Shown one piece after another: positions 1 through 57,294 of a stretch of 57,294 nucleotides of DNA; within the stretch, counting starts at the first letter, position 1, and each line of letters begins with the position of its first letter. Below the pieces are notes generated by a model. That model was not told the DNA's origin, did no database searches, and was given only the letters and a program-made list of their open reading frames with translations. The position numbers were made by a program, and so were the translations under genes. Where the stretch lies: the IMG/VR virus record IMGVR_UViG_3300047457_001216, positions 1 through 57,294 of that record. One strand, written 5' to 3'. This stretch comes from a virus.

Positions 1-59
1 CGGGGATCCCGGCCCACGGCCCCACGGGGATCCCGGCCCACGGCCCCACGGGGATCCCG
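1..59. repeat. 24-bp tandem repeat at window edge
   Basis: A 24-base unit occurs at 1-24 and 25-48, and its first 11 bases recur at 49-59. Each unit carries the perfect palindrome GGGATCCC. The array is cut by the window edge, so the true copy number is unknown and the contig may have ended here because of the repeat. Confidence 0.85.
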
Positions 60-226
60 AAGGGTAGTAAAATTCCCACCATAGCGCCAAACGCCCCAGG
101 ATCGCTCAGGATTGCTTCCGTCATCCGTACGGGTAAAGTATCGGATTTTAGATCGGATCGAGTCCTGCGCAATTCAGCCTAAAATCAAATGTTCACTACT
201 GCACAGTTCGATATTTGGCATGATAT

Positions 227-255
227 TTGCTGGCCAGGAATTCTGGCGATAGGAT
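227..255 (+). promoter_or_regulatory. Putative sigma70-like promoter of the left arm
   Basis: TTGCTG (227-232) and TAGGAT (250-255) are separated by exactly 17 bases, and the first gene starts at 334. The same -10 hexamer at the same spacing, within the shared string CGATAGGAT, recurs at 41859-41887. That supports a real promoter class despite the imperfect hexamers. The rest of 60-333 holds nothing I recognise. Confidence 0.45.
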
Positions 256-333
256 GATTGACACCGCCACCAATGGCCGATACAGTCTGTACTCCGGTTA
301 CTTTTCATTCACGCAAACGACGGAAGCGGAAAC

Positions 334-591
334 ATGCTGACACGATCCCAGATCGAAGACGTAGCAGGGAGCCTGGAAGCGAACGAACCAGACTACGACG
401 CGAAAACGGTAGATATCTCATTCTATTTGTACGTGCAAAGCATCCAGGACACCCCGGAACACGTTAACCAGGTCAGAGCATACTTGACGGGTGACGTTGA
501 CCCATTCCAGCAGATAGCAGCGCTCGAAACCGAGATTTCCCGACTGCAGGCGGAACTGTTCCGGCTGCGGATGAATCTCGCGAACAATTGA
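334..591 (+). CDS. Hypothetical small protein, 85 aa
   Basis: Acidic 85-residue protein of unknown function. The last 30 residues (about 56-82) have heptad-like spacing of I/L (ALETEISRLQAELFRLRMNL), which predicts a short coiled coil and perhaps oligomerisation. The ATG follows a purine-rich GGAAGCGGAAAC stretch. It is the first gene of the hairpin-separated left-arm operon, which ends with a gp88-like gene. No family recognised. Confidence 0.6.
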   Translation: MLTRSQIEDVAGSLEANEPDYDAKTVDISFYLYVQSIQDTPEHVNQVRAYLTGDVDPFQQIAALETEISRLQAELFRLRMNLANN

Positions 592-603
592 CACCACACC
601 ACC

Positions 604-648
604 CCCCCCCGATTGTTTCGGGGGGGATTCTTCAACCCCGAACGGAGG
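604..648 (+). promoter_or_regulatory. GC hairpin plus conserved leader/SD cassette
   Basis: A perfect 9-bp stem (604-612 with 618-626) closes the loop TTGTT. It is followed by TTCAACCCCGAACGGAGG (631-648), whose GGAGG is the Shine-Dalgarno sequence for the GTG start at 655. There is no long U tract, so it is not a classical terminator. The loop and leader recur elsewhere in both arms. Confidence 0.6.
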
Positions 649-654
649 AAACCA

Positions 655-903
655 GTGAACAGAAGACAGCTCGAAGAACAGGTAGCGTCAGTGTGGGCGA
701 GAAAAGTTCACCCGTCGGCGCAGCTTTTCCGGTGGTTGCCGATCGGCAGCCGGTTCCGTTTCGTCACAGCTGACGAGAGCAACCCCGGGAATTACGTATT
801 CACGATTCCCACGTACACGAAGACGGCCAGCGGATGGTACGAAACGCTCAGCGGACAGAAGCTCCGGACTTCCCCGCTCGCAGCGGTTCTGCCGATTCAA
901 TGA
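655..903 (+). CDS. Hypothetical small protein, 82 aa
   Basis: Basic N-terminus (NRRQLEEQVASVWARK) followed by a probable small beta domain with aromatic residues (FRWLPIGSRFRFV, YVFTIPTYTKTASGWY). The GTG start at 655 is chosen because GGAGG lies 7 bases upstream. An upstream ATG at 613 lies inside the hairpin stem and is unlikely. Function unknown. It is flanked on both sides by hairpins with the identical loop TTGTT. Confidence 0.55.
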   Translation: MNRRQLEEQVASVWARKVHPSAQLFRWLPIGSRFRFVTADESNPGNYVFTIPTYTKTASGWYETLSGQKLRTSPLAAVLPIQ

Positions 904-913
904 AAGCACCACA

Positions 914-938
914 GCGCCCCCGATTGTTTCGGGGGCGC
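914..938 (+). promoter_or_regulatory. Intergenic GC hairpin
   Basis: A perfect 10-bp inverted repeat (914-923 with 929-938) has loop TTGTT and the closing GA/TC pairs also seen at 604-626. Only CAT follows, so a U tract is absent. It could be a weak terminator, an mRNA-stabilising element or a processing site. Confidence 0.55.
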
Positions 939-945
939 ATTCCCC

Positions 946-975
946 GGAATTCAGGGTAGAGTTATCCTGAATTCC
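946..975. promoter_or_regulatory. Perfect 10-bp dyad, possible operator or hairpin
   Basis: GGAATTCAGG at 946-955 is exactly inverted at 966-975, with a 10-base spacer. It lies 27 bases before the start of the next gene. The symmetry and the 20-base centre-to-centre distance fit either a dimeric protein site or an mRNA hairpin. Confidence 0.5.
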
Positions 976-1002
976 ACAAACCTAGTTGAGAGGATTCGAC
1001 GA

Positions 1003-1401
1003 ATGAGCACAGCACTTACAGCAGCCCAGCACCAGAAGCACGCCCGCGCTATTGTGAAACACACTATCGCGGTCAGGGAGCTTGCAACGCAGCTCGCAGA
1101 AGCGGAAGCAGCGCAGCAGGCTGCCGAAGAAACCGCACGCGCCGCCGGTTTCCATTCTGGTGTGGTGGAATACAAGGGTACATCGTATTCCATCGCCACC
1201 ACCAGCACCCAGAAGTTCAGCCTCAGCGCAGACGATGCCGACCTGGTGAAGTTTGCCCGCGCCCACGGACTGAAGACCACCGCGCCCAAACCGGAGAGCT
1301 GCAGTTCTGCAACAATCCGCGCCGCAGCGCTCAAAGGAATCGACGTCAGCCAGGTGGCAGACATCACGACTCAGGAAGTTTACGCCGTTTCCGTTCACTG
1401 A
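1003..1401 (+). CDS. Hypothetical protein, 132 aa
   Basis: The first 50 residues are Ala/Glu/Gln-rich and helical (about residues 6-48). A small domain follows with VVEYKGTSYSIATTSTQKFS and a C-terminal helix. The ATG has a good GAGAGGA ribosome site. No family recognised and no catalytic motif visible. It is the third gene of the left arm, preceded by a perfect dyad and followed by another GC hairpin. Confidence 0.6.
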   Translation: MSTALTAAQHQKHARAIVKHTIAVRELATQLAEAEAAQQAAEETARAAGFHSGVVEYKGTSYSIATTSTQKFSLSADDADLVKFARAHGLKTTAPKPESCSSATIRAAALKGIDVSQVADITTQEVYAVSVH

Positions 1402-1410
1402 AGACCCGAA

Positions 1411-1463
1411 GGCCGGCCGGATTGTCCGGCCGGCCGTTTCATCATCAACCCCCCAACAGGGAG
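1411..1463 (+). promoter_or_regulatory. GC hairpin plus conserved leader/SD cassette
   Basis: An 11-bp perfect stem (1411-1421 with 1425-1435) has a TTG loop. It is followed by TCATCATCAACCCCCCAACA and GGGAG, the Shine-Dalgarno site of the gene at 1474. The CAACCCC...CNGGGAG leader matches those at 631, 2138 and the right-arm genes. Confidence 0.6.
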
Positions 1464-1473
1464 CCGAAGACCA

Positions 1474-2082
1474 ATGACGACCGAAACCACCACCACAACC
1501 CCGGAAACCGAGCCGGAGAAACTCGGCACCATGAATCGCAGGGCGCAGAAATTCGCGCGGCTCGAAGACTGGAAACCCACCACGATTGAGCGCCTGGTAG
1601 CGTCAGATATCGCCAGCAAACACACCCGCGCAGCCGACCAGCTGCGCGGGGGAGCTGATGCAGGCTGGCTGGTGGCCCCGCACTACGCAATCGCTGAGGG
1701 TAGCTGGGATCGGTACAGCCTGGGGAAACTCATGGCTGGTGACCGATTGGACGCGGGGAAGATGATTGACTGGCTGCGCGATTGTCTCACCGAAGGCCAG
1801 ACCGAAGGTCAGGATGTTTTGATCGGGCTTCCAACCATCGACTGGACAGCAGATGCAGACACCGTGCACAACGGAGCATTCTACACCACGTTCAGCGGTC
1901 AGTTTCTTGTCCCGATTCTGGACTTGGACGGGCAGCATATCCTGAATGTAAACGCCCGACGGTTCTTGACCCTGGACAAGCACATTCGGAACTGCACAGG
2001 ATACCGCGCAACGGCCGACAAGCTTTATTGGATGCAGGGCGAAAGCGCCGTCGCCGTCCTAATGTCAGTCGGTGAAGTCTGA
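1474..2082 (+). CDS. Hypothetical protein, 202 aa
   Basis: Thr/Glu-rich N-terminus (residues 1-16), then a mixed alpha/beta domain. Notable segments are WLVAPHYAIAEGSWDRYSLG (about 65-84), QFLVPILDLDGQHILNV and the basic YRATADKLYWM near the C-terminus. The function is not recognised. The ATG follows the conserved leader with GGGAG. It is followed by a hairpin cassette and the gp88-like gene, so the two are probably co-transcribed. Confidence 0.6.
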   Translation: MTTETTTTTPETEPEKLGTMNRRAQKFARLEDWKPTTIERLVASDIASKHTRAADQLRGGADAGWLVAPHYAIAEGSWDRYSLGKLMAGDRLDAGKMIDWLRDCLTEGQTEGQDVLIGLPTIDWTADADTVHNGAFYTTFSGQFLVPILDLDGQHILNVNARRFLTLDKHIRNCTGYRATADKLYWMQGESAVAVLMSVGEV

Positions 2083-2107
2083 CAGACAGGAACCAACACC
2101 GAACCCA

Positions 2108-2158
2108 GGGGCGCCCAGTGTTGGGCGCCCCGTTTCATTCCACCCCGAACAGGGAGCC
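2108..2158 (+). promoter_or_regulatory. GC hairpin plus conserved leader/SD cassette
   Basis: A perfect 10-bp stem (2108-2117 with 2122-2131) has loop GTGT. It is followed by CGTTTCATTCCACCCCGAAC and AGGGAG, the Shine-Dalgarno site of the gene at 2162. CGTTTCATT or CGTTTCATC after the stem is shared with the cassette at 1411. Confidence 0.6.
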
Positions 2159-2161
2159 ATC

Positions 2162-2995
2162 ATGCTACTACTCAGTCCCCCATCGTCGAACGTGAAACTA
2201 TCCAAGACACAAGCAAACACTCAGACCCTGGTTTACGGGCTTTCACTGGCAGCGCATAGCCTCGCAGCGCAGGAGGTTAAACGGCGCACCGGTGAATCCG
2301 GGTTTAGCACGTGCCCAGACTCCACGCCCGGTTGCCGCGCCGCTTGCTGCGTCAGCGCATCAGCACAAGGCCAGCTCAATTCAGTCCAGGAATCCCGGAA
2401 CCGCAAAACGGTATTCCTACAGACACACCGCCAGGAGTTTGTTCGCATCCTGAAGTCTGAAATTCAGCAGCAGATCGACAAGGCAGCATACCACGGCTAC
2501 CAGGTCCGTTTCCGTTTGAACGTTGACAGCTCGATTCCCTGGCATGCCGAGGAATACGGACAGATTCCCCAGTCATTCCCGGAGCAGCTTTTCTACGACT
2601 ACCACCCACTGCGGGCATTGAACAGCCGGAAGCACTGGAAACTTTCCGACATTCCCAGCAATCTGCGGATTTGTTGGAGCCGGAAAGAGTCTGACAGCTG
2701 GCATGCAGTCGAAAGCGCCATTGCGGACCTGCAGTCCGTCGCAGTCGTTTTCCACGATGATCAGCCCCACCGATCAGGGCGAGGAGCCTATGCGCAACAA
2801 CTGCCCCGCTTCGTGGAGTTGCCGAGCTTAGGGCGCTGGCCCGTAGTCGATGGCGACCATAGCGACGACCGGACCGAAGACCCGCGCGGATTGTTGATAG
2901 GACTTCGCCTCAAATCCCGCTCAGAGCAGATCAGATCGGCAGCAATCCGAACCGGTTTCAGCGTTCCGACGTCGGCGGCCCCCTGCATTCTCTGA
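2162..2995 (+). CDS. gp88/DUF7227-like phage protein, 277 aa
   Basis: This resembles the gp88-like family of phage and plasmid proteins. It has an N-terminal NVKLSKTQANTQTLVYGLSL followed by a Cys cluster (C51, C58, C62, C63), and a C-terminal block with VVDGDHSDDRTEDPRG, GLRLKSR and TGFSVP. That block is the typical ending in which an Asp-rich motif precedes a statement-like conserved tail. Molecular function is not established. The start at 2162 is chosen because the conserved leader with GGGAG lies just upstream, and upstream codons lie inside the hairpin. Family assignment is from remembered motif layout. Confidence 0.65.
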   Translation: MLLLSPPSSNVKLSKTQANTQTLVYGLSLAAHSLAAQEVKRRTGESGFSTCPDSTPGCRAACCVSASAQGQLNSVQESRNRKTVFLQTHRQEFVRILKSEIQQQIDKAAYHGYQVRFRLNVDSSIPWHAEEYGQIPQSFPEQLFYDYHPLRALNSRKHWKLSDIPSNLRICWSRKESDSWHAVESAIADLQSVAVVFHDDQPHRSGRGAYAQQLPRFVELPSLGRWPVVDGDHSDDRTEDPRGLLIGLRLKSRSEQIRSAAIRTGFSVPTSAAPCIL

Positions 2996-3008
2996 CATCA
3001 CGAAGCAC

Positions 3009-3041
3009 GCCCCGCAGCTTTCACGGCTGCGGGGCTCTTTT
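3009..3041 (+). terminator. Rho-independent terminator of the left arm
   Basis: GCCCCGCAGC (3009-3018) pairs with GCTGCGGGGC (3026-3035) in a 10-bp GC-rich stem with a 7-base loop, followed by TCTTTT. It closes the left-arm operon. Confidence 0.85.
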
Positions 3042-3077
3042 GTTGCTGGTGTTATGGTGTGATCGGACGAACACCCG

Positions 3078-3427
3078 ATCGGCATCGGCCGTCATGAGCT
3101 CCGGATGCCATCGGCATCGGCCGTCATGAGCTCCGGATGCCATCGGCATCGGCCGTCATGAGCTCCGGATGCCATCAGCATCGGCCGTCATGAGCTCCGG
3201 ATGCCATCGGCATCGGCCGTCATGAGCTCCGGATGCCATCGGCATCGGCCGTCATGAGCTCCGGATGCCATCGGCATCGGCCGTCATGAGCTCCGGATGC
3301 CACGGCATCGGCCGTCAGGAGCTCCGGATGCCACGGCATCGGCCGTCAGGAGCTCCGGATGCCATCGGCATCGGCCGTCATGAGCTCCGGATGCCATCGG
3401 CATCGGCCGTCATGAGCTCCGGATGCC
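3078..3427. repeat. Eleven tandem copies of a 32-bp repeat
   Basis: Eleven head-to-tail copies begin at 3078, 3110, 3142, 3174, 3206, 3238, 3270, 3302, 3333, 3364 and 3396. Copies 8 and 9 are 31 bases and share an ATG-to-AGG change, and copy 4 has CAG for CGG. Each unit starts with GGCATC and ends with GATGCC, and contains TCATGA and GAGCTC palindromes. Hairpins can form within a unit, or across a junction with a 3-base loop. There are no spacers and no credible gene. Iteron-like replication origin, satellite or protein-binding array are all possible. Confidence 0.9.
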
Positions 3428-3511
3428 ACGCGCAACCCCGCCGGAAATATCCCAGGCGACGCGGGATACTTTACCCCCTCCCCCGTAGGATCAAAAAAAC
3501 AAAAAACAATG

Positions 3512-3540
3512 TTCTACCTTTTTCCTAATCCTGTTATGAT
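3512..3540 (+). promoter_or_regulatory. Extended -10 promoter of the packaging/head operon
   Basis: TGTTATGAT (3532-3540) is an extended -10 (TGn plus TATGAT). A weak TTCTAC -35 lies 17 bases upstream at 3512-3517. The surrounding 3480-3560 is AT-rich, unlike the repeats before it. A GATCA...TGATC dyad (3544-3560 region) followed by T7 lies in the presumed leader and might be an operator or attenuator. Confidence 0.5.
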
Positions 3541-3589
3541 AGGATCAGTGTGTGTTTGATCATTTTTTTGTGTGAGGGAGGGTGAGACG

Positions 3590-3913
3590 ATGGCGGAGCG
3601 GGTGTGTGGGAATTGCAGGTGGTGGCAGAGCGATCAGCACGCGACTGGATCGTGCATGAGGAATCCACCGCAACGGATTGCTAATCAGCAGTACGACGAG
3701 TGGCCAAGGACGCACGCAACAGACCGCTGCGGCGAGTGGGCAGACGCCAGCATTACGGCGGAGCAGGAGGAGCGTCGGCAGTTTGTGCGGCAGATATTTC
3801 TGGCGATGACTGCATCAGAATGGGGCGCCAGCTACAGCGAGGATGACATGTGGAAACTCGCTGGAAAACTGGCAGCAGCAGAGCCACAGATTCAGAGTGA
3901 GGGCGGCAAATGA
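3590..3913 (+). CDS. Small four-Cys zinc protein, 107 aa
   Basis: The N-terminal half carries CGNCRWW, then GSCMRNPP and TDRCGEW, a C-x2-C...C...C pattern. This layout is common in small phage proteins of unknown function and is probably zinc-binding. The C-terminal half is helical and ends EPQIQSEGGK, an ending nearly repeated in the gene that stops at 4791. ATG 3590 is preferred over an upstream GTG at 3572 because GGGAGGGTGAG precedes it at normal spacing. Its stop overlaps the next start (ATGA). It is the first gene after the promoter at 3512. Confidence 0.7.
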   Translation: MAERVCGNCRWWQSDQHATGSCMRNPPQRIANQQYDEWPRTHATDRCGEWADASITAEQEERRQFVRQIFLAMTASEWGASYSEDDMWKLAGKLAAAEPQIQSEGGK

Positions 3914-4281
3914 CCCGCAACAGAGACGGACACAAGCCGATTACCCGGCGCGAGGACTGCAGTGAGCGACAGGCAATCTGCTGGGAGCTGATTGCGTGGT
4001 GGTGTGGTACGCACAACGTCAGGCGCATCTATCCATGTGGAACCGGCGGACTGCAGTTCTGTATCCACACAGAAATCAGCACATACGACTGCGACAAACT
4101 GACAAAACTGGTACTGCTGGCGCACGCGATGCGCGTGCGGGTGCAGGTGTCGGGCGCGTCAAATAACTATCTGCGCGTGGTGTTGCATGCGCGTGAGGCG
4201 ACAGGCGGCTTTGCGCAGCGGCATCCGGGGCTGGTGGATTTGGCGCAGATGGCGGAATCTGAGTACACACAGACACGATGA
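3910..4281 (+). CDS. Hypothetical protein, 123 aa
   Basis: Unknown function. Residues 20-60 have a Cys- and Trp-containing stretch (AICWELIAWWCGTHNVRRIY and GLQFCIHTEIS). The rest is a mixed alpha/beta domain with a His and Arg-rich middle. It is translationally coupled by an ATGA overlap to the zinc protein before it. No catalytic motif is visible. Confidence 0.6.
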   Translation: MTRNRDGHKPITRREDCSERQAICWELIAWWCGTHNVRRIYPCGTGGLQFCIHTEISTYDCDKLTKLVLLAHAMRVRVQVSGASNNYLRVVLHAREATGGFAQRHPGLVDLAQMAESEYTQTR

Positions 4282-4294
4282 GGGAGAATGAGCA

Positions 4295-4459
4295 GTGAGC
4301 GACGAACGGCAGGCACTTCCGGGGAATTTGCTGAATGCAGTGTTATGGCTGATTGATGCGATCCAAGGCGTGCAAGACTGGAAAGGCACAAATGTCGGCG
4401 ATGCAATTGACGCAGTAGAGGCGCAGTTGTGGAGCACAAAGAAGGAGGTGCAGCAGTGA
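4295..4459 (+). CDS. Hypothetical small protein, 54 aa
   Basis: GTG start with GAGGGAG eight bases upstream. The product begins MSDERQALPGNLLNAVLWL and is likely a short helical protein. Its first residues resemble those of the next gene (MSDEQTQ), and both start at the string GTGAGCGACGAAC, so the initiation region appears duplicated. Stop and next start overlap (GTGA at 4456). Function unknown. Confidence 0.55.
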   Translation: MSDERQALPGNLLNAVLWLIDAIQGVQDWKGTNVGDAIDAVEAQLWSTKKEVQQ

Positions 4460-4791
4460 GCGACGAACAGACACAGACAATCATTGCCTACGTGGAAACG
4501 TCAGAGTCTTGCGGGCGGAAGTTCCTGCATGGATACGTTTTGCGAGCCATTGGAAAATGGGTCGAGTTAGAGCATGAGCAACAGGGCCGGCTGCTGGAGG
4601 ATTGGGCCATCACAGAGACACCGCCTCACTCCAACTGCATCATGGTTTGGCGAGGCGTTTGCGAAAACGAATGGAGCGCATGCCTTGGTGGTGATTGGGA
4701 GCCGCGATTGTATGGGCAATGGGCCAGCCCAACGGCGGAGGAATTGATGTCATTGTCAGAACCACAGATTCAGAGGGAGGAAGGCAAGTGA
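4456..4791 (+). CDS. Hypothetical protein, 111 aa
   Basis: GTG start at 4456, coupled to the preceding gene. The product has a beta-rich core with many Trp and Cys (GKWVELEHEQQGRLLEDW, NCIMVWRGVCENEWSACLGG). It ends LSEPQIQREEGK, like the protein encoded at 3590-3913. The shared C-terminal codons include the GGGAGGAAGG used as the ribosome site of the following gene. Function unknown. Confidence 0.6.
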   Translation: MSDEQTQTIIAYVETSESCGRKFLHGYVLRAIGKWVELEHEQQGRLLEDWAITETPPHSNCIMVWRGVCENEWSACLGGDWEPRLYGQWASPTAEELMSLSEPQIQREEGK

Positions 4792-6296
4792 ACAACGAAC
4801 AGCAGACACAGCAGGCAGACGACCCGAGCGGGCCGGGGTGGCGGGATGTGACGACCGGCGGCGTTACGCAGGACGGCGACATGGTTCGCTGCGACGACAA
4901 TTTTCCCCTCGGACCATGGGTATTGGCCGAGCCGGGTGAGACAGTGACCGACGACGACGTTGTGCGCCGACGCATCGAGCCACAGCCAGAGCCACAGCCG
5001 AGCCCAGACGACCCGAGCGGCGATGGCTGGCGTGATGTCCGGCCGGATGAAATTCTGCAGGCTGACGACATGGCGCAGTGGGATCACGGGTGGAGCAGAG
5101 CACGAGTGCCCGGTATAATAGCGGGTTCTTATCCGCGATACCGCCGACGCATCGAGCAACAGCCAGAGCCGCAGCCGAGCCCAGACGACCCGAGCGGCGA
5201 GGGGTCGTCTGTCGATACGCTTCCGGATCCACCATTCACCCCAGACGACACGAGCGGTCCGGCATTAACGTGGCTTGATGTTGAGGTCGGTGACAAGTTG
5301 CGGTACGGCGACATTTTCCGTGCCTTTGGCAAATGGAAATACACTAAAAACATTGGCGTCACGGTGTCTGAGGAATGGAAGGGGAAATACCGAAGGATCG
5401 GCCCACACCCGCCACAGCCACAGGCAAAACCAGACGACCCGAGCGGCGATGGGTGGCGTTGGGTGCGGCAAGGTGAGACACTGGAATTGCATGACATGAT
5501 GCAGGCTGAGGGTGAATGGTGGCCGACAAAAAACGCAGGACAGACATGCTCGAAGGAAGGAATGTACCGTCGACGCATCGATCCACAGCAGCCGAGCGAC
5601 AGCGAGCCGGAGACGATGGAGCAGTTGCGGAAACGGCTGGATGCGGCTGTGCGGCAAAATGTCGAGTTGGCGGATAGGCTGGCGAATGAGCGACGAAGCA
5701 AGACTGCGCACCAGAGGATTGCCAAGGCAAGCGTATCGCGAGCACAGGAGGCCGAGGCACTGGTGGCTGAGGCCGAGCGATCCGGCCAGCAAGTCAACGC
5801 CGAGCTACAGCAGTTGAAGGAGCAGGTGCGAGACCTTACGCGGCAGGCTCAGTTTGATGCGGTGGAGATGCAGAATTTGCGGGATCAGCTCCACGAGTCG
5901 CAGCGAACGGCGCAGCGGTATCGCAACCAGCTTGAGGGAGCGTGGGAGCATGCGCCGAAGGGTCCGCGTAATTTCCGTGAGCGGATGGTATTGGAGAAGT
6001 TTCGAGCGTTTGTGGAGGCGCAGGAGGACGATCCGTTGACGTTTGGGTATGTGCAGTTGCGTGCCACGGACCCTCAGGTTTTGGGATGTTCGGAGTTCGT
6101 TGTAGAGTCTTGGCATCAGGATGTCGGTGGTGGCCGTTTGTCTGAGTGTGTGCGTGTGTTTCTGAGGCACTATGCGTCGGAGGAGGACCAAGAGTCTAGG
6201 AAAGAGATCAGTGCTCGGACGTATTTTCATGTGAAGACGGTGGGCGACTACGAGCGTCTGCTGTCGTTGCTGGGGATTGGGGGACAGACGGAGTGA
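4788..6296 (+). CDS. Repeat and coiled-coil protein upstream of terminase, 502 aa
   Basis: Residues 1-270 contain four diverged copies of a module of about 60 residues. Each opens with DDPSG-x-GW-R-x-V, has a GE/GD core with a conserved Trp, and closes with YRRRI before a Pro/Glu/Gln linker (PQPEPQPSP). Residues about 285-430 form a long Arg/Glu/Gln-rich coiled coil. The C-terminal 100 residues are a separate domain (FRERMVLEKFRAFVEAQEDD). The position just before TerL fits a small terminase, but no HTH is evident, so this stays open. GTG 4788 overlaps nothing and has GGAGGAAGG upstream. The stop overlaps TerL by GTGA. Confidence 0.6.
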   Translation: MNNEQQTQQADDPSGPGWRDVTTGGVTQDGDMVRCDDNFPLGPWVLAEPGETVTDDDVVRRRIEPQPEPQPSPDDPSGDGWRDVRPDEILQADDMAQWDHGWSRARVPGIIAGSYPRYRRRIEQQPEPQPSPDDPSGEGSSVDTLPDPPFTPDDTSGPALTWLDVEVGDKLRYGDIFRAFGKWKYTKNIGVTVSEEWKGKYRRIGPHPPQPQAKPDDPSGDGWRWVRQGETLELHDMMQAEGEWWPTKNAGQTCSKEGMYRRRIDPQQPSDSEPETMEQLRKRLDAAVRQNVELADRLANERRSKTAHQRIAKASVSRAQEAEALVAEAERSGQQVNAELQQLKEQVRDLTRQAQFDAVEMQNLRDQLHESQRTAQRYRNQLEGAWEHAPKGPRNFRERMVLEKFRAFVEAQEDDPLTFGYVQLRATDPQVLGCSEFVVESWHQDVGGGRLSECVRVFLRHYASEEDQESRKEISARTYFHVKTVGDYERLLSLLGIGGQTE

Positions 6297-7723
6297 CCTT
6301 ACAGATCAGCCAGAAGCAGTATGAGTTGCTGAGCAGTCCTGCGGACTGGGTGCTGTTCGGTGGCGCTGCGGGTGGGGGGAAATCGTATGCGTTGATGCTG
6401 GACATGCTCAGGCATTGTCAGGGGCCTCACGGGCAGTCGTTGTTCCGTGGGGCGATTTATCGCCAGACGTTCCCGCAGTTGAGTCAGAGTGGTGGTTTGA
6501 TTGACCAGACGAAGCTGATTTATGGTGGTCTGGGTGCGGTTTACAACCACACGGCGAACGAGCATCGGTTCCCGGTGGGCGCGAAGGTGAGTCTGAACAC
6601 TTTGGACCAGCCCAAGAAGCTGCAGGGGTATCTGGGCGCTCAGTTTGACTCATTGGCGATTGATGAGGCGAACCAGTTTGAGCAGAAAGCGGTGCTTTTT
6701 CTGTGGGCGAGGTGTCGAAGTCAGTGCGGGATACGGCCGACGCTGCGGATGACGTCGAATCCGGACCACGACAGTTGGTTGTTTCCGCTGGTATCGTGGT
6801 ATTTGGACGATGAGGGGTACCCGAGACGCGAGTTGAGCGGGAAAATCCGTCATTTTATGGTGAAAGAGGAGCGTTTTCAGTGGTTTGACGAGCCTCAGTA
6901 CGAGGTAAACCCGGAAACGGGGCTGGTGGAGCAGGTGACGAACACGTTTGCGTTCATCCCGGCAAAATTGAGTGACAATCAGGCGTTGCAGAGGAGCGAC
7001 CCGACGTATCGGAAGCGTCTGATGCAGTTGTCGGAGCAGGAGAGGGAGCGGTATTTGGAGGGATGCTGGCTGGCGAGCAGCCGGACGGGTCAGGAGTGGC
7101 CGAGGGAGTGCTTCCAGGACGTGACGGTGACGCGGGATCAGTGGCCTAAGGAGGAGCATGCGGGGGACAGTGTGCGGATGTTCGCGGTGGACCCGAGCAA
7201 GGGGAAGAATGAGAAGTCGGGAGACTATTCGGCGATTGTGTGTCTGACGCAGACGCGGGAGTTGAAGTACGTGGATGCGGATCTGGCGAGGCGGCCGCCG
7301 GGTCAGATTGTGGAGGATTTGTTCCGGTTTTGTGAGGATCCGTTGCATCGGGTGCGGAGTGGGGATCTGGTGGGGATCGAAGCGACGGCGTTTCAGGAGG
7401 TGATGCGGGATCTGGTGTACCAGTATGCTGCGGATCACGGTCAGATGGCGTTGAGTCAGTATTTGTTGAGCGGGAATCCGCTGATACCGGTGAAGGACAT
7501 GCTGAAGAAGGAGATGCGGATCCGGAGGCTCGACGGTCCGATCCGGCGGCGGGAGTTGCGGTTTTTGGACACGCCCGGGACGCTGTTGCTGTTGAGTCAG
7601 TTGCGAAATTTTGACGGGATACCGGCGAGGGGTAAGCACGACGACGGTCCGGATGCGTTGGATCAGTGTCAGCAGTTGCCGTTGGCGCTGCAGCGGTACT
7701 GGGAAGAGATGCGGAAACAGTGA
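6293..7723 (+). CDS. terL: Terminase large subunit, 476 aa
   Basis: DNA-packaging ATPase/nuclease. The ATPase domain shows Walker A GGAAGGGKS (residues 23-31) and Walker B LAIDEA with D124 and E125. The RNase H-like nuclease follows, with FAVDPSKG (D300), GIEAT (E363) and HDDGPDAL (D450, D451, D454), all the acidic residues expected for cleavage. Length is normal for a terminase of this type. GTG 6293 overlaps the upstream stop (GTGA), so translation is probably coupled. The portal gene follows after one small gene. Confidence 0.95.
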   Translation: MTLQISQKQYELLSSPADWVLFGGAAGGGKSYALMLDMLRHCQGPHGQSLFRGAIYRQTFPQLSQSGGLIDQTKLIYGGLGAVYNHTANEHRFPVGAKVSLNTLDQPKKLQGYLGAQFDSLAIDEANQFEQKAVLFLWARCRSQCGIRPTLRMTSNPDHDSWLFPLVSWYLDDEGYPRRELSGKIRHFMVKEERFQWFDEPQYEVNPETGLVEQVTNTFAFIPAKLSDNQALQRSDPTYRKRLMQLSEQERERYLEGCWLASSRTGQEWPRECFQDVTVTRDQWPKEEHAGDSVRMFAVDPSKGKNEKSGDYSAIVCLTQTRELKYVDADLARRPPGQIVEDLFRFCEDPLHRVRSGDLVGIEATAFQEVMRDLVYQYAADHGQMALSQYLLSGNPLIPVKDMLKKEMRIRRLDGPIRRRELRFLDTPGTLLLLSQLRNFDGIPARGKHDDGPDALDQCQQLPLALQRYWEEMRKQ

Positions 7724-7746
7724 GACACAGGCAGAGGGAGTGAGTG

Positions 7747-8013
7747 ATGCCAAGGGGCGGTTGTGCGGGCTGTGGGATACCGAGCCCTGTCGAGGATGCG
7801 TTGACGGTGCTGACGTGGGTGTGTGCGGCGGGGTGGTCGCTGGTGCCTCAGGCGGGGCAGGTGAGTCCTGTGGCTCCGGGGAGCATGACAAGCCGGGCGC
7901 GTCGGGTTGTGCCATTTGCTGCGTCTCGTGATATGCTGCGTGGCTGGGAGACCGGACACGAGAGCATGGGGAGCCTGACAGATGGGTCGTCGCAGGGGTC
8001 GGAGAGAGCCTGA
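7747..8013 (+). CDS. Small hypothetical protein between TerL and portal, 88 aa
   Basis: The ATG follows GAGGGAG at 6-base spacing. The product opens with a CAGCG motif (C-x2-C) and a hydrophobic stretch TVLTWVCAAGWSLV, possibly membrane-associated. Codons in this frame are rich in third-position G, like TerL and portal. A competing frame (GTG 7740 to 7931) would give a Cys/Gly-rich 63-residue protein with poorer codon use. It overlaps the portal start by 32 bases. Function unknown. Confidence 0.45.
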   Translation: MPRGGCAGCGIPSPVEDALTVLTWVCAAGWSLVPQAGQVSPVAPGSMTSRARRVVPFAASRDMLRGWETGHESMGSLTDGSSQGSERA

Positions 8014-9679
8014 GGAGCAGGGTGGCGGGTACGTGGACGCCAGCGAGGGGGCGCGTGGCGCTCGCAGGCAGCGTCCTGAGATTTCGCTGATGGGTGCGTT
8101 GGAGCTGCTGGAGCATCAGAAGGCGATGTTCGCGCGTCAGATTCTGGAGGAGTTGGGGACGGGGTGCGGGCTGTCGGGGGATACGGACGACCGGGACATC
8201 CCGGGGAGCGAGGACCCGTTCGAGAACGCGACGATCGACGACATCCGGGACCTGCTGGACCGTGGGGAGCAGGCGGCCGCGACTCCGTGGGGCAAGAATG
8301 CGTGGCGGAACCGGGCGTGTTATATCGCGGGGCCTCAGGGGCACCGGTATGTCGTGAAGCCTGCATCGGAGACGGGATCGTCGGCTGGTGAGTCTGTGGT
8401 GCGGGTGCAGGAGTATTTGAAGCAGTGGATGGCCAGTTCGGCTTCGGGGTACTGGTCGAGCCGGCAGCAGGAAGTTTGCCGGCGGTTGGACGAGCACGGT
8501 GAGTGTCTGGACCTGCTGTATTACGAGCCGGGGAAGCCGTTGCGGCTGAGTTTTGTGGAGCCGAGCGACCTGGACGAGGATCCGAGGAGTCGGTATCAGC
8601 CGGACACGGGTGACGAGCCGTTCGTGGATATTCTGGGGATCCGGCGGACGAACGACGTGCTGTACCGGCCGGTGGCGTACTACGTGTCGACGGTGAGCGA
8701 CTCGGTGAGTGGCCAGTGGCTGGGTGATCTGGAGTACCACAAGGCGGAGAAACTGGAGCCGGCGGATTTCACGGCGTTCAGTCCGGCGACTCGGTGTGTG
8801 GTGCAGTACCGTCGCAGGAACGTGGTGAGCGTTAAGCCGAGGGGTCTGTCGCTGTTCTGGGACGTGCGTGAGGAGCTGCGGTGGGCGAAGGTGCTGCTGG
8901 GCAACCTGATGCGGGTGAGTGCGTTTCAGGCGGCGTTTGGAGCGATCCGGACGATCAACACATCGGCAGGGGCCGATGCGGTGAAGGCGCATTTGCAGAG
9001 CCAGAACAGTGGGGCGGCGGGTCAGCCTGCGGAGCGGATGGAGTTTCCGAGCCCGAGCGTGGTGACGGTGCCATCGAGCGTGAAGTACGAGTTCCCGGAG
9101 ACGGGGGCTGGTGTAACGAACCACGCGGAGGTGGAGTTGCTGTTGCTGCGTGCGGTGGCTGCGGGGCTGCAGTTGCCGGAGTTCATGTTGACCGCGAACG
9201 TCAGCGAGGGGAATTTCGCGAGTACGCTGGTGAGCGAGGGCCCGTTTCACAAGGTGATTGTGGCGGATCAGGGTCAGATGGTGATCGAGGACCTTCGTCT
9301 GGTGTGGGAGGCGTTGGTTTGGGGTGCGTTGGAGGATCCGGAGAGCGGGATTACGGTGGCGGACCTGCAGGCGGTGACGATCGAGGCGAAGCCTCCGAGC
9401 GTGCAGACTCGGAACCGGAAGGAGGACTGGGATATCCACTTTGAGGCGTGGAAGGCCGGCCGGATCAGTGCGAAGACGCTGAATGCGAGTCAGGGGTGGG
9501 AGTACGACGAGGAGCAGGAGCAGCGTCGTGCGGAGGATGGTGAGTTGGAGCCTCCGATGACGGAGCATCCGCAGACACCGGGCGTGACGGGCCCTGATGC
9601 GCAGCGGCAATCAGATCCGTTGAAGGAGCGGGGTGTGATGGCTGGCGACCCGGGGCGACAGGTTCCGGGACAGTCTTGA
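7982..9679 (+). CDS. Portal protein, 565 aa
   Basis: Probably the dodecameric portal at the packaging vertex. Support is position (after TerL, before the protease), length, and portal-like segments. These include a helical N-terminus after a basic tail, a QYRRRNVVSVKPRGLSLFWD block, a long wing/stem helix region (VREELRWAKVLLGNLMRVSA), and a C-terminal SVQTRNRKEDWDIHFEAWKA plus Asp/Glu-rich tail. No catalytic motif is expected. The homology is by architecture; sequence identity to a named portal family was not verified. Confidence 0.85.
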   Translation: MGRRRGRREPEEQGGGYVDASEGARGARRQRPEISLMGALELLEHQKAMFARQILEELGTGCGLSGDTDDRDIPGSEDPFENATIDDIRDLLDRGEQAAATPWGKNAWRNRACYIAGPQGHRYVVKPASETGSSAGESVVRVQEYLKQWMASSASGYWSSRQQEVCRRLDEHGECLDLLYYEPGKPLRLSFVEPSDLDEDPRSRYQPDTGDEPFVDILGIRRTNDVLYRPVAYYVSTVSDSVSGQWLGDLEYHKAEKLEPADFTAFSPATRCVVQYRRRNVVSVKPRGLSLFWDVREELRWAKVLLGNLMRVSAFQAAFGAIRTINTSAGADAVKAHLQSQNSGAAGQPAERMEFPSPSVVTVPSSVKYEFPETGAGVTNHAEVELLLLRAVAAGLQLPEFMLTANVSEGNFASTLVSEGPFHKVIVADQGQMVIEDLRLVWEALVWGALEDPESGITVADLQAVTIEAKPPSVQTRNRKEDWDIHFEAWKAGRISAKTLNASQGWEYDEEQEQRRAEDGELEPPMTEHPQTPGVTGPDAQRQSDPLKERGVMAGDPGRQVPGQS

Positions 9680-9749
9680 GAAGATTTTTTGTCGAAAATC
9701 AATGGGCTTTGGTTTTGGCAATCGTGATTGATTAGATTGTGAGGGACAG

Positions 9750-9923
9750 ATGTGCCTGTGTCATAGACGGAGATCAGCGGCTGCTCGTGCGGCTGAGGCT
9801 GCTCGTGCGGCGGCCCAGGCTCAGGAACAGCAGCAGGCTGCGGTGGTGCCTGAGTCTGTTGAGTCGGTGGTTGCGGTATCGGAATCTGAGGTTACTGATG
9901 TCGAAAAGTCAGAAACAGTCTGA
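9750..9923 (+). CDS. Small Ala/Gln-rich helical protein, 57 aa
   Basis: ATG 9750 has GAGGGA at 9741. The product starts MCLCHRRRSAAARAAEAARA, continues Ala/Gln-rich, and ends with a Val/Glu/Ser tail. Small proteins beginning MC followed by Ala-rich helices often sit next to portal genes. It overlaps the protease start at 9898 by 26 bases. The alternative, that this stretch encodes an Arg/Leu-rich extension of the protease, is unlikely because that frame has implausible composition. Confidence 0.5.
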   Translation: MCLCHRRRSAAARAAEAARAAAQAQEQQQAAVVPESVESVVAVSESEVTDVEKSETV

Positions 9924-10845
9924 GTCGGTGCTGGAGAGCGATGCGTTCGAGCATGATGATTTCGAGCAGGTATCGACTGCGGAAGGCGTGACTGAGAGCA
10001 TTGTGGTCAAAGGCGTGAAGTTGTTGGGGTTGCGGAGCAAGAACCGGCGGAATTACGACACGGACGGTGTGCGGAGGTCGGCGAGCGATAAGTTGGTTGG
10101 TGCTCCGATCTTCATCAATCACCCAGCGGACCCGAGTCAGCCTCGCAGTTACAAGGATCAGTTTGGTGTTGTGGAATCTCATGAGTACCGGCCCGGGAAG
10201 GGGCATTTTGGTACGATCAAGGTGAATCCGCATCACTCTGAGGCGAAGCGATTTCTGTGGGATGTGAAAAACAACCCGCGAGCGATGGGGATGAGCATCA
10301 ACGCTGTGATTCGACCGGGTAAGGCGGATCGGAGCGGCGATGTGGTGGTTGAAGAGTTGCTGGATGTGCGGTCGGTCGACGTGGTGACACGTCCAGGCAC
10401 TGCGAGTGGTATTTTCGAACAAGAGGAGAAGACTGTGTCTGAACTGACTGCTCAGGAAGCTGCGGATCTGCGTAAGGCGTTGGATGAGGCTCAGGCTCAG
10501 GCGAAGGCGGCTGTTGCTGCTCTGGAGCAGGAGCGTGCGATTCGTGAGAAGGCCGAGAAGAAGGCTAAGCTCACGGCGTCTGTTGCCAAGGCTGTCGAGG
10601 GGACTCCGCTGTCTGATCTGCAGGAGCGGATTGTTGAGTGTGCCTGCCAGATGGCGGATCCTGCTGAGTTTGAGAAGCTGGTTGGTGATGTGGGTGCGTT
10701 GTTCGTCGATGACGGCAAGGACATCACGGCTGCCAAGGAGCAGGATGAGGGTGACGCCGGGAAGCGTGCTCCGCAGGTCGGCAATCGTGGGCAGAAGGGC
10801 AATTACGGCGGCCTGCGGTCGACGTTGGGATTGAAGGCTCGCTGA
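9898..10845 (+). CDS. Putative prohead protease-scaffold protein, 315 aa
   Basis: Residues 30-175 fit a prohead serine protease: FINHP with H75, GMSI with S133, and VRSVDVVTRPGTASGIF with a conserved Asp near 161. Residues about 180-265 are a Lys/Glu/Ala coiled coil typical of scaffolding. The C-terminus is Gly/Arg-rich (GNRGQKGNYGG) and could bind capsid. A fused protease-scaffold between portal and capsid is a common arrangement. The ATG at 9898 is chosen over a GTG at 9739 because the intervening frame encodes the small helical protein. Confidence 0.7.
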   Translation: MSKSQKQSESVLESDAFEHDDFEQVSTAEGVTESIVVKGVKLLGLRSKNRRNYDTDGVRRSASDKLVGAPIFINHPADPSQPRSYKDQFGVVESHEYRPGKGHFGTIKVNPHHSEAKRFLWDVKNNPRAMGMSINAVIRPGKADRSGDVVVEELLDVRSVDVVTRPGTASGIFEQEEKTVSELTAQEAADLRKALDEAQAQAKAAVAALEQERAIREKAEKKAKLTASVAKAVEGTPLSDLQERIVECACQMADPAEFEKLVGDVGALFVDDGKDITAAKEQDEGDAGKRAPQVGNRGQKGNYGGLRSTLGLKAR

Positions 10846-10889
10846 GTTTTCGTGCTGGTCGTTTCTGTGTGATTTGATGGAGAGAAGAG

Positions 10890-11417
10890 ATGCCTCAGTG
10901 TTTGGATTGCATGTACCAGCAGGGGAACTTCGGCAACGGCGTGATCGACACGGAGTCGATGGCTGCCCCGTCGCCTGCTGTTGATATTTGCGAGGGTGAT
11001 TTTCTGGTGGCTGACACCAGCGCGACGGGCGTGACGGAAGCGAAGTTGCTGTCTGCATTCACGTGGACAACTGACCTTGCGACCACGCGAACGAATGCGA
11101 AGGCGGCGTTCCGTGGCGTGAGTGCTCAGGAGTACGGGACGGAAGAGTGCATCACGCAGGAAGATTGCCTGCCGTTCTGGCGGTACAACAAAGGCAACGG
11201 CTTCCGTCGGTCGTATCTGATTGCGGGTGCCACTGGTGCTTTGGAGCCGACGACGTTCCAGCAGGGCCAGTTGTTCACGTTCGCGAAGAACCCGAGCAGC
11301 AATGCTCTGGTGAACAGCAAGATCGTGAAGACCAGTGATACTTCTGTTGCGGTGTTCCGTGCGGTAAGTGACAGCGGTCCGGACAACGTGAGCCGGGCGA
11401 CCGTCGAGTTTTACTGA
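10890..11417 (+). CDS. Putative head decoration protein, 175 aa
   Basis: ATG with a GGAGAGAAGAG ribosome site. The product starts with MPQCLDCMYQQGNFGNG and has several Cys (C4, C7 and later EECITQEDC). It is beta-rich and predicted soluble. Its place between the protease and the major capsid gene, and the compact size, fit a capsid-stabilising or decoration protein. No sequence family recognised, so this is inference from position. Confidence 0.5.
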   Translation: MPQCLDCMYQQGNFGNGVIDTESMAAPSPAVDICEGDFLVADTSATGVTEAKLLSAFTWTTDLATTRTNAKAAFRGVSAQEYGTEECITQEDCLPFWRYNKGNGFRRSYLIAGATGALEPTTFQQGQLFTFAKNPSSNALVNSKIVKTSDTSVAVFRAVSDSGPDNVSRATVEFY

Positions 11418-11461
11418 GTTTCTGGTTTGGTCTCTGATTGGATTGTTTTGGGAGAGTGAAG

Positions 11462-12691
11462 ATGTCGAAAAAAGGGCCGAACCGCGCGGTGACTCAGCAG
11501 ATTCTGCGAGACCACAAGAAGCACGGTGATGCGGTGTTCGAGGAGCTGGATGACATTCTGGAGGCTGGCGAGATCCAGGCGACGGAACTGGACCTCGTGT
11601 CGTGCCTTGAGCACGACTTCGGTGTGGGTTACCGTCGCGACGTGATGACGATGGGTGACGACGCGATGGAAGCGATCATCACCAGTGGTACCTTCAACAA
11701 AATGGTGCCGAAGATCATCCGGACGGCGTTGGCGGAGCAGCCGAAGGAACAGTATTTCCTGCTGAACCGAGTGACGATCGAGACCCGTGGCGAGTGCGAG
11801 GACGGGTACGAGGATCACGGAGTGTTCTCGGATCCCCAGGCTGACGAGATCTGCGAGCTGCAGAAGCCTCCGATGTTCGGCGTTGCGACCGACTTCATGA
11901 CGCACCCGAAGGGCAAGCAGTACGGCTTGGGATTTGCGTTCACTCGTGAGGCGGTGTGCCGCGATCCGAACAACTTCATCCAGCAGCAGATCCCGAAGAT
12001 CGGTGATGCTCACAACGAGAAGTTCGAGAACCAGTTGCTCGACCTTTTTGTTGGCTACACCAACACGTACAACCGCAGCGGGACGGATTACGACACCTAC
12101 TATGCTGCCGATGGCACGTCGACTCCGTTCGGCGACGGCAGTGGCGGCCCGTGGGTGAATGCTCAGGCGAACGACCTGACCTGTCCTGCGGATTTTCAGT
12201 CAGCGCGTAACCTGTTCTACGACTTCCGCGACATGGTTCACGGTCGTCCGATCCCTGTTCCGATGACTGGCCTAAGCGTGGTGACGAGCCCGCAGAAAGC
12301 CGATGCTGTGCGTCCGAAGTTGCTGGCGACTGCGATTGAGGACGACGTGACGTGCAACGGTGGCGACACGGTGAAATATATCATGACGGCCCAGGTTGCG
12401 AACCAGATGATGTTCGATCTGCTGTCCTATCAGCGACTGGTCGACCGGATTGCACTGCGGTGGGGCGTGACGGCCGAGGAGGCCCGGAACTGGTGGTGGT
12501 TGGGGAACATCCCCGAGTTCATGTCGTGGGTGTACAACATCCGGCCGACAGTGACTCGGTGCCCGCAGGATGCGGAGTCGTGTCAGCGACGGATTGTGGC
12601 TCAGTACACCAGCCTGTCGAAGGGATACGGGTACATTCGCAACCCGTATCGCGGGATGTGGTTCACACCGGTGGAAGAGAGCGGTAGCTGA
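11462..12691 (+). CDS. Major capsid protein, 409 aa
   Basis: Probably an HK97-fold shell protein. It is the longest gene between the protease and the connector genes, its length is typical, and it is followed immediately by a strong terminator. The N-terminal 50 residues are charged and helical, as in HK97-type N-arms. Segments such as YGLGFAFTREAVCRDPNNF, YIMTAQVANQMMFDLL and the C-terminal YTSLSKGYGYIRNPYRGMWF fit P-domain and A-domain strands. It has eight Cys, unusually many. ATG 11462 has GGGAGAG upstream. The role is inferred from gene order. Confidence 0.75.
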   Translation: MSKKGPNRAVTQQILRDHKKHGDAVFEELDDILEAGEIQATELDLVSCLEHDFGVGYRRDVMTMGDDAMEAIITSGTFNKMVPKIIRTALAEQPKEQYFLLNRVTIETRGECEDGYEDHGVFSDPQADEICELQKPPMFGVATDFMTHPKGKQYGLGFAFTREAVCRDPNNFIQQQIPKIGDAHNEKFENQLLDLFVGYTNTYNRSGTDYDTYYAADGTSTPFGDGSGGPWVNAQANDLTCPADFQSARNLFYDFRDMVHGRPIPVPMTGLSVVTSPQKADAVRPKLLATAIEDDVTCNGGDTVKYIMTAQVANQMMFDLLSYQRLVDRIALRWGVTAEEARNWWWLGNIPEFMSWVYNIRPTVTRCPQDAESCQRRIVAQYTSLSKGYGYIRNPYRGMWFTPVEESGS

Positions 12692-12724
12692 GATTTGCGA
12701 GAGATCGCAGATTGAGAGAGAATG

Positions 12725-12760
12725 AAACCGTCCGGATTGACCCGGACGGTTTTATTTTTT
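12725..12760 (+). terminator. Rho-independent terminator after the capsid gene
   Basis: ACCGTCCGG (12727-12735) pairs with CCGGACGGT (12742-12750), extended by two A-T pairs, and is followed by TTTATTTTTT. It ends the head transcript, or partly reduces expression of downstream tail genes. Confidence 0.9.
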
Positions 12761-12779
12761 GTGGCTGCTGGAGGATAAT

Positions 12780-13061
12780 ATGGCAGGCAAGAGTTCGATT
12801 TGGGCGATTCGGATGCCGGGTGGTCCAACAAAGATCGTGATGAGTGATGTGGCGATTACTGAGGCGAAGGCGAAGACCGAATACCGTGCGTCGTTGCCGA
12901 AGACGGTGGCATCGACGTCTGACCGGGACAAGAGTGTTGAGTGGCCGCTGGTCGAGGCGATCGACGAGCAGACACTGACGAACAAGTACAGCAATTTTCT
13001 GCATCCGCATTCTTCGACTGGTAGGTCGCAGTTTGTGGTGGATCTGCGTAAGCCGAAGTGA
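12780..13061 (+). CDS. Hypothetical protein after capsid, 93 aa
   Basis: ATG 12780 with GGAGGATAAT upstream. It is a small basic protein (MAGKSSIWAIRMPGGPTKIV...) with no Cys, unlike its neighbours, and ends FVVDLRKPK. It sits directly after the terminator that follows the capsid gene. A head-completion or capsid-associated role is possible from position only. Confidence 0.6.
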   Translation: MAGKSSIWAIRMPGGPTKIVMSDVAITEAKAKTEYRASLPKTVASTSDRDKSVEWPLVEAIDEQTLTNKYSNFLHPHSSTGRSQFVVDLRKPK

Positions 13062-13068
13062 GGTTGCC

Positions 13069-13383
13069 ATGTCCTGTCTGAGTTGTGCTGAGCTGGAATC
13101 GAAGATCTGTGAGCTGGCAGAGAGTCTCACGAGCGGCGAGGCCTGCGGTGGCATCACCAGTCAGGGCGGCGTGACCGTCGACACCCGTGAGCAGATTATC
13201 CAGAAGCAGCGAGTTCTGGAGACATACCGGCAGATGTGGACGGACAAGCGGTGTGGCGAGCAGAACGATGCGGGGCTGTATGAGTTCATTCATACGGCCT
13301 GTGTCACTCCAGCGACCTGCACAGGGCGGTCCTGTCGTGGTTCGAGGGCCAGTCAGCGGTCGACGCGGAGATACCGGCGATGA
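13069..13383 (+). CDS. Cys-rich connector-region protein, 104 aa
   Basis: It starts MSCLSCAELESKICELAESL and has eight Cys in 104 residues, a central helix (REQIIQKQRVLETYRQMW) and a basic Arg/Ser tail. The stop overlaps the next start (ATGA at 13380). Position fits a head-tail adaptor or neck component, but no family is recognised. The Arg/Ser-rich last 20 residues overlap no other gene. Confidence 0.55.
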   Translation: MSCLSCAELESKICELAESLTSGEACGGITSQGGVTVDTREQIIQKQRVLETYRQMWTDKRCGEQNDAGLYEFIHTACVTPATCTGRSCRGSRASQRSTRRYRR

Positions 13384-14027
13384 GTGAGGGGTGCTGTCCG
13401 GAGGTGCCGTGCGGTTGCCAGCAGTGGCTGGAGTCGTTCTGCGACTTCGAGACTGTCACGCACACGTACTGCGGCACTGAGACGACGTTCGAGAAGTGCA
13501 AGAGTTACCCGATGCAGACGGAACTGGTGCGTCCGGATGCGGGGATACACCAGCAGGACCGGATGTTTTTCGTGAGCCGGCAGGAGCAGGACGTTGGGAG
13601 TGCTCCGGGGGCTGTGATCGAGACGGCGGACGGGGAGCACTGGCAGGTGTACGCTGCGGAGTACCTGCAGGCGTTCTGTGTGTGGAAGTTGTGGGGGCGG
13701 AACGTGGCGACGTGCTTCAGCCTGACGAACCGTCTGGACATCTGGGATGCGACTGGGTGTGAGTCTGACTGTCAGTCGGTAAAGATGCAGAGGGTTGGGA
13801 CTGTGCGAGGCAAGATCCTGCCTGTTGCTGGTCAGCGGTCTGGGACGCGGAATTCTGACGACATGCGGGTGCGGTGGCAGTGTTCGGTGGAGCGGTGGAC
13901 AGTTGGTCCGTATCCGCTGGCGCATCACAGGATATCGAGCAGTCAGGGGATATTCCGGGTGGTGAGCTTCCAGGACGGCGGCCCGTATGTGCCGTTCACG
14001 ATGGTTCTGGAGCTGATGGATGTTTAG
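13380..14027 (+). CDS. Putative head-tail connector protein, 215 aa
   Basis: Twelve Cys, including GCCPEVPCGC at residues 4-13. Beta-rich middle (GAVIETADGEHWQVYAAEYL) and a C-terminal RVVSFQDGGPYVPFTMVLEL. This resembles a head-closure or stopper-like fold by position and size, but no family is recognised. The start overlaps the previous stop and the end overlaps the next gene by 8 bases. Confidence 0.55.
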   Translation: MSEGCCPEVPCGCQQWLESFCDFETVTHTYCGTETTFEKCKSYPMQTELVRPDAGIHQQDRMFFVSRQEQDVGSAPGAVIETADGEHWQVYAAEYLQAFCVWKLWGRNVATCFSLTNRLDIWDATGCESDCQSVKMQRVGTVRGKILPVAGQRSGTRNSDDMRVRWQCSVERWTVGPYPLAHHRISSSQGIFRVVSFQDGGPYVPFTMVLELMDV

Positions 14028-14637
14028 CCTGCGGCTGGCTGATGCTGATGCGGATTACGAGGCTCCGTTCAGGGAGGCGGCTGGGGATGTCTGCTCCAGC
14101 CTTGCGTTTTCGCTTGCGCAAAAGTATCGCGAGTATTTGCTGAAACCGGACGCTCCTCCGCATAGCACTCCGTTTACGATCCCGCATGCTTACAACGGCT
14201 GGAAACCCGGGGGATTTTATTGGGCAGGAGATGCTGACAGTTTGTCTGATGGCGGCGACCTGAGCGATGAGGCGTGGTTGTTTGGCGATGTGTCTGGCGT
14301 GGCTCCTCGACAGCCACCGCCGATGCTGGAAAGCCACAGGAACAATACTGTTGCCGGCGGCAACATCATGGGCGTGCCGTTTGCCGAGGATCAAACCGTC
14401 AGTTTGGCGAATTACATTGAGTCAGAGTATTCTGGTGACTGGGAGAAGGGCTATTATGTGGGGATGTCTCCGAGTCACGTCTCTGGGCGTGACAACAACT
14501 ATCTGGTTCTGTTGGATCAGGGGTTGATTCCTGGGATTGCTCCGCGACCGTGGATTGAAGTGATTTTTGATTTTGAGCGTCGCGAATTGCTGGCGGCTGC
14601 ATTGCAGCCACAGGATGCTTCGCCTTTTGGAGGCTGA
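14020..14637 (+). CDS. Putative neck/tail-completion protein, 205 aa
   Basis: Starts MFSLRLADADADYEAPFREA. A long central part is rich in Pro/Gly and aromatics (PPHSTPFTIPHAYNGWKPGG), and the C-terminus is helical (WIEVIFDFERRELLAAAL). Only one Cys, unlike its neighbours. Coupled by overlap to the previous gene. Position between connector and tail-tube genes suggests a neck protein, but function is not recognised. Confidence 0.5.
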   Translation: MFSLRLADADADYEAPFREAAGDVCSSLAFSLAQKYREYLLKPDAPPHSTPFTIPHAYNGWKPGGFYWAGDADSLSDGGDLSDEAWLFGDVSGVAPRQPPPMLESHRNNTVAGGNIMGVPFAEDQTVSLANYIESEYSGDWEKGYYVGMSPSHVSGRDNNYLVLLDQGLIPGIAPRPWIEVIFDFERRELLAAALQPQDASPFGG

Positions 14638-14642
14638 CAGGA

Positions 14643-14780
14643 ATGCACCGGTACAAAATCTATGGCGTTGGCAGTGTGATGGAGTTCGACGCGGTGAGCC
14701 CGGAGGTGGCTGAGGCGATGCTGATCGAAGAGATCCCGCAGTTGCGTGTCGAGCAGATGGTGACCCGGAGGGTCCGATGA
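14643..14780 (+). CDS. Hypothetical very small protein, 45 aa
   Basis: ATG 14643 with GGAGGCTGACAGGA upstream. The product begins MHRYKIYGVGSVMEFDAVSP and ends with a helix and MVTRRVR. The stop overlaps the next start (ATGA at 14777). Strong ribosome site and coupling support expression. Function unknown. Confidence 0.55.
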   Translation: MHRYKIYGVGSVMEFDAVSPEVAEAMLIEEIPQLRVEQMVTRRVR

Positions 14781-15196
14781 CCTGTTGCGTCGAGGATGCG
14801 TGGGTTGATGCGTTGCGGGCTCTGGACTGCACTCCGGTGAAGTCTGAGGGCCATTTCGTGCTGCAGCGGTCGGGCTCCGAGATCGTGCCGTATGTGGTGG
14901 TCAGCAGTGCGATTTCGAGTGGCCTGCGGACGACGGACACGGTGCAGCGGATCCAGAGTGTGAGCCTGCGCGGGTATTTCAGCGTCGACCGGATTCAGGA
15001 TGCCAGGGAGTGGCAGGGGCTGGTTGAGGCGTTGCTGACGTGCAAGCGGTGCGTGCCTCTTGGAGACTGTGGCTGTTTTTGTGTACGATCCGTCGGTCCA
15101 TCGCAGATGACCCCGGTGGGGACGCTGCTGAGCGTGTTTGTGACTGTCACAGGGAGTTTTATGCCGACCGAGGAGACGTCCGGGTCTGGCACATGA
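14777..15196 (+). CDS. Putative tail terminator/minor tail protein, 139 aa
   Basis: Starts MTCCVEDAWVDALRALDCTP and has eight Cys, with a cluster LLTCKRCVPLGDCGCFCVRS at about 93-112. The beta-rich C-terminus (GTLLSVFVTVTGSF) fits the small alpha/beta tail terminator fold found just before the tail-tube gene. Assignment is from position and size. Confidence 0.5.
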   Translation: MTCCVEDAWVDALRALDCTPVKSEGHFVLQRSGSEIVPYVVVSSAISSGLRTTDTVQRIQSVSLRGYFSVDRIQDAREWQGLVEALLTCKRCVPLGDCGCFCVRSVGPSQMTPVGTLLSVFVTVTGSFMPTEETSGSGT

Positions 15197-15208
15197 GGAG
15201 ATATTGAG

Positions 15209-15736
15209 ATGCCGTTTTCTGCTGGTGAGTTGTGCTGCTCGAATACTGCGTGCGTGTTGCTGGACACTGCCAGCGGGACTGGTGCGGTATGGGATCGTAT
15301 CCCGCATGTGACACAGATTGCGTTTACTGAATCCGCAAACACCCCGAAGCTGACGACCAGTTCGACTGGCGGCCGTGAGACGAGTGCCTGTGGTGTTGTC
15401 AGTGCAAGTGGTAACCTTGCGATTGCCTGCCACGGGGGGACAGCTCCAGGGTATTTGGCCGTGAACGCGATCTATCATCTGCGATGGTCTGCTGACTGTG
15501 ACAATATCTGGACGTCTGGCAACTGCCCGACTTCTGGCTCTGTTGTCGCATCTCCAACTTCTGGCACGTACTTTGAGGCCTACGTTCGCATCACGTCTGT
15601 GCCTGTTGACTACAACATTTCTGGCAATGCTGCGATCACCGTCAACTATGCGTTCGACATCGTTGCGTGGGTCGAAGGTGTCAGCGACAATGCTCAGGTC
15701 TCTGAAGCGTCTGTTGCGACCGGCTTCTTCTGCTGA
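15209..15736 (+). CDS. Putative major tail tube protein, 175 aa
   Basis: Beta-rich and Ser/Thr/Gly-rich protein between the tail terminator candidate and the chaperone genes, the usual place for the tail tube. It has eight Cys including ELCCSNTACVL near the N-terminus and a final Cys. AITVNYAFDIVAWVEGVSD near the end fits a tube beta-strand. ATG with AGGAGATATTGAG upstream. No direct family match recognised. Confidence 0.6.
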   Translation: MPFSAGELCCSNTACVLLDTASGTGAVWDRIPHVTQIAFTESANTPKLTTSSTGGRETSACGVVSASGNLAIACHGGTAPGYLAVNAIYHLRWSADCDNIWTSGNCPTSGSVVASPTSGTYFEAYVRITSVPVDYNISGNAAITVNYAFDIVAWVEGVSDNAQVSEASVATGFFC

Positions 15737-15751
15737 TAGTGGAGGTGTGGC

Positions 15752-16258
15752 ATGCAGAGAGTTCGAGTGGGCGACCTCGAACTTTCCATCAGTCCTCGCA
15801 GGTTGATCAACTACATCGAAAAGGTGCAGTTTATCAAGAGTCGGCGACCGGCTCCGTGGGATCTGATGAAAGGGGTTCCGAAGACTCTTTCGGTGGCGGA
15901 CTACACGGCATACGTGGAGACGGCGATGAAAACCGTCTACACGCATGCCAGTGCCGTCGGCATTCAGGAAGAGATGGATTTCGACACATCTGCGGAGGGG
16001 TTTTACTGGTCCTTGTGGAAGTGCATGGTTCCGGACCGGCCTTCGGTTCGTGCCAGAGTGTCGATGGCTGACGCTGGTTCTTCGCAGGAGCCGTGGGAAG
16101 CTGGCGTCCTGAGAGCGAAGGCGTTGTGGGAGGCAGCGAATGACGACGAGAAGCGTCAGATTCGCATGGCGATGGATGCCTCTGACCAGATGCGGCAAGT
16201 AAAAAACTCCGATGGCCCGCCCGAGACGAGCAGTCCGGAGCCGGGCCTAAAGGAGTGA
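15752..16258 (+). CDS. Tail assembly chaperone, zero-frame product, 168 aa
   Basis: Equivalent in position to lambda gpG. It is helical and lies between the tail tube and the tape measure, with a charged C-terminus (SDGPPETSSPEPGLKE). Near its end the codons GTA AAA AAC form the slippery heptamer A AAA AAC (16201-16207) in the correct frame. Slippage would replace the last 16 residues with 71 others from the -1 frame. Family function: gpG and gpGT coat the tape measure and recruit tube subunits. Confidence 0.75.
   Translation: MQRVRVGDLELSISPRRLINYIEKVQFIKSRRPAPWDLMKGVPKTLSVADYTAYVETAMKTVYTHASAVGIQEEMDFDTSAEGFYWSLWKCMVPDRPSVRARVSMADAGSSQEPWEAGVLRAKALWEAANDDEKRQIRMAMDASDQMRQVKNSDGPPETSSPEPGLKE
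16201..16247 (+). other. Programmed -1 ribosomal frameshift signal
   Basis: The heptamer A AAA AAC (16201-16207) is in the zero frame of the upstream gene. A 6-base spacer follows, then a stem: GGCCCG (16214-16219) pairs with CGGGCC (16242-16247). An inner stem follows, CCG/CGG (16221-16223, 16236-16238) and GAC/GTC (16225-16227, 16233-16235), around loop GAGCA. The -1 frame is open from 16207 through the next gene. Spacing and geometry are those of classical -1 signals. Confidence 0.85.
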
Positions 16259-16260
16259 AG

Positions 16261-16422
16261 ATGGAGATCCTGCCTGCGGACCCGGGTTTTCTGGTTCCTC
16301 GGTGCAGGTATCAACATTTGGCGGAGGCTCTGTGTCGTGAGCTGCACATTTCGCTAGACTCTGCGCTGCAGTACACCCCCTTTGAGGCGTATCAGGCACT
16401 GGGAGCAGAGATCTATGTCTGA
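16261..16422 (+). CDS. Tail assembly chaperone T part, 53 aa alone or -1 fusion domain
   Basis: The -1 frame reads uninterrupted from 16207 to the stop at 16420-16422. A frameshift product would have 152 zero-frame residues plus 71, about 223 in all, equivalent to gpGT. The segment also has its own ATG at 16261 with AGGAG at 16251-16255, so independent translation is possible. The sequence MEILPADPGFLVPRCRYQHL, then a helical tail, resembles other T domains only in size and position. It overlaps the tape measure start by 8 bases. Confidence 0.7.
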   Translation: MEILPADPGFLVPRCRYQHLAEALCRELHISLDSALQYTPFEAYQALGAEIYV

Positions 16423-19400
16423 AGGTCAGCGGTTACTCGACGTTTTCGTGAGCGTGCGCCCGGACCCAGAGATGCTGGAGGCTGTGAAGGCTGCGCATGA
16501 GGCCCTCCTGTCGGATCTGCAGAAAAGACTGGCCGAGTTCAATACCGCCATCGGCGCAGACACCAGCAATGCGATCAACAAGGTCGCTACGGCTGTTGGT
16601 AAGCTGGCGGCAAGCATGGAAAAAGTCGCCGAGACAAAAGCTGGCAATGCAATTGCTGATGCAAACGCACAAGCAGAGAAGTATTCGGAGACTGCTGACA
16701 GGTTGCGTGAGAATCTTGCGGACGCGGCGAAATCGCAGGCTGCGCTGAACACAGCAACGAGCAAGGCGAACGCTGCTGGCGGTGCCATTGGATCTGGGTT
16801 GTCATCTTCTGGCTCAGCAGCCCCACCTCCGCAGCCGCCTGCGCCGAAAACGCAAGCAGAACTTGAGGTTGAGCGGATCAGTGAGAGAAGGGCAGGGGTT
16901 CAGGAGAATATCAAACTGCTGCGTGAAGCCAACTCGCTGGAAATCGCAAGACTTCGTGCTCTTGGCCAAAAGGAATTCGCCTCTCCGTATGAACAACAGA
17001 ATCGCGAGTTAAGAGCCATTGTGTTGCTAATGAAAGCGATGGATGCAGAAGAAGTCGACCTGTTGAGCAACGATGTGAGACGGCAGGAGTATTTGAATTT
17101 CTACAGCGAAGTCGGCCGTCGTGTAGACAATGCGAGAGAATCTGTCGAACGATTTGCGAACAGAGCGAGACAGGTTCCCGGGAGTGCTGTTTCGCAGCCT
17201 GATGCGTTGATTCGTTCGAAAATTCAGGAGGATATCGCGAAGCTATTCAGGGCTCAGAATATCAGGGCTGGAATAGCACTTGGTGCCCCACAGGAACGGG
17301 TGACAGGACTTCCTTCATCTGGCGCACTGGCCGATGATTTGCGAGCGCAGGAACAGGTTGTCAGAGAGAATGCTGCGAACGTCAAGAAGCTGCGGTCTGA
17401 ATACGATGGCACAAAAAATTCTGTTGATCGCTTGAGAGACGCAATTGACGTCCTTGTCGATAGTCAGAAACGTCTGAATGTTCTGCAACTGGCCGCCAAA
17501 GATCAGGGGAATCTCTATCGTGGAGTCGCTGAGCGAGCGAGAGATGCCTCGATAGCGGCGGGACGTTTGTCCATCTCGTTGAAAGAAATTGGTGACATTG
17601 GGCTGCGTGATGACATCGTGCAGTTGCGGCGTGACTTCCAGGACTTCGAGCGAGAACTGACACGCCTGCAGAGCAAGGGTGAATTCAATTTCGTTGTGCA
17701 GTCGTCTGGGCTGACAGAACTGCTGAACAGGCTTGAAACTCTGACGGCACGGTCTGGAACAGCGACTACAAGCAAAGAGAAGATTGTATCTGAGAACGAA
17801 AACTTACGGGCGTCAATTCGTCAGGACGAAATTAAAGCGCAAGCACTGAACGAAAAGTACATCAGCAGAACAACGGCGATAGAACGAACTGGAATCGTGA
17901 ACCAGAGAGAGGAGCTTGCAAAGAATCAGGCAAAGATTCAAGAGGTGAATAAGCAGCGAGACAACTCGATTCAAAAAGAAGAAGAGTTGAACAGACTGTT
18001 GAGAGAACGACAGGCTTTACTTGGTGGATTGAACAAAAGCCTTCAGAGTTTAGCTGATCGAACAAACGCATCTTTTAACAGATTGCAGAACACGGCATTT
18101 CAGGCCGGACAGGCCTTCGAAGACTTTGCCGTTGGCTTCCAGTTGAACGGATTTGCCGGCGGGATTCGTGGCGCGGCGAACAACATTTCTTTCATCGCAC
18201 AGGACCTCGCCAGCGTATATGTCGATAGTGAAAAAATCAGTCAGAAATGGAAACTGATTGCTGGTTTGGGTACCGGTATTGGTGCGGCGCTGGCTGTAAC
18301 CATTTTGCCGCTCGTTATCGAATGGCTGGAAAACCTCAACGACATTGAGGTCGAACTGGCTGACATCAGCAAACGCATGAAGGATGTCGCACGCGAGTCC
18401 GAGTTGGTTGCGGAATTCAATCAAAACACAAGAGAGACGATTGATCAGATAGCAGAGTCTGATTCATTGGAGTCTGTGCTGGACACGATGAGAGATCTCA
18501 GGCTGGAGTCTGAGAAGCTATCAAACAGCGTGGTTGACACACTGAGGTCACTTTCAGACCAGCGGGCCCTTGAGGATTTCAGGAAAGGCTTCAGTGATGT
18601 ACTTGACGGAGTGAGGCAGCAGATTGCTCGCCTTATGAATCCTCAAGACATAGACATATTGCCTGATGCTCTTCCTCTCGGATTTCTGGATGATGCGTTT
18701 TTCGCTGCTCAAAGAGCTTTGCGTGAGAAACAGATCGCTGAGGAGTTAGCCAATTCAAATGAACTCATTGATAATTATCTGGAGCTGAATCGTCAGATAG
18801 ATGCAGCATTTGCTGGAGCCCGCCGTGGCGTGTTCGATTCTGCTCAGCTCAAAGATATTGAGGACAGATTCGGCGAACTTGCGGATCAGGTGGATGCGTT
18901 TGCAAAGAGCGCCGACGTGGCGAATCAGGAGTTTGCGAAAACTGCACGTGAAAATATCGCACCGCTGCAGAAACTCTTTGAAGGGCTCAGGGAGAGTGCC
19001 AGAGAGTACGAAAACCTCATCACTCAGCGTTTGATTGCTGCGACAGAGGCTGCGATACAAAAGTCTGAGCAGCTCGAAAGACGTCAGAAGCTGATCCGGA
19101 GGGAAATCAACGGAGAGATCGACGCTGGGGCCCAGCAGGCGATCGAGATCGACGAGATGTCACAGCAGTATCAGGACATGATCGACGCAACGCTGGAGTT
19201 TTACAAGCGAAGTGGTGCTGTGCGTGCGGATCAGATTGATCAGCTTCGGGCAGCACTTCAGCAGCAGGCGAATCTGGAACTCGGCAATGCGGCTTTGAAA
19301 GAAGAGAAGGATCTGGTTGACAAGATTCGTGCGGCCGAAGAAAAACTGGATGGTATCAGGAACAAACGCGGTAGCCGGCAGAGTCAGGTTGTGCGTCCTG

Positions 19401-19855
19401 AAGAGTTCCTGCAGCAGATTCAGACGGCCGTGCTGAGTATTGAGCCAGTTGACAAAAACACCGATGCGCTGGAAAAGGCAACGAAGGAGATTGCTGATCT
19501 GAATTTCCAGCTTCAGCGGATGAACAGGTTACAGGCTGTGGCTGCTGAGGAGGCGGTAATACGTGAACGTGCGGCAGGCGGCCCGTTGTTGCCGAGAGAT
19601 GCTCAGCGATTCCGTGAACTGCAGGACATTCGAAGGCAGGTGCCTTTGATTGCTCGTCCGGCGGAGGACATTCCGGGACCGTTCAACCCGTTGCGAGAAT
19701 TGCCAATTCGCGCTGCGTTGCGAGATGAAGTACGATTGGGAGTTCAGGACGCTATTCAGCAGGGACTGCGAGATCTCGCACCGAACCTGTTCAAGAGCAT
19801 TGATGGCGTTGGCGAAGCTGTCAGGAAGAAAGATTTGGGAGCGAGAGCACAATGA
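16415..19855 (+). CDS. Tape measure protein, 1146 aa
   Basis: Longest gene in the window, directly after the chaperone pair. It is almost entirely helical with extended coiled coils rich in Glu/Gln/Arg/Ala. One hydrophobic region lies at about 612-640 (WKLIAGLGTGIGAALAVTIL...), as expected for a protein that enters the membrane during DNA delivery. By the usual 1.5 angstrom per residue rule the tail would be about 170 nm. ATG 16415 has GGGAGCAGAG upstream. No lysozyme or peptidase domain is visible. The stop overlaps the next ATG. Confidence 0.92.
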   Translation: MSEGQRLLDVFVSVRPDPEMLEAVKAAHEALLSDLQKRLAEFNTAIGADTSNAINKVATAVGKLAASMEKVAETKAGNAIADANAQAEKYSETADRLRENLADAAKSQAALNTATSKANAAGGAIGSGLSSSGSAAPPPQPPAPKTQAELEVERISERRAGVQENIKLLREANSLEIARLRALGQKEFASPYEQQNRELRAIVLLMKAMDAEEVDLLSNDVRRQEYLNFYSEVGRRVDNARESVERFANRARQVPGSAVSQPDALIRSKIQEDIAKLFRAQNIRAGIALGAPQERVTGLPSSGALADDLRAQEQVVRENAANVKKLRSEYDGTKNSVDRLRDAIDVLVDSQKRLNVLQLAAKDQGNLYRGVAERARDASIAAGRLSISLKEIGDIGLRDDIVQLRRDFQDFERELTRLQSKGEFNFVVQSSGLTELLNRLETLTARSGTATTSKEKIVSENENLRASIRQDEIKAQALNEKYISRTTAIERTGIVNQREELAKNQAKIQEVNKQRDNSIQKEEELNRLLRERQALLGGLNKSLQSLADRTNASFNRLQNTAFQAGQAFEDFAVGFQLNGFAGGIRGAANNISFIAQDLASVYVDSEKISQKWKLIAGLGTGIGAALAVTILPLVIEWLENLNDIEVELADISKRMKDVARESELVAEFNQNTRETIDQIAESDSLESVLDTMRDLRLESEKLSNSVVDTLRSLSDQRALEDFRKGFSDVLDGVRQQIARLMNPQDIDILPDALPLGFLDDAFFAAQRALREKQIAEELANSNELIDNYLELNRQIDAAFAGARRGVFDSAQLKDIEDRFGELADQVDAFAKSADVANQEFAKTARENIAPLQKLFEGLRESAREYENLITQRLIAATEAAIQKSEQLERRQKLIRREINGEIDAGAQQAIEIDEMSQQYQDMIDATLEFYKRSGAVRADQIDQLRAALQQQANLELGNAALKEEKDLVDKIRAAEEKLDGIRNKRGSRQSQVVRPEEFLQQIQTAVLSIEPVDKNTDALEKATKEIADLNFQLQRMNRLQAVAAEEAVIRERAAGGPLLPRDAQRFRELQDIRRQVPLIARPAEDIPGPFNPLRELPIRAALRDEVRLGVQDAIQQGLRDLAPNLFKSIDGVGEAVRKKDLGARAQ

Positions 19856-21033
19856 CGAGGATGACCGAAAATCTCCCATTCTGTGTCACTGCAATCCATC
19901 CATCAGGATTGATTCAATGTCAGAACGGTCGAGTGACTGCTACTCGGCAGTTTCTGGTTCCTGCGGTTCGCGCTGAAGAATTTGGTTTGCGGATGCTGGG
20001 AAAGTGGCGTGGCCGAGGCGGTGTCGTGTCGTATCAAACACCGCAATTGCCAGCCTACTTCCCATACAGTTACGCCTCTGGAATCCCGAAAGCCTTTCAG
20101 GAAAAGAAGGCGTGGCCATTCCGAATGATCGCGACTGGATTCACACTGGATCCTATCGACAACTGTTGTTTCAACTCAGCATCGCAGGAAGACACCGGGC
20201 CGGTCACGGCATTCATTACGGATGCCCAGAGCATTGCGCAGGCTGAGAGATATTATCCAGTCGACGGCGACAATGACGCGATCATGGAGTCGCAATGCAA
20301 GATGCAAGTGACTGTTCAGTATCAGGAGTGTCCGTGGGACTGCACTGGTTTTGACGGAGATCCTGAAACCACAAACATCATAGAGATCATGGATTATACG
20401 GCAATTGCCGTTGAGAGAACGTCCTCATACATTCTTCAAACACTGCCAAACAGAAATCTTGTTTGGGCTGATTTGCCGGGTCCTGAGAATCAGTTAAAGG
20501 GCGATACGTATGCTACGGTTCTGATTCCCACAGCAGACATCACGATTGACTGGTTCAATGTCCCGCTGAGTCAACTTTGCCAGATTGAAACGCATCTGAA
20601 CAAATTCAGAAATCGAGTGAATTGCACTCCGTTTACTTTGTTGAGTGACTGCATGTGTCTCTCCTCAGTGGACGATGTTTGTGAAGAATCAGGATCAGAA
20701 GTGTCGGAGTGTCTCTACGAAGAGGAAACGGTACTTTTCATAGACTGGGAGGAACTGAAGGAGCAGCGAACTCGCGGTTTCAGGTTGATGGACACAACGA
20801 CATTGAGGCTGATGTTTAAGCAGAGAAGGATCAACACGGCAAAACCATATTTTCCAAAGAACATTGTTGGCTGGAATCATCTGTATTGTGATTCGACTGA
20901 TCCCGGCGATGACGGTGGCTGGCGCAGAGTTGCGAGAAGCGAACCTGACGGATTGCGTCCACTGTACGAAGGACTCAACCTGAACAATATGTTTGATCTG
21001 TTATCTATTGTTACTGAAGGATGTCCCAACTGA
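19852..21033 (+). CDS. Putative distal tail/tail-hub protein, 393 aa
   Basis: Follows the tape measure with an ATGA overlap, the usual place of distal tail and hub proteins. Beta-rich with 15 or so Cys, including CMCLSSVDDVCEESGSEVSE near residue 270. Aromatic-rich motifs such as QLPAYFPYSYASGIPKAF and GRGGVVSYQ are visible. No named family is recognised and the role is positional inference. Confidence 0.55.
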   Translation: MTRMTENLPFCVTAIHPSGLIQCQNGRVTATRQFLVPAVRAEEFGLRMLGKWRGRGGVVSYQTPQLPAYFPYSYASGIPKAFQEKKAWPFRMIATGFTLDPIDNCCFNSASQEDTGPVTAFITDAQSIAQAERYYPVDGDNDAIMESQCKMQVTVQYQECPWDCTGFDGDPETTNIIEIMDYTAIAVERTSSYILQTLPNRNLVWADLPGPENQLKGDTYATVLIPTADITIDWFNVPLSQLCQIETHLNKFRNRVNCTPFTLLSDCMCLSSVDDVCEESGSEVSECLYEEETVLFIDWEELKEQRTRGFRLMDTTTLRLMFKQRRINTAKPYFPKNIVGWNHLYCDSTDPGDDGGWRRVARSEPDGLRPLYEGLNLNNMFDLLSIVTEGCPN

Positions 21034-22205
21034 TGTCCAGGATACCTCCGCAGTGGAAAGTCGGAGAACGCATTACCGCTGAGCATTTGAATGCAATGCG
21101 TCGTGAGTCGTTGCGCAGTCGGGCTTCTGTTGCCAATGGTCCTGACATCTCAGTCGTTGGTGACAATTTTGGCTCCCAGTCTGCTGGCATGCTGAAGCCT
21201 GCAATGCAACTGGTGATTGCCAGAGAGGACTTTGAGAAGTTCCAGAGAACGGACAATTATCCGGTATTCGATGAAACGCCCTCTGGCAAGTGCAGCCTGA
21301 TCAGGCTGGATATTGCGTCTGGCAAATACGTCGACGAGAACGAGAATCTGTTCAGAACCTTCCGAGTCTGGGATCCGCTGGCAGAACTGACTGGCGCACC
21401 GACGAAGAAGCAGGGCGACATCTTCTACATCGTCTGGAACAAGGACACGCAACGGGCTGAAGTGTTGCAGGCCAGTGGCGTACAGATCCGGCATGGGCTT
21501 GTTGGCGACTGCCTTGGGATGGGATGGTATACGGTCGAGTTGATGGACTGCATGCAGTTCGAGCCGCCGGACTGCGAGGATTTTGATCCGTATTCAGGTT
21601 CTGATCTTGGCTCTGGGTCGGACTCAGGCTCTGGTGGTGGTGGTGATGGGTGTGAGCTGTGTGAACCTACGGCCGAGGACGCCTGTGGGGATCCCAGCGG
21701 CATTCCTGACTTGGCTTTTGGTTGTGCTCAGGCAGAGGTTGTCACGACGATCCGTCCGAGGCGGAACAGCCGATGTTATCCGCTGTACGGGAATAATCAG
21801 TTCGTCTATGCACTGGACAAGCGTGTCGTGCCGCTGAAGAAAGACGGCATGGTCACCATTGCGTATCTTGGAGATACGTGCAGTGGCGGATCCGGATGGG
21901 AGACGGGCTGCGGTCCTGCGGGATCTGAGAGTGGCAGCAATCCGGAGACAGGAAAAGGTCTGTGGGTTGTCCTGAACGGCGAGTATGAGACGGTCTCGAT
22001 TCCCTATGAGCGGTACGAGTGCTGCGAGGATGGGACGGTCAAAAGGATTCAGTGTACGATGTTCATCGTTGAGGGATCTGTGTGCGTTGGTCCGGTGGAT
22101 CCATGCCCAACCGACTCTGGTTCAGGGAGCGATTCCGGCTCAGGCTCAGGATCCGGATCTGGCGGCGGCGGTGGCCCCGGGCTGGAAGGCGGAGAAACAC
22201 CGTAG
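21033..22205 (+). CDS. Tail-tip protein with Gly/Ser linkers, 390 aa
   Basis: The N-terminal domain begins MSRIPPQWKVGERITAEHLN, an opening also seen in other phage tail proteins. Two (GS)n or GSDSG low-complexity linkers (about residues 188-205 and 368-384) separate domains. The middle domain has VVTTIRPRRNSRCYPLYGNN and many Cys. Flexible Gly/Ser spacers suggest a modular receptor-facing or hub-attached protein. ATG 21033 overlaps the previous stop (TGATG). An ATG at 21021 lacks room for a ribosome site. Confidence 0.55.
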   Translation: MSRIPPQWKVGERITAEHLNAMRRESLRSRASVANGPDISVVGDNFGSQSAGMLKPAMQLVIAREDFEKFQRTDNYPVFDETPSGKCSLIRLDIASGKYVDENENLFRTFRVWDPLAELTGAPTKKQGDIFYIVWNKDTQRAEVLQASGVQIRHGLVGDCLGMGWYTVELMDCMQFEPPDCEDFDPYSGSDLGSGSDSGSGGGGDGCELCEPTAEDACGDPSGIPDLAFGCAQAEVVTTIRPRRNSRCYPLYGNNQFVYALDKRVVPLKKDGMVTIAYLGDTCSGGSGWETGCGPAGSESGSNPETGKGLWVVLNGEYETVSIPYERYECCEDGTVKRIQCTMFIVEGSVCVGPVDPCPTDSGSGSDSGSGSGSGSGGGGGPGLEGGETP

Positions 22206-22867
22206 TGGGATTCACGGCAACAAACCCTGCGATTCTGGAATGCTGCGGCTGCGGCTGTGTGGGCTGCTGTGTCCCGCTGCGCTATGACAGTCCGCAGTAC
22301 CCGGGCGGGTATATCCCGGCAATCCCGTTTGAAATCATCGCTCCCGGTTGTCCTGAAATCGACGGGGCGACGGGGTCCTTTCCGCCGGTGGATCCGACTG
22401 CTCCGATCAAAGGCAGGTGCGGTGCCTGTGCGACGTTCTGTTCGACGGTGCAGGCGGTTCTGGCTGGGACGTTCCGCGTTGAGTTGGGCGGCATGTGCAT
22501 GACGAGTCCGTGCGGCTTCAAGTTCTGCCTGGCACTGGAATGCACCGCCTCTCAGGAGCCTGCCACGGATCCGTTGCTGGAACCCTGCTGCAGTCGTTTC
22601 CGGCTGTGGATCGGCACAGACGTGACTCAGGTGGAGGACAACGGGCAGCGGCCGGCAAGTCTGCTCGACTGTCAGTTGGCCTGCGTAAGCTGGAAGGCCG
22701 TTGCCCCGACCAGTTGCGTCTGCCTGCCGGACGGTGGGGGTTTCAGCGGACGGTTTCCTCTGGCGATCAATTACTACTGCCCGAGCTTCCCGAGCGGACC
22801 GTGCGAGGGCCAGCCGAACTGCTGCCTGCTGAACTGTGATTTGAGCGACGCCGAACTCGTGGTATGA
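22205..22867 (+). CDS. Extremely Cys-rich tail-region protein, 220 aa
   Basis: 25 of 220 residues are Cys, with clusters ECCGCGCVGCCV (residues 13-24), GRCGACATFC and EPCCSR. The spacing does not match a known zinc finger array, and a disulphide-rich virion protein or metal-binding protein is plausible. GTG 22205 overlaps the upstream TAG. The frame upstream of it is Arg-rich and implausible. Neighbours are tail-tip genes and a small four-Cys protein. Confidence 0.55.
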   Translation: MGFTATNPAILECCGCGCVGCCVPLRYDSPQYPGGYIPAIPFEIIAPGCPEIDGATGSFPPVDPTAPIKGRCGACATFCSTVQAVLAGTFRVELGGMCMTSPCGFKFCLALECTASQEPATDPLLEPCCSRFRLWIGTDVTQVEDNGQRPASLLDCQLACVSWKAVAPTSCVCLPDGGGFSGRFPLAINYYCPSFPSGPCEGQPNCCLLNCDLSDAELVV

Positions 22868-22888
22868 TCGTACCGGAGGGCGACTGTT

Positions 22889-23119
22889 ATGGGCGAACAG
22901 TGTCAGTGTCCGCTGGCTGGATATTGTGAACGGCGGAAAACTCGCATACCCACGGCACACTGGCAGATGTGTCAGCGTGGGCTGGTGGCGCAGGTCGACA
23001 AACTGTGGGCACAGGCTCCGGTGCGTCGTGAGTCTGGCATGACGATCTCGGAAACAGCATCGCTACCACCGGAGAAGAAGTGCGGCTGTGGGACGCGACT
23101 GAAGGGTTTCGTGAGGTGA
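22889..23119 (+). CDS. Small Cys-rich protein with C-x-C...C...C motif, 76 aa
   Basis: Begins MGEQCQCPLAGYCERRKTRI and continues with HWQMC. This CPLAGxCxRxxxxKxxxxHxxC layout recurs in small phage proteins of unknown role that I associate with glycosyltransferase neighbourhoods. A second CGCG lies near the C-terminus. ATG with CGGAGGG upstream. Probably zinc-binding. Confidence 0.6.
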   Translation: MGEQCQCPLAGYCERRKTRIPTAHWQMCQRGLVAQVDKLWAQAPVRRESGMTISETASLPPEKKCGCGTRLKGFVR

Positions 23120-23122
23120 CGT

Positions 23123-23272
23123 ATGCTGCGGGTCTTTTGTGTGTGGCTGCTGGCGATCGGGATTGTCGAGTCGTGGAACGGCATTGCCGGCTACTTCGTG
23201 GAGTCTGCTCGCATCCAGCGTGAGATCAGGCAGATGCAGGAGGAGATTGATCGGGGGCTGGGAAAGTTTTAG
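23123..23272 (+). CDS. Single-span membrane microprotein, 49 aa
   Basis: Begins MLRVFCVWLLAIGIVESW, one probable transmembrane or signal-anchor segment, followed by a charged amphipathic helix (SARIQREIRQMQEEIDRGLG). GAGGTGA upstream of ATG 23123. Function unknown. Holin accessory and membrane anchor are possible, but nothing specific supports either. Confidence 0.5.
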   Translation: MLRVFCVWLLAIGIVESWNGIAGYFVESARIQREIRQMQEEIDRGLGKF

Positions 23273-23286
23273 GAGATGATTTTATC

Positions 23287-24306
23287 ATGGCTTTGCGTCC
23301 AAGAATACATCGCAGATCAAATCAGGATGCCCGAATGAGGACTCCTCTGCCAATGCTGGAGTTACCAAAAGATCGGTGGCTTCCTCCGTTGAAGTACGTG
23401 CAGATTGCCACGCATTCGCGATGCAACGCCGACTGTGTGTTTTGCCCGTACATCGAGTCGGTGCATCACAAACACCCCGGCATGATGACGGATGAGACGT
23501 GGATTTTGATACTCGACAATCTTGTACCGTTCGGTGCCGGTCTGAAAAAGATCTGTCCGTATCTGATGCAGGAGCCTTTGCTGGACAGAAGCATCTATGC
23601 GAAGATCGCTCAGATTTACGAGCGGTTTCCGCATGTGACGGTCGAGATCAGTACCAATGGTGCTGCACTGACTGAGCAGGCCGTTGAGAAACTGTTTGCT
23701 GTGATGGAAGGCCGATCTCACGACATCTGGGTGTCGCATCATGGGATCGACAAGGAGACCTTCGAACACATCATGCAGATTGATTATCAGCGTTCGACTG
23801 AGAATCTGATACGCATGCTGAAGATGTCGAACGGCCGGTACAACATCAAAATACGCGGTGCCGGGAAATCGAAGGCTGTCAATCGGACCTTCTTCACGAG
23901 AGAGCAGTACGTCGAGTATTGGGAGCGGACATTCACTGATCATGAGATCAACAGGGCAAATGTTTCTGTCGATGCGTTCGAGTTTCACGATCGAGCGGGA
24001 TCTTTGAAGCGTGAGGACCGTGGTGCGAATGAGTTGAATCAGGGGATTGTCCGGCAGATTGGGCCCGGCCATCGGCCGTTCTCCTGCACTCGCATCAATG
24101 AATGGATTCACTTCATGCACGATGGCAGGATTCGCATCTGCTGCATGGATTACCATCACGAGGTGCAGTTGCCGAGCATCCATGATATGTCGCTGCTGGA
24201 TTACTATCACAGTCAAGCGTACATCGGTCTGGTGAATTGTGTGAGTGGTCGCACAGAATCTCCAGCCGATTTTATCTGCAAGAGATGTACCAGTCCCGGG
24301 GGCTAG
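23287..24306 (+). CDS. Radical SAM protein with C-terminal Cys cluster, 339 aa
   Basis: Radical SAM enzymes use a 4Fe-4S cluster bound by C-x3-C-x2-C to cleave S-adenosylmethionine. Here it is RCNADCVFC (C46, C50, C53) after the strand KYVQIATHS. The barrel shows the expected VTVEISTNGAAL and HDIWVSHHGID strands. A SPASM/Twitch-like set of Cys follows near the end (FSCTR, RICCMD, FICKRC), which often binds an auxiliary cluster. Substrate unknown. It opens a run of four glycosyltransferase-like genes, so sugar or peptide modification is likely. AGGAG precedes the ATG. Confidence 0.8.
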   Translation: MALRPRIHRRSNQDARMRTPLPMLELPKDRWLPPLKYVQIATHSRCNADCVFCPYIESVHHKHPGMMTDETWILILDNLVPFGAGLKKICPYLMQEPLLDRSIYAKIAQIYERFPHVTVEISTNGAALTEQAVEKLFAVMEGRSHDIWVSHHGIDKETFEHIMQIDYQRSTENLIRMLKMSNGRYNIKIRGAGKSKAVNRTFFTREQYVEYWERTFTDHEINRANVSVDAFEFHDRAGSLKREDRGANELNQGIVRQIGPGHRPFSCTRINEWIHFMHDGRIRICCMDYHHEVQLPSIHDMSLLDYYHSQAYIGLVNCVSGRTESPADFICKRCTSPGG

Positions 24307-24308
24307 GG

Positions 24309-25310
24309 ATGAACTACAGGAGTAAGCCGGGAGTTATTCTGGCGCACAGTCACAACCTCGGAGCACTGGACGGGCATCGTGGCGTCCGTCCGAGATGTTG
24401 TTACCGAGACCACTCGATCTCGGAGGGTCCGATTGATCTGGTGGCTGTCGTCAGCAGTTGGAACGATGGTGACATCATCGGAGCAACGGTGCGGAACTGT
24501 TTTGCGCAGGGCTGCAGTCGTGTGCTGCTGCTGGATAATGCGTCACAGGATGACACTGTTGAGCAGGCGACGGCGGCCGGTGCTGAGATCGGCGAGATTT
24601 ACCAGACGGATTTCTACGACGACGACCTGCGGATCCGGAAACAGAATCTGCTGGCGAAGGGGATGGTTGAGAAGTCGTCATTGCCAGTCTGCTGGGTACT
24701 GTCACTGGACGCGGACGAGTTTGTGCATGGTGACCGGTCTGAGACGGTAATTCAGACACTGAGCCGGACGAAGGTTGAGGCGAGGATGGTTGGTACGTAC
24801 TGTGTGGACCTGTGCCCTGATTGCCGGGATGGGTATGTGCCGAACACTCATCCAGCGAAGGTCATGACGAAGGGGATCATGAGGCGGACGGACAGTTGTC
24901 CGAGTTGGCACTGGAAGCATGTGGCGTTGAAGTATTCCGGTGGGAAGTTCGACATTTCGCAGACTCGTGGCAATCACTTTCCGGCGGCCGGCTGGAACAA
25001 CAAGAACCTGACTGAGGACTGTGGCGTACATCTGCCGATGCTGCATGCTCCGTTCAGGAATTACGAGCGATCGCTGTGGCGATTGCGGCTGCTGTGTGGT
25101 GGCGAGGATCGGCGGTCGAAGTTTGACGATGACGTGACCGGGAACGCGGGTGCGATCAGACGCCTGCAGATGATCGAGCTGATGTATGAGAAGCGTTATT
25201 CTGAGATGGAGATGACGCACAATTTCTTCTATGGTCGCTCGATTGTTGGTGCTGTTCCGTATCCGTGGCGGACGTATTGGCCTGACCTTGTGCTGCAGGA
25301 GTTGCGGTAA
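24309..25310 (+). CDS. GT-A glycosyltransferase, family 2-like, 333 aa
   Basis: Residues 42-140 have the nucleotide-sugar fold: DLVAVVSSWNDGDIIGATVR, LLLDNASQDDT, and LSLDADEF with the metal-binding D134-x-D136. The C-terminal part with HWKHVALKYS and GNHFP resembles GT2 proteins of the Glyco_tranf_2_4 type. The N-terminal 40 residues are less conserved. Donor and acceptor unknown. ATG 24309 follows the radical SAM stop, and its stop overlaps the next start (TAATG). Confidence 0.75.
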   Translation: MNYRSKPGVILAHSHNLGALDGHRGVRPRCCYRDHSISEGPIDLVAVVSSWNDGDIIGATVRNCFAQGCSRVLLLDNASQDDTVEQATAAGAEIGEIYQTDFYDDDLRIRKQNLLAKGMVEKSSLPVCWVLSLDADEFVHGDRSETVIQTLSRTKVEARMVGTYCVDLCPDCRDGYVPNTHPAKVMTKGIMRRTDSCPSWHWKHVALKYSGGKFDISQTRGNHFPAAGWNNKNLTEDCGVHLPMLHAPFRNYERSLWRLRLLCGGEDRRSKFDDDVTGNAGAIRRLQMIELMYEKRYSEMEMTHNFFYGRSIVGAVPYPWRTYWPDLVLQELR

Positions 25311-26074
25311 TGTTTTCTCCTGACGGTGTGGTGATGATCTGTGTGGACTTTGCCGACATCCTGGCGCAGACGTTGCCGAGGAACCGGCACCACTTCTCAC
25401 GTGCCGTGGTGGTCACACACCCGGACGACCATGCGACGATTGCGGTGTGTCAGCAGAACAGCGTCGAGTGCCTGCTGACTGAGGTGTTTTATGAGCGGGG
25501 CGCGGAGTTCAACAAGTATGCAGCTCTGGAGATGGGGCTGGACTATCTCGGGCGGCAGGGCTGGATGCTGATCATGGACTGCGACATCGTGTTGCCGGAT
25601 CGCATCCCGGAAGTCTTTGCACCAAAGGCGGGGTGTCTGTACACGCCGAGAAGGAGAGATCTCAGGGCGTGGCAGAACGGGATTTTGCCGGATCACCTGT
25701 GGAAGCGGTATCGGTATGTGAACGCGAGGGAGGAGTTCGCAGGGTATTTCCAGTTGTTCCATGCGGACGATCCGGTTCTGAAGCCGAGGCCATGGTTCGG
25801 GCGAGACTGGCGGTGGGCTGGGACGGCTGACACCTTCTTTCAGCGGCGGTGGCCGGCCAGCAGGCAGATCCGGCCGCCGTTTGAGGTGCTGCATCTGGGA
25901 ATACCGTATGCGAACTGGGCTGGGCGAGTTCAACCGTATGGGGACGGCCGGATCCCGGAGCAGGCGGAAGAACGGAAGCAGAAGTACGACACGTTTCTGA
26001 GGCAGCGGACGCAGATTGCCGGGCATGATGACCGGTATCAGGGAGAGAAGATATGGACTGGGCTTGCGGAATGA
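25310..26074 (+). CDS. Glycosyltransferase-like protein, 254 aa
   Basis: GT-A-like core: RAVVVTHPDDHATI, then GWMLIMDCDIVLPDRI with D90-x-D92 as the metal-binding motif. The C-terminal half has a Trp/Arg-rich acceptor-side region (RPWFGRDWRWAGTADTFFQR) and LGIPYANWAGR. Coupled to both neighbours. Compared with classical GT2 enzymes it is short. Donor and acceptor unknown. Confidence 0.65.
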   Translation: MFSPDGVVMICVDFADILAQTLPRNRHHFSRAVVVTHPDDHATIAVCQQNSVECLLTEVFYERGAEFNKYAALEMGLDYLGRQGWMLIMDCDIVLPDRIPEVFAPKAGCLYTPRRRDLRAWQNGILPDHLWKRYRYVNAREEFAGYFQLFHADDPVLKPRPWFGRDWRWAGTADTFFQRRWPASRQIRPPFEVLHLGIPYANWAGRVQPYGDGRIPEQAEERKQKYDTFLRQRTQIAGHDDRYQGEKIWTGLAE

Positions 26075-26844
26075 TCGCTGCTCCGAGGCAGAGCAGTGAG
26101 AGCATTCACAGGAGTTATGAGAGTTGCGTGGCGAACGGGCTGAATCCGCTGATATTTGCGGAACCCGGGACCAATGTCCCTGAGGCTGCAGATACAATCT
26201 GCAGGCCGTTTACGATTGCGCAACGTCTGCAGTATGTAGAGCCTTCTCAGTCTGGGAAGTTTGGGAACTGTCAGAATTATCTGCAGTGTGCGGCAGATTT
26301 GTTGGCGGAGTTCAAAACGCATGAGGTGATCCTGATTGTGGAGGATGACGCGGTTTTGTGCAGTGGTTCTGTCAGTTTTGTGGATGGACTGTGCTGGCCG
26401 GATGAGCAGTGTGGGGCGATTAGCTTGTATGCGGCGAATGCGTCATCTATCAGGGCTGGGATGCGTAGCGAGTTCAGGAGGATGCCACGGAAGTATTTCA
26501 TGGGTTCTCTGGCGATTGCGTGGCGGCGGGAGTGTTTGGAGGGCATTGTGCGAGCGGGCGGTTTCAGGGACTGGCATGGTGATGCTGGTCAGCGGGCGAA
26601 TCCGAAGATCCCGCGATCGGATATCAAAGGCGTGGATACCATGCTGGCTGTGGAGATGCACAAGTTGAACTATGACTTCTGGACGTTCACTCGGAGTCTG
26701 GTGAATCATCATGTGCCACGGGGTCTGAAGGACAACAGTGCTTTGAACAACGGACCGTCCATCGGCCGGCGGGCGACGTTCCGGTATGTCGGTGACAGTC
26801 CCGGGAACCTGCGAGCGGTGTTCGGGATTCGGCCGACGCAATGA
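26053..26844 (+). CDS. Glycosyltransferase-like protein, 263 aa
   Basis: Starts MDWACGMIAAPRQSSESIHR. The core VILIVEDDAVLCSG with E97-D98-D99 resembles the GT25/LgtB-like EDD motif, and FMGSLAIAWRRECLEGIV fits the following fold element. Overlaps the previous gene by 22 bases. Family placement is by motif only. Confidence 0.6.
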   Translation: MDWACGMIAAPRQSSESIHRSYESCVANGLNPLIFAEPGTNVPEAADTICRPFTIAQRLQYVEPSQSGKFGNCQNYLQCAADLLAEFKTHEVILIVEDDAVLCSGSVSFVDGLCWPDEQCGAISLYAANASSIRAGMRSEFRRMPRKYFMGSLAIAWRRECLEGIVRAGGFRDWHGDAGQRANPKIPRSDIKGVDTMLAVEMHKLNYDFWTFTRSLVNHHVPRGLKDNSALNNGPSIGRRATFRYVGDSPGNLRAVFGIRPTQ

Positions 26845-27539
26845 GACTGCTGATCGACGTGCAGAGTGTGTACTGGACTGAGGAGTGCAGTCGGTACCGT
26901 CTGGCAATGTCTGAGGCGACGCTGGTGGAGAGCCTCAAGCATCTGGACATGACCGGGATCGAGGCATGCTGCGGGCTGTGGCAGTGCCCGATGGATCCGT
27001 GGTGGAAGCGTCGGCGCGGGATGCTGCAGATTCCCGGGTGGCAGGTCAACCGGTACAACGGGTGCAGCAAACGGCCGATAGGGCACCAGTGTACGCTGTA
27101 CGTCACTGATGACGTGGTGCTGCATCCTGACAGTCTGCAGGTCTGTCGTGAGATCTGGGAGCGGCAGAGGCGGCGGGATGCGAACGGGTCAATTCTGTGG
27201 CATTTCCGCCATGGTCTGGAGATTGGAGCGGACGTGCAGAGGGTGTGTCTGAAGGATGCTCCCGTGCGGTTCGACTGCAACGTGGCGGCCGGACCGGTGG
27301 CGTCGCAGGTGGATTTGCGGTGCGATCCGTTGTGGGCTGTGGCGCGGCATGGAATGCGAGAGCATGAGGTTGAGTCGTTCGAGGGGCCCGGGGTTTTGTG
27401 GAAATCGTGTGCTGTGAATATGATCAGGAGATACTCGAAGACGCGGATGATTACGGGAACGTGGAGTGGTGCGAGGGCGTTCTGGCACAAATCCAAATCC
27501 TGCTTCCGTCGTGCGGGGTACAGGAACTGTCGGCGATGA
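26841..27539 (+). CDS. Glycosyltransferase-like protein, 232 aa
   Basis: Fourth gene of the cassette. A short GT-A-like core ends LYVTDDVVLHPDSL with D90-D91. Upstream, IPGWQVNRYNGCSKRPIGHQ resembles acceptor-loop segments of phage glycosyltransferases. The basic C-terminus (KSKSCFRRAGYRNCRR) is atypical. Overlaps both neighbours by ATGA. Weaker evidence than for its neighbours. Confidence 0.5.
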   Translation: MRLLIDVQSVYWTEECSRYRLAMSEATLVESLKHLDMTGIEACCGLWQCPMDPWWKRRRGMLQIPGWQVNRYNGCSKRPIGHQCTLYVTDDVVLHPDSLQVCREIWERQRRRDANGSILWHFRHGLEIGADVQRVCLKDAPVRFDCNVAAGPVASQVDLRCDPLWAVARHGMREHEVESFEGPGVLWKSCAVNMIRRYSKTRMITGTWSGARAFWHKSKSCFRRAGYRNCRR

Positions 27540-27880
27540 CTGAGATGCTGTGGTACTGTCTGGTGGTGTCTGGTGTGAGTGTGACGATGGGTCAGATGCA
27601 CGGGCCGTTTGGTCTGTGCTATGATTTCCGCCGATGGGTTGAGAAAAAGATCCAGTTTGGCGGTCCCGACAATGCTTTCGAGAGAGCGAAACGCATCCAG
27701 CAGTATGAGTGGATTTTGGTGGGCGTGAAGTGTCCGATCTGTTGGTCGTTCTGGGTGTCGCTGGTGGCTGCTGTGATTTGGGCCCCGACTCTGGAATGGC
27801 GAGTGTTGTTACAATACTGGCTCGGTGGCATGGGGTTCGTAACAGTAGTGATGCTGTTGAGTCCCCCGTCGAACGAGTGA
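27536..27880 (+). CDS. DUF1360-like membrane protein, 114 aa
   Basis: Two or three hydrophobic segments: the N-terminal MLWYCLVVSGVSVTM, and WSFWVSLVAAVIWA with GGMGFVTVVMLL. The motifs GPFGLCYDFRRW and VKCPICWSFWVSLVAAV match the DUF1360 layout (GPF..., CPIC..FW). Function of that family is unknown. ATG 27536 overlaps the previous stop. It ends the glycosylation operon, just before a strong terminator. Confidence 0.7.
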   Translation: MTEMLWYCLVVSGVSVTMGQMHGPFGLCYDFRRWVEKKIQFGGPDNAFERAKRIQQYEWILVGVKCPICWSFWVSLVAAVIWAPTLEWRVLLQYWLGGMGFVTVVMLLSPPSNE

Positions 27881-27883
27881 CCT

Positions 27884-27940
27884 GGCCCGGGATGCCAGCC
27901 GGATGCCACAGCGGCTGGACGCCCCATCCCGGGCCTTTTT
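27884..27940 (+). terminator. Strong rho-independent terminator
   Basis: GGCCCGGGATG (27884-27894) pairs with CATCCCGGGCC (27925-27935). A nested 7-bp stem (27895-27901 with 27912-27918) lies inside, and TTTTT follows. It separates the radical SAM/glycosyltransferase cassette from the nuclease gene. Confidence 0.92.
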
Positions 27941-27951
27941 AAGGCTTTGCC

Positions 27952-28296
27952 ATGAGTTATGCCTACGAACATGTAGAAGTGCTTCGGTTTCTGGACGGGG
28001 ACACTGTCGAGTTGCGTATCGACATGGGCAACTCCATCCACTGGACCGGAAAGTTTCGGCTTTATGGCGTGGATACGCCAGAGCTGCATGGAGACACTCA
28101 GGCTGCAGGGCAGATGGCTGCCGACTATCTGCGGGCATTGATTGCTGCCTTTGGCATACTGGAGGTCCAGACGTTCAAGCCGGACAAGTTCGGGCGGTGG
28201 TTGGCGAAGATTCAGCTCCGGGATGGGCGTGACGTCTCTGAGTGTTTGGTTAATGCCGGTCATGCTGTGTGGTACTGGGGAGGCAAGAAGGCATGA
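27952..28296 (+). CDS. Staphylococcal-type thermonuclease (SNase), 114 aa
   Basis: OB-fold nuclease that cleaves DNA or RNA with calcium. The catalytic set is present: DGDT (D15, D17), FRLYGVDTPEL with R36, D41 and E44, and FGRW with R82. The final region CLVNAGHAVWYWGG is the usual ending. No signal peptide, so it acts in the cytoplasm or in the virion. It is the minimal catalytic domain (full family 130-150). First gene after a terminator; no clear promoter seen. Confidence 0.85.
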   Translation: MSYAYEHVEVLRFLDGDTVELRIDMGNSIHWTGKFRLYGVDTPELHGDTQAAGQMAADYLRALIAAFGILEVQTFKPDKFGRWLAKIQLRDGRDVSECLVNAGHAVWYWGGKKA

Positions 28297-28679
28297 CTCC
28301 ACAGATCACAGATGGAAGCGATCTTCCGGTTTGCCTGCTGGGTGACCGGCTGGTTTTCTATTCCACTGTTGACTGTGTTGCCTATTGCCCGCTACGTGTT
28401 GTGTTGGAGTGTCCCGAGGGTGCAAGCTGGGATGGTGCGACGATACCGAAATACTGCTGGTCGCTGATTGGCCATCCGCTGCAGAAAGAGTTTCGCTTTG
28501 CGAGTCTGTTTCACGATAGGTCGTGTGAGCGGGCGGAGACTCTGGAGCAGCGAGCGATCGGTGATGCGATATTCCGAGACCTGTTGAGACAGGCCGGTGT
28601 GTGTTGGTGGAGGAGAACAGCCATGTGGTTGGCTGTTCGTGTTTATGGTGTGTACCTGATGAGAAAGAGGGCGTTATGA
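28293..28679 (+). CDS. DUF1353 family protein, 128 aa
   Basis: Matches the DUF1353 layout: VVLECPEGASWDGATIPKYC, the LFHDRSCER His-Asp motif, AIGDAIFRDLLRQAGV, and a C-terminal hydrophobic helix AMWLAVRVYGVYLM. The family is common in tailed phages near tail and lysis genes, with unknown activity. ATG 28293 overlaps the nuclease stop. Confidence 0.8.
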   Translation: MTPQITDGSDLPVCLLGDRLVFYSTVDCVAYCPLRVVLECPEGASWDGATIPKYCWSLIGHPLQKEFRFASLFHDRSCERAETLEQRAIGDAIFRDLLRQAGVCWWRRTAMWLAVRVYGVYLMRKRAL

Positions 28680-29140
28680 ATGCGTCAAAGTTTTGCGGTC
28701 TGGTTGCCACCAGTCTTGGTGGCGGGAATGTCAAGATGGTTGCCAGCAGTCCGGACGCGACTCCGCAGACTGTCGGCAATCCGGTGATTCTGCTGATCCT
28801 TCAGGGGCTGCTGCCGCTGATCCCGAGTTTCATCGAAGGCTGCAAGAAGCGACGTGGCGGCATCGACAACACTCAGCCTGTCCAGCCTCAGGTGGCTGCT
28901 CGGCACATGGACGAGAAGTCTCGCCGTGAGCAGATCATGGCATTGGCTGTACAGTTGAAGAAGCAGGCGCAGCAGAACATCCGGGAGGAAAAGCGTCGTG
29001 CGGGCCGCCACGGTGCTCCGGACATCGGGCGGTGGCAGTTGACGGACGAGTCGTTTGTCGCGATGGCCTCCCATACCGTCAGCACATACTGCAAACTGAA
29101 GCCGGTGGAAGCGGCTGCACTGGTACCGATGGCTCTGTGA
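28676..29140 (+). CDS. Hypothetical protein with hydrophobic segment, 154 aa
   Basis: Residues 36-53 (PVILLILQGLLPLIPSFI) are strongly hydrophobic and followed by GCKKRRGG. The C-terminal half is basic and helical (EKSRREQIMALAVQLKKQ, NIREEKRRAGRHG). Coupled to DUF1353 by ATGA. Could be a membrane-attached accessory, but no family recognised. Confidence 0.5.
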   Translation: MNASKFCGLVATSLGGGNVKMVASSPDATPQTVGNPVILLILQGLLPLIPSFIEGCKKRRGGIDNTQPVQPQVAARHMDEKSRREQIMALAVQLKKQAQQNIREEKRRAGRHGAPDIGRWQLTDESFVAMASHTVSTYCKLKPVEAAALVPMAL

Positions 29141-29181
29141 GCGTGTGGTAATTCTGTCTCTGTGGCAAGGGAGTTTGGGCG

Positions 29182-29856
29182 ATGTTCATGTCATTACTGT
29201 TGTTGTTTGCGCTACTGCAGGACGGCGGTAGTGGCATCGAGTTTCCGATGGGGCAGGTGATGCAGGAGGCTGCGCCTGCCCCTCGGCCGATTGATACGCT
29301 GTTTCTGGATGAGTTCTATCTGATCCAGAGCGATGTGCCGTTGCTGATTCTGTCCAGCCCTGTCGGGGTTGTGGATGTGACGGCATCGAAGAAGGGAACG
29401 ATCGTCAACTCGAAGTTCGCCGGCGGATCCGGAAAGAACGAGGTTCGGACGGTTGAGCGGGAGTGGGGATATCTGGTCAATGGGATGGCCGGCGGTGCGG
29501 TCGAGCTGATCGTGATCCCGGCCGGGACGACTGACCTGAGTGCGATGCGGCGTGCTTTGCTGCAGGTGCAGGCTCGGAAGGGCCAAACGATCAACCCGGA
29601 TCCGCAGGATGAAGTCGATGTGGCGTTCCTGCAGTACGAGCGGGAATGGAGGCAGATTCAGGAGCGGCTGATCGAGAAGCTCGACAACGGCGAGATCAGC
29701 AGTCAGGAAGATGCGGCGAAATGGTTTGGTGCTGAGCATGTGCAGGCGAGGATGCGGGCGTTCGAGCCATTGCTGCAGAAGGAACAGCAGGCCTTCGGCC
29801 AGGCTTGGACGGCTGCAGGTCATGCGGAGTACATCCGGAGGTATGTCAGGCCATGA
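29182..29856 (+). CDS. Exported protein with signal peptide, 224 aa
   Basis: MFMSLLLLFALLQDGGSG is a short signal sequence or anchor. The mature part has a beta domain (PLLILSSPVGVVDVTASKKG and GGAVELIVIPAGTTDL), then a helical C-terminus (WRQIQERLIEKLDNGEISSQ). Function unknown. It overlaps the start of the papain-like gene by ATGA, and the three genes 29182-31218 look like one exported module. Confidence 0.6.
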   Translation: MFMSLLLLFALLQDGGSGIEFPMGQVMQEAAPAPRPIDTLFLDEFYLIQSDVPLLILSSPVGVVDVTASKKGTIVNSKFAGGSGKNEVRTVEREWGYLVNGMAGGAVELIVIPAGTTDLSAMRRALLQVQARKGQTINPDPQDEVDVAFLQYEREWRQIQERLIEKLDNGEISSQEDAAKWFGAEHVQARMRAFEPLLQKEQQAFGQAWTAAGHAEYIRRYVRP

Positions 29857-30728
29857 CTGAGAATATCAATGGACTGGTCGTGCCTCAGGAGCACGAGATC
29901 AAATGGTTGACCGGGGTTCGCACTGTCAGGTCGTGGGCGAAGTCTGACTTCCCAAACTGGGATCAGGTCCTGATGGATCCGAAACTCAGTCCCGTCGGGG
30001 TGATGGAGATTGAGAATCAGGAGCAGTCTGACTGCAACGGGAACACCTGTGCGAACAATCTCGAATGGCAGGATTATGTCCTGTCTGGCCGAACCAAGAT
30101 GCAGAAGGCATCTGAGATCGCAGCGTACACGCTGTGTGAATTCCTGATGGACCCGTCAGGCCGTGGTGTGGGTCTGGACCGTGGTACGAGCATCCACAGC
30201 GCGACGCGGCTTCTGATTGGCGGTGTGCCCCAGTTCGGGCTGGAGCCGGGTGTTCCGTATGAGGCTCAGTGGCCGTATTCACGGTACTGCCGTTCGCTGC
30301 GCGAGCTGAGATCCTTCGCCCCGGGTAAGCCGGTCATGCCGTCGACGGTGGCTCAGGTGGACGACATGCCACCATGGGACGATCTGTTGCCGAGTCTGGC
30401 TGCAGGCTGTGTGTGCCAGATTGGCACGAAGTGGCCGCCGAGGTTCAAGACGCCGGGCGGTCAGTTTGGCAGGTTCCGTCTGATGGATGACGCTCCGACG
30501 GGTGCCGGCGGGCATGCGACTGCGATCCTATGGGGTGTCAAGATCGCCGGAAGCTGGTACCTGATCGTGTGGAACAGTCACGGGTACGGTGCCTACCTGA
30601 TGTCTCGACGGTGTTATGAGTCTCTGCAGCGGTCTCAGTTTGCTCCGTTCGGGGCGTATCTTCTGAGCCCGAAGGATCCGGTGTCTGTTTACAACCGAGT
30701 TTTGAGTGGTGGAGGGTACTATGACTGA
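29853..30728 (+). CDS. Papain-like cysteine peptidase-fold protein, 291 aa
   Basis: The order of residues fits a C1 papain-like fold: Q56/Q58 then C66 in ENQEQSDCNGNTCANNLEW, H221 in GAGGHATAILWG, and N241 in LIVWNSHGYGAYLM. That is oxyanion Gln, nucleophile Cys, His and Asn in the right order and distances. Segments WPYSRY and GVPYEAQWPY resemble the specificity region. No signal peptide. Role could be processing of virion proteins or envelope degradation; nothing distinguishes these. The phage family with this fold usually has unknown substrate. Confidence 0.6.
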   Translation: MTENINGLVVPQEHEIKWLTGVRTVRSWAKSDFPNWDQVLMDPKLSPVGVMEIENQEQSDCNGNTCANNLEWQDYVLSGRTKMQKASEIAAYTLCEFLMDPSGRGVGLDRGTSIHSATRLLIGGVPQFGLEPGVPYEAQWPYSRYCRSLRELRSFAPGKPVMPSTVAQVDDMPPWDDLLPSLAAGCVCQIGTKWPPRFKTPGGQFGRFRLMDDAPTGAGGHATAILWGVKIAGSWYLIVWNSHGYGAYLMSRRCYESLQRSQFAPFGAYLLSPKDPVSVYNRVLSGGGYYD

Positions 30729-31218
30729 AGAACGTGCAAGAGGAATGATGATCGGTTGGTGTCTGGGCATTGTGCTGTGTGCGGTGGTGGCAGGAGTGTT
30801 GCATACCGGGCAGATGCAGAAACTGCAGGCAGACGAGCAGCAGAGGCCCATAGGCGTCGCTGGTGACATTGCCCTGCTGTCTGATCGGGTGGCGAGGCTG
30901 GAGGCCCGTGTCGAGGCTCTGGAGGGCGGCTCACGTGCCGAGGAGGCCTCGGCATCTGCGGCCGAGGAGGCCTTCGTCGAGGAACTGCCGGTGCTGGAAG
31001 TGCAGAGCGAGAGCTGGTGTGCTGCCTGCAAGGTGTTCGAGGCCGATGTGGCGGCGAACGGGCAGGAGGGGAAAAAGTGGCGACTGAAGCGGGTGAATCT
31101 GAAATCCTCTTCTATACCTGCCTTCAGATTCACCGGCAAAGGTGGAACACCGCAGACCACTGTAGGGTATACCCGTGGTCGATTGTCGCAATGGCTTGGT
31201 GAGATGGGAGTGCGGTAG
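30721..31218 (+). CDS. Membrane-anchored thioredoxin-like protein, 165 aa
   Basis: One transmembrane segment (residues 9-27, MMIGWCLGIVLCAVVAGVL), a coiled coil (DIALLSDRVARLEARVEALE), then a thioredoxin-like domain. It has SWCAACKVF with C100 and C103, and the cis-proline loop GTPQTTVGY with P144. An exported thiol oxidoreductase is likely. The CAAC active site is unusual (CGPC or CPHC are standard). Neighbouring virion proteins are very Cys-rich, so disulphide formation or reduction is a plausible job. Confidence 0.7.
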   Translation: MTEERARGMMIGWCLGIVLCAVVAGVLHTGQMQKLQADEQQRPIGVAGDIALLSDRVARLEARVEALEGGSRAEEASASAAEEAFVEELPVLEVQSESWCAACKVFEADVAANGQEGKKWRLKRVNLKSSSIPAFRFTGKGGTPQTTVGYTRGRLSQWLGEMGVR

Positions 31219-31272
31219 GTACCATCCTGCGTCATTACGCGAAAACGACGACACCTGTTGGTGGACAGTGGG

Positions 31273-31485
31273 ATGACACGGGATGATAACGACGATCGGG
31301 AACAGGAAGGGCTGTCTGTTGATACACCGACTGTCAGGGTTGGTGCGAGTCAGCAGACAGTCCGTCGTTTTCTGGATCTGGCTGCGAAGCATTCTGGGGC
31401 GGCTTGGCCGTGGCTGGTGTATGCGATCGCATTTGCCTTGGTACTGATATCTGCTGGAGCTGCGTGGAGGCTTGCGACACGATGA
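31273..31485 (+). CDS. Small tail-anchored membrane protein, 70 aa
   Basis: Asp/Glu-rich N-terminus, then one C-terminal transmembrane segment (AWPWLVYAIAFALVLISAGA) with a basic end WRLATR. ATG 31273 has GGTGG upstream; a GTG at 31261 is an alternative. It overlaps the next start by ATGA. Size, position and C-terminal anchor are compatible with a holin or spanin-like accessory, but no sequence family supports this. Confidence 0.5.
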   Translation: MTRDDNDDREQEGLSVDTPTVRVGASQQTVRRFLDLAAKHSGAAWPWLVYAIAFALVLISAGAAWRLATR

Positions 31486-31952
31486 GCGCGATGACAAACA
31501 ATGAGATCTGCGGATGGCTGCTCATGGCGTGGGCTCAGATCGTCATGGCGTGGTACGTGATGCGGTTGGCCTTGCAGCAGAAGGGCCACTGTCGGCATAT
31601 CGGCCGGTGGCTGGGGATTGTGTTGTTCCTGAATTCTCCGGTATTGCTGACCAGTTTGACGGGCCGGCTGTGGCTGGTGTGTTGTGAGCAGCAGCAGGAG
31701 TTGATGGAGTTGGAGATTTTGGCGAGTGGTCGTGCGATCCCAGTGAAGGAGCAGAGAGATGTCCTTGAAGTTGTTTACACCACCCGAGGACAATTCGGGG
31801 AGTACAGCATCGCCCGAACAGTCTCCGGACAGGTGCGCGGAGCTGCGGAACGCACTGGACTCGACGGTCTACGAGATGGATCGTCTGTTGCTGCAGATGG
31901 CCGATCGCTTGCAGAGATTGCACGACTGCGAGCAGCAGGTGCAGCGTACTGA
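31482..31952 (+). CDS. Membrane protein with long out-of-frame overlap, 156 aa
   Basis: Residues 10-30 (GWLLMAWAQIVMAWYVMRL) and 44-72 (WLGIVLFLNSPVLLTSLTGR) are hydrophobic. From codon 93 on, the frame overlaps the next gene by 194 bases and codon quality falls there. The true protein may be this length, or an indel may hide an earlier stop. ATG 31482 overlaps the previous stop. Function unknown. Confidence 0.45.
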   Translation: MSAMTNNEICGWLLMAWAQIVMAWYVMRLALQQKGHCRHIGRWLGIVLFLNSPVLLTSLTGRLWLVCCEQQQELMELEILASGRAIPVKEQRDVLEVVYTTRGQFGEYSIARTVSGQVRGAAERTGLDGLRDGSSVAADGRSLAEIARLRAAGAAY

Positions 31953-32061
31953 TGGGTTTGGCAGTGTTGACATCGCTCCGATTGCCGAGTTGCTGACAGC
32001 GATGGCTCGGTTCAAAGAACGGATTGCACCCACACAACAGGCAGTCACAGATGGCAATTGA
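31759..32061 (+). CDS. Helical hypothetical protein, 100 aa
   Basis: ATG 31759 with AAGGAGCAGAGAG upstream. Codon use (CTG, CAG, GAC rich) is good through the overlap with the previous gene. The product is helical (LRNALDSTVYEMDRLLLQMA DRLQRL) with a C-terminal helix. It precedes the tail fibre gene and could be a fibre-attachment or chaperone protein. Confidence 0.5.
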   Translation: MSLKLFTPPEDNSGSTASPEQSPDRCAELRNALDSTVYEMDRLLLQMADRLQRLHDCEQQVQRTDGFGSVDIAPIAELLTAMARFKERIAPTQQAVTDGN

Positions 32062-33187
32062 AGCCCTCTTATCAACACAGATCATCGACACCACAACGGT
32101 GGGGCGGTCGGTGATGACTGCCATAGATGCAACAGCGGCACGGACTGCCCTCGGGCTGGGCACACTCAGCACCCAGAACGGCACCATCACCGATTATCTG
32201 ACGACCGCTGCAGCAGCCACCACGTATCAACCACTGGACGGCGATTTGACGGCACTGGCGGCACTCAGCGGAACGAATAACATCTACTACCGATCCGCTG
32301 CAAACACATGGAGCAGCGTGACAATCGGAACCGGGCTGACGTTCACGGGCGGGACACTGGCGGCGAGCGGCGGTAGCGGGATCAGCAGCCTCAACGGGCT
32401 GACAGACGCAACCCAAACATTTGCGGCGGGCACGAGCGGGACCGACGTGGCGTGGGTCAGTTCGGCAGGCGTCCACACTCTAAACATCCCGTCAGCGAGT
32501 GCGACGGCGAGGGGGTTAGTCACTACAGGCACACAGACGATTGCTGGAGCAAAGACGTTTTCTTCCAAGATTACAGCACCAGCAACTGGACAAGCGAGTA
32601 CCGGCGGAATTGGAAACGCAGGTAATGGAATAGACTTTGCTGAAGGTGTTTTAGTTTACATTACTGGCCGTGGTTTAAGTCAAAGATATCCGGTCTACAT
32701 AACAGGGAACAGTTCTTCGGGCAGTGTCCCGACTGTCAAGTTAGCATCCGACTGTGTAATATCGTGGGAATCCGCAACAGATCCCGGAACCAGTCCAAGT
32801 CCCGGTTCTTTACAGCTAGCAAGATGGGCCAACGACCATCTGACTCAACGGCGTGGAACTAACGCACAGACGTTTTCTGTTACGAATACGTACAGCAGTG
32901 ATACGTCTTTTGAAAGAGTGACGATCGGCTGGTCCGCCAACGTCTGCACAATCACGACCGAGAAAGGATCGGCTGGTGGTACGCTGCGAGGGCTGCGGAT
33001 TGGCGATGCATCAACGGCACTGCTCGGATTCTATGGGGCCACAGCAATCGTACAACCGGGAACTGGCGTGGCATCAGCCACGCGAGTCGGCGGCGGTGGA
33101 ACGGCACTGACAGACACTGACACATTCGACGGCTACACGATTGGCCAAGTCGTTAAGGCACTGCGAAACTTAGGATTCCTCGCATGA
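32051..33187 (+). CDS. Tail fibre protein, 378 aa
   Basis: Gly/Ala/Ser/Thr-rich beta protein. The N-terminal part (ATAARTALGLGTLSTQNGTI) carries the ALGLG-type repeat of phage fibres, and the C-terminus DTFDGYTIGQVVKALRNLGF resembles a recurrent fibre-end motif. ATG 32051. From about here codons favour ACA, GCA and ATC over third-position G, so the fibre module differs in composition from the upstream late genes and may have been exchanged. Confidence 0.7.
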   Translation: MAIEALLSTQIIDTTTVGRSVMTAIDATAARTALGLGTLSTQNGTITDYLTTAAAATTYQPLDGDLTALAALSGTNNIYYRSAANTWSSVTIGTGLTFTGGTLAASGGSGISSLNGLTDATQTFAAGTSGTDVAWVSSAGVHTLNIPSASATARGLVTTGTQTIAGAKTFSSKITAPATGQASTGGIGNAGNGIDFAEGVLVYITGRGLSQRYPVYITGNSSSGSVPTVKLASDCVISWESATDPGTSPSPGSLQLARWANDHLTQRRGTNAQTFSVTNTYSSDTSFERVTIGWSANVCTITTEKGSAGGTLRGLRIGDASTALLGFYGATAIVQPGTGVASATRVGGGGTALTDTDTFDGYTIGQVVKALRNLGFLA

Positions 33188-33582
33188 GCACAGGCACACA
33201 GACAGGCTACCCGTTGCCACCAGTGGCATTCGACGCGAACGAATGGGCACGGAATAAAATACTGCGAGCGAATCAGTTGCAGGAGTTAATCTTGCAGCAG
33301 TTCATGGCAGCCTATCAGGATTTCTGGGGTGTCAGCGATCCGCCGAACGGCAGCGTGCATACTGTGCAGCAGATGCAAGACATCATCAATGCCATGCCAC
33401 AAGCGACGGCACTGGACATTATGCAGGACAGCCGAGGATTCTCGGCTTACATTGAATCGGCATATCCCGGCGTCCTACCTGCGAAATATCGGGATTCGGC
33501 TTTCGATGTCACGATCACGAATAACACAATCATTGTGGGCAGCCTGAAGCCCGCATGGGCAGCCCCTCCTGAGGTAACGTAA
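33184..33582 (+). CDS. Hypothetical fibre-region protein, 132 aa
   Basis: Begins MSTGTQTGYPLPPVAFDANE and has a helical core (LQELILQQFMAAYQDFWG) plus a beta-rich C-terminus. Start overlaps the fibre stop (ATGA) and stop overlaps the next ATG (TAATG). Might be a fibre chaperone or baseplate subunit. Function unknown. Confidence 0.5.
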   Translation: MSTGTQTGYPLPPVAFDANEWARNKILRANQLQELILQQFMAAYQDFWGVSDPPNGSVHTVQQMQDIINAMPQATALDIMQDSRGFSAYIESAYPGVLPAKYRDSAFDVTITNNTIIVGSLKPAWAAPPEVT

Positions 33583-34973
33583 TGGCAACGCAAACCGTCG
33601 AATTCCGAGCAGCCCCAGGCCTCACGCTGACAGCCAAACTGTTTACGGCTGGCAGCGATACCGTTGTTCAGACGGCATCAGCAGTCACCGAAGCCACAAA
33701 CCGCAAAGGCACCTACGCAGCCACGTTCACCGATCCCGGTGCGGCTGAGTTCGAGTTGATTGCGTTCAGTGGGACTACGCCGGTGTGTCGCTGGCTTTGT
33801 ACGCTGACACTTACGACGGCGACATTTCAGGCGTATGAGGTCAGGGTGTCCTCTGTTGTGAATTCCGTCGGCAGTATCAACGGCATCACCTTCCCGGCGA
33901 ATTTCGGCACACTCGGAATCAACAGCAGCGGACACCTGCTGCGTACTGTTCTGGTGGACACGACGACCACAAACAGCGATATGCGAGGCACCGATGGTGC
34001 TGCGCTGGCGTCGCACTACACGGCCGGCCGAGCACAGTATCTCGACAACCTGAACGTGGGCGGTGCAGTGGCGTCGCAGGCGGACATCGCTGCACTGAAT
34101 CAGTCTGCGAGTCGTCGCGTGACGCTGGCGACTGTGGTCCAGTACGAGCGACCGGAGACGGGCAGCACTGGATACACGGTCGAGGCTCGCACGTATGACG
34201 GCGACGGGAACGCGGTCAACGCTGACTCGACACCGACACTGACTGCGACGGGCTCTGTCACTGGCTCCCTCAGCGGCAATCTGGGCTCGGCAACGAACCC
34301 GGCGACTGGCGTGTATCGGTGGACGTACACTGTGGCCAACACGGCGACAGTGGAGCAGGTGCGGTACGATCTGTCGGCGACAATCTCGGCCGTCACGTTC
34401 ACCCAGAGTGCGTTCACTCAAGTCACGGATCTGGTGTCCGCAACGTGGACAAGCACGGATGCGTCCAGGCTGTTGGCGGTGTACAACAAACTGCCGAGCA
34501 GGTCGTATCTGACAGGTGCGACGGCAGCCACTGGAGAACTGGTGCCCGGGGATATTCTGAACCAGTTGCCGTCTGCAGGCTGGACGAACGGCAGTTTCGG
34601 GGACCGCTTGTTGGTCGGGGCGAACTCCAACAGGACCGTGCAGGTCACCGGGGCTGGGCATGCTGCTGCGGATGTGCATGAGTTCCAGCCCGGAGTCCTG
34701 ACCGCTGCTGACACAGACGCAACCTTCCGGGCGATGATCAACACGGAGGTGCTGGATGTGCTGGCAACGGATCTGTTTACCGAGCTGTCGACGATTCCGG
34801 CGGCCAGCAGCAGCCTAAAGGACAAGATCACCTTCCTGTTCATGCTGGCGCGGAACAAAATGACATCCAGTTCAACGACGGCGACTCTGTTCCGGGACGA
34901 CGGGACGACGACTGTCGGCACCAGTCCGCAGAGTGAGTTGGCTGGTGTGTTCACTCGGGGAGAGTTCTCGTGA
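33582..34973 (+). CDS. Tail fibre/appendage protein, 463 aa
   Basis: N-terminal beta domain MATQTVEFRAAPGLTLTAKL, a module also seen in other phage appendage proteins. A central Thr/Ser/Ala/Asn-rich region holds Ig-like beta repeats (TPTLTATGSVTGSLSGNLGS). The C-terminus has RNKMTSSSTTATLFRDDGTT, a common appendage ending. Probably part of the receptor-binding complex with the fibre gene. The stop overlaps the next start (GTGA). Confidence 0.65.
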   Translation: MATQTVEFRAAPGLTLTAKLFTAGSDTVVQTASAVTEATNRKGTYAATFTDPGAAEFELIAFSGTTPVCRWLCTLTLTTATFQAYEVRVSSVVNSVGSINGITFPANFGTLGINSSGHLLRTVLVDTTTTNSDMRGTDGAALASHYTAGRAQYLDNLNVGGAVASQADIAALNQSASRRVTLATVVQYERPETGSTGYTVEARTYDGDGNAVNADSTPTLTATGSVTGSLSGNLGSATNPATGVYRWTYTVANTATVEQVRYDLSATISAVTFTQSAFTQVTDLVSATWTSTDASRLLAVYNKLPSRSYLTGATAATGELVPGDILNQLPSAGWTNGSFGDRLLVGANSNRTVQVTGAGHAAADVHEFQPGVLTAADTDATFRAMINTEVLDVLATDLFTELSTIPAASSSLKDKITFLFMLARNKMTSSSTTATLFRDDGTTTVGTSPQSELAGVFTRGEFS

Positions 34974-35224
34974 ACCTGAGAGCGGCATTACAGCTCGGGA
35001 AACCGTTCCGAGTGACATTGCCTGCTGCCGATGGTACCATCGACAGTGCGGACCGCGCACACCTTGTGTTTGCGTACTATGTGGCGCCGCAGGAGATCGG
35101 GGAAGCCCGGTGTGGCTGGGTGGCAGGCGTCGAGGACAGGGTGTGGCTGCGGCGGTGGCAGGGGCGTGTGTGGTTTGTGGGTGCGTCTGAGAGTGTGTTT
35201 ACGGGGAGGCCGTGCTCATCATGA
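34970..35224 (+). CDS. Hypothetical small appendage-region protein, 84 aa
   Basis: Starts MNLRAALQLGKPFRVTLPAA and is beta-rich with several Trp. It overlaps the fibre gene stop and the next start (ATGA at 35221). Probably a small tail-fibre accessory by position. No family recognised. Confidence 0.45.
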   Translation: MNLRAALQLGKPFRVTLPAADGTIDSADRAHLVFAYYVAPQEIGEARCGWVAGVEDRVWLRRWQGRVWFVGASESVFTGRPCSS

Positions 35225-35586
35225 CATGCGGAGAATCTGACAACGTCATCTGCAAGCATGTGCTGGCGACGAAGACGTTCTACGTGGATCTCAACACTTT
35301 ACCGATCGGTGTCACGGTCGTCTCTGCGACTGCTCAGGCTGCTGAGGATGCGTCTCTGATCGTCGAGGCGATCGAGGTGGTGCAGGCTGACACGACGATC
35401 GAGACGGCAACGGCCGGCTGTCAGGACACGGTCCTGTACGCTGACAGGGCGGTGCTGGTGAAACTCAGTGGTGGCGCCCCGACAGGCGAGGAGACACCAC
35501 TGGTTGTCACGTGGACGCAATCAGACGGCGACGTCGACTCCCTGGACTGTCGCGTCCTGATCACCGGATCCGAGCTGGGCACTTAA
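35221..35586 (+). CDS. Hypothetical beta-rich protein, 121 aa
   Basis: Begins MTCGESDNVICKHVLATKTF, then LPIGVTVVSATAQAAEDASL, and ends LDCRVLITGSELGT. Small beta-rich protein resembling phage Ig-like or fibre-base accessories. It is the last gene of the late operon. Its 3' end overlaps the convergent endonuclease-like gene by 66 bases. Confidence 0.45.
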   Translation: MTCGESDNVICKHVLATKTFYVDLNTLPIGVTVVSATAQAAEDASLIVEAIEVVQADTTIETATAGCQDTVLYADRAVLVKLSGGAPTGEETPLVVTWTQSDGDVDSLDCRVLITGSELGT

Positions 35587-36171
35587 CTCAGCCGCGATGG
35601 CAGCGTCGATGCGGTCCTGCAGGTTCTCCGGCTTCAGTGACCAGACGTTCTGCCGGCTACAGTTCAGCAGTTTTTGGATGTCGGACACCGTCAGAATCCG
35701 GCCGTGAGACCTCCAGATCCGGGTAATCCACAGACAATGTGGCCGTTTGGGGCCCAGAATGAAGTTGTCGGGGCCGAGGGGCCTCCTGTGGTCCGGCCGG
35801 TACAGTTGCATGCCGTCCGGAATTTCGGGGACATCCCGGGTGAAATTCTCCCAGACCTTCCACTCTTCGCCGCAGTGCGTGCTGGCGATCATCGCATGCC
35901 AGAATACGCGGAGCTTTTTGTCCCGGAATTTTGAGCGACCACAGCCGCAGTGCTGTGTGGTCTCGCACCGTGTGCTCCAGATCTCCTTCTGCCGGTTGCA
36001 CCGGGGGCACTCGATAAGCCATGCTCCGAAGGACGTGCGGACTCCGGAGGCGTCCTGACAGAAGCCTCGGAATTCGAGGAATTTCACACCATGCTCGTTG
36101 GTGGTGCCCGTGCGGTCGACCCATTTTTTCGACCGTACATCCATGTGGCGTTCGCGATTGATCGTTTGCAC
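35521..36171 (-). CDS. Zinc-ribbon, AP2/HNH-like endonuclease with HTH, 216 aa
   Basis: N-terminal zinc ribbon (CPRCNRQ... then HCGCGR), a central FWHAMIASTH... region with PDGMQLYRPDHRRPLGPDNF resembling the AP2/HNH-type homing module, and a C-terminal HTH (LTVSDIQKLLNCSRQNVWSL). This three-part form is typical of free-standing homing-type endonucleases. It lies at the convergent border beyond a minus-strand terminator. GTG 36171 is chosen for AGGGG 10 bases upstream. Catalytic residues are only tentatively assigned. Confidence 0.6.
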   Translation of the reverse strand: MQTINRERHMDVRSKKWVDRTGTTNEHGVKFLEFRGFCQDASGVRTSFGAWLIECPRCNRQKEIWSTRCETTQHCGCGRSKFRDKKLRVFWHAMIASTHCGEEWKVWENFTRDVPEIPDGMQLYRPDHRRPLGPDNFILGPKRPHCLWITRIWRSHGRILTVSDIQKLLNCSRQNVWSLKPENLQDRIDAAIAAELSAQLGSGDQDATVQGVDVAV

Positions 36172-36190
36172 TACAGACCCCTAAAAAGAG

Positions 36191-36220
36191 AAAAGCCGGG
36201 CTGTTTCCAGCCCGGCCACC
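36191..36220 (-). terminator. Rho-independent terminator for leftward replication genes
   Basis: GCCGGGCTG (36195-36203) pairs with CAGCCCGGC (36208-36216), loop TTTC. On the minus strand it is followed by TTTTCTCTTTTT. It ends the transcript of 39727-36252, so the endonuclease gene downstream needs read-through or its own promoter. Confidence 0.88.
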
Positions 36221-36251
36221 CATTGACCGAAACTGTACCGCCCGATACAGT

Positions 36252-37163
36252 TTACTCGTCAATCTCCGTCGCGTCAATAGAGCCTGAGTTCCACGATTCC
36301 TTCATTCGCGTATGAATCGTGTGCTCAACAGCATCGCCTTCGACTGGCGACAGTGTCGACTTCAGGTTCAGAGTGGGCACCGAGTATTTCACCTCGACGA
36401 TTTTCCCGGTACCGTCGTCTGCCTTCGTGGTTTCCTGCTTCAGGCCGATCCCGACAACGGTGTGCCAGTACGGGACCTGCAGTCGCAGCAGCCACTGACG
36501 GATCGGCTTGAGCGCTGAGGAGCCTGTCCGGATCACGTAGGGCAGCGGGTGCGACTTTGTCAGGACGAACAGGAGCGCAGATTCCTTGGCGAATTTCCCC
36601 TTCCCGCCACGGCCGGAGCCGAACTGTGTCCACGGCAGGGCCGGCCAGTTCCAGTGGGATCGGCCGTTCTCGGTGATTTCGTAATCTCCGATCTGCTTGG
36701 CCATCTCGGAATCCACTCCCTCGATCGCCACGATCTTGCCCTGCTCGTTGCGAGTCACCTCGTTGTCAGGTCGCACCATACGGGCGATGCTCATGTCGCG
36801 GGTTGCCATGATCGGCCGGTCACCGTTGCCGAGGCCCTGTGTCGCCCAGAGCGTTCCCTGCAACGCCCAGAACACGAGCACACCCTCGATCTCGGCCAGA
36901 GACTCAACGCCACTCGCCCCCTCGATCTCCCAGAACCGGCCGCCACCCGACGGGGTTTTCACCGTGGTCAGGTCCTGTGCGGTCAGTTCCATGCCGGCCG
37001 TGTTGGCAGCCAGTGCCCTCGCCTGCACGCTGTCTGGATCGTAGGTCGGGAACCGCCGCAGCGCAGCGAAGTTGACGGGATCCGAGTGGACCAGCGCCAA
37101 AGCCTTCTGCGGGTTGGACGGGACAATCAAACGACTCACAGCATTCGAAACATTCTCAGACAT
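36252..37163 (-). CDS. Conserved replication-cluster protein, 303 aa
   Basis: Not assigned to a named family. A C-terminal block (LLFVLTKSHPLPYVIRTGSS, KPIRQWLLRLQVPYWHTVVG) is a layout I associate with a widespread phage protein found near replication and recombination genes, possibly DNA-binding. The N-terminus has FPTYDPDSVQARALAANTAG. ATG 37163 is chosen with GGTGTGAG upstream rather than a TTG at 37193. Downstream of the helicase in the same operon. Confidence 0.55.
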   Translation of the reverse strand: MSENVSNAVSRLIVPSNPQKALALVHSDPVNFAALRRFPTYDPDSVQARALAANTAGMELTAQDLTTVKTPSGGGRFWEIEGASGVESLAEIEGVLVFWALQGTLWATQGLGNGDRPIMATRDMSIARMVRPDNEVTRNEQGKIVAIEGVDSEMAKQIGDYEITENGRSHWNWPALPWTQFGSGRGGKGKFAKESALLFVLTKSHPLPYVIRTGSSALKPIRQWLLRLQVPYWHTVVGIGLKQETTKADDGTGKIVEVKYSVPTLNLKSTLSPVEGDAVEHTIHTRMKESWNSGSIDATEIDE

Positions 37164-37218
37164 CTCACACCATTCTTTCTTTGAAACAGACAATCAGACA
37201 ATCGAACGATCAGACAAA

Positions 37219-37461
37219 CTACTTCACCCGGGTGACACGCCAGCCATCAACATTCTCGATGCGAGTCTTTGTCACCTTAAACTCGCACTCGACACAGTGT
37301 CGCCTCTTGAATGCCAGACAGCAAGAATGCAGACTGTGATACGTGGTATCAGCAGTCTCGAAGAACTGGCCTACAGCCAGCTCGTCGATTGGAAACTGAC
37401 GAGGCCTGCCACGGACAGGCTCCGGAATCTCGCCCCTGCGGATTTGGTATCTACTTGCCAC
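37219..37461 (-). CDS. Basic hypothetical protein, 80 aa
   Basis: Starts MASRYQIRRGEIPEPVRGRP and continues with DELAVGQFFETADTTY. The layout of Arg/Gln-rich start, a fixed GxFF, and a C-terminal VTKTRIENVDGWRVTRV fits small phage DNA-associated proteins (DUF7303-like appearance). GTG start with GGTGAG upstream. It overlaps the start region of the next-upstream gene by 11 bases. Confidence 0.5.
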   Translation of the reverse strand: MASRYQIRRGEIPEPVRGRPRQFPIDELAVGQFFETADTTYHSLHSCCLAFKRRHCVECEFKVTKTRIENVDGWRVTRVK

Positions 37462-37900
37462 TGCTCACCACACTCAGTTTCGTTGTTTCGGTTTTCTTGA
37501 ACTGCTGCACGATGTGCAACGCCAGAGCAGTCTGCTCCGGATCACTCTGCTCCAACTGCTCCTGATTCTCGACAATGTCAGTTACTCGCCTCCGGAGAGA
37601 CTGCGCGTTACACGCCGGCTGAACAATGTCGGAAAAAATCGGATGGTTGGCCATCTGATACAGCAACTCGGATTTCAACTCAGGAGGCAGGCTGTACCAC
37701 ACCTCCTGACGAGGAGCAAATGTGTAGCCGTGAGCCGAGAACCGCTGCTGGCCAGACATCGCCAACCCAGTCAGCACCTGCTCCTGCAGAGCATCCATCT
37801 CTTCCTGCAGTTTCTCAATCAACTTCTTCGCCTCATCCCTCCTGTCGCGCACTTCCAGATACTGCTGAGCCAAACCACTCAGTAAATTCAATCCCTCCAT
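37451..37900 (-). CDS. Coiled-coil replication-cluster protein, 149 aa
   Basis: N-terminal coiled coil (LAQQYLEVRDRRDEAKKLIE...), then a small domain with SAHGYTFAPRQEVWYSLPPE. A helix-plus-beta design like that of phage Gp157-like or accessory recombination proteins, but not assigned. ATG 37900 has GGAG eight bases upstream. Confidence 0.5.
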   Translation of the reverse strand: MEGLNLLSGLAQQYLEVRDRRDEAKKLIEKLQEEMDALQEQVLTGLAMSGQQRFSAHGYTFAPRQEVWYSLPPELKSELLYQMANHPIFSDIVQPACNAQSLRRRVTDIVENQEQLEQSDPEQTALALHIVQQFKKTETTKLSVVSSGK

Positions 37901-37950
37901 CGCCACAACTCCATTCTGTCATAAAAGTGTAGGACAACACGCCACAAATG

Positions 37951-39420
37951 TCAAAACTCAAAATCATCCAGCCTCAAAATACTGTCAATCACACCCTGCT
38001 TTTTGTCACGAGCGTCATAGACAGCAGCGTCCACAGTGCCTTCTGTCACAAGGTAGTAGTACGTCACGTTCTGGGTTTGCCCGGGTCGGTACTGCCTCGC
38101 CATCATCTGGTCGTAGCCGCCGGGAGTGACCAGCCCCGTGTTCAGTATGATCCCGATCCGAGAGCGAGTCAGGTCCACTCCGGATCCGCCGGACTTGATC
38201 TGCACCGCCAGCACATCCACATCCTCGGGATACTTCGAATACTGTGTCAGGTCGTTCCGCTGGCCTGACACTTCACCGTACCGGCGGCCGAGAATCTCAC
38301 AGCATCTCTTTACCGTGGCCATGTCATGCGTAAACCACCCGTAGACACAGACCGGCTCATCCGTCTGCTCCAGCAGGTCGAGCAGCACCCGCCGTTTCTC
38401 TGTGTCTGTGTCGACTTCCTCACCATCCTCCGTCTTCACGTACCCCTGTGCAAGCTGCAGCAGTCGCATCCAGTTCACAGCACCCGTCTGCCCGACGGCG
38501 AATATGCGTTCCTCGGTGACGCCTTCACCAGATTCGATCATCTTTTTGATCTCGATCATCCCATCACGCTGCATCTTAAAATAGGCATCTTTGCCTCTTG
38601 TGAGATCGCATGAGACTCTGATCATCTGCTTGTCTGGCAACACCAGGACGCCCTTCGGAATGTGGTGCCTGTAGGGCGCAATCTTTCGTTTGATCTCGTC
38701 GATGTTCTTCCACGACTTCACCGCATTCGGGATGTACGGATTCATGATCGCATACTGCGAGCGGTAGTGTGTCCAGAACCGGCCGAACACCTTCGGATCC
38801 AAAAACCGGAACTGAGCAAACAAGTCCCCGGGATCGTTGTCGATTGGTGTCCCGCTGAGACAGATCCGCACCGTGTTCAGGGTCTTCTCCGCCAGACTGG
38901 CGACGAATTTGCTGATCTGGGACCCGTGTCCTTTGATTCGTTGACTTTCGTCGCAGACGATCGCCCGCAGCGGAATGGACAAGAGCAGTGCCTTGAACGC
39001 CGGCAGAATCGCACTCTCGTAATTCAGCACCAGAATGGACGTTTGCTGGTGCATCCGTGCGTTCGCCAATTCCACCGCCATCGCCTTCGATCGCTTCTCT
39101 GCGTTGCCGGTCTTCGGCGGCACGATCACTCGCAGGCTGGCGAACGCCGGGTGTTTTCTCTGCTCGCCCAGCCACCCGCCGATTACGGCGCGTGGACACA
39201 GGATCAGTGCTGTTTGTGAGTTCGTGAGGATCCGGCACAACGCCGACATCGCCATGAACGTCTTTCCGGTGCCCATGTGCGCCTCCAGCAGACTCGCCTG
39301 GCGGCTCGCCAAGAAGTCGATTGCTGGTGGCTGATGCCCCCAGGTTTGGGCCGGAGTGACGTTCGGCGAGTCGGTCGAAGACGTCTCTAATTGTTCGTGC
39401 TGATCGGGGATGCTCGACAT
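37951..39420 (-). CDS. SNF2/DEAD-like helicase, 489 aa
   Basis: Superfamily 2 ATPase. Motif I AHMGTGKT (residues 47-54), motif II CDESQ (D157-E158-S159-Q160, DEAH-like), motif III LSGTPID (about 188-194). Motif V is KSGGSGVDL, and motif VI is QMMARQYRPGQ (about 438-448) with both arginines. Processes replication or recombination intermediates, as phage SNF2-like helicases do. About 489 aa is typical. A stop-less upstream frame runs into it from 39727. SD for ATG 39420 is weak (CAGGG). Confidence 0.85.
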   Translation of the reverse strand: MSSIPDQHEQLETSSTDSPNVTPAQTWGHQPPAIDFLASRQASLLEAHMGTGKTFMAMSALCRILTNSQTALILCPRAVIGGWLGEQRKHPAFASLRVIVPPKTGNAEKRSKAMAVELANARMHQQTSILVLNYESAILPAFKALLLSIPLRAIVCDESQRIKGHGSQISKFVASLAEKTLNTVRICLSGTPIDNDPGDLFAQFRFLDPKVFGRFWTHYRSQYAIMNPYIPNAVKSWKNIDEIKRKIAPYRHHIPKGVLVLPDKQMIRVSCDLTRGKDAYFKMQRDGMIEIKKMIESGEGVTEERIFAVGQTGAVNWMRLLQLAQGYVKTEDGEEVDTDTEKRRVLLDLLEQTDEPVCVYGWFTHDMATVKRCCEILGRRYGEVSGQRNDLTQYSKYPEDVDVLAVQIKSGGSGVDLTRSRIGIILNTGLVTPGGYDQMMARQYRPGQTQNVTYYYLVTEGTVDAAVYDARDKKQGVIDSILRLDDFEF

Positions 39421-39727
39421 AAAAACCCTGTTTATTGTCTCGAAAGGTGGTCAGATCAGACATCACACGAGCGGCATACTCTGCATCGCTCAATGATTCC
39501 AAAGATTCGTCATGACGGAAATGCGTGACCGTATAGCTGCACGGAATCAGCCTGCCCTTTTTTGTCGATCGGACAAGCCACGCCGTCCATGCTACGCTAC
39601 CTGTCGGCTGCTCGTAGTCGTCACGCAGCCTGTAAGACTCAATGACCAGCAAATCCGTGTTGTCGATGACCGCCTGCAGCAGCAGGCGTATCCGCAACAG
39701 GTTTCGTTTGGCCATCGGGATGAACAC
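38576..39727 (-). CDS. Upstream open frame of helicase; only first ~110 codons look coding
   Basis: GTG 39727 has GAGG at good spacing. The first 110 residues (MFIPMAKRNLLRIRLLLQAV, then NTDLLVIESYRLRDD and HFRHDESLESL) look like a real basic helical protein. Past about 39400 the frame runs on for 275 codons as low-quality overlap with the helicase, which is unlikely to be real. A one-base change in the T5 run near 39420 would either end this protein at once or fuse it to the helicase. I give the full open frame but trust only about 39400-39727. Confidence 0.35.
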   Translation of the reverse strand: MFIPMAKRNLLRIRLLLQAVIDNTDLLVIESYRLRDDYEQPTGSVAWTAWLVRSTKKGRLIPCSYTVTHFRHDESLESLSDAEYAARVMSDLTTFRDNKQGFYVEHPRSARTIRDVFDRLAERHSGPNLGASATSNRLLGEPPGESAGGAHGHRKDVHGDVGVVPDPHELTNSTDPVSTRRNRRVAGRAEKTPGVRQPASDRAAEDRQRREAIEGDGGGIGERTDAPANVHSGAELRECDSAGVQGTALVHSAAGDRLRRKSTNQRTRVPDQQIRRQSGGEDPEHGADLSQRDTNRQRSRGLVCSVPVFGSEGVRPVLDTLPLAVCDHESVHPECGEVVEEHRRDQTKDCALQAPHSEGRPGVARQADDQSLMRSHKRQRCLF

Positions 39728-39934
39728 AAAATATCCTCACTGTGCGATTGCCACTCGTGATTTTTGAGGTTAATCAGGTCGACCGGTGAGGCCGGACACC
39801 CTCGCAGTGAACTGCTCCGCAGCCACGCCACCAACGTGACTGCGGACTGGAAACCAAGACGACTGCTACATACGTCATCGCACTAAACGATTCTCCAGCA
39901 CATCAGCAAAACTGGAGAACAGCCGGATTGTGGC

Positions 39935-39965
39935 TGGACAAACACACGTGGTCAAGTGATATAGT
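39935..39965 (+). promoter_or_regulatory. Extended -10 promoter of the primase operon
   Basis: TGATATAGT (39957-39965) is an extended -10 (TGn plus TATAGT), with TGGACA at 39935-39940 as a possible -35 at 19-base spacing. The intergenic region 39728-40024 separates leftward and rightward replication genes and holds no credible gene. A small CTGCA...TGCAG hairpin lies before the gene. Confidence 0.45.
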
Positions 39966-40024
39966 ATAAAGTTAGGATTGTTTTTCTCAGAATCGTCTGC
40001 ACAATGCAGGCGAAAGGATTCCGT

Positions 40025-41848
40025 ATGCAGACACAGGTTTTGGCTGGGGCACTGGAACTGGCGCGTCACGGGTTGCATGTTGTCAGGCTGCATTTCCCGA
40101 TATTCACTGACTCTGGCGTGTCCTGCAGTTGCCGGAACCCGGAGTGCGCAGAACGAGAGGGGCAGGGCAAGCACCCCGTGGGTAACCAATGGGGGAAGGC
40201 TGCCACAAACGATGTCGAAGTGCTACAGGATCTGTGGGGAGAGACGCCATGGAACTGCGGTATTTTGCTTGGACCTGCCCACGGGATCCCGCATGAGCAG
40301 GCTGTCATCGACATCGAGGACGATACGCCGGAAGGCAGGGAACTGGCGGATACCCTGCTGGGGGAGTTCCCGACGGTGTCGTGGACGTCGGGAAAAAGTG
40401 TCCATCGACTGTACAAATTCCACACTGGCCTGCCGAACGTCGCGAAGATCACGATCCGTGGTCTGGAGATCCGGATCGGTGGGCAGGGGAAAGAAACTCA
40501 GTCCGTCGCACCGCCGAGCAAACACCGGAACGGGCTGGAATACCGCTGGGTTGAGGGGCGAGGACTGGGGCAGATCACGATCGCGGAGCTGCCTGAGGCA
40601 TTCGTCGAGTGGGTGTCACAAGAATACACGCAGCAGAGCAGCAAATCCGGAGGGGGGCTGCCGTCGAGCGGTGACTACAAGAAATTTGCGCAGGCCGGCC
40701 AGAAGATCCGGGAGCCCGGGCGGAACAATGCCCTGCTCCAATACTCGAACTCGATGTGGCGGACGGCCTGCAAGCTGCATGGATTCAACCTGCTGGAGAC
40801 ACAGGCTGTCAGGGACCAGGTCTGGCAGTGGGTGCAGGGCGGCAATCTGCTGACCTGTGAACCACCACTGAGTGAGGCGGAGGCGTTCACGGTTTTCCGC
40901 AACTCAGAGAAATTCATGCGGCAGCAGTTACAGCAGGAGATGCTGCAGGCGCTGGAGATTCAGCGGGTGCCTGAGCCGGCGGCTGAGGCGACGACGGAGA
41001 CTCAGGGCGAGACGCCTACCGTTGCCGAGCCAGAAGTGCAGCCGGAGCCGGAGCCGGTCGACACGAGGCGATTCGGAGCGTATCTGCAGGCTGCAGGCCT
41101 GTACCTGATCAGTGACCCGTCGGTGCATGACGGCGAGGAAAGTGAGCACAGGATCGACGAGTGGGCAGCGAAGGACTGGTCGCTGGAGTATCTGCAGCAG
41201 GCGGAGCGGGAGACGGTCCGGTTGACGGCCAGAGGGTGGTCCGTGGAGATGCTCATGCTGGATCTGGCCAAGCCGGCGACAGTCGCGATCCGGCTGTTTC
41301 AGGCGTCCGGTGGTCGGTTGGTTCTGGACCGGACCTTCAGTCACTTCGAGTGGAAGACGATCTGGCTGGGACACGCCCGCAAAAAAAACGGGATCGTCCG
41401 TGGGCTGGCGGAATGGCTTAAGACGCATGCGGTCCTGCAGGTGTCCGAGATTGACAGTCTGGAAGTGCTGGTGGCGGATCTGGTGGCGAGACTGGTGGGG
41501 AGCCCGCAGAGTGTGCTGGAGATGTACGACCAGACACGGCTAGGCGGTCAGATCATGAAGCCGTTTGTCGAGCTGCAGGACCGGCTGAAAATCAGTCCGC
41601 AGAACGAGCTGATGTCCGCCGTCGACGACCGTGACCCGATCAGTGGCTGCTATCTGTGGAAGAGTCAGGTGTACGAGATCGTCGCAATGGACGAGGTCAG
41701 CAGCGCGTATGCGAAAGCCTACGGCCGCCGTGAGATCGGCTCAGCAGATCTGTCTAAGGCGTTGCAGGGGCTCGGGTTCGAGCGACACCAGTTCAAAAAA
41801 GGCAGAGTGGAAGGACGCCGCTGGATTCGCAAGGTAGAAAAATCTTAG
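40025..41848 (+). CDS. Prim-pol: archaeo-eukaryotic-type primase/polymerase, 607 aa
   Basis: N-terminal prim-pol domain. Catalytic VIDIEDD with D96 and E98, the GLEIRIGGQGKETQSVAPPS block ending S165-K166-H167, and a Cys cluster (C34, C36, C41) before GKHP, as in bifunctional primase/polymerases. The C-terminal domain has YLWKSQVYEIVAMDEVSSA followed by a winged-helix-like tail. No helicase domain is fused. Acts in primer synthesis and possibly elongation. ATG 40025 with AAAGGA upstream. Confidence 0.8.
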   Translation: MQTQVLAGALELARHGLHVVRLHFPIFTDSGVSCSCRNPECAEREGQGKHPVGNQWGKAATNDVEVLQDLWGETPWNCGILLGPAHGIPHEQAVIDIEDDTPEGRELADTLLGEFPTVSWTSGKSVHRLYKFHTGLPNVAKITIRGLEIRIGGQGKETQSVAPPSKHRNGLEYRWVEGRGLGQITIAELPEAFVEWVSQEYTQQSSKSGGGLPSSGDYKKFAQAGQKIREPGRNNALLQYSNSMWRTACKLHGFNLLETQAVRDQVWQWVQGGNLLTCEPPLSEAEAFTVFRNSEKFMRQQLQQEMLQALEIQRVPEPAAEATTETQGETPTVAEPEVQPEPEPVDTRRFGAYLQAAGLYLISDPSVHDGEESEHRIDEWAAKDWSLEYLQQAERETVRLTARGWSVEMLMLDLAKPATVAIRLFQASGGRLVLDRTFSHFEWKTIWLGHARKKNGIVRGLAEWLKTHAVLQVSEIDSLEVLVADLVARLVGSPQSVLEMYDQTRLGGQIMKPFVELQDRLKISPQNELMSAVDDRDPISGCYLWKSQVYEIVAMDEVSSAYAKAYGRREIGSADLSKALQGLGFERHQFKKGRVEGRRWIRKVEKS

Positions 41849-41858
41849 GATTTATGTG

Positions 41859-41887
41859 TTGACGCTGGCCGTGACTGCCGATAGGAT
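41859..41887 (+). promoter_or_regulatory. Sigma70-like promoter downstream of prim-pol
   Basis: TTGACG (41859-41864), 17-base spacer, TAGGAT (41882-41887). It shares CGATAGGAT and spacing with the left-arm promoter at 227. It drives the genes from 41941 on. It begins 11 bases after the prim-pol stop. Confidence 0.6.
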
Positions 41888-41940
41888 TCTCGGTGTGTGG
41901 TGTTTACTGATTGGTTTATCTTTGAGCGGGAGAGATTGTC

Positions 41941-42312
41941 ATGGGTGGTCGACCGGCGGGATTCACAGTGCATCGTCAGGCGGCGATGGCTGATATCGGT
42001 GCTCAGCGTGGTGACGGGTTGTGGGGCTGGGATGCCCTGCTGGTGGACGACGGCACGTTCGCTGACGTTGTCGTGGCGTTCGATTCTGAGCAGGTAAAGA
42101 TGGACGCTGACAGCAAGGCCACAAGCCTGCAGATCACGTTCGTCGAGGTCCAGAAAATCACGATGTGGGACGATCACGGCAACGATTTGCCGGACGATCA
42201 GATTCCTGATGCCGTCAGGCAGCAGGTGATTCAGGCGGCTCAGGATGCCTTCGAGATGCACAAAGATGCAATCACCGATGTGCTGAATCATCCGATCCCG
42301 CCGAAGGCGTAG
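41941..42312 (+). CDS. Hypothetical protein, 123 aa
   Basis: Starts MGGRPAGFTVHRQAAMADIG, contains DALLVDDGTFADVVVAFDSE and a helical C-terminus. ATG with GCGGGAGAGA upstream. No family recognised. It follows the promoter at 41859 and is followed by a terminator, so it may be a single-gene transcript. Confidence 0.55.
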   Translation: MGGRPAGFTVHRQAAMADIGAQRGDGLWGWDALLVDDGTFADVVVAFDSEQVKMDADSKATSLQITFVEVQKITMWDDHGNDLPDDQIPDAVRQQVIQAAQDAFEMHKDAITDVLNHPIPPKA

Positions 42313-42316
42313 TGTT

Positions 42317-42345
42317 CCTGCCAGTGCGTTACTGGCAGGGTTTTT
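42317..42345 (+). terminator. Rho-independent terminator
   Basis: CCTGCCAGT (42317-42325) pairs with ACTGGCAGG (42331-42339), a perfect 9-bp stem, loop GCGTT, followed by GTTTTT. It ends the 41941-42312 transcript. The next gene starts at 42381. Confidence 0.9.
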
Positions 42346-42380
42346 ACTGTGGCAGTGTGGCAATGAACGGGAGTGTGACA

Positions 42381-43607
42381 ATGGGCGATGGGATGCAGAG
42401 AGATACCGCTTACGCTGAGAGCGTTGGTGCTATGGAGAACACTGGACTGACCAAACTGCGAGCGCATGACGTTGCAATCGCAGCAGTTGTGGTCGGGTTG
42501 GACTATACCGTGACGACCGACAGCAAAACGATCGACAGGACTCGGAAAGAGGCCAAGGCGATCCGCTGTCAGATCGAGAACATCAGAAAGGACTTGAAGG
42601 CCGATGCCGTTCGATGGGGCCAGTTGGTCGACAAAACCGCCAAGGAAGTCACGGCGCGCGTCCAGCCGGTCGAGACCCATTGCGAGAAGCTGCTGGCAGA
42701 GCAGGAACGTATTAAGGCAGAGGAGGCGTTGCGGGCCGAGCAGAAACGGCAGAACGACCTGAAGGCCGAGCGGTTGCAGCAGATTGCCTCACTGAATTTC
42801 AGCCCCGAGGTCATGGTGGAGGCTGAGAAGTACGGCTATCTGTCCGACAGCACGCTGATGCGATCCACTCCTGACGAATGGCAGAACGTCATTGATGCGT
42901 TCTACGCGCTCGCACGCCAACTGAAACAGCAGGCTGAGGACCGTGCGAGGCTGGAAGCTGAGCGGGCAGAACTGGCGCGTCAGCAGGCCGAGCAGAACGC
43001 CAAACTGGAAGCCGAACGAGCAGAACTGGCACGCAAGAAGGCCGAAGAGGACGCTCGTCTCGCAGCCGAGCGAGCGGAGATGCAGAAAAAACTGGAAGCT
43101 CAGCAGGCAGAACTGGCACGCCAGCAGGCTGAGATGCGGGCAATGCAGGAACGGATGGCGGCAGAGCGTGCAGCGATCGAAGCCGAGGCCCGCCGGCAGC
43201 GAGAGGTTGCAGAAGCTGAGGAGCGGAAACTGCGAGAGGCTGCTGAGGCCGAGGCCCGCCGACAGCGGGAAATCGCTGAGGCTGAGGAGCGGAGACTGCG
43301 GGAGGCTGCTGAAGCAGAGGAGCGACGGCAGCGAGAAATCGCTGAGGCACAGGCCCGTCGGATCGCAGCAGAGGAAGCCTTGGAGGCCCGTCTGGCTGCT
43401 GAGGCGGCCGATGCTATGCTGCAGCAGAGGCGAAGGGCTCTGGCTGCGCATGCCAACAATGTCGTCGGGGCTCTCAAGCTCGAAGGGCTGCTTGACGTCA
43501 AACAATGCTGTGACATGAGCTACAAGATCGTCTGCGACGAATGGGTTGCGTTTCAGCAATCTGTCAAACGTCGCATCGAGGCTGAAGTCACAACGTGGGG
43601 CAACTGA
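42381..43607 (+). CDS. DUF1351-like coiled-coil protein, 408 aa
   Basis: The N-terminal 130 residues follow the DUF1351 pattern (TDSKTIDRTRKEAKAIRCQI, NIRKDLKADAVRWGQLVDK, PVETHCEKLLAEQERIKAEE). Residues about 170-370 are an uninterrupted Arg/Glu/Ala/Gln coiled coil with repeated AERAELARQQAE-type units, and a small C-terminal domain ends it. Such proteins lie beside recombinases in other phages, but none is recognised here. ATG 42381 has GGGAG at 8-base spacing. Confidence 0.65.
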   Translation: MGDGMQRDTAYAESVGAMENTGLTKLRAHDVAIAAVVVGLDYTVTTDSKTIDRTRKEAKAIRCQIENIRKDLKADAVRWGQLVDKTAKEVTARVQPVETHCEKLLAEQERIKAEEALRAEQKRQNDLKAERLQQIASLNFSPEVMVEAEKYGYLSDSTLMRSTPDEWQNVIDAFYALARQLKQQAEDRARLEAERAELARQQAEQNAKLEAERAELARKKAEEDARLAAERAEMQKKLEAQQAELARQQAEMRAMQERMAAERAAIEAEARRQREVAEAEERKLREAAEAEARRQREIAEAEERRLREAAEAEERRQREIAEAQARRIAAEEALEARLAAEAADAMLQQRRRALAAHANNVVGALKLEGLLDVKQCCDMSYKIVCDEWVAFQQSVKRRIEAEVTTWGN

Positions 43608-43665
43608 ACCTGACTGTCTGAGTGTTCTGTGGCGTTTTATCAGGGTGTTTTCATCGGAGACGACA

Positions 43666-44223
43666 ATGAGTGAGAGAGTGGTTGTGGCGAAAGCCGGGAT
43701 CTGGCAGAAAGTCAACGGCGAACTGACATGCGTCTGGGAAGTTCAGGGTAAGCCGCTCGTGTGCTCCGACGGATCGCTCGTGGTCCAGAGATGGACCAAC
43801 GGGCATGTCTTCTGGGGCAATACCGGCCGCTGGTCGATTGAAGCGAACACGACTCCCAATGACCTGTTCAAGTGGGTGTGTCCACTGCCCTCTGGCGAAA
43901 GCTACAGTGAGCAGATTCTTGGGCTGAACAAGCAGGTCCTGGAATGCAAGCGGGAGCGGGATAAGGCTAATGATGAGATCGACAGACTCAACGAAGAGTG
44001 CAGCCGTTTGGCCAACGCCAAGTCACAATCCGAGGCTCTGCGGATTGAGCAGGGGCAGACAATCCAGCGACTGCAGGCTGACCTGAAGAGTCAGGTGGAT
44101 GACCTCGATATTCGCCTGTCACAGTTGCGGCACGTCAACGAGATCCAGCAGCGGGAACGTGTTGCGGCTGAGAAGGCCCTGATGGATGTTGTCAGAGTTT
44201 TGGCGAAGGAGAACTGCAAGTGA
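43666..44223 (+). CDS. Paralog 1 of four: small beta module plus coiled coil, 185 aa
   Basis: N-terminal module of about 70 residues (AGIWQKVNGELTCVWEVQGK, then RWTNGHVFWGNTGRWSIEAN) ending in a hydrophobic NDLFKWV, followed by a long coiled coil (about 95-170). The next three genes repeat this plan. ATG 43666 with CGGAGACGACA upstream. Function unknown. Confidence 0.55.
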   Translation: MSERVVVAKAGIWQKVNGELTCVWEVQGKPLVCSDGSLVVQRWTNGHVFWGNTGRWSIEANTTPNDLFKWVCPLPSGESYSEQILGLNKQVLECKRERDKANDEIDRLNEECSRLANAKSQSEALRIEQGQTIQRLQADLKSQVDDLDIRLSQLRHVNEIQQRERVAAEKALMDVVRVLAKENCK

Positions 44224-44657
44224 GTGAAGGCGAACACCAACAGCCAACGACATGCTGGCAACTCTATCGGATGCGGGGCGGGTTTGTGGTTGCCGTGAAG
44301 CCAGTGCAGAGCGACGAAGAAGACGGGCCGGCTTACGAGTGGGGACCGATTCAGTGGTTTCGTGGCGGGAATCACATTCATCATGGTGAGCATCAGTGGG
44401 ACCTTGTCGAGTATCTCGGGACAGTTGCCTGCGAATCAGCCAACGCTGAGCATCTGTCCAAAGTTGCTACGCTCCGCGAACAAAGGAACGATGCTCGCAG
44501 GCACTTGGACAGGCTGCTGGAAGAAAATCGGGAACTGAAGTCTCAGGTCGAAAAACTGAGGGATCAGTTGCGTACTCAAGATCAACAAAGCGAAGGTGAG
44601 CGCCGTGCTTACCTGCAGATGTTGCATGTTTGTTTGGAGAAATTCAGCAATGAGTGA
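44220..44657 (+). CDS. Paralog 2 of four: beta module plus coiled coil, 145 aa
   Basis: N-terminal module WQLYRMRGGFVVAVKPVQSD ... WGPIQWFRGG ... DLVEYLGTVA followed by a coiled coil (HLSKVATLREQRNDARRHLD). The final DLVEYLG matches DLVKFLG and DLVEYIG in the next two genes. GTG 44220 overlaps the previous stop. Confidence 0.55.
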   Translation: MSEGEHQQPTTCWQLYRMRGGFVVAVKPVQSDEEDGPAYEWGPIQWFRGGNHIHHGEHQWDLVEYLGTVACESANAEHLSKVATLREQRNDARRHLDRLLEENRELKSQVEKLRDQLRTQDQQSEGERRAYLQMLHVCLEKFSNE

Positions 44658-45243
44658 GGAAACGAAGGACTGGGAGTTGTGGCGGCAGCGAAACGGGCAC
44701 GTTGTCGTGGTGAAAAAACTCGATAATGACGCTCCTGATTTGCACCGATTTCGATCAGTCAACTGTGCTTCGAAGGGGTGGTTTCCTCGTGGAAGGCATT
44801 CGCTGGGCGAAACCAATCACCCTTTGGACCTTGTGAAATTTCTGGGCATTGTACGGAGTGATGATCAGAAGCCGAATCAGTCAAGGCCGTGCCAGTCAGC
44901 GGAGATCGAACGGCTGCGGACGGAGGTCGAGCGGCTTGAGCGGCAGTCGGCGCAATATGATGCTGGATGGAAAAACGCGCTATCGACATTGGCGGAGCGT
45001 TTGACCGAGAACGAGCGACTGCAGGCCGAACTGCAAACCGTCGAACGCCTTCGCAATTTGGCAAACACCGACTCCTCGGCAGAGTTTGCTGCAGCACAAC
45101 AGTTGCGATCCGAAAACGAGTCTCTGGCCGTCCGCCTGCAACGGGCTGAGGTAGCAGCGGCTGAGGCGTTGCAGAAGTGGGAGACGACTGAGCAGGTCTG
45201 TCTGAAAATTATCACAGAATTGGTGAAGGGGGTGCGGTCGTGA
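44650..45243 (+). CDS. Paralog 3 of four: beta module plus coiled coil, 197 aa
   Basis: N-terminal module WELWRQRNGHVVVVKKLDND ... GWFPRGRHSLGETNHPLDLV with the same DLVKFLG end, and a long coiled coil to the C-terminus. Starts 8 bases before the previous stop. Same composition as its neighbours, so the duplication is not recent. Function unknown. Confidence 0.55.
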   Translation: MSEETKDWELWRQRNGHVVVVKKLDNDAPDLHRFRSVNCASKGWFPRGRHSLGETNHPLDLVKFLGIVRSDDQKPNQSRPCQSAEIERLRTEVERLERQSAQYDAGWKNALSTLAERLTENERLQAELQTVERLRNLANTDSSAEFAAAQQLRSENESLAVRLQRAEVAAAEALQKWETTEQVCLKIITELVKGVRS

Positions 45244-45722
45244 GCGTAGAAATGCGTGAGGGAATCTGGCGGAATCGGTGCGGGCAGCGGATGCTGATCA
45301 CGCGATGCGATCCGGTCGACGGACAGCAGTGGACGGACGGCTTGCAATGCTACTCAGACGATGGGCGATTTAACCCATCGCAAGGTAAGACCAGCCAAGA
45401 TCTGGTGGAGTACATCGGGATGTACCCGCCGCCAAAACCGCCGTCAGACAAGACCTTCGAGATCGAGCGGCTGCAGAGGGAGCTGCAGCAGGCTGAGATG
45501 GAGCGCATCGCCGAAGCCAACACTTTGCGGGTTGAGCAGGCAGCCGAGATCGAGCGGCTGCAGGCTGAGTTGCGGGGATATGCCGCCGATTCACACCGGC
45601 AATTGCGAAATCTTCAGGAGTCACACAACAAGGTGACGGCGAACCTGCAGGCTGAACAGCGTGGCGAGCGTGAGGGATTTCGGATTGCAATCAGCATGAT
45701 TCTGGAGAAGCTCAATGCCTGA
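45240..45722 (+). CDS. Paralog 4 of four: beta module plus coiled coil, 160 aa
   Basis: N-terminal module GIWRNRCGQRMLITRCDPVD ... DLVEYIGMYPP then coiled coil (FEIERLQRELQQAEMERIAE...). GTG 45240 overlaps the previous stop (GTGA). It ends the array. The next gene, a zinc-ribbon protein, has a different composition. Confidence 0.55.
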   Translation: MSVEMREGIWRNRCGQRMLITRCDPVDGQQWTDGLQCYSDDGRFNPSQGKTSQDLVEYIGMYPPPKPPSDKTFEIERLQRELQQAEMERIAEANTLRVEQAAEIERLQAELRGYAADSHRQLRNLQESHNKVTANLQAEQRGEREGFRIAISMILEKLNA

Positions 45723-45960
45723 GGAGCACAGCGACGAACGGAGAGCAGGCTGGCGACTGTTCTCTTGCACAGACTGCGAACGAGTCTGGTGGGCTGCCAC
45801 CAGAGACCGACGTTCGCCAAGCGCCGACCTCTGCACCTGCGACAACCCAGTCGTCCCACTCGACCACAAGCCTGACACATGGCTCCCCATGGATGACATG
45901 GGGAACCTCATCGGCGAAATCCCAGACCAAATACTCAGATACAGGACACGGACACAATGA
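45715..45960 (+). CDS. Zinc-ribbon protein, 81 aa
   Basis: C-x2-C (CTDCER) and, 20 or so residues on, C-x-C (LCTCDNP), a four-Cys arrangement likely to bind zinc. Starts 8 bases before the previous stop. Base composition changes towards C and A at third positions here relative to the upstream genes. Function unknown. Confidence 0.6.
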   Translation: MPEEHSDERRAGWRLFSCTDCERVWWAATRDRRSPSADLCTCDNPVVPLDHKPDTWLPMDDMGNLIGEIPDQILRYRTRTQ

Positions 45961-46487
45961 GCAGACCAACGTACCGCACCATCCCGGACTACCCAGCATA
46001 TTCAATCGACACGCATGGACACGTCTGGAAAGACACCGAGCACGGGCTGACAAAAATCAGTCTGGAGATCCGGTCCATCAACGTCGCAAAAGCTGTCCTC
46101 GACATCCCACACGTCGCGCTTGAGGCACAGGGGCAGCCGACAATCTGGCGGCCACTCCTCGACCTGATCTCTCAGGTGTACTTCGACAACGCCATCATCC
46201 TGCCGTACAGCGGCAATCTGATGACTGCCGATTTCTCTGATCTGAACCAGCATCTGTTCGGCATCGGGTCCAACAGAGGCACAATCCTCCCGAAGAAACA
46301 GATCAACGACGCGATCCAAGGCATGAGCCGGCAGTTACTCTACCTGATCTGGACAGAACTGCAGTATTTCCAAGGGTTGCGAAACTTCTCCGCAAGCAAA
46401 TTTGTCGAAGAATTCTCAGTGGCATATCCGCCCGGACGTATCGCCGATGTGGCTGTCGTCATGCTCACTTCCGCTGTGAGAGTGTGA
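45957..46487 (+). CDS. NUMOD4-like protein without a visible nuclease, 176 aa
   Basis: The first 20 residues, YRTIPDYPAYSIDTHGHVWK, match the NUMOD4 pattern that starts homing-type HNH endonucleases. No HNH motif follows. The rest has IILPYSGNLMTADFSDLNQH and is otherwise unrecognised. A domesticated or degraded endonuclease is possible, or a DNA-binding protein that kept only this domain. Starts overlap the previous stop. Confidence 0.5.
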   Translation: MSRPTYRTIPDYPAYSIDTHGHVWKDTEHGLTKISLEIRSINVAKAVLDIPHVALEAQGQPTIWRPLLDLISQVYFDNAIILPYSGNLMTADFSDLNQHLFGIGSNRGTILPKKQINDAIQGMSRQLLYLIWTELQYFQGLRNFSASKFVEEFSVAYPPGRIADVAVVMLTSAVRV

Positions 46488-46687
46488 TGAGAATCACTGC
46501 TCATAAGGAAGGCGATGTGTGGGTGCTTCGGACACCGCTGGGGAATCCTGTCGGTCACCGCCTGCTGCGGGCAAGTCAGGATAAAGAACCGCCGACAGAA
46601 AGCCGATACAGTAACGAGAGAGACGCAAAGAACGCGGCTCTCTCATGGAACATTTACCTGCTCAATCTGACAAAGGCCAAACGATGA
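46487..46687 (+). CDS. Hypothetical small protein, 66 aa
   Basis: ATG 46487 overlaps the previous stop (TGATG). Basic and beta-leaning (MRITAHKEGDVWVLRTPLGN), ending in LNLTKAKR. No family recognised. The stop overlaps the following start (ATGA). Confidence 0.45.
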   Translation: MRITAHKEGDVWVLRTPLGNPVGHRLLRASQDKEPPTESRYSNERDAKNAALSWNIYLLNLTKAKR

Positions 46688-46926
46688 TCAACGTGGGAAT
46701 GGGAAACAACGGACGACACACGGCAAGCTGGGCTGGCTCCGAGCACGAGCTGGAACTGATGATCGAGAACAGCAGGCTGGAGCGCGAAGTCCAGACGCTC
46801 CGCAACAGCCAGCGACGCTGGGAGGTTTTGCTGGACGGCATGGTGGCGTTTATGCTGATTGCTGCTCTCGGGGCCGGCGTGGCTCTCGGGTTCTGGATGG
46901 GATCCGCTCAGGCTGGAGGATTCTGA
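46684..46926 (+). CDS. Coiled coil plus transmembrane small protein, 80 aa
   Basis: Short coiled coil (EHELELMIENSRLEREVQTL), then a C-terminal transmembrane segment (MVAFMLIAALGAGVALGFWM) with GSAQAGGF at the end. Coupled to its neighbour. A holin-like or spanin-like architecture, without specific evidence. Confidence 0.55.
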   Translation: MINVGMGNNGRHTASWAGSEHELELMIENSRLEREVQTLRNSQRRWEVLLDGMVAFMLIAALGAGVALGFWMGSAQAGGF

Positions 46927-46927
46927 G

Positions 46928-47116
46928 ATGTCTGACAGACACTGCAGCAACTGCGGGATTCCTCTGGAAGAATGGGAATGGCGATTGTGTGAGCCCTGCG
47001 CTACGCAGTCAGTCCTTAACGACCTGCGAATGAAGAGGAGTGTGACCAGTGGCGAAGAAACGAGCGACGTCCGGCCGCCGAGCAAAGTCCCCAGCGTGGA
47101 CCCGCAAGGCCGGTAA
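46928..47116 (+). CDS. Small zinc-ribbon protein, 62 aa
   Basis: Two Cys pairs (CSNCG and CEPC) separated by about 13 residues, the usual four-Cys zinc ribbon, then a hydrophilic tail. Overlaps the next start by 68 bases in another frame, a long overlap. Function unknown. Confidence 0.55.
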   Translation: MSDRHCSNCGIPLEEWEWRLCEPCATQSVLNDLRMKRSVTSGEETSDVRPPSKVPSVDPQGR

Positions 47117-47357
47117 GAACCAGCAAGGCGGACTGAATGAGAAGGGACGCCGCAGTTACGAGCGGGCGAACCCGGGATCTGACCTGCAGCCGCCGGTGTC
47201 ACGAGCACAGGCGAAGAAGTCGAAGAAAGCAGCCAAACGACGCAAGTCGTTTTGTGCTCGCATGCAGGGGATGAAGGAAAAACTGACCGGATCCAAGACC
47301 GCGAAGGATCCGAACAGCCGAATCAACAAAGCACTGAGGAAGTGGGACTGCGGCTGA
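47049..47357 (+). CDS. DUF6321-like basic protein, 102 aa
   Basis: Highly basic, ending KDPNSRINKALRKWDCG with the block RRKSFCARMQGMKEK before it. This matches the DUF6321-type layout (GGLNEKGR, RRKSFCARM, NSRINKALRKWDC) seen in many phages. GTG 47049 with GGAG upstream. Function unknown; DNA binding is plausible from charge. Confidence 0.7.
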   Translation: MAKKRATSGRRAKSPAWTRKAGKNQQGGLNEKGRRSYERANPGSDLQPPVSRAQAKKSKKAAKRRKSFCARMQGMKEKLTGSKTAKDPNSRINKALRKWDCG

Positions 47358-47360
47358 TGC

Positions 47361-47393
47361 CGCTGACATTGCGCTGACATTGCGCTGACATTT
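47361..47393. repeat. Three copies of an 11-bp direct repeat
   Basis: CGCTGACATTG occurs at 47361 and 47372, and as CGCTGACATTT at 47383, between the DUF6321-like gene and the next gene. Function unknown. Confidence 0.75.
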
Positions 47394-47411
47394 TGCTGAA
47401 GGGTAAGTGAA

Positions 47412-47720
47412 GTGAAGCCACAAAGGACCAAAATCCAGACCCGTGACAGGGCGTTCAAGATCCTGACACTGGTCCGGCACGACGCGACCGACACCGAGGA
47501 CTGCTGCAGCCTGCTGCTGGATCTGGTGGAGAACCAGACGATCTGGATCAAACTGCTCGTGTTCGATGCCCTGTCCTCATCGGACGCCAGCATGGAATTC
47601 GGAGCCCTCTGGGGCCGCGAATCGCAGGACGAGAAATCGAACGAGAAACTCAGTTTGTTCCATATGTCACAGGTCGCTGAGGCACTGGCAGTCTGGGAGG
47701 CTTTCTGCCGGAAGCCGTGA
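47412..47720 (+). CDS. Hypothetical protein, 102 aa
   Basis: Starts MKPQRTKIQTRDRAFKILTL; helical, with a Cys pair (DCCSLLLDLVENQTIW). GTG start with AAGGGTAAG upstream. No family recognised. It follows the 11-bp repeats. Confidence 0.45.
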   Translation: MKPQRTKIQTRDRAFKILTLVRHDATDTEDCCSLLLDLVENQTIWIKLLVFDALSSSDASMEFGALWGRESQDEKSNEKLSLFHMSQVAEALAVWEAFCRKP

Positions 47721-47767
47721 CAGTCTTTTTTTGCCTTTTATGTTCACCGTTTACTGAAGGAGCCACA

Positions 47768-48100
47768 ATGTCGGACGTCGGAAGGGAGAGAGCCCCGTTG
47801 CATTTGCGGATTCTCGCACACCAGCATCAGGAAGATCTGCTGCAGAGAGCCGTGAGCAGCCACGGGCCCGTGCTTCTGCAGTGGCTGTGCGGATCCGGTC
47901 GCAAAGACATGCCCAAGGCCGGGCTGGTCTCACTCAGAGAGTGCAGCAGGCTCACGGGACTGAGCCCCACATATCTGAGTCACTGCCGCAGCGGGGCGGT
48001 GTCACTCAGCTTCGGAGCCTATGTCCGGCTGTCACAACTGTGGAACAAGCTGCAGCGAGAACAGCAGCAGCAGACAGAAAAAAAGGCTGCGACCGAATAA
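47768..48100 (+). CDS. HTH regulator-like protein, 110 aa
   Basis: Residues about 54-82 form a Cro/CI-type HTH (VSLRECSRLTGLSPTYLSHC, RSGAVSLS), preceded by a helical N-terminus and followed by a Gln-rich C-terminal helix. Likely a phage transcription regulator. ATG 47768 with AAGGAGCCACA upstream. Its 3' end overlaps a minus-strand terminator-like hairpin. No lysogeny genes are visible nearby, so a role in lytic control is as likely as in lysogeny. Confidence 0.65.
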   Translation: MSDVGRERAPLHLRILAHQHQEDLLQRAVSSHGPVLLQWLCGSGRKDMPKAGLVSLRECSRLTGLSPTYLSHCRSGAVSLSFGAYVRLSQLWNKLQREQQQQTEKKAATE

Positions 48101-48114
48101 ATCCAGTCGCAGCC
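48078..48114 (-). terminator. Terminator-like hairpin, best oriented on the minus strand
   Basis: GGCTGCGAC (48085-48093) pairs with GTCGCAGCC (48106-48114). On the minus strand T7 follows the stem. It overlaps the 3' end of the HTH gene. On the plus strand no U tract follows. No minus-strand gene upstream is recognised, so it may act as a two-way or stability element. Confidence 0.5.
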
Positions 48115-48183
48115 TCTCGAAGGGTGCGCCGGACTTGCAGCTCTCCGGCACCCATATCGTAACCAACTCAGGAGGATTTGCCA

Positions 48184-48345
48184 ATGCTTTCCGTTCTCAT
48201 CATGTTCCTTGCACTGCTGATCGTCATCACGGTCGCACTGTTCAAACTGGCCGCCCGGGCAATCGGATTCACATTCCAGGACACATGCTTCTTCGACTGC
48301 ACAAACGAGTCGGAGGGTGACAAAACACAATTGCCTTTGTCCTAG
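48184..48345 (+). CDS. Single-span membrane protein, 53 aa
   Basis: MLSVLIMFLALLIVITVALF is a transmembrane segment, followed by a short polar tail with CFFDC. CAGGAGGATTTGCCA provides a very strong ribosome site. Function unknown; a holin-like role is possible but not supported. Confidence 0.6.
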   Translation: MLSVLIMFLALLIVITVALFKLAARAIGFTFQDTCFFDCTNESEGDKTQLPLS

Positions 48346-48359
48346 GATTATGTTACACT
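48331..48359 (+). promoter_or_regulatory. Extended -10 promoter upstream of the coiled-coil gene
   Basis: TTGCCT (48331-48336), 17-base spacer, TACACT (48354-48359), preceded by TGT so that TGn precedes the -10. It overlaps the end of the membrane protein gene. It drives the genes from 48408 on. Confidence 0.55.
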
Positions 48360-48407
48360 GCGGTTGAGTGGTGTTTGTTGCACACTTTTCGAAGGGGAAA
48401 CTGGACC

Positions 48408-48812
48408 ATGGCGAGCAGGCCAACGAAGGCGGAGATGCAGGAACTGAAGGATGATTTGGGCAGGGCGAATGCCAAAATCTCCATCCTGAATGTCGATATC
48501 GCCGACCTGAATGACGATATCGCCGACCGCGAGGAGACTGAACAGCGGCTGACACACGAGCTGGCGGCCGCGAATGACGGCTGGCGTCTGGCGACTGAGC
48601 GGTGTGCAGATCTTCATCGCACGGTCAAAGTCTTAGAAAAACTCAACGAGCAACTCACACGCGAGCGAGACGAAGCCAACAGGAAGGACGTAGAGTTGAG
48701 GAAACGTGTTAGGGAAATGTGCGAAGAGCATCAGGCTGAGCGCAAAGATTGGAACAAGGAACGCGAGATCCTTCGGGGCATCATCCAGATGCTCGCAGGG
48801 AGGACCAAGTGA
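48408..48812 (+). CDS. Coiled-coil protein, 134 aa
   Basis: Nearly the whole protein (ELKDDLGRANAKISILNVDI ... EKLNEQLTRERDEANRK) is predicted coiled coil. ATG 48408 with AAGGGGAAAC upstream; first gene after the promoter at 48331. Function unknown. Stop overlaps the next ATG. Confidence 0.55.
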   Translation: MASRPTKAEMQELKDDLGRANAKISILNVDIADLNDDIADREETEQRLTHELAAANDGWRLATERCADLHRTVKVLEKLNEQLTRERDEANRKDVELRKRVREMCEEHQAERKDWNKEREILRGIIQMLAGRTK

Positions 48813-48979
48813 TGTCGTTCTGGACAATACTCCTCCTCATCATGTTTGCATTCCCGGCGTTCATTGTCGGAATCCTGCTTTCCCTGTTTCTCCTCTGGGC
48901 CGTCTGCGTCGTTGTCCTAGTGCTTGCTGAACTCGCCTACACCACATTCACCTTCACCAAAAAAGGGGAACAGCAATGA
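48812..48979 (+). CDS. Membrane protein, 55 aa
   Basis: One or two strongly hydrophobic segments (FWTILLLIMFAFPAFIVGIL and WAVCVVVLVLAELAYTTF), then KKGEQQ. Coupled to neighbours on both sides. Function unknown; compatible with a small holin. Confidence 0.6.
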   Translation: MSFWTILLLIMFAFPAFIVGILLSLFLLWAVCVVVLVLAELAYTTFTFTKKGEQQ

Positions 48980-49365
48980 GTGAACCATCGCCCGCAGAAC
49001 TGCAGGCTCAACTGGAAGAAGCCAACAAGAGGCTCGCCTTCCTGTACTCCTGCATGACACATACCGACGGATTCTGGAGATTAAACGTCCCAAGAATCCC
49101 ATTCAGCGAAGCAGAAACACCAGCAGACGCTGTCGCTCTGATGCTCGATCAACAACAGAAACTCAACGACTGGACCGGGCAGATCTTCAAACAAATGATC
49201 GAGGACGCCCTGGGCTCCACACTCTTCACCGCCAACAATCTCACAGGGATCGCCGTCGAACTGGTCGACGGGGGCTTCCGGATCTATGACGACTGGGTCA
49301 GCGACACGTTCACCACATTCGACGAAGCGCTCGCACATGCTCGCAAATGTGCACAGGAAGGATAG
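48976..49365 (+). CDS. Hypothetical protein, 129 aa
   Basis: Helical N-terminus (AELQAQLEEANKRLAFLYSC), a middle part with a possible beta hairpin (TGIAVELVDGGFRIYDDWVS), and a helical C-terminus. No family recognised. Coupled to the preceding gene. Confidence 0.5.
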   Translation: MSEPSPAELQAQLEEANKRLAFLYSCMTHTDGFWRLNVPRIPFSEAETPADAVALMLDQQQKLNDWTGQIFKQMIEDALGSTLFTANNLTGIAVELVDGGFRIYDDWVSDTFTTFDEALAHARKCAQEG

Positions 49366-49369
49366 AAAC

Positions 49370-49774
49370 ATGCCACCTAACGGGCCACCACCCAAACAAC
49401 CCGATGGCGAACTGCCAACGTCACCGCCGCCGCCACGCCGCAATTCAGATTTGACAAAAAAACTCAGGGATCTGCGGGCTCAGTTCTCTGAATTGGCATT
49501 CCAACTGACAAACGCAAAGCTCGATCTCGAACAGGCCAGACAAGATCTCAAACACGAACGCAGCAGACAGGCTGAGGCTCAAACTGGACTGCAGGTTACT
49601 GTCACACTCAATGACCTCCTTCGACAGAACGAAGAACTGCAGGTCTACAAACGCGCCATGGAGTCCATGGCAAAACAGTTCATCCACCCACGTATGACCG
49701 CACTCGAACTCGCAGAACTGCAACTGAAGGGGCAGACACCACCATGCAAGTCTACATCGACAACGGCAAACTGA
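49370..49774 (+). CDS. Pro-rich and coiled-coil protein, 134 aa
   Basis: Pro-rich start (MPPNGPPPKQPDGELPTSPP), then coiled coil (LTKKLRDLRAQFSELAFQLT). Ends in a hydrophilic tail that overlaps the next start by 31 bases. ATG 49370. Function unknown. Confidence 0.5.
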   Translation: MPPNGPPPKQPDGELPTSPPPPRRNSDLTKKLRDLRAQFSELAFQLTNAKLDLEQARQDLKHERSRQAEAQTGLQVTVTLNDLLRQNEELQVYKRAMESMAKQFIHPRMTALELAELQLKGQTPPCKSTSTTAN

Positions 49775-49989
49775 TTCAGCTCGAACTGGAACTCATCGTC
49801 CAAGGCCCCGAAGGCATTCAGACAACCACCATCAAAACAACCGCACTCGTTACAGAGGTCGGCTTCGTCAACCAGCACAACGAGAAACAAATACTCTCTT
49901 GCCGCATCGTTCCAACACTCAAACTCATCAATCACGGCGAAGTCGTCCTCACACAGGTACAAGAACGCAGGCAGGAGCAGAACCAGTGA
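49744..49989 (+). CDS. Hypothetical protein, 81 aa
   Basis: Beta-rich start (MQVYIDNGKLIQLELELIVQ) with a Thr/Glu/Val core, and a Gln-rich end (ERRQEQNQ) like that of the Lar-like protein next to it (QQEQNQ). That ending overlaps the following GTG and its coding sequence supplies GCAGGAGCAG as ribosome site. Function unknown. Confidence 0.5.
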   Translation: MQVYIDNGKLIQLELELIVQGPEGIQTTTIKTTALVTEVGFVNQHNEKQILSCRIVPTLKLINHGEVVLTQVQERRQEQNQ

Positions 49990-50312
49990 AGTTGACAATC
50001 GAGAAACGCGGATATATGCCGGTCCAGTGCGACAAGCCGCTGCCGTGCCCTTTCTGCGGGAGTGAACCGACACTATCACAGCTCGCACACACCACGACCT
50101 CACGCAGAGTCGGTAAAAAATGGGAGACCGTGCGAATCTGCATAGCGTATTCCTCGCAGACCCTGCAGGCTGATACGTTCAAGTTCAGCTGTGACAACTG
50201 CAAAGCCACGACCGGCAGATACCACGACACCGCGCAGGGCGCTGTCGAAGCCTGGAACACACGCTACACACCACCAGCTACCGATCAACCCCAGCAGGAA
50301 CAGAACCAGTGA
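49986..50312 (+). CDS. Lar-like restriction alleviation zinc-ribbon protein, 108 aa
   Basis: Lar-type layout: LPCPFCGSEPTL near residue 20, a second pair FSCDNCKATTG about 45 residues on, and the ending AVEAWNTRY with a WN-R motif. Lar-like proteins carry four Cys in two ribbons and are small; Lar itself modulates type I restriction. Whether this one has that activity is not known. GTG 49986 overlaps the previous stop. Confidence 0.65.
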   Translation: MKLTIEKRGYMPVQCDKPLPCPFCGSEPTLSQLAHTTTSRRVGKKWETVRICIAYSSQTLQADTFKFSCDNCKATTGRYHDTAQGAVEAWNTRYTPPATDQPQQEQNQ

Positions 50313-50545
50313 AACGCCGAACCAAAAACCCAGACAGCAAACCACTCGGACGACCACGACGACACCGTCAGGACGCCGTCACATGCGTCGTTAAATTGCC
50401 ACCCGATCTCGTCCGCTGGATTGACCAGCGATACCCCACACGACAGGACGGCATCGCAGCCATCGTCGCCGCCCATGTGGCCAACAACGACAAACCCGTC
50501 ATCCTCCACATCCCTGAACTCACTCCCATGGCACAATACTCCTGA
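50309..50545 (+). CDS. Ribbon-helix-helix-like DNA-binding protein, 78 aa
   Basis: Arg/Lys-rich N-terminus (KRRTKNPDSKPLGRPRRHRQ), then a strand and two helices (VTCVVKLPPDLVRWIDQRYP, TRQDGIAAIVAAHV) in the order of an RHH domain. Likely a small DNA-binding regulator. GTG 50309 overlaps the previous stop. Confidence 0.5.
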   Translation: MKRRTKNPDSKPLGRPRRHRQDAVTCVVKLPPDLVRWIDQRYPTRQDGIAAIVAAHVANNDKPVILHIPELTPMAQYS

Positions 50546-50570
50546 AACTCACTGAGAAAGGCCCTCGCTC

Positions 50571-51269
50571 ATGCTCGCATTCATCGACACCGAAACTACC
50601 GGCTTCCTCAACGCCGACCACGTCATCGAAGTGGCCGCCGTCGTCGTCTCACCCGACTGCAGACGACTCTACGCCACCTACGACTCCGTCCTCCCACCAC
50701 ACGACGACGACAACGGACAGTGCCGCCAAGCACTCCTCAGACAGTGGGCCTCCGATAACGCCTGCCACGGGCTCCAGCCCGACACATTCTCCGAAATCGT
50801 CCGTGACGCCTCGCCCAAAGCCAGACAGAGAGTCCTCGAATCGCTCATCGCCACACTCTCACAATGCCACACCATCGTCGGTCATAACCTGGATTTCGAC
50901 CTCCGCATGCTCGCAAATACAGGAGGACCAGCAGGACAGTGGTTCAAAGATCTCAAAGACGGCCGCATGCCCCGATTCAAGCTCGTCGATACGCTCCAGC
51001 GACGATCCGCCATCAACGGCAAAGCCGAATCACTCCAGTCACTGTACCAAAGACTCGGATCCGGACGACTCGACGCATACCAGCACTCAGCCCTCGGTGA
51101 TTGCCTCCGGCTCTACGAAATCTTCACGTTCCTCCCAACAGCCTCACTCATCAGTCAGGAAATCAACGAAGACGCCACCTTCGGAATCAACACCGCCTTC
51201 TCACGCTTCGACGACCTCACAAAACACAACATGCTCAAAGATCTCGGGTTCATGCTCATCAGCCGCTGA
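50571..51269 (+). CDS. DnaQ-type 3'-5' exonuclease, 232 aa
   Basis: DEDDh exonuclease. ExoI IDTETTG (D6, E8), ExoII VGHNLDFDLRML (D110), ExoIII H172 ... D177 (HSALGDC). These are the metal-binding and catalytic residues of proofreading-type exonucleases. The C-terminal 50 residues are not part of the domain. Probably processes DNA ends in replication. No polymerase is fused, so it may work with the prim-pol. Confidence 0.9.
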   Translation: MLAFIDTETTGFLNADHVIEVAAVVVSPDCRRLYATYDSVLPPHDDDNGQCRQALLRQWASDNACHGLQPDTFSEIVRDASPKARQRVLESLIATLSQCHTIVGHNLDFDLRMLANTGGPAGQWFKDLKDGRMPRFKLVDTLQRRSAINGKAESLQSLYQRLGSGRLDAYQHSALGDCLRLYEIFTFLPTASLISQEINEDATFGINTAFSRFDDLTKHNMLKDLGFMLISR

Positions 51270-51318
51270 GAGTCATTTCGGTGTATTCATGTCCAGTTTC
51301 CGTTTGAAGGAGTGCAAA

Positions 51319-51588
51319 ATGCAAAAGAAAAAAACCGTCAGTCTTGATCCGCAGGTTCGCGAGCAGATTCGTGGGCTCCGAGAGAAAATTCATGACTTAG
51401 AGCATGAACTTGACCAGCGAATCCGTCGAGAACACGCAACTCTCATGCAACACAAGCAGACAATCAGAGAACTCAACGAAGCCTCCGCTCATCGCGAAAG
51501 CGAACTGATCGAACAACGACAGGCACTCATCGAGATGCTCGTCGCTGTCAAGGATACCCTCATGCCAAAAACCACCTTCGCCGAATGA
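51319..51588 (+). CDS. Coiled-coil hypothetical protein, 89 aa
   Basis: Basic start (MQKKKTVSLDPQVREQIRGL), then coiled coil to near the end (HELDQRIRREHATLMQHKQT). ATG 51319 with GAAGGAG upstream. Function unknown. It precedes a terminator. Confidence 0.55.
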   Translation: MQKKKTVSLDPQVREQIRGLREKIHDLEHELDQRIRREHATLMQHKQTIRELNEASAHRESELIEQRQALIEMLVAVKDTLMPKTTFAE

Positions 51589-51618
51589 TCGGGCTCGACC
51601 GAGGACACGAGAGAACAA

Positions 51619-51649
51619 ACGCCGGATCTTCGTCCGGCGTTTTCTGTTT
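51619..51649 (+). terminator. Rho-independent terminator
   Basis: ACGCCGGA (51619-51626) pairs with TCCGGCGT (51633-51640), loop TCTTCG, followed by TTTCTGTTT. It separates the exonuclease transcript from the helicase gene. Confidence 0.85.
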
Positions 51650-51673
51650 ACCGCAAAGACTACAGGGACACAC

Positions 51674-53920
51674 ATGATCAACGACGAACGATGGAGCGTG
51701 GTTATCGGCTGTGCCGGTGCCGGGAAAACGTCCTACGCCATGGATCTGCTCGAACAGGCCCTCAGAAATGGCCTCCAATGGCACCAGATCGGATTCTCCA
51801 GCTTCTCCCGGGCCGCCTGCCAAGAGGCCGTCAGAAGGGCAGCAAAATTGTGCGGAGAGTCAGAAGAACGATTGACAAGTCATGGGTGGTTCAGGACAAT
51901 CCACGCAGCGGCCCTGAGAGCTGTCGGAGGCGCTGGGCGAATCATCGACCCAGACTCGAAGTCAGGCCGCGAATTCTACGCTGATATCAAACTCCCACGC
52001 GGAGGCGATCGCGGTACGCTCGGCGAATCTGTCGCCCAAGTGCTCGAACGCTGGGATCTCGCCAGGCAAATGCTCTGGCCTCTGGTCGACAGGCCCCGTT
52101 TCACAGGCCTCCCAGACGGATCACCCGGATCACCCGGATCACCCGGATCACCCGATTCCCACCCGATTCCCAGGGGGGGTGCTACCATTTCTACGTGTGA
52201 AAACACTGGGTTTTCAGAAAGATTCCCACCCCCCTTTATGTATATAGGAGATTTTTTCAGTGCTATTAGTCCGCGTCGTTCGCGAAATTGGGTGCACCCT
52301 GCTACCGATTGTGATAAGTCCCTATATAGTAACAGGTTACACGCTCCCACCCCCCCCTGTGCCGGGTGGGAGTGGTGGGAGCGGGTGGGAGCGGGAAACA
52401 TAGACGGACGTTCACTGCACTGGTGTTCAGGTGTGGCAAATACTAACTGGGCGGACGAGATTGCCCAGAAGTTCGAAGACGCCAAACGACTTCACAACAG
52501 ATTGGACTTCACTGACGTCCTCATGAGATTCTGCGGACTGTCGGTCGATACCAACAATCGACTCACACTCACGACACCAGAAGGCACCGACCCCGACGAA
52601 TGCTCACTCTGGTTCCTCGACGAAGCCCAAGACTGTAGCCCCCTCCTCTGGATGACCGCCGATCGACTCACGACCAACGCCGCCGAAGTCGTCGCACTCG
52701 GAGACCCCTACCAAGCCGTATACGGCTTTCTGGGGGCCGCCCCTGAGTTTCTCATCGGATTGGCCGACGGATCGCGTCAGAGGGCCGCTGAGACCGTTCT
52801 GAGACGGTCGTGGAGAAATCCTCAGTGCGTGATCGACTGGGCCGAAGCAATTTTATTGGAAGATCCGGAGTATGTCACTCGCCAACCGTTCAGCGAACAC
52901 GACGACGGATCCGTCGGGATCGTCGAATGGGGGAACTGGATCCGGAAAATCGACACGCTCCCCGAAGTCGACACCATGATCCTCGGACGGACATGGTTCT
53001 CCCTCGCAGATGTCATCAAATCGCTCGACTCCCACGGCATACCATGGGCCTCCTGCGGCGAGAAAATGGCCAGCAAATGGGATGCACCCGTCCAACTCGC
53101 CAACGTCCTCACACTCCGAGAACTGCAGGCAGGACTCCCCATCAGCGAGGTCGACTACCGGCGACTCACCGAACACTACCCACAGAAACATCCAGAGCAT
53201 GGCGAATTCTTCACCAGAGGAGCAAAGGCCAAATGGAAGAAGGCCGCCTGCTCCGCCGAACCACAGACCACACTCGACAATCTCGGCTCATGGGACGCTA
53301 CACCCGCCTTCATCCACTACATCCAAGCAGGACTCTGGAAGGCCGACAAGTTCGCCATCATCGACTACGCCATTACCCGGTGGGGAATTGACGCTGTCCG
53401 GCACCCTCGGATAAAACTCGGCACCTGTCATTCCGTCAAAGGACTGGAGGCCGATGTCGTTTACTGTGTCGCAACGTCGACAGGAAAAGCCGAAAACGCC
53501 GATCCCGCCGAGGAACGGAACCTGAAATATGTCGCCATCACCCGCGCTCGACACGACTACAGACTCGTTTACCGAAACTCCGATCTCGCACAAAGCCGGC
53601 CGCAGTTCTGGTGTGCCCCCGAAAAGAAAAGCCTCACCCCAGAGCACATCGACACCGACCAGCAGTTCCTCGAAGCTCGCAGGAAAAAAGCCGAAGTTAG
53701 AGAAACAGATCCAATCCCAGATCATAGCCTACCTGGAGAAGATGGGTATTTGGTGTGTGAAGGTCCATCAGACTGGATTGAGTCGGAACGGGATCCCGGA
53801 CCTGATCTGCTGCCACAACGGGAGACTGATCGCGATGGAGGTCAAAAGGCCGGGCGAGACTCAGACACCACTCCAGAAATTCGAACAGGAGAAGATCAGG
53901 AAGAGTGGTGGAGTCTGTGA
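51674..53920 (+). CDS. UvrD/Rep-type SF1 helicase with unusual insertion, 748 aa
   Basis: Motif I IGCAGAGKTS (residues 11-20), motif II LWFLDEAQD (D316-D320), motif III GDPYQAVYGF (343 on), motif IV RSWRNP, motif V CHSVKGLE (585-592), motif VI ITRARHDY (622-629). All are present. Residues about 149-259 are an insertion of unlike composition (Pro/Gly/Ser repeats, then GFSERFPPPFMYIGDFFSAI). After about 53690 the frame continues to a stop at 53920 with sequence antagonistic to the VRR-NUC frame, so the true C-terminus probably changes frame there. Confidence 0.85.
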   Translation: MINDERWSVVIGCAGAGKTSYAMDLLEQALRNGLQWHQIGFSSFSRAACQEAVRRAAKLCGESEERLTSHGWFRTIHAAALRAVGGAGRIIDPDSKSGREFYADIKLPRGGDRGTLGESVAQVLERWDLARQMLWPLVDRPRFTGLPDGSPGSPGSPGSPDSHPIPRGGATISTCENTGFSERFPPPFMYIGDFFSAISPRRSRNWVHPATDCDKSLYSNRLHAPTPPCAGWEWWERVGAGNIDGRSLHWCSGVANTNWADEIAQKFEDAKRLHNRLDFTDVLMRFCGLSVDTNNRLTLTTPEGTDPDECSLWFLDEAQDCSPLLWMTADRLTTNAAEVVALGDPYQAVYGFLGAAPEFLIGLADGSRQRAAETVLRRSWRNPQCVIDWAEAILLEDPEYVTRQPFSEHDDGSVGIVEWGNWIRKIDTLPEVDTMILGRTWFSLADVIKSLDSHGIPWASCGEKMASKWDAPVQLANVLTLRELQAGLPISEVDYRRLTEHYPQKHPEHGEFFTRGAKAKWKKAACSAEPQTTLDNLGSWDATPAFIHYIQAGLWKADKFAIIDYAITRWGIDAVRHPRIKLGTCHSVKGLEADVVYCVATSTGKAENADPAEERNLKYVAITRARHDYRLVYRNSDLAQSRPQFWCAPEKKSLTPEHIDTDQQFLEARRKKAEVRETDPIPDHSLPGEDGYLVCEGPSDWIESERDPGPDLLPQRETDRDGGQKAGRDSDTTPEIRTGEDQEEWWSL
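52118..52400. other. Structured in-frame insertion within the helicase gene
   Basis: Starts with four 9-bp GGATCACCC repeats (52118-52153). Inverted repeats follow: GAAAAC/GTTTTC (52199-52204, 52210-52215), GGGTGCACCC (52290-52299), GTAACAGGTTAC (52329-52340), and CTCCCACCC (52344-52352) with GGGTGGGAG (52364-52372). Six GGG runs lie within 52364-52395 (G-quadruplex potential). It stays open in the helicase frame. AT-rich parts and codon use differ from the gene. Not an intein by motif. Structured RNA or mobile insertion are possible. Confidence 0.7.
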
Positions 53921-53972
53921 AGTCGTCACATCACTCGAAGACGTGCTGCTGCTGCTGCGGGGGGGTGCCTAA
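53529..53972 (+). CDS. VRR-NUC nuclease domain, probably fused to helicase by a frame change
   Basis: The VRR-NUC domain is clear: QSQIIAYLEKMGIWCVKVHQ, NGIPDLI, IAMEVKRPGETQTPLQKFEQ. These are the catalytic D, E-V-K and Q. The frame is open from 53529, but codons before about 53690 look like a shadow of the helicase, and no good ribosome site is seen. An ATG at 53529 or GTG at 53613 is possible. More likely the domain is joined to the helicase. VRR-NUC with helicase is a known pairing in phages. Stop at 53972. Confidence 0.65.
   Translation: MSPSPALDTTTDSFTETPISHKAGRSSGVPPKRKASPQSTSTPTSSSSKLAGKKPKLEKQIQSQIIAYLEKMGIWCVKVHQTGLSRNGIPDLICCHNGRLIAMEVKRPGETQTPLQKFEQEKIRKSGGVCEVVTSLEDVLLLLRGGA
53684..53690 (+). 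other. A6 slippery run at helicase/VRR-NUC frame change
   Basis: AAAAAAG (53684-53690) falls in the helicase codons AAA AAA GCC. A +1 slip, or one A fewer, joins ARRKK to PKLEKQIQSQ of the nuclease. Ribosomal +1 slippage, transcriptional slippage at A6, or a sequence error would each explain it. Confidence 0.5.
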
Positions 53973-53999
53973 CGTGCTGCTGCTGCTGCTGCCGGGGGG
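53946..53999. repeat. Two tandem (CTG)n-G7/8 elements
   Basis: (CTG)4 (53946-53957) followed by C and a G run, then TGCCTAACG and (CTG)5 (53977-53991) followed by CC and a G run. The second G run is part of GGGGGGGGAG, the ribosome site of the next gene. Similar (CTG)4-CCGGA-G6 elements are at 54818, 55271 and 55560, and (CTG)4 at 57101. Confidence 0.75.
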
Positions 54000-54008
54000 G
54001 GAGACCGA

Positions 54009-54368
54009 ATGACCAGTCGCGACGATGTCACACTCGCTCGACGCTCGCTCAAATGGCCGGTGCCGGACCGGCTCAGGCAGGCCGCCGTCGAGATGCTCTG
54101 GGAGGCCATCGAAAACCCAGACGTTCACGTCCGCACCCGCATCGAAGCCGCTCGCACCGCCCTGCAGATGGACGCCCTGAACCTGCAGATCAGCATGGCA
54201 GAGAACGAAACACGGCCGGCGGCAAATGCCCCGGCCGTGATCTACATCCTGCCGCCCAACGGGTCAGAAGCCCCGGAGCCACCCCACGACGCTCCCCCGC
54301 TGATCGAGGCCGAGGGTGTTGTACCGCCCACCGACGGGGGCCTTGGAGATACACCAGCGGATCTCTGA
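54009..54368 (+). CDS. Hypothetical protein, 119 aa
   Basis: Helical N-terminal half (LRQAAVEMLWEAIENPDVHV, RIEAARTALQMDALNLQ) and a Pro/Glu-rich C-terminal half (GSEAPEPPHDAPPLIEAEGV). ATG 54009 follows a G8-AG ribosome site. The layout resembles small proteins near terminase genes in other phages, but this is not secure. Its 3' end overlaps the convergent gene by 105 bases. Confidence 0.5.
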   Translation: MTSRDDVTLARRSLKWPVPDRLRQAAVEMLWEAIENPDVHVRTRIEAARTALQMDALNLQISMAENETRPAANAPAVIYILPPNGSEAPEPPHDAPPLIEAEGVVPPTDGGLGDTPADL

Positions 54369-54776
54369 GCGATACCCCAGTTCATGCACCGCCTGCCATG
54401 CGCGCAACGGCACCACAAAGCCGCCATCCCGCAACTGAGCCGTCCCCAGCCGCTCGCTCTGGTACCAGTTGATTTCCGGGTGCTCCAGATGCACCATCCG
54501 CTCAACATGATTGATCTGATGGTCCATCCGCACAGACGGCAGATTGGTCACATAGCCTGCAGGATCCAGCAGACCCTCCACAAACTCCTCCAGCCGGCTG
54601 AAGTCCTGCGCTGCAGGCAGAGACACAGGCCACGCATTCTGCTTCCGGACCGCCACAAACGTCCGACAGTCCGTCAGGATCTGCCGCCGGTTATACAGAC
54701 CCACCGCCTGCTTCGAGTTGTTCGCCCGCCGCAGGATGTCACACACGCGGTCATACTCAGAGACGACTTTTGCCAC
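54264..54776 (-). CDS. Hypothetical protein of the right arm, 170 aa
   Basis: Helical start (VAKVVSEYDRVCDILRRANN) and a mixed C-terminal domain with VPLRAWQAVHELGYRSEIRW. GTG 54776 is chosen because GGAG lies 8 bases upstream in the conserved leader, as in the 55502 gene, with which it shares the string GTGTACTGTGGCAAA. It is the last gene of the right-arm operon. Convergent overlap with 54009-54368. Confidence 0.55.
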   Translation of the reverse strand: MAKVVSEYDRVCDILRRANNSKQAVGLYNRRQILTDCRTFVAVRKQNAWPVSLPAAQDFSRLEEFVEGLLDPAGYVTNLPSVRMDHQINHVERMVHLEHPEINWYQSERLGTAQLRDGGFVVPLRAWQAVHELGYRSEIRWCISKAPVGGRYNTLGLDQRGSVVGWLRGF

Positions 54777-54840
54777 AGTACACACTCCAGAACAAAGGGT
54801 TGAAAGAAATCCCCCGGCTGCTGCTGCTGCCGGAGGGGGG
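54777..54840 (-). promoter_or_regulatory. Right-arm leader cassette with (CTG)4 hairpin
   Basis: On the minus strand: the leader TTCAACCCTTTGTTCTGGAG (54785-54804) before GTG 54776. Upstream, (CTG)4 at 54818-54829 lies between CCGG arms that pair (54814-54817 with 54830-54833) and extends to C/G runs. Immediately after the stop of the gene at 54841. Confidence 0.6.
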
Positions 54841-55215
54841 TCAGTATTCGCCGGGCAACATCACGACAGCATGTTGCTGCTGCCAGACCTGAAATAACTT
54901 CAGGGTCTTATCCTCAGACACCTGCAGGTGGGTGAACAGGTCAGACCACGGGACTTCCTGAGTGATCAGCACCGTTTCATTCCCGTCCGTCGCCTGCACA
55001 GTCACGCCGCTGCCCCTCGGTGTGATGTGCCACGACACAAACTCACGCCGCATCAGTTCGCCGGCATACGACGCAATCAGGTCACCGAGCCAGTAGCAGT
55101 GACACTCCCGCATCAGGTACATCAGGCCTTCAGTGCCCACGTACCGCCGGTTTACGCTGAACCGCTCGAAGGTCTCAGAACCGCTGAACTGCTGCAGGTC
55201 AAACATCGAAATCAT
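54841..55215 (-). CDS. DUF6876 family protein, 124 aa
   Basis: Matches DUF6876 along its length: QQFSGSETFERFSVNRRYVG, EGLMYLMRECHCYWLGDLIA, EFVSWHI, DGNETVLITQEVPWSDLF, and the C-terminal AVVMLPGEY. The family is of unknown function. The start at 55215 is chosen for GGAG at 9-base spacing; an ATG at 55221 would leave only 3 bases. Confidence 0.8.
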   Translation of the reverse strand: MISMFDLQQFSGSETFERFSVNRRYVGTEGLMYLMRECHCYWLGDLIASYAGELMRREFVSWHITPRGSGVTVQATDGNETVLITQEVPWSDLFTHLQVSEDKTLKLFQVWQQQHAVVMLPGEY

Positions 55216-55295
55216 CGCCATCGTCTCCAGAAAAGGGTTACCACAAGGGGCCCGGGGCACACGCCCCGGGCTGCTGCTGCTGCCGGACGGGGGGG
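55216..55295 (-). promoter_or_regulatory. Right-arm leader cassette with GC hairpin
   Basis: GCCCGGGGC (55250-55258) pairs with GCCCCGGGC (55263-55271), loop ACAC, flanked by (CTG)4 and CCGGAC-G7 (55271-55292). The minus-strand leader GGTAACCCTTTTCTGGAG lies between the hairpin and the start. The same hairpin recurs at 55538 and 56367. Confidence 0.65.
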
Positions 55296-55502
55296 TCAGG
55301 CCTTCTGTTTCTTCTTCTTCGAGATCAGAGCTTCCCGGCCGATGATCATGCGGGGACTCATCCCCAACGGACCGATGCCGCAGTCCTGCATGTGATCGGG
55401 CTGAGCCTTCGCCCATTTGACCAACTGCTTTCGATCATCTGCAGGCAGATCCGCAAAACGCTTGAACGCATCCGCGAAATGCTCATTCACAGTCTTTGCC
55501 AC
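55296..55502 (-). CDS. Hypothetical basic protein, 68 aa
   Basis: Helical (VNEHFADAFKRFADLPADDR, KQLVKWAKAQPDHMQD) with a Lys-rich end (SKKKKQKA). GTG 55502 is chosen with GGAG 8 bases upstream; the longer frame upstream lies inside the hairpin and CTG element. The start string GTACTGTGGCAAA is the same as in the gene at 54776. Function unknown. Confidence 0.55.
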   Translation of the reverse strand: MAKTVNEHFADAFKRFADLPADDRKQLVKWAKAQPDHMQDCGIGPLGMSPRMIIGREALISKKKKQKA

Positions 55503-55582
55503 AGTACACTCTCCAGAACAAAGGGTTACCACAAGGGGCCCGGGGCACAACGCCCCGGGCTGCTGCTGCTGCCGGAGGGGGG
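55503..55582 (-). promoter_or_regulatory. Right-arm leader cassette with GC hairpin
   Basis: GCCCGGGGC (55538-55546) pairs with GCCCCGGGC (55552-55560), loop ACAAC, with (CTG)4-CCGGA-G6 at 55560-55582 after the upstream gene stop. Leader GTAACCCTTTGTTCTGGAG follows. Almost a copy of the cassette at 55216-55295. Confidence 0.65.
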
Positions 55583-56335
55583 TCAGATCCCCGCCGGAGT
55601 TTCCTGAGGATTCACCACCACCGCTTTGGCCGGCCGACTGAACAGGCCGAAGGTGGGGTCTTTCTCGCTGGGCTCCATCGTCGCAGTGAACCGCACCACG
55701 TCGCCACGCTGCAGGCCACGCTGTTCCTCGACGTCGGCCGCCGGGTAGTCTTCAGTGGCTTCGTAACGCTTCACGTATCGGACGCAATCAATCGACGACG
55801 GCTGCGAACCGAAGTACAGGTTGCCCGTAGCCTGACACTTCACTGTCATCTTCCACGTGCAACCGTAGGCGCTCTCATACGCCTTCAGCTTCAGCACAGT
55901 TGCAACAATCTCGCGACGACCCGGAATGACTGGCTGCAGTTCGGCCCGCTGCTTTTCCTGCAGTTCAGCGAACGTCAGACGGCCGTGCCCCCGCTCTTCG
56001 TTGTGCTTCCGCTGACCCTCCAGTTTCGCCGCCTGCGCTGCTGCTGCTGCTGCCACCCGGTCAGCTCGACGCTTCTCCGCCTGCTGCTGCCGGCTGTACT
56101 CCAGACGGGCCCACTCCAACACCGGCACCCGCTTGTAAGAGTTGCGGGTGTCAGCACCCCAGCAGGCATAACAGACGCCACCGTCCTGCCAGTGGCCAGT
56201 GTTGCCGCTGCCACCACAACGACCGCAGGAGGTGGAGATAAGGACTTTCCCGTCCTGAATAAGGGTGCCGGGACGCTTGCAGAAAATGAACGCATAAGCC
56301 GCCAGAACATCAGGGACGGGGCTGAGCTTCGACAT
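55583..56335 (-). CDS. Zinc-finger, coiled-coil protein, 250 aa
   Basis: A CxxCxGxG-type zinc finger (CGRCGGSGNTGHWQDGGVCY ACWG, residues 37-60), then an Arg/Gln/Ala coiled coil (about 75-120, including an Ala6 run coded by CTG repeats on the plus strand) and a C-terminal beta domain (VKCQATGNLYFG, RGDVVRFTATMEPS) perhaps of OB type. ATG 56335 with GGAG at 7-base spacing. Layout recalls phage DnaJ-like or DNA-processing proteins; function unknown. Confidence 0.6.
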   Translation of the reverse strand: MSKLSPVPDVLAAYAFIFCKRPGTLIQDGKVLISTSCGRCGGSGNTGHWQDGGVCYACWGADTRNSYKRVPVLEWARLEYSRQQQAEKRRADRVAAAAAAQAAKLEGQRKHNEERGHGRLTFAELQEKQRAELQPVIPGRREIVATVLKLKAYESAYGCTWKMTVKCQATGNLYFGSQPSSIDCVRYVKRYEATEDYPAADVEEQRGLQRGDVVRFTATMEPSEKDPTFGLFSRPAKAVVVNPQETPAGI

Positions 56336-56397
56336 TTGAACACTCCAGAACAGGGGTTGAGGAAATGCCCGGGGCACACGCCCCGGGCTGCTGTTGA
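56336..56397 (-). promoter_or_regulatory. Right-arm leader cassette with GC hairpin
   Basis: GCCCGGGGC (56367-56375) pairs with GCCCCGGGC (56380-56388), loop ACAC. Leader CTCAACCCCTGTTCTGGAG follows on the minus strand before ATG 56335. Only CTGCTG remains of the CTG element. Confidence 0.6.
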
Positions 56398-56637
56398 TCA
56401 GTTATTCAGTTCAAGCCAGCAATGCGACAGGGCCCGCATCAGGTCCGTCATGCCAGAACTGGCTGCTGCTGCTGTCGGAGCCGTCAGCACCAACTCATCC
56501 AGCATGAACAGGGCGAGGGTCAGAGCCTCCGGCTCCAGACGGTCGGACATCGTCCGCACAAACTTTGCACGGATCCGGGACTTCTGGCAATCGCTCAAAG
56601 ACGGCTGAACGTCACGAGTTTTCAGGCGGCGAGGCAT
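56398..56637 (-). CDS. Hypothetical helical protein, 79 aa
   Basis: Basic N-terminus (MPRRLKTRDVQPSLSDCQKS), then helical with LEPEALTLALFMLDELVLTA and an Ala-rich part. ATG 56637 follows GCCGGAG at 8-base spacing. Function unknown. It follows the first right-arm gene by only 22 bases. Confidence 0.5.
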   Translation of the reverse strand: MPRRLKTRDVQPSLSDCQKSRIRAKFVRTMSDRLEPEALTLALFMLDELVLTAPTAAAASSGMTDLMRALSHCWLELNN

Positions 56638-56659
56638 CGTAGGGACTCCGGCAAGGGGT

Positions 56660-56929
56660 TCAGCGAGAACGGACATCAACACCATAAACGCCCAACAGGT
56701 GCCGCATTCGCATCTGCGGCGAAACCTGCTCTGCTGCCACCGCTGCGACAGCGAACGCCCCGTGCAACTGCTGCAGGGTGTCGGTAATTCTGTCGATGCT
56801 CGACTCTGCCCCGCCGTCACCACGCAACGATAGGCGGACATTGTGCAGCAGGCAAAACATGTGCAAACGGTTGGAACAATCCTTCTGCATACGCTGCAGA
56901 ACGGCGGGATCAGGCAGCACGACACTCAT
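56660..56929 (-). CDS. First right-arm gene, hypothetical, 89 aa
   Basis: Starts MSVVLPDPAVLQRMQKDCSN, helical, with a run of Ala/Val/His near the C-terminus. ATG 56929 follows ACCGGAG at 8-base spacing; a longer frame upstream lacks a ribosome site. It is the first gene after the strong minus-strand promoter at 56974-57001. Function unknown. Confidence 0.55.
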   Translation of the reverse strand: MSVVLPDPAVLQRMQKDCSNRLHMFCLLHNVRLSLRGDGGAESSIDRITDTLQQLHGAFAVAAVAAEQVSPQMRMRHLLGVYGVDVRSR

Positions 56930-56973
56930 CAGAGCAGCTCCGGTAAAGGGGTTGAAGACTTCCACTGCGGAAG

Positions 56974-57001
56974 ATCATACCAGAGTGTTCGGCGTAGTCA
57001 A
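56974..57001 (-). promoter_or_regulatory. Strong sigma70-like promoter of the right arm
   Basis: On the minus strand TTGACT (57001-56996), 16-base spacer, TGG plus TATGAT (56979-56974), an extended -10. The best promoter in the window. Transcription runs leftward into the six right-arm genes, and the first start codon is about 40 bases downstream of the -10. Confidence 0.75.
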
Positions 57002-57042
57002 CTGCAAACTTTACAGTTTTCTGAAAGATCGTCAAGGGCACG

Positions 57043-57068
57043 AAAAAACCCCGGATTGTGGCCGGGGT
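57043..57068 (-). terminator. Minus-strand terminator upstream of the right-arm promoter
   Basis: ACCCCGG (57048-57054) pairs with CCGGGGT (57062-57068). On the minus strand T6 follows. It would stop leftward transcription from beyond the window's right end before the right-arm promoter. From 57069 to 57294 I see only (CTG)4 at 57101-57112 and no credible gene. Confidence 0.75.
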
Positions 57069-57294
57069 CTTTCCAGTGTATTCTTAGGGTGTGTTCTTTG
57101 CTGCTGCTGCTGATCAGGCGACTTTAACGCCACAGCACGGACTGACAACCCGACTACCGCCACAAAACACCCACGCGCCCCTTCCGCCCGTGGGGGAGGG
57201 GGATCTAGCAACCATTGCTCCGCAGGAATTGAGAGTCTGCGTCCTCGGGCACGTGGTTTGATTCTATGGCGGTGGCTGGGTGTATTGCAAACGG

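Follow-up and report, generated by a model that had tools for sequence, protein, structure and literature searches.

Introduction

A single cluster of mycobacteriophages is known for start-associated repeats, and phage operons can contain intercistronic hairpins as well as weak intrinsic terminators. In cluster K mycobacteriophages the SAS, a fixed 13-mer (GGGATAGGAGCCC) with almost always one orientation, contains the Shine-Dalgarno sequence (SD) and lies a few bases before the starts of some non-structural genes, and it is absent from structural genes (PMC3203893). About half of the SAS have an upstream inverted repeat (ESAS, conserved and imperfect, 17 bp), and the changes among the 17-mers do not support RNA pairing (PMC3203893). 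The role of SAS is thought to be translation initiation, which is unproven (PMC3203893). In phage T4, about 30 mRNAs are repressed by RegA, while RegB cleaves GGAG where translation of early genes initiates (PMC3014915).

Here we analyse a leader in a viral sequence of 57,294 bases (the window, which denotes this whole stretch of DNA). Like the SAS, it is a short SD-bearing repeat found where certain non-structural genes start, with an upstream inverted repeat (about half of the SAS; seven of nine leaders here). However, in a comparison by eye the leader did not match the SAS consensus even with two mismatches allowed, and it consists of AACCC(C), a variable gap and GGAG rather than a fixed 13-mer. 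Whereas SAS, with rare exceptions, keep to one orientation, three of the leaders lie on the plus and six on the minus strand, in two putative operons; and in place of the conserved 17-bp repeats of ESAS the window has variable, fully paired stems of 9-11 bp. Because sequence, strand distribution and nature of the repeat differ, the leader is not an SAS. As far as position shows, it would work like one, and the SAS appears to be the system closest in kind, without the leader being a member.

The resemblance to T4 lies in the marking of many early genes at their translation-initiation regions, with GGAG as the RegB target, but RegA sites are A+U-rich and the element in the window is C-rich. No homologues of RegA or RegB were found among the proteins scanned, and T4 may serve as a model for the joint use of such sites, not as evidence. 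The GC hairpins of the window, located about 10-26 nt behind stop codons and followed by a partly U-rich tail, are comparable with phage intercistronic hairpins and weak intrinsic terminators; their tails are weaker than those of the best terminators in this genome.

Results

The viral sequence and its relatives

The window is one IMG/VR virus record of an uncultured virus that infects bacteria. The contig is classed as linear and end repeats were not found; its first bases lie within a 24-bp tandem repeat (window 1-59), perhaps the point where assembly stopped. Terminase, portal and head genes are located in the core, between a left arm (1-3040) and a right arm (54201-57294). Partial relatives of the window are 95% identical. 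Relatives of the core (L002-L009) have terminases of 64-99% identity, and the arms are absent from them; the contigs start at points that correspond to the stretch from 3.4 kb of the window up to the terminase. The sole relative in the cellular collection is a 4.5-kb contig of a Planctomycetaceae MAG (terminase identity 64%), on which GP88 and a tandem repeat are arranged as they are in the window. Since this single contig is the basis of the assignment, a planctomycete host (Planctomycetaceae) is only tentative. In the window, the tandem repeat is a 32-bp unit present 11 times (3078-3428) downstream of the GP88 gene; contig L063 has, in the same place (1110-1240), another tandem repeat, which differs from it but has units of similar length.

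A leader at nine starts

AACCCC-type leaders had been listed in a preliminary description at starts 655, 1474 and 2162 on the plus strand and 54776, 55215, 55502, 56335, 56637 and 56929 on the minus strand, and we found all nine in place (Table 1). Their consensus is TCAACCC(C), a gap of 3-6 nt, GGAG preceded by C, T or G, and 5-10 nt to the start codon; the 2162 leader reads ACCCC, with the first A missing. The earlier formula for the leader end, CNGGAG or NGGGAG, is corrected to C/T/G-GGAG. The linker carrying AACCC(C) is short and usually G-poor. Given its fairly fixed place beside the SD, the leader sits where a translation element belongs. Outside AACCC and GGAG the arms differ, with GAACA or CAACA ahead of GGAG on the left and T-rich leaders on the right, so that no more than five to six bases argue for a recognition element common to both. 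We considered whether AACCC might pair with the 16S 3' end beside the anti-SD and dropped the idea, the geometry being unsuitable. Gene 1003 has AAACCTAGTTGAGAGGA in place of the AACCCC leader, and gene 334 has neither leader nor hairpin.

Table 1. Leaders, hairpins, terminator and promoters of the two arms, in window coordinates
Feature	Position	Strand	Sequence or structure	Remark
Promoter, sigma-70-like	258..286	+	TTGACA-17-TACAGT	upstream of left arm; from scan
Hairpin	604..626	+	9 bp, loop TTGTT, tail ATTCTTC	strong GC stem
Leader	634..654	+	AACCCCGAACGGAG	upstream of gene 655
Hairpin	914..938	+	10 bp	ahead of gene 1003, without AACCCC leader
Hairpin	about 945-974	+	13 bp	second hairpin ahead of gene 1003
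Hairpin	1411..1435	+	11 bp, tail GTTTCAT	
Leader	1447..1473	+	AACCCCCCAACAGGGAG	upstream of gene 1474
Hairpin	2108..2131	+	10 bp, tail GTTTCATT	found by terminator scan
Leader	2142..2161	+	ACCCCGAACAGGGAG	upstream of gene 2162 (Pfam GP88)
Terminator	3009..3035	+	tail TCTTTTGTTG	after last gene of left arm
Leader	54777..54801	-	AACCCTTTGTTCTGGAG	upstream of gene 54776
Hairpin	54811..54836	-	imperfect	shortened cassette copy, ahead of gene 54776
Leader	55216..55239	-	AACCCTTTTCTGGAG	upstream of gene 55215/55221 (DUF6876)
Hairpin	55250..55271	-	GCCCGGGGC-GTGT-GCCCCGGGC, tail CCCTTGTG	
Leader	55503..55527	-	AACCCTTTGTTCTGGAG	upstream of gene 55502
Hairpin	55538..55560	-	GCCCGGGGC-GTTGT-GCCCCGGGC, tail CCCTTGTG	
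Leader	56336..56358	-	AACCCCTGTTCTGGAG	upstream of gene 56335
Hairpin	56367..56388	-	GCCCGGGGC-GTGT-GCCCCGGGC, tail ATTTCCTC	
Leader	56638..56660	-	AACCCCTTGCCGGAG	gene 56637; starts inside preceding stop codon; no hairpin
Leader	56930..56953	-	AACCCCTTTACCGGAG	upstream of gene 56929, which opens the right arm; terminator-like hairpin absent
Promoter, sigma-70-like	56974..57001	-	TTGACT-16-TATGAT, TG before -10	upstream of right arm; from scan

The leader is restricted to the arms

With the strict pattern AACCC.{3,12}GGAG.{3,14}RTG we obtained two matches in the left arm, six in the right arm and none in the 51-kb core, in agreement with the preliminary claim of one leader shared by both arms on opposite strands. 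Dinucleotide shuffles served as null: shuffled arms gave 0.11 and 0.08 matches (about 0.18 together) and the shuffled whole window 1.43. The excess in the arms corresponds to a Poisson P of about 3×10−11, which is too strong because three or four of the cassettes in the right arm arose by copying among themselves.

A two-block profile, from which each site was left out in turn, was scored on the 3,417 ATG or GTG triplets of the core. The sites reached 13.9-20.0 bits and the core maximum was 12.4-13.1 bits, so that none of the 3,417 core triplets attained the score of any of the nine sites; the specificity proposed earlier thus survived a motif scan elsewhere in the window. When no site was left out of the profile, the scores of the nine starts were 16.5-20.7 bits; among starts that do not share one of their leaders the highest score was 12.5 bits, at 50309, a possible weak tenth site. 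These results support a start-associated translation element that is confined to both arms and lies on both strands.

Promoters and gene spacing

In each arm, the best promoter of the scan precedes the first gene. On the left, two promoter-like sites compare with 1.2 expected by chance, which is weak when taken alone. The leader and hairpin cassettes contained no promoter match. Overlaps of a few bases between adjacent genes are frequent in the core (e.g. 3910, 6293, 14020 and 33184), whereas spacers stand between most genes of the arms, a difference consistent with arm genes that are each translated from a start of their own. From -25 to +3, the mean unpaired probability was 0.54 for ten arm genes and 0.45 for 21 core genes, a small difference in which the core starts came straight from the ORF list, uncurated.

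Hairpins are separable from the leader

Strong GC stems of 9-11 bp lie close behind upstream stop codons (604, 914, 1411, 2108, 56388, 55560 and 55271; first base as read). The preliminary statement that a strong hairpin usually precedes the leader stands for seven of nine sites, with the qualification that the hairpin at 54776 is imperfect; of the two exceptions, the 56637 leader comes directly after the upstream stop codon and the 56929 leader after a promoter. The proposal of a single cassette that includes the hairpin is not supported, as hairpins occur without the leader at 1003 and the leader without a hairpin at 56637 and 56929. Because the two occur separately, the hairpin is better read as a 3' element of the upstream gene. 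Stem sequences vary between sites while pairing stays complete, as expected of RNA hairpins. A mini-hairpin formed by the C-run with the GG in the SD was predicted at few sites only, mostly with two to three pairs, and Rfam gave zero matches in the window.

The hairpins had also been described as lacking U tracts. Their tails do fall short of the longer T runs in the best terminators of this genome, which have the tails TATTTTTTGT (after 12752) and TCTTTTGTTG (after 3035), but the 8-nt tails of seven arm hairpins contain 25 T in 56 positions (45%) against a background of 21% (P 7×10−5). Among the cassette hairpins, that at 2108 alone passed a terminator scan; GC stems are present throughout. 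Since the tails, though U-poor, are U-enriched, the arm hairpins may be leaky terminators.

Duplication within the arms

In the right arm, the spacers ahead of 54776, 55215 and 55502 can be aligned over their whole length between the two coding regions, together with part of the 56335 spacer, and a 19-nt core is common to two left-arm hairpins. Judged by these alignments, the cassettes of the right arm derive in part from one another, and the two arms have just the short leader in common. The idea of a copied cassette is therefore borne out within the right arm and not between the arms. Because of the copying, the nine sites perhaps represent only five independent ones. No signs of mobility were noticed, target-site duplications aside.

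Search for the leader in other phages and in the tentative host family

The core of the close relatives, as far as their contigs cover it, gave no strict leader match and three loose ones, which is at chance level. When viral contigs were searched with proteins of the window, GP88, 1474, 55583-56335 and the helicase were without relatives, DUF6876 gave one weak partial match, and the arm of a related phage was not found in these searches. A scan of viral contigs for AACCCYTTNTTCTGGAG yielded 50 matches, many of them apparently within genes and a few of them true single-gene leaders. Scanning for a hairpin plus AACCC identified 17 unrelated phages, but in none of these did the device recur as it does in the window. 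Hairpin, AACCC, SD and ATG follow each other at single genes of the unrelated phages L107, L112, L115, L034 and L017, so the layout alone is not unique; its repetition across two putative operons is the standout feature. Phages L121 and L111 have repeated leaders of their own (ACACAAGGAG and ACCAACAAGGAGACCAAGATATG, respectively) at more than one gene.

For the tentative host family, 61 genomes were scanned, and each contains TCAACCC-GGAG-ATG about two times on average. TCAACCC was commoner there than one scrambled word of equal composition; as the two words differ in background frequency, we claim no enrichment. Homologues of GP88 and DUF6876 in these genomes lack the leader, except for one DUF6876 gene (L168), which carries TCAACCCTCAAACAAAGGAGACAAACCATG. 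One genome of the family (G057) has 76 matches to the leader pattern, and nearly all of those listed are the dispersed repeat CAACCCCTTGCCGCCGGAGGC.

Discussion

We favour, with modest confidence, a phage-specific start-associated translation-initiation leader that is reused before the small genes of two opposed, probably early operons. Each arm would probably constitute one operon transcribed from a single sigma-70-type promoter near its outer end, and both operons would probably be expressed early. The hairpin behind most stop codons may act as punctuation, by 3'-end protection, partial termination or both, while the AACCC(C) linker and the GGAG SD would allow ribosomes to load on every arm gene independently. 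We infer that the arm genes could share control through the leader; that it is a new class of phage start-associated element, in a virus probably of planctomycetes, at which a phage-encoded, sequence-specific factor reads AACCC at the SD and switches the translation of both early operons together, seems unlikely.

Ordinary compact spacing, in which a weak terminator hairpin, a low-structure linker of C, A and T and an SD were multiplied by local duplication within each arm and AACCC has no dedicated recognition, is conceivable, if on the whole doubtful. It would account for the nearly complete alignment of the right-arm spacers, the 19-nt core of the left hairpins, the U-enriched tails and the same series of elements at single genes of unrelated phages, but it leaves unexplained why arms that differ in hairpins and linkers share AACCC at the same distance from GGAG, and why the leader stands at 56637 and 56929 where hairpins are lacking. 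That nine starts on both strands have in common one element that looks single-stranded and adjoins the SD would also suit a translational operator, at which a phage RNA-binding protein represses the arm mRNAs as RegA does or GGAG is cleaved as by RegB, and the T4 proteins do act on many early mRNAs (PMC3014915). No regulator was identified, however, the arm proteins being without match to RNA-binding families; moreover, GGAG often serves as an SD, RegA sites have a different, A+U-rich composition, and we consider such an operator improbable.

Perfect inverted repeats recur at the cassettes, and the ESAS of cluster K were proposed as protein-binding DNA sites (PMC3203893). An operator or promoter at the DNA level, repeated for each gene, is nevertheless very improbable, as the cassettes gave zero promoter matches, the stems vary by site and the leader is bound in position to SD and start codon. 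Hardly credible is a general translation leader of the host: the DUF6876 gene with TCAACCCTCAAACAAAGGAGACAAACCATG speaks for it, but about two matches per genome in the 61 host-family genomes and the absence of the leader from the phage core genes speak against it.

If the start-associated leader is accepted, this second case, unrelated in sequence to the first and in a virus whose host probably belongs to another phylum, would suggest that marking the ribosome-binding sites of early genes is a recurrent phage strategy. The sharp contrast between arms and core makes such marking testable with reporters.

Further repeats were seen in the window. GC-skewed short repeats at 52120-52400 (CGGATCACC four times and CGGGTGGGAG three times) sit in the ORF of a UvrD-like helicase (51674-53920), between its Pfam matches, and look like an in-frame insert in this gene. 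Runs of CAG/CTG occur in coding and intergenic DNA of the right arm region (53935-56040).
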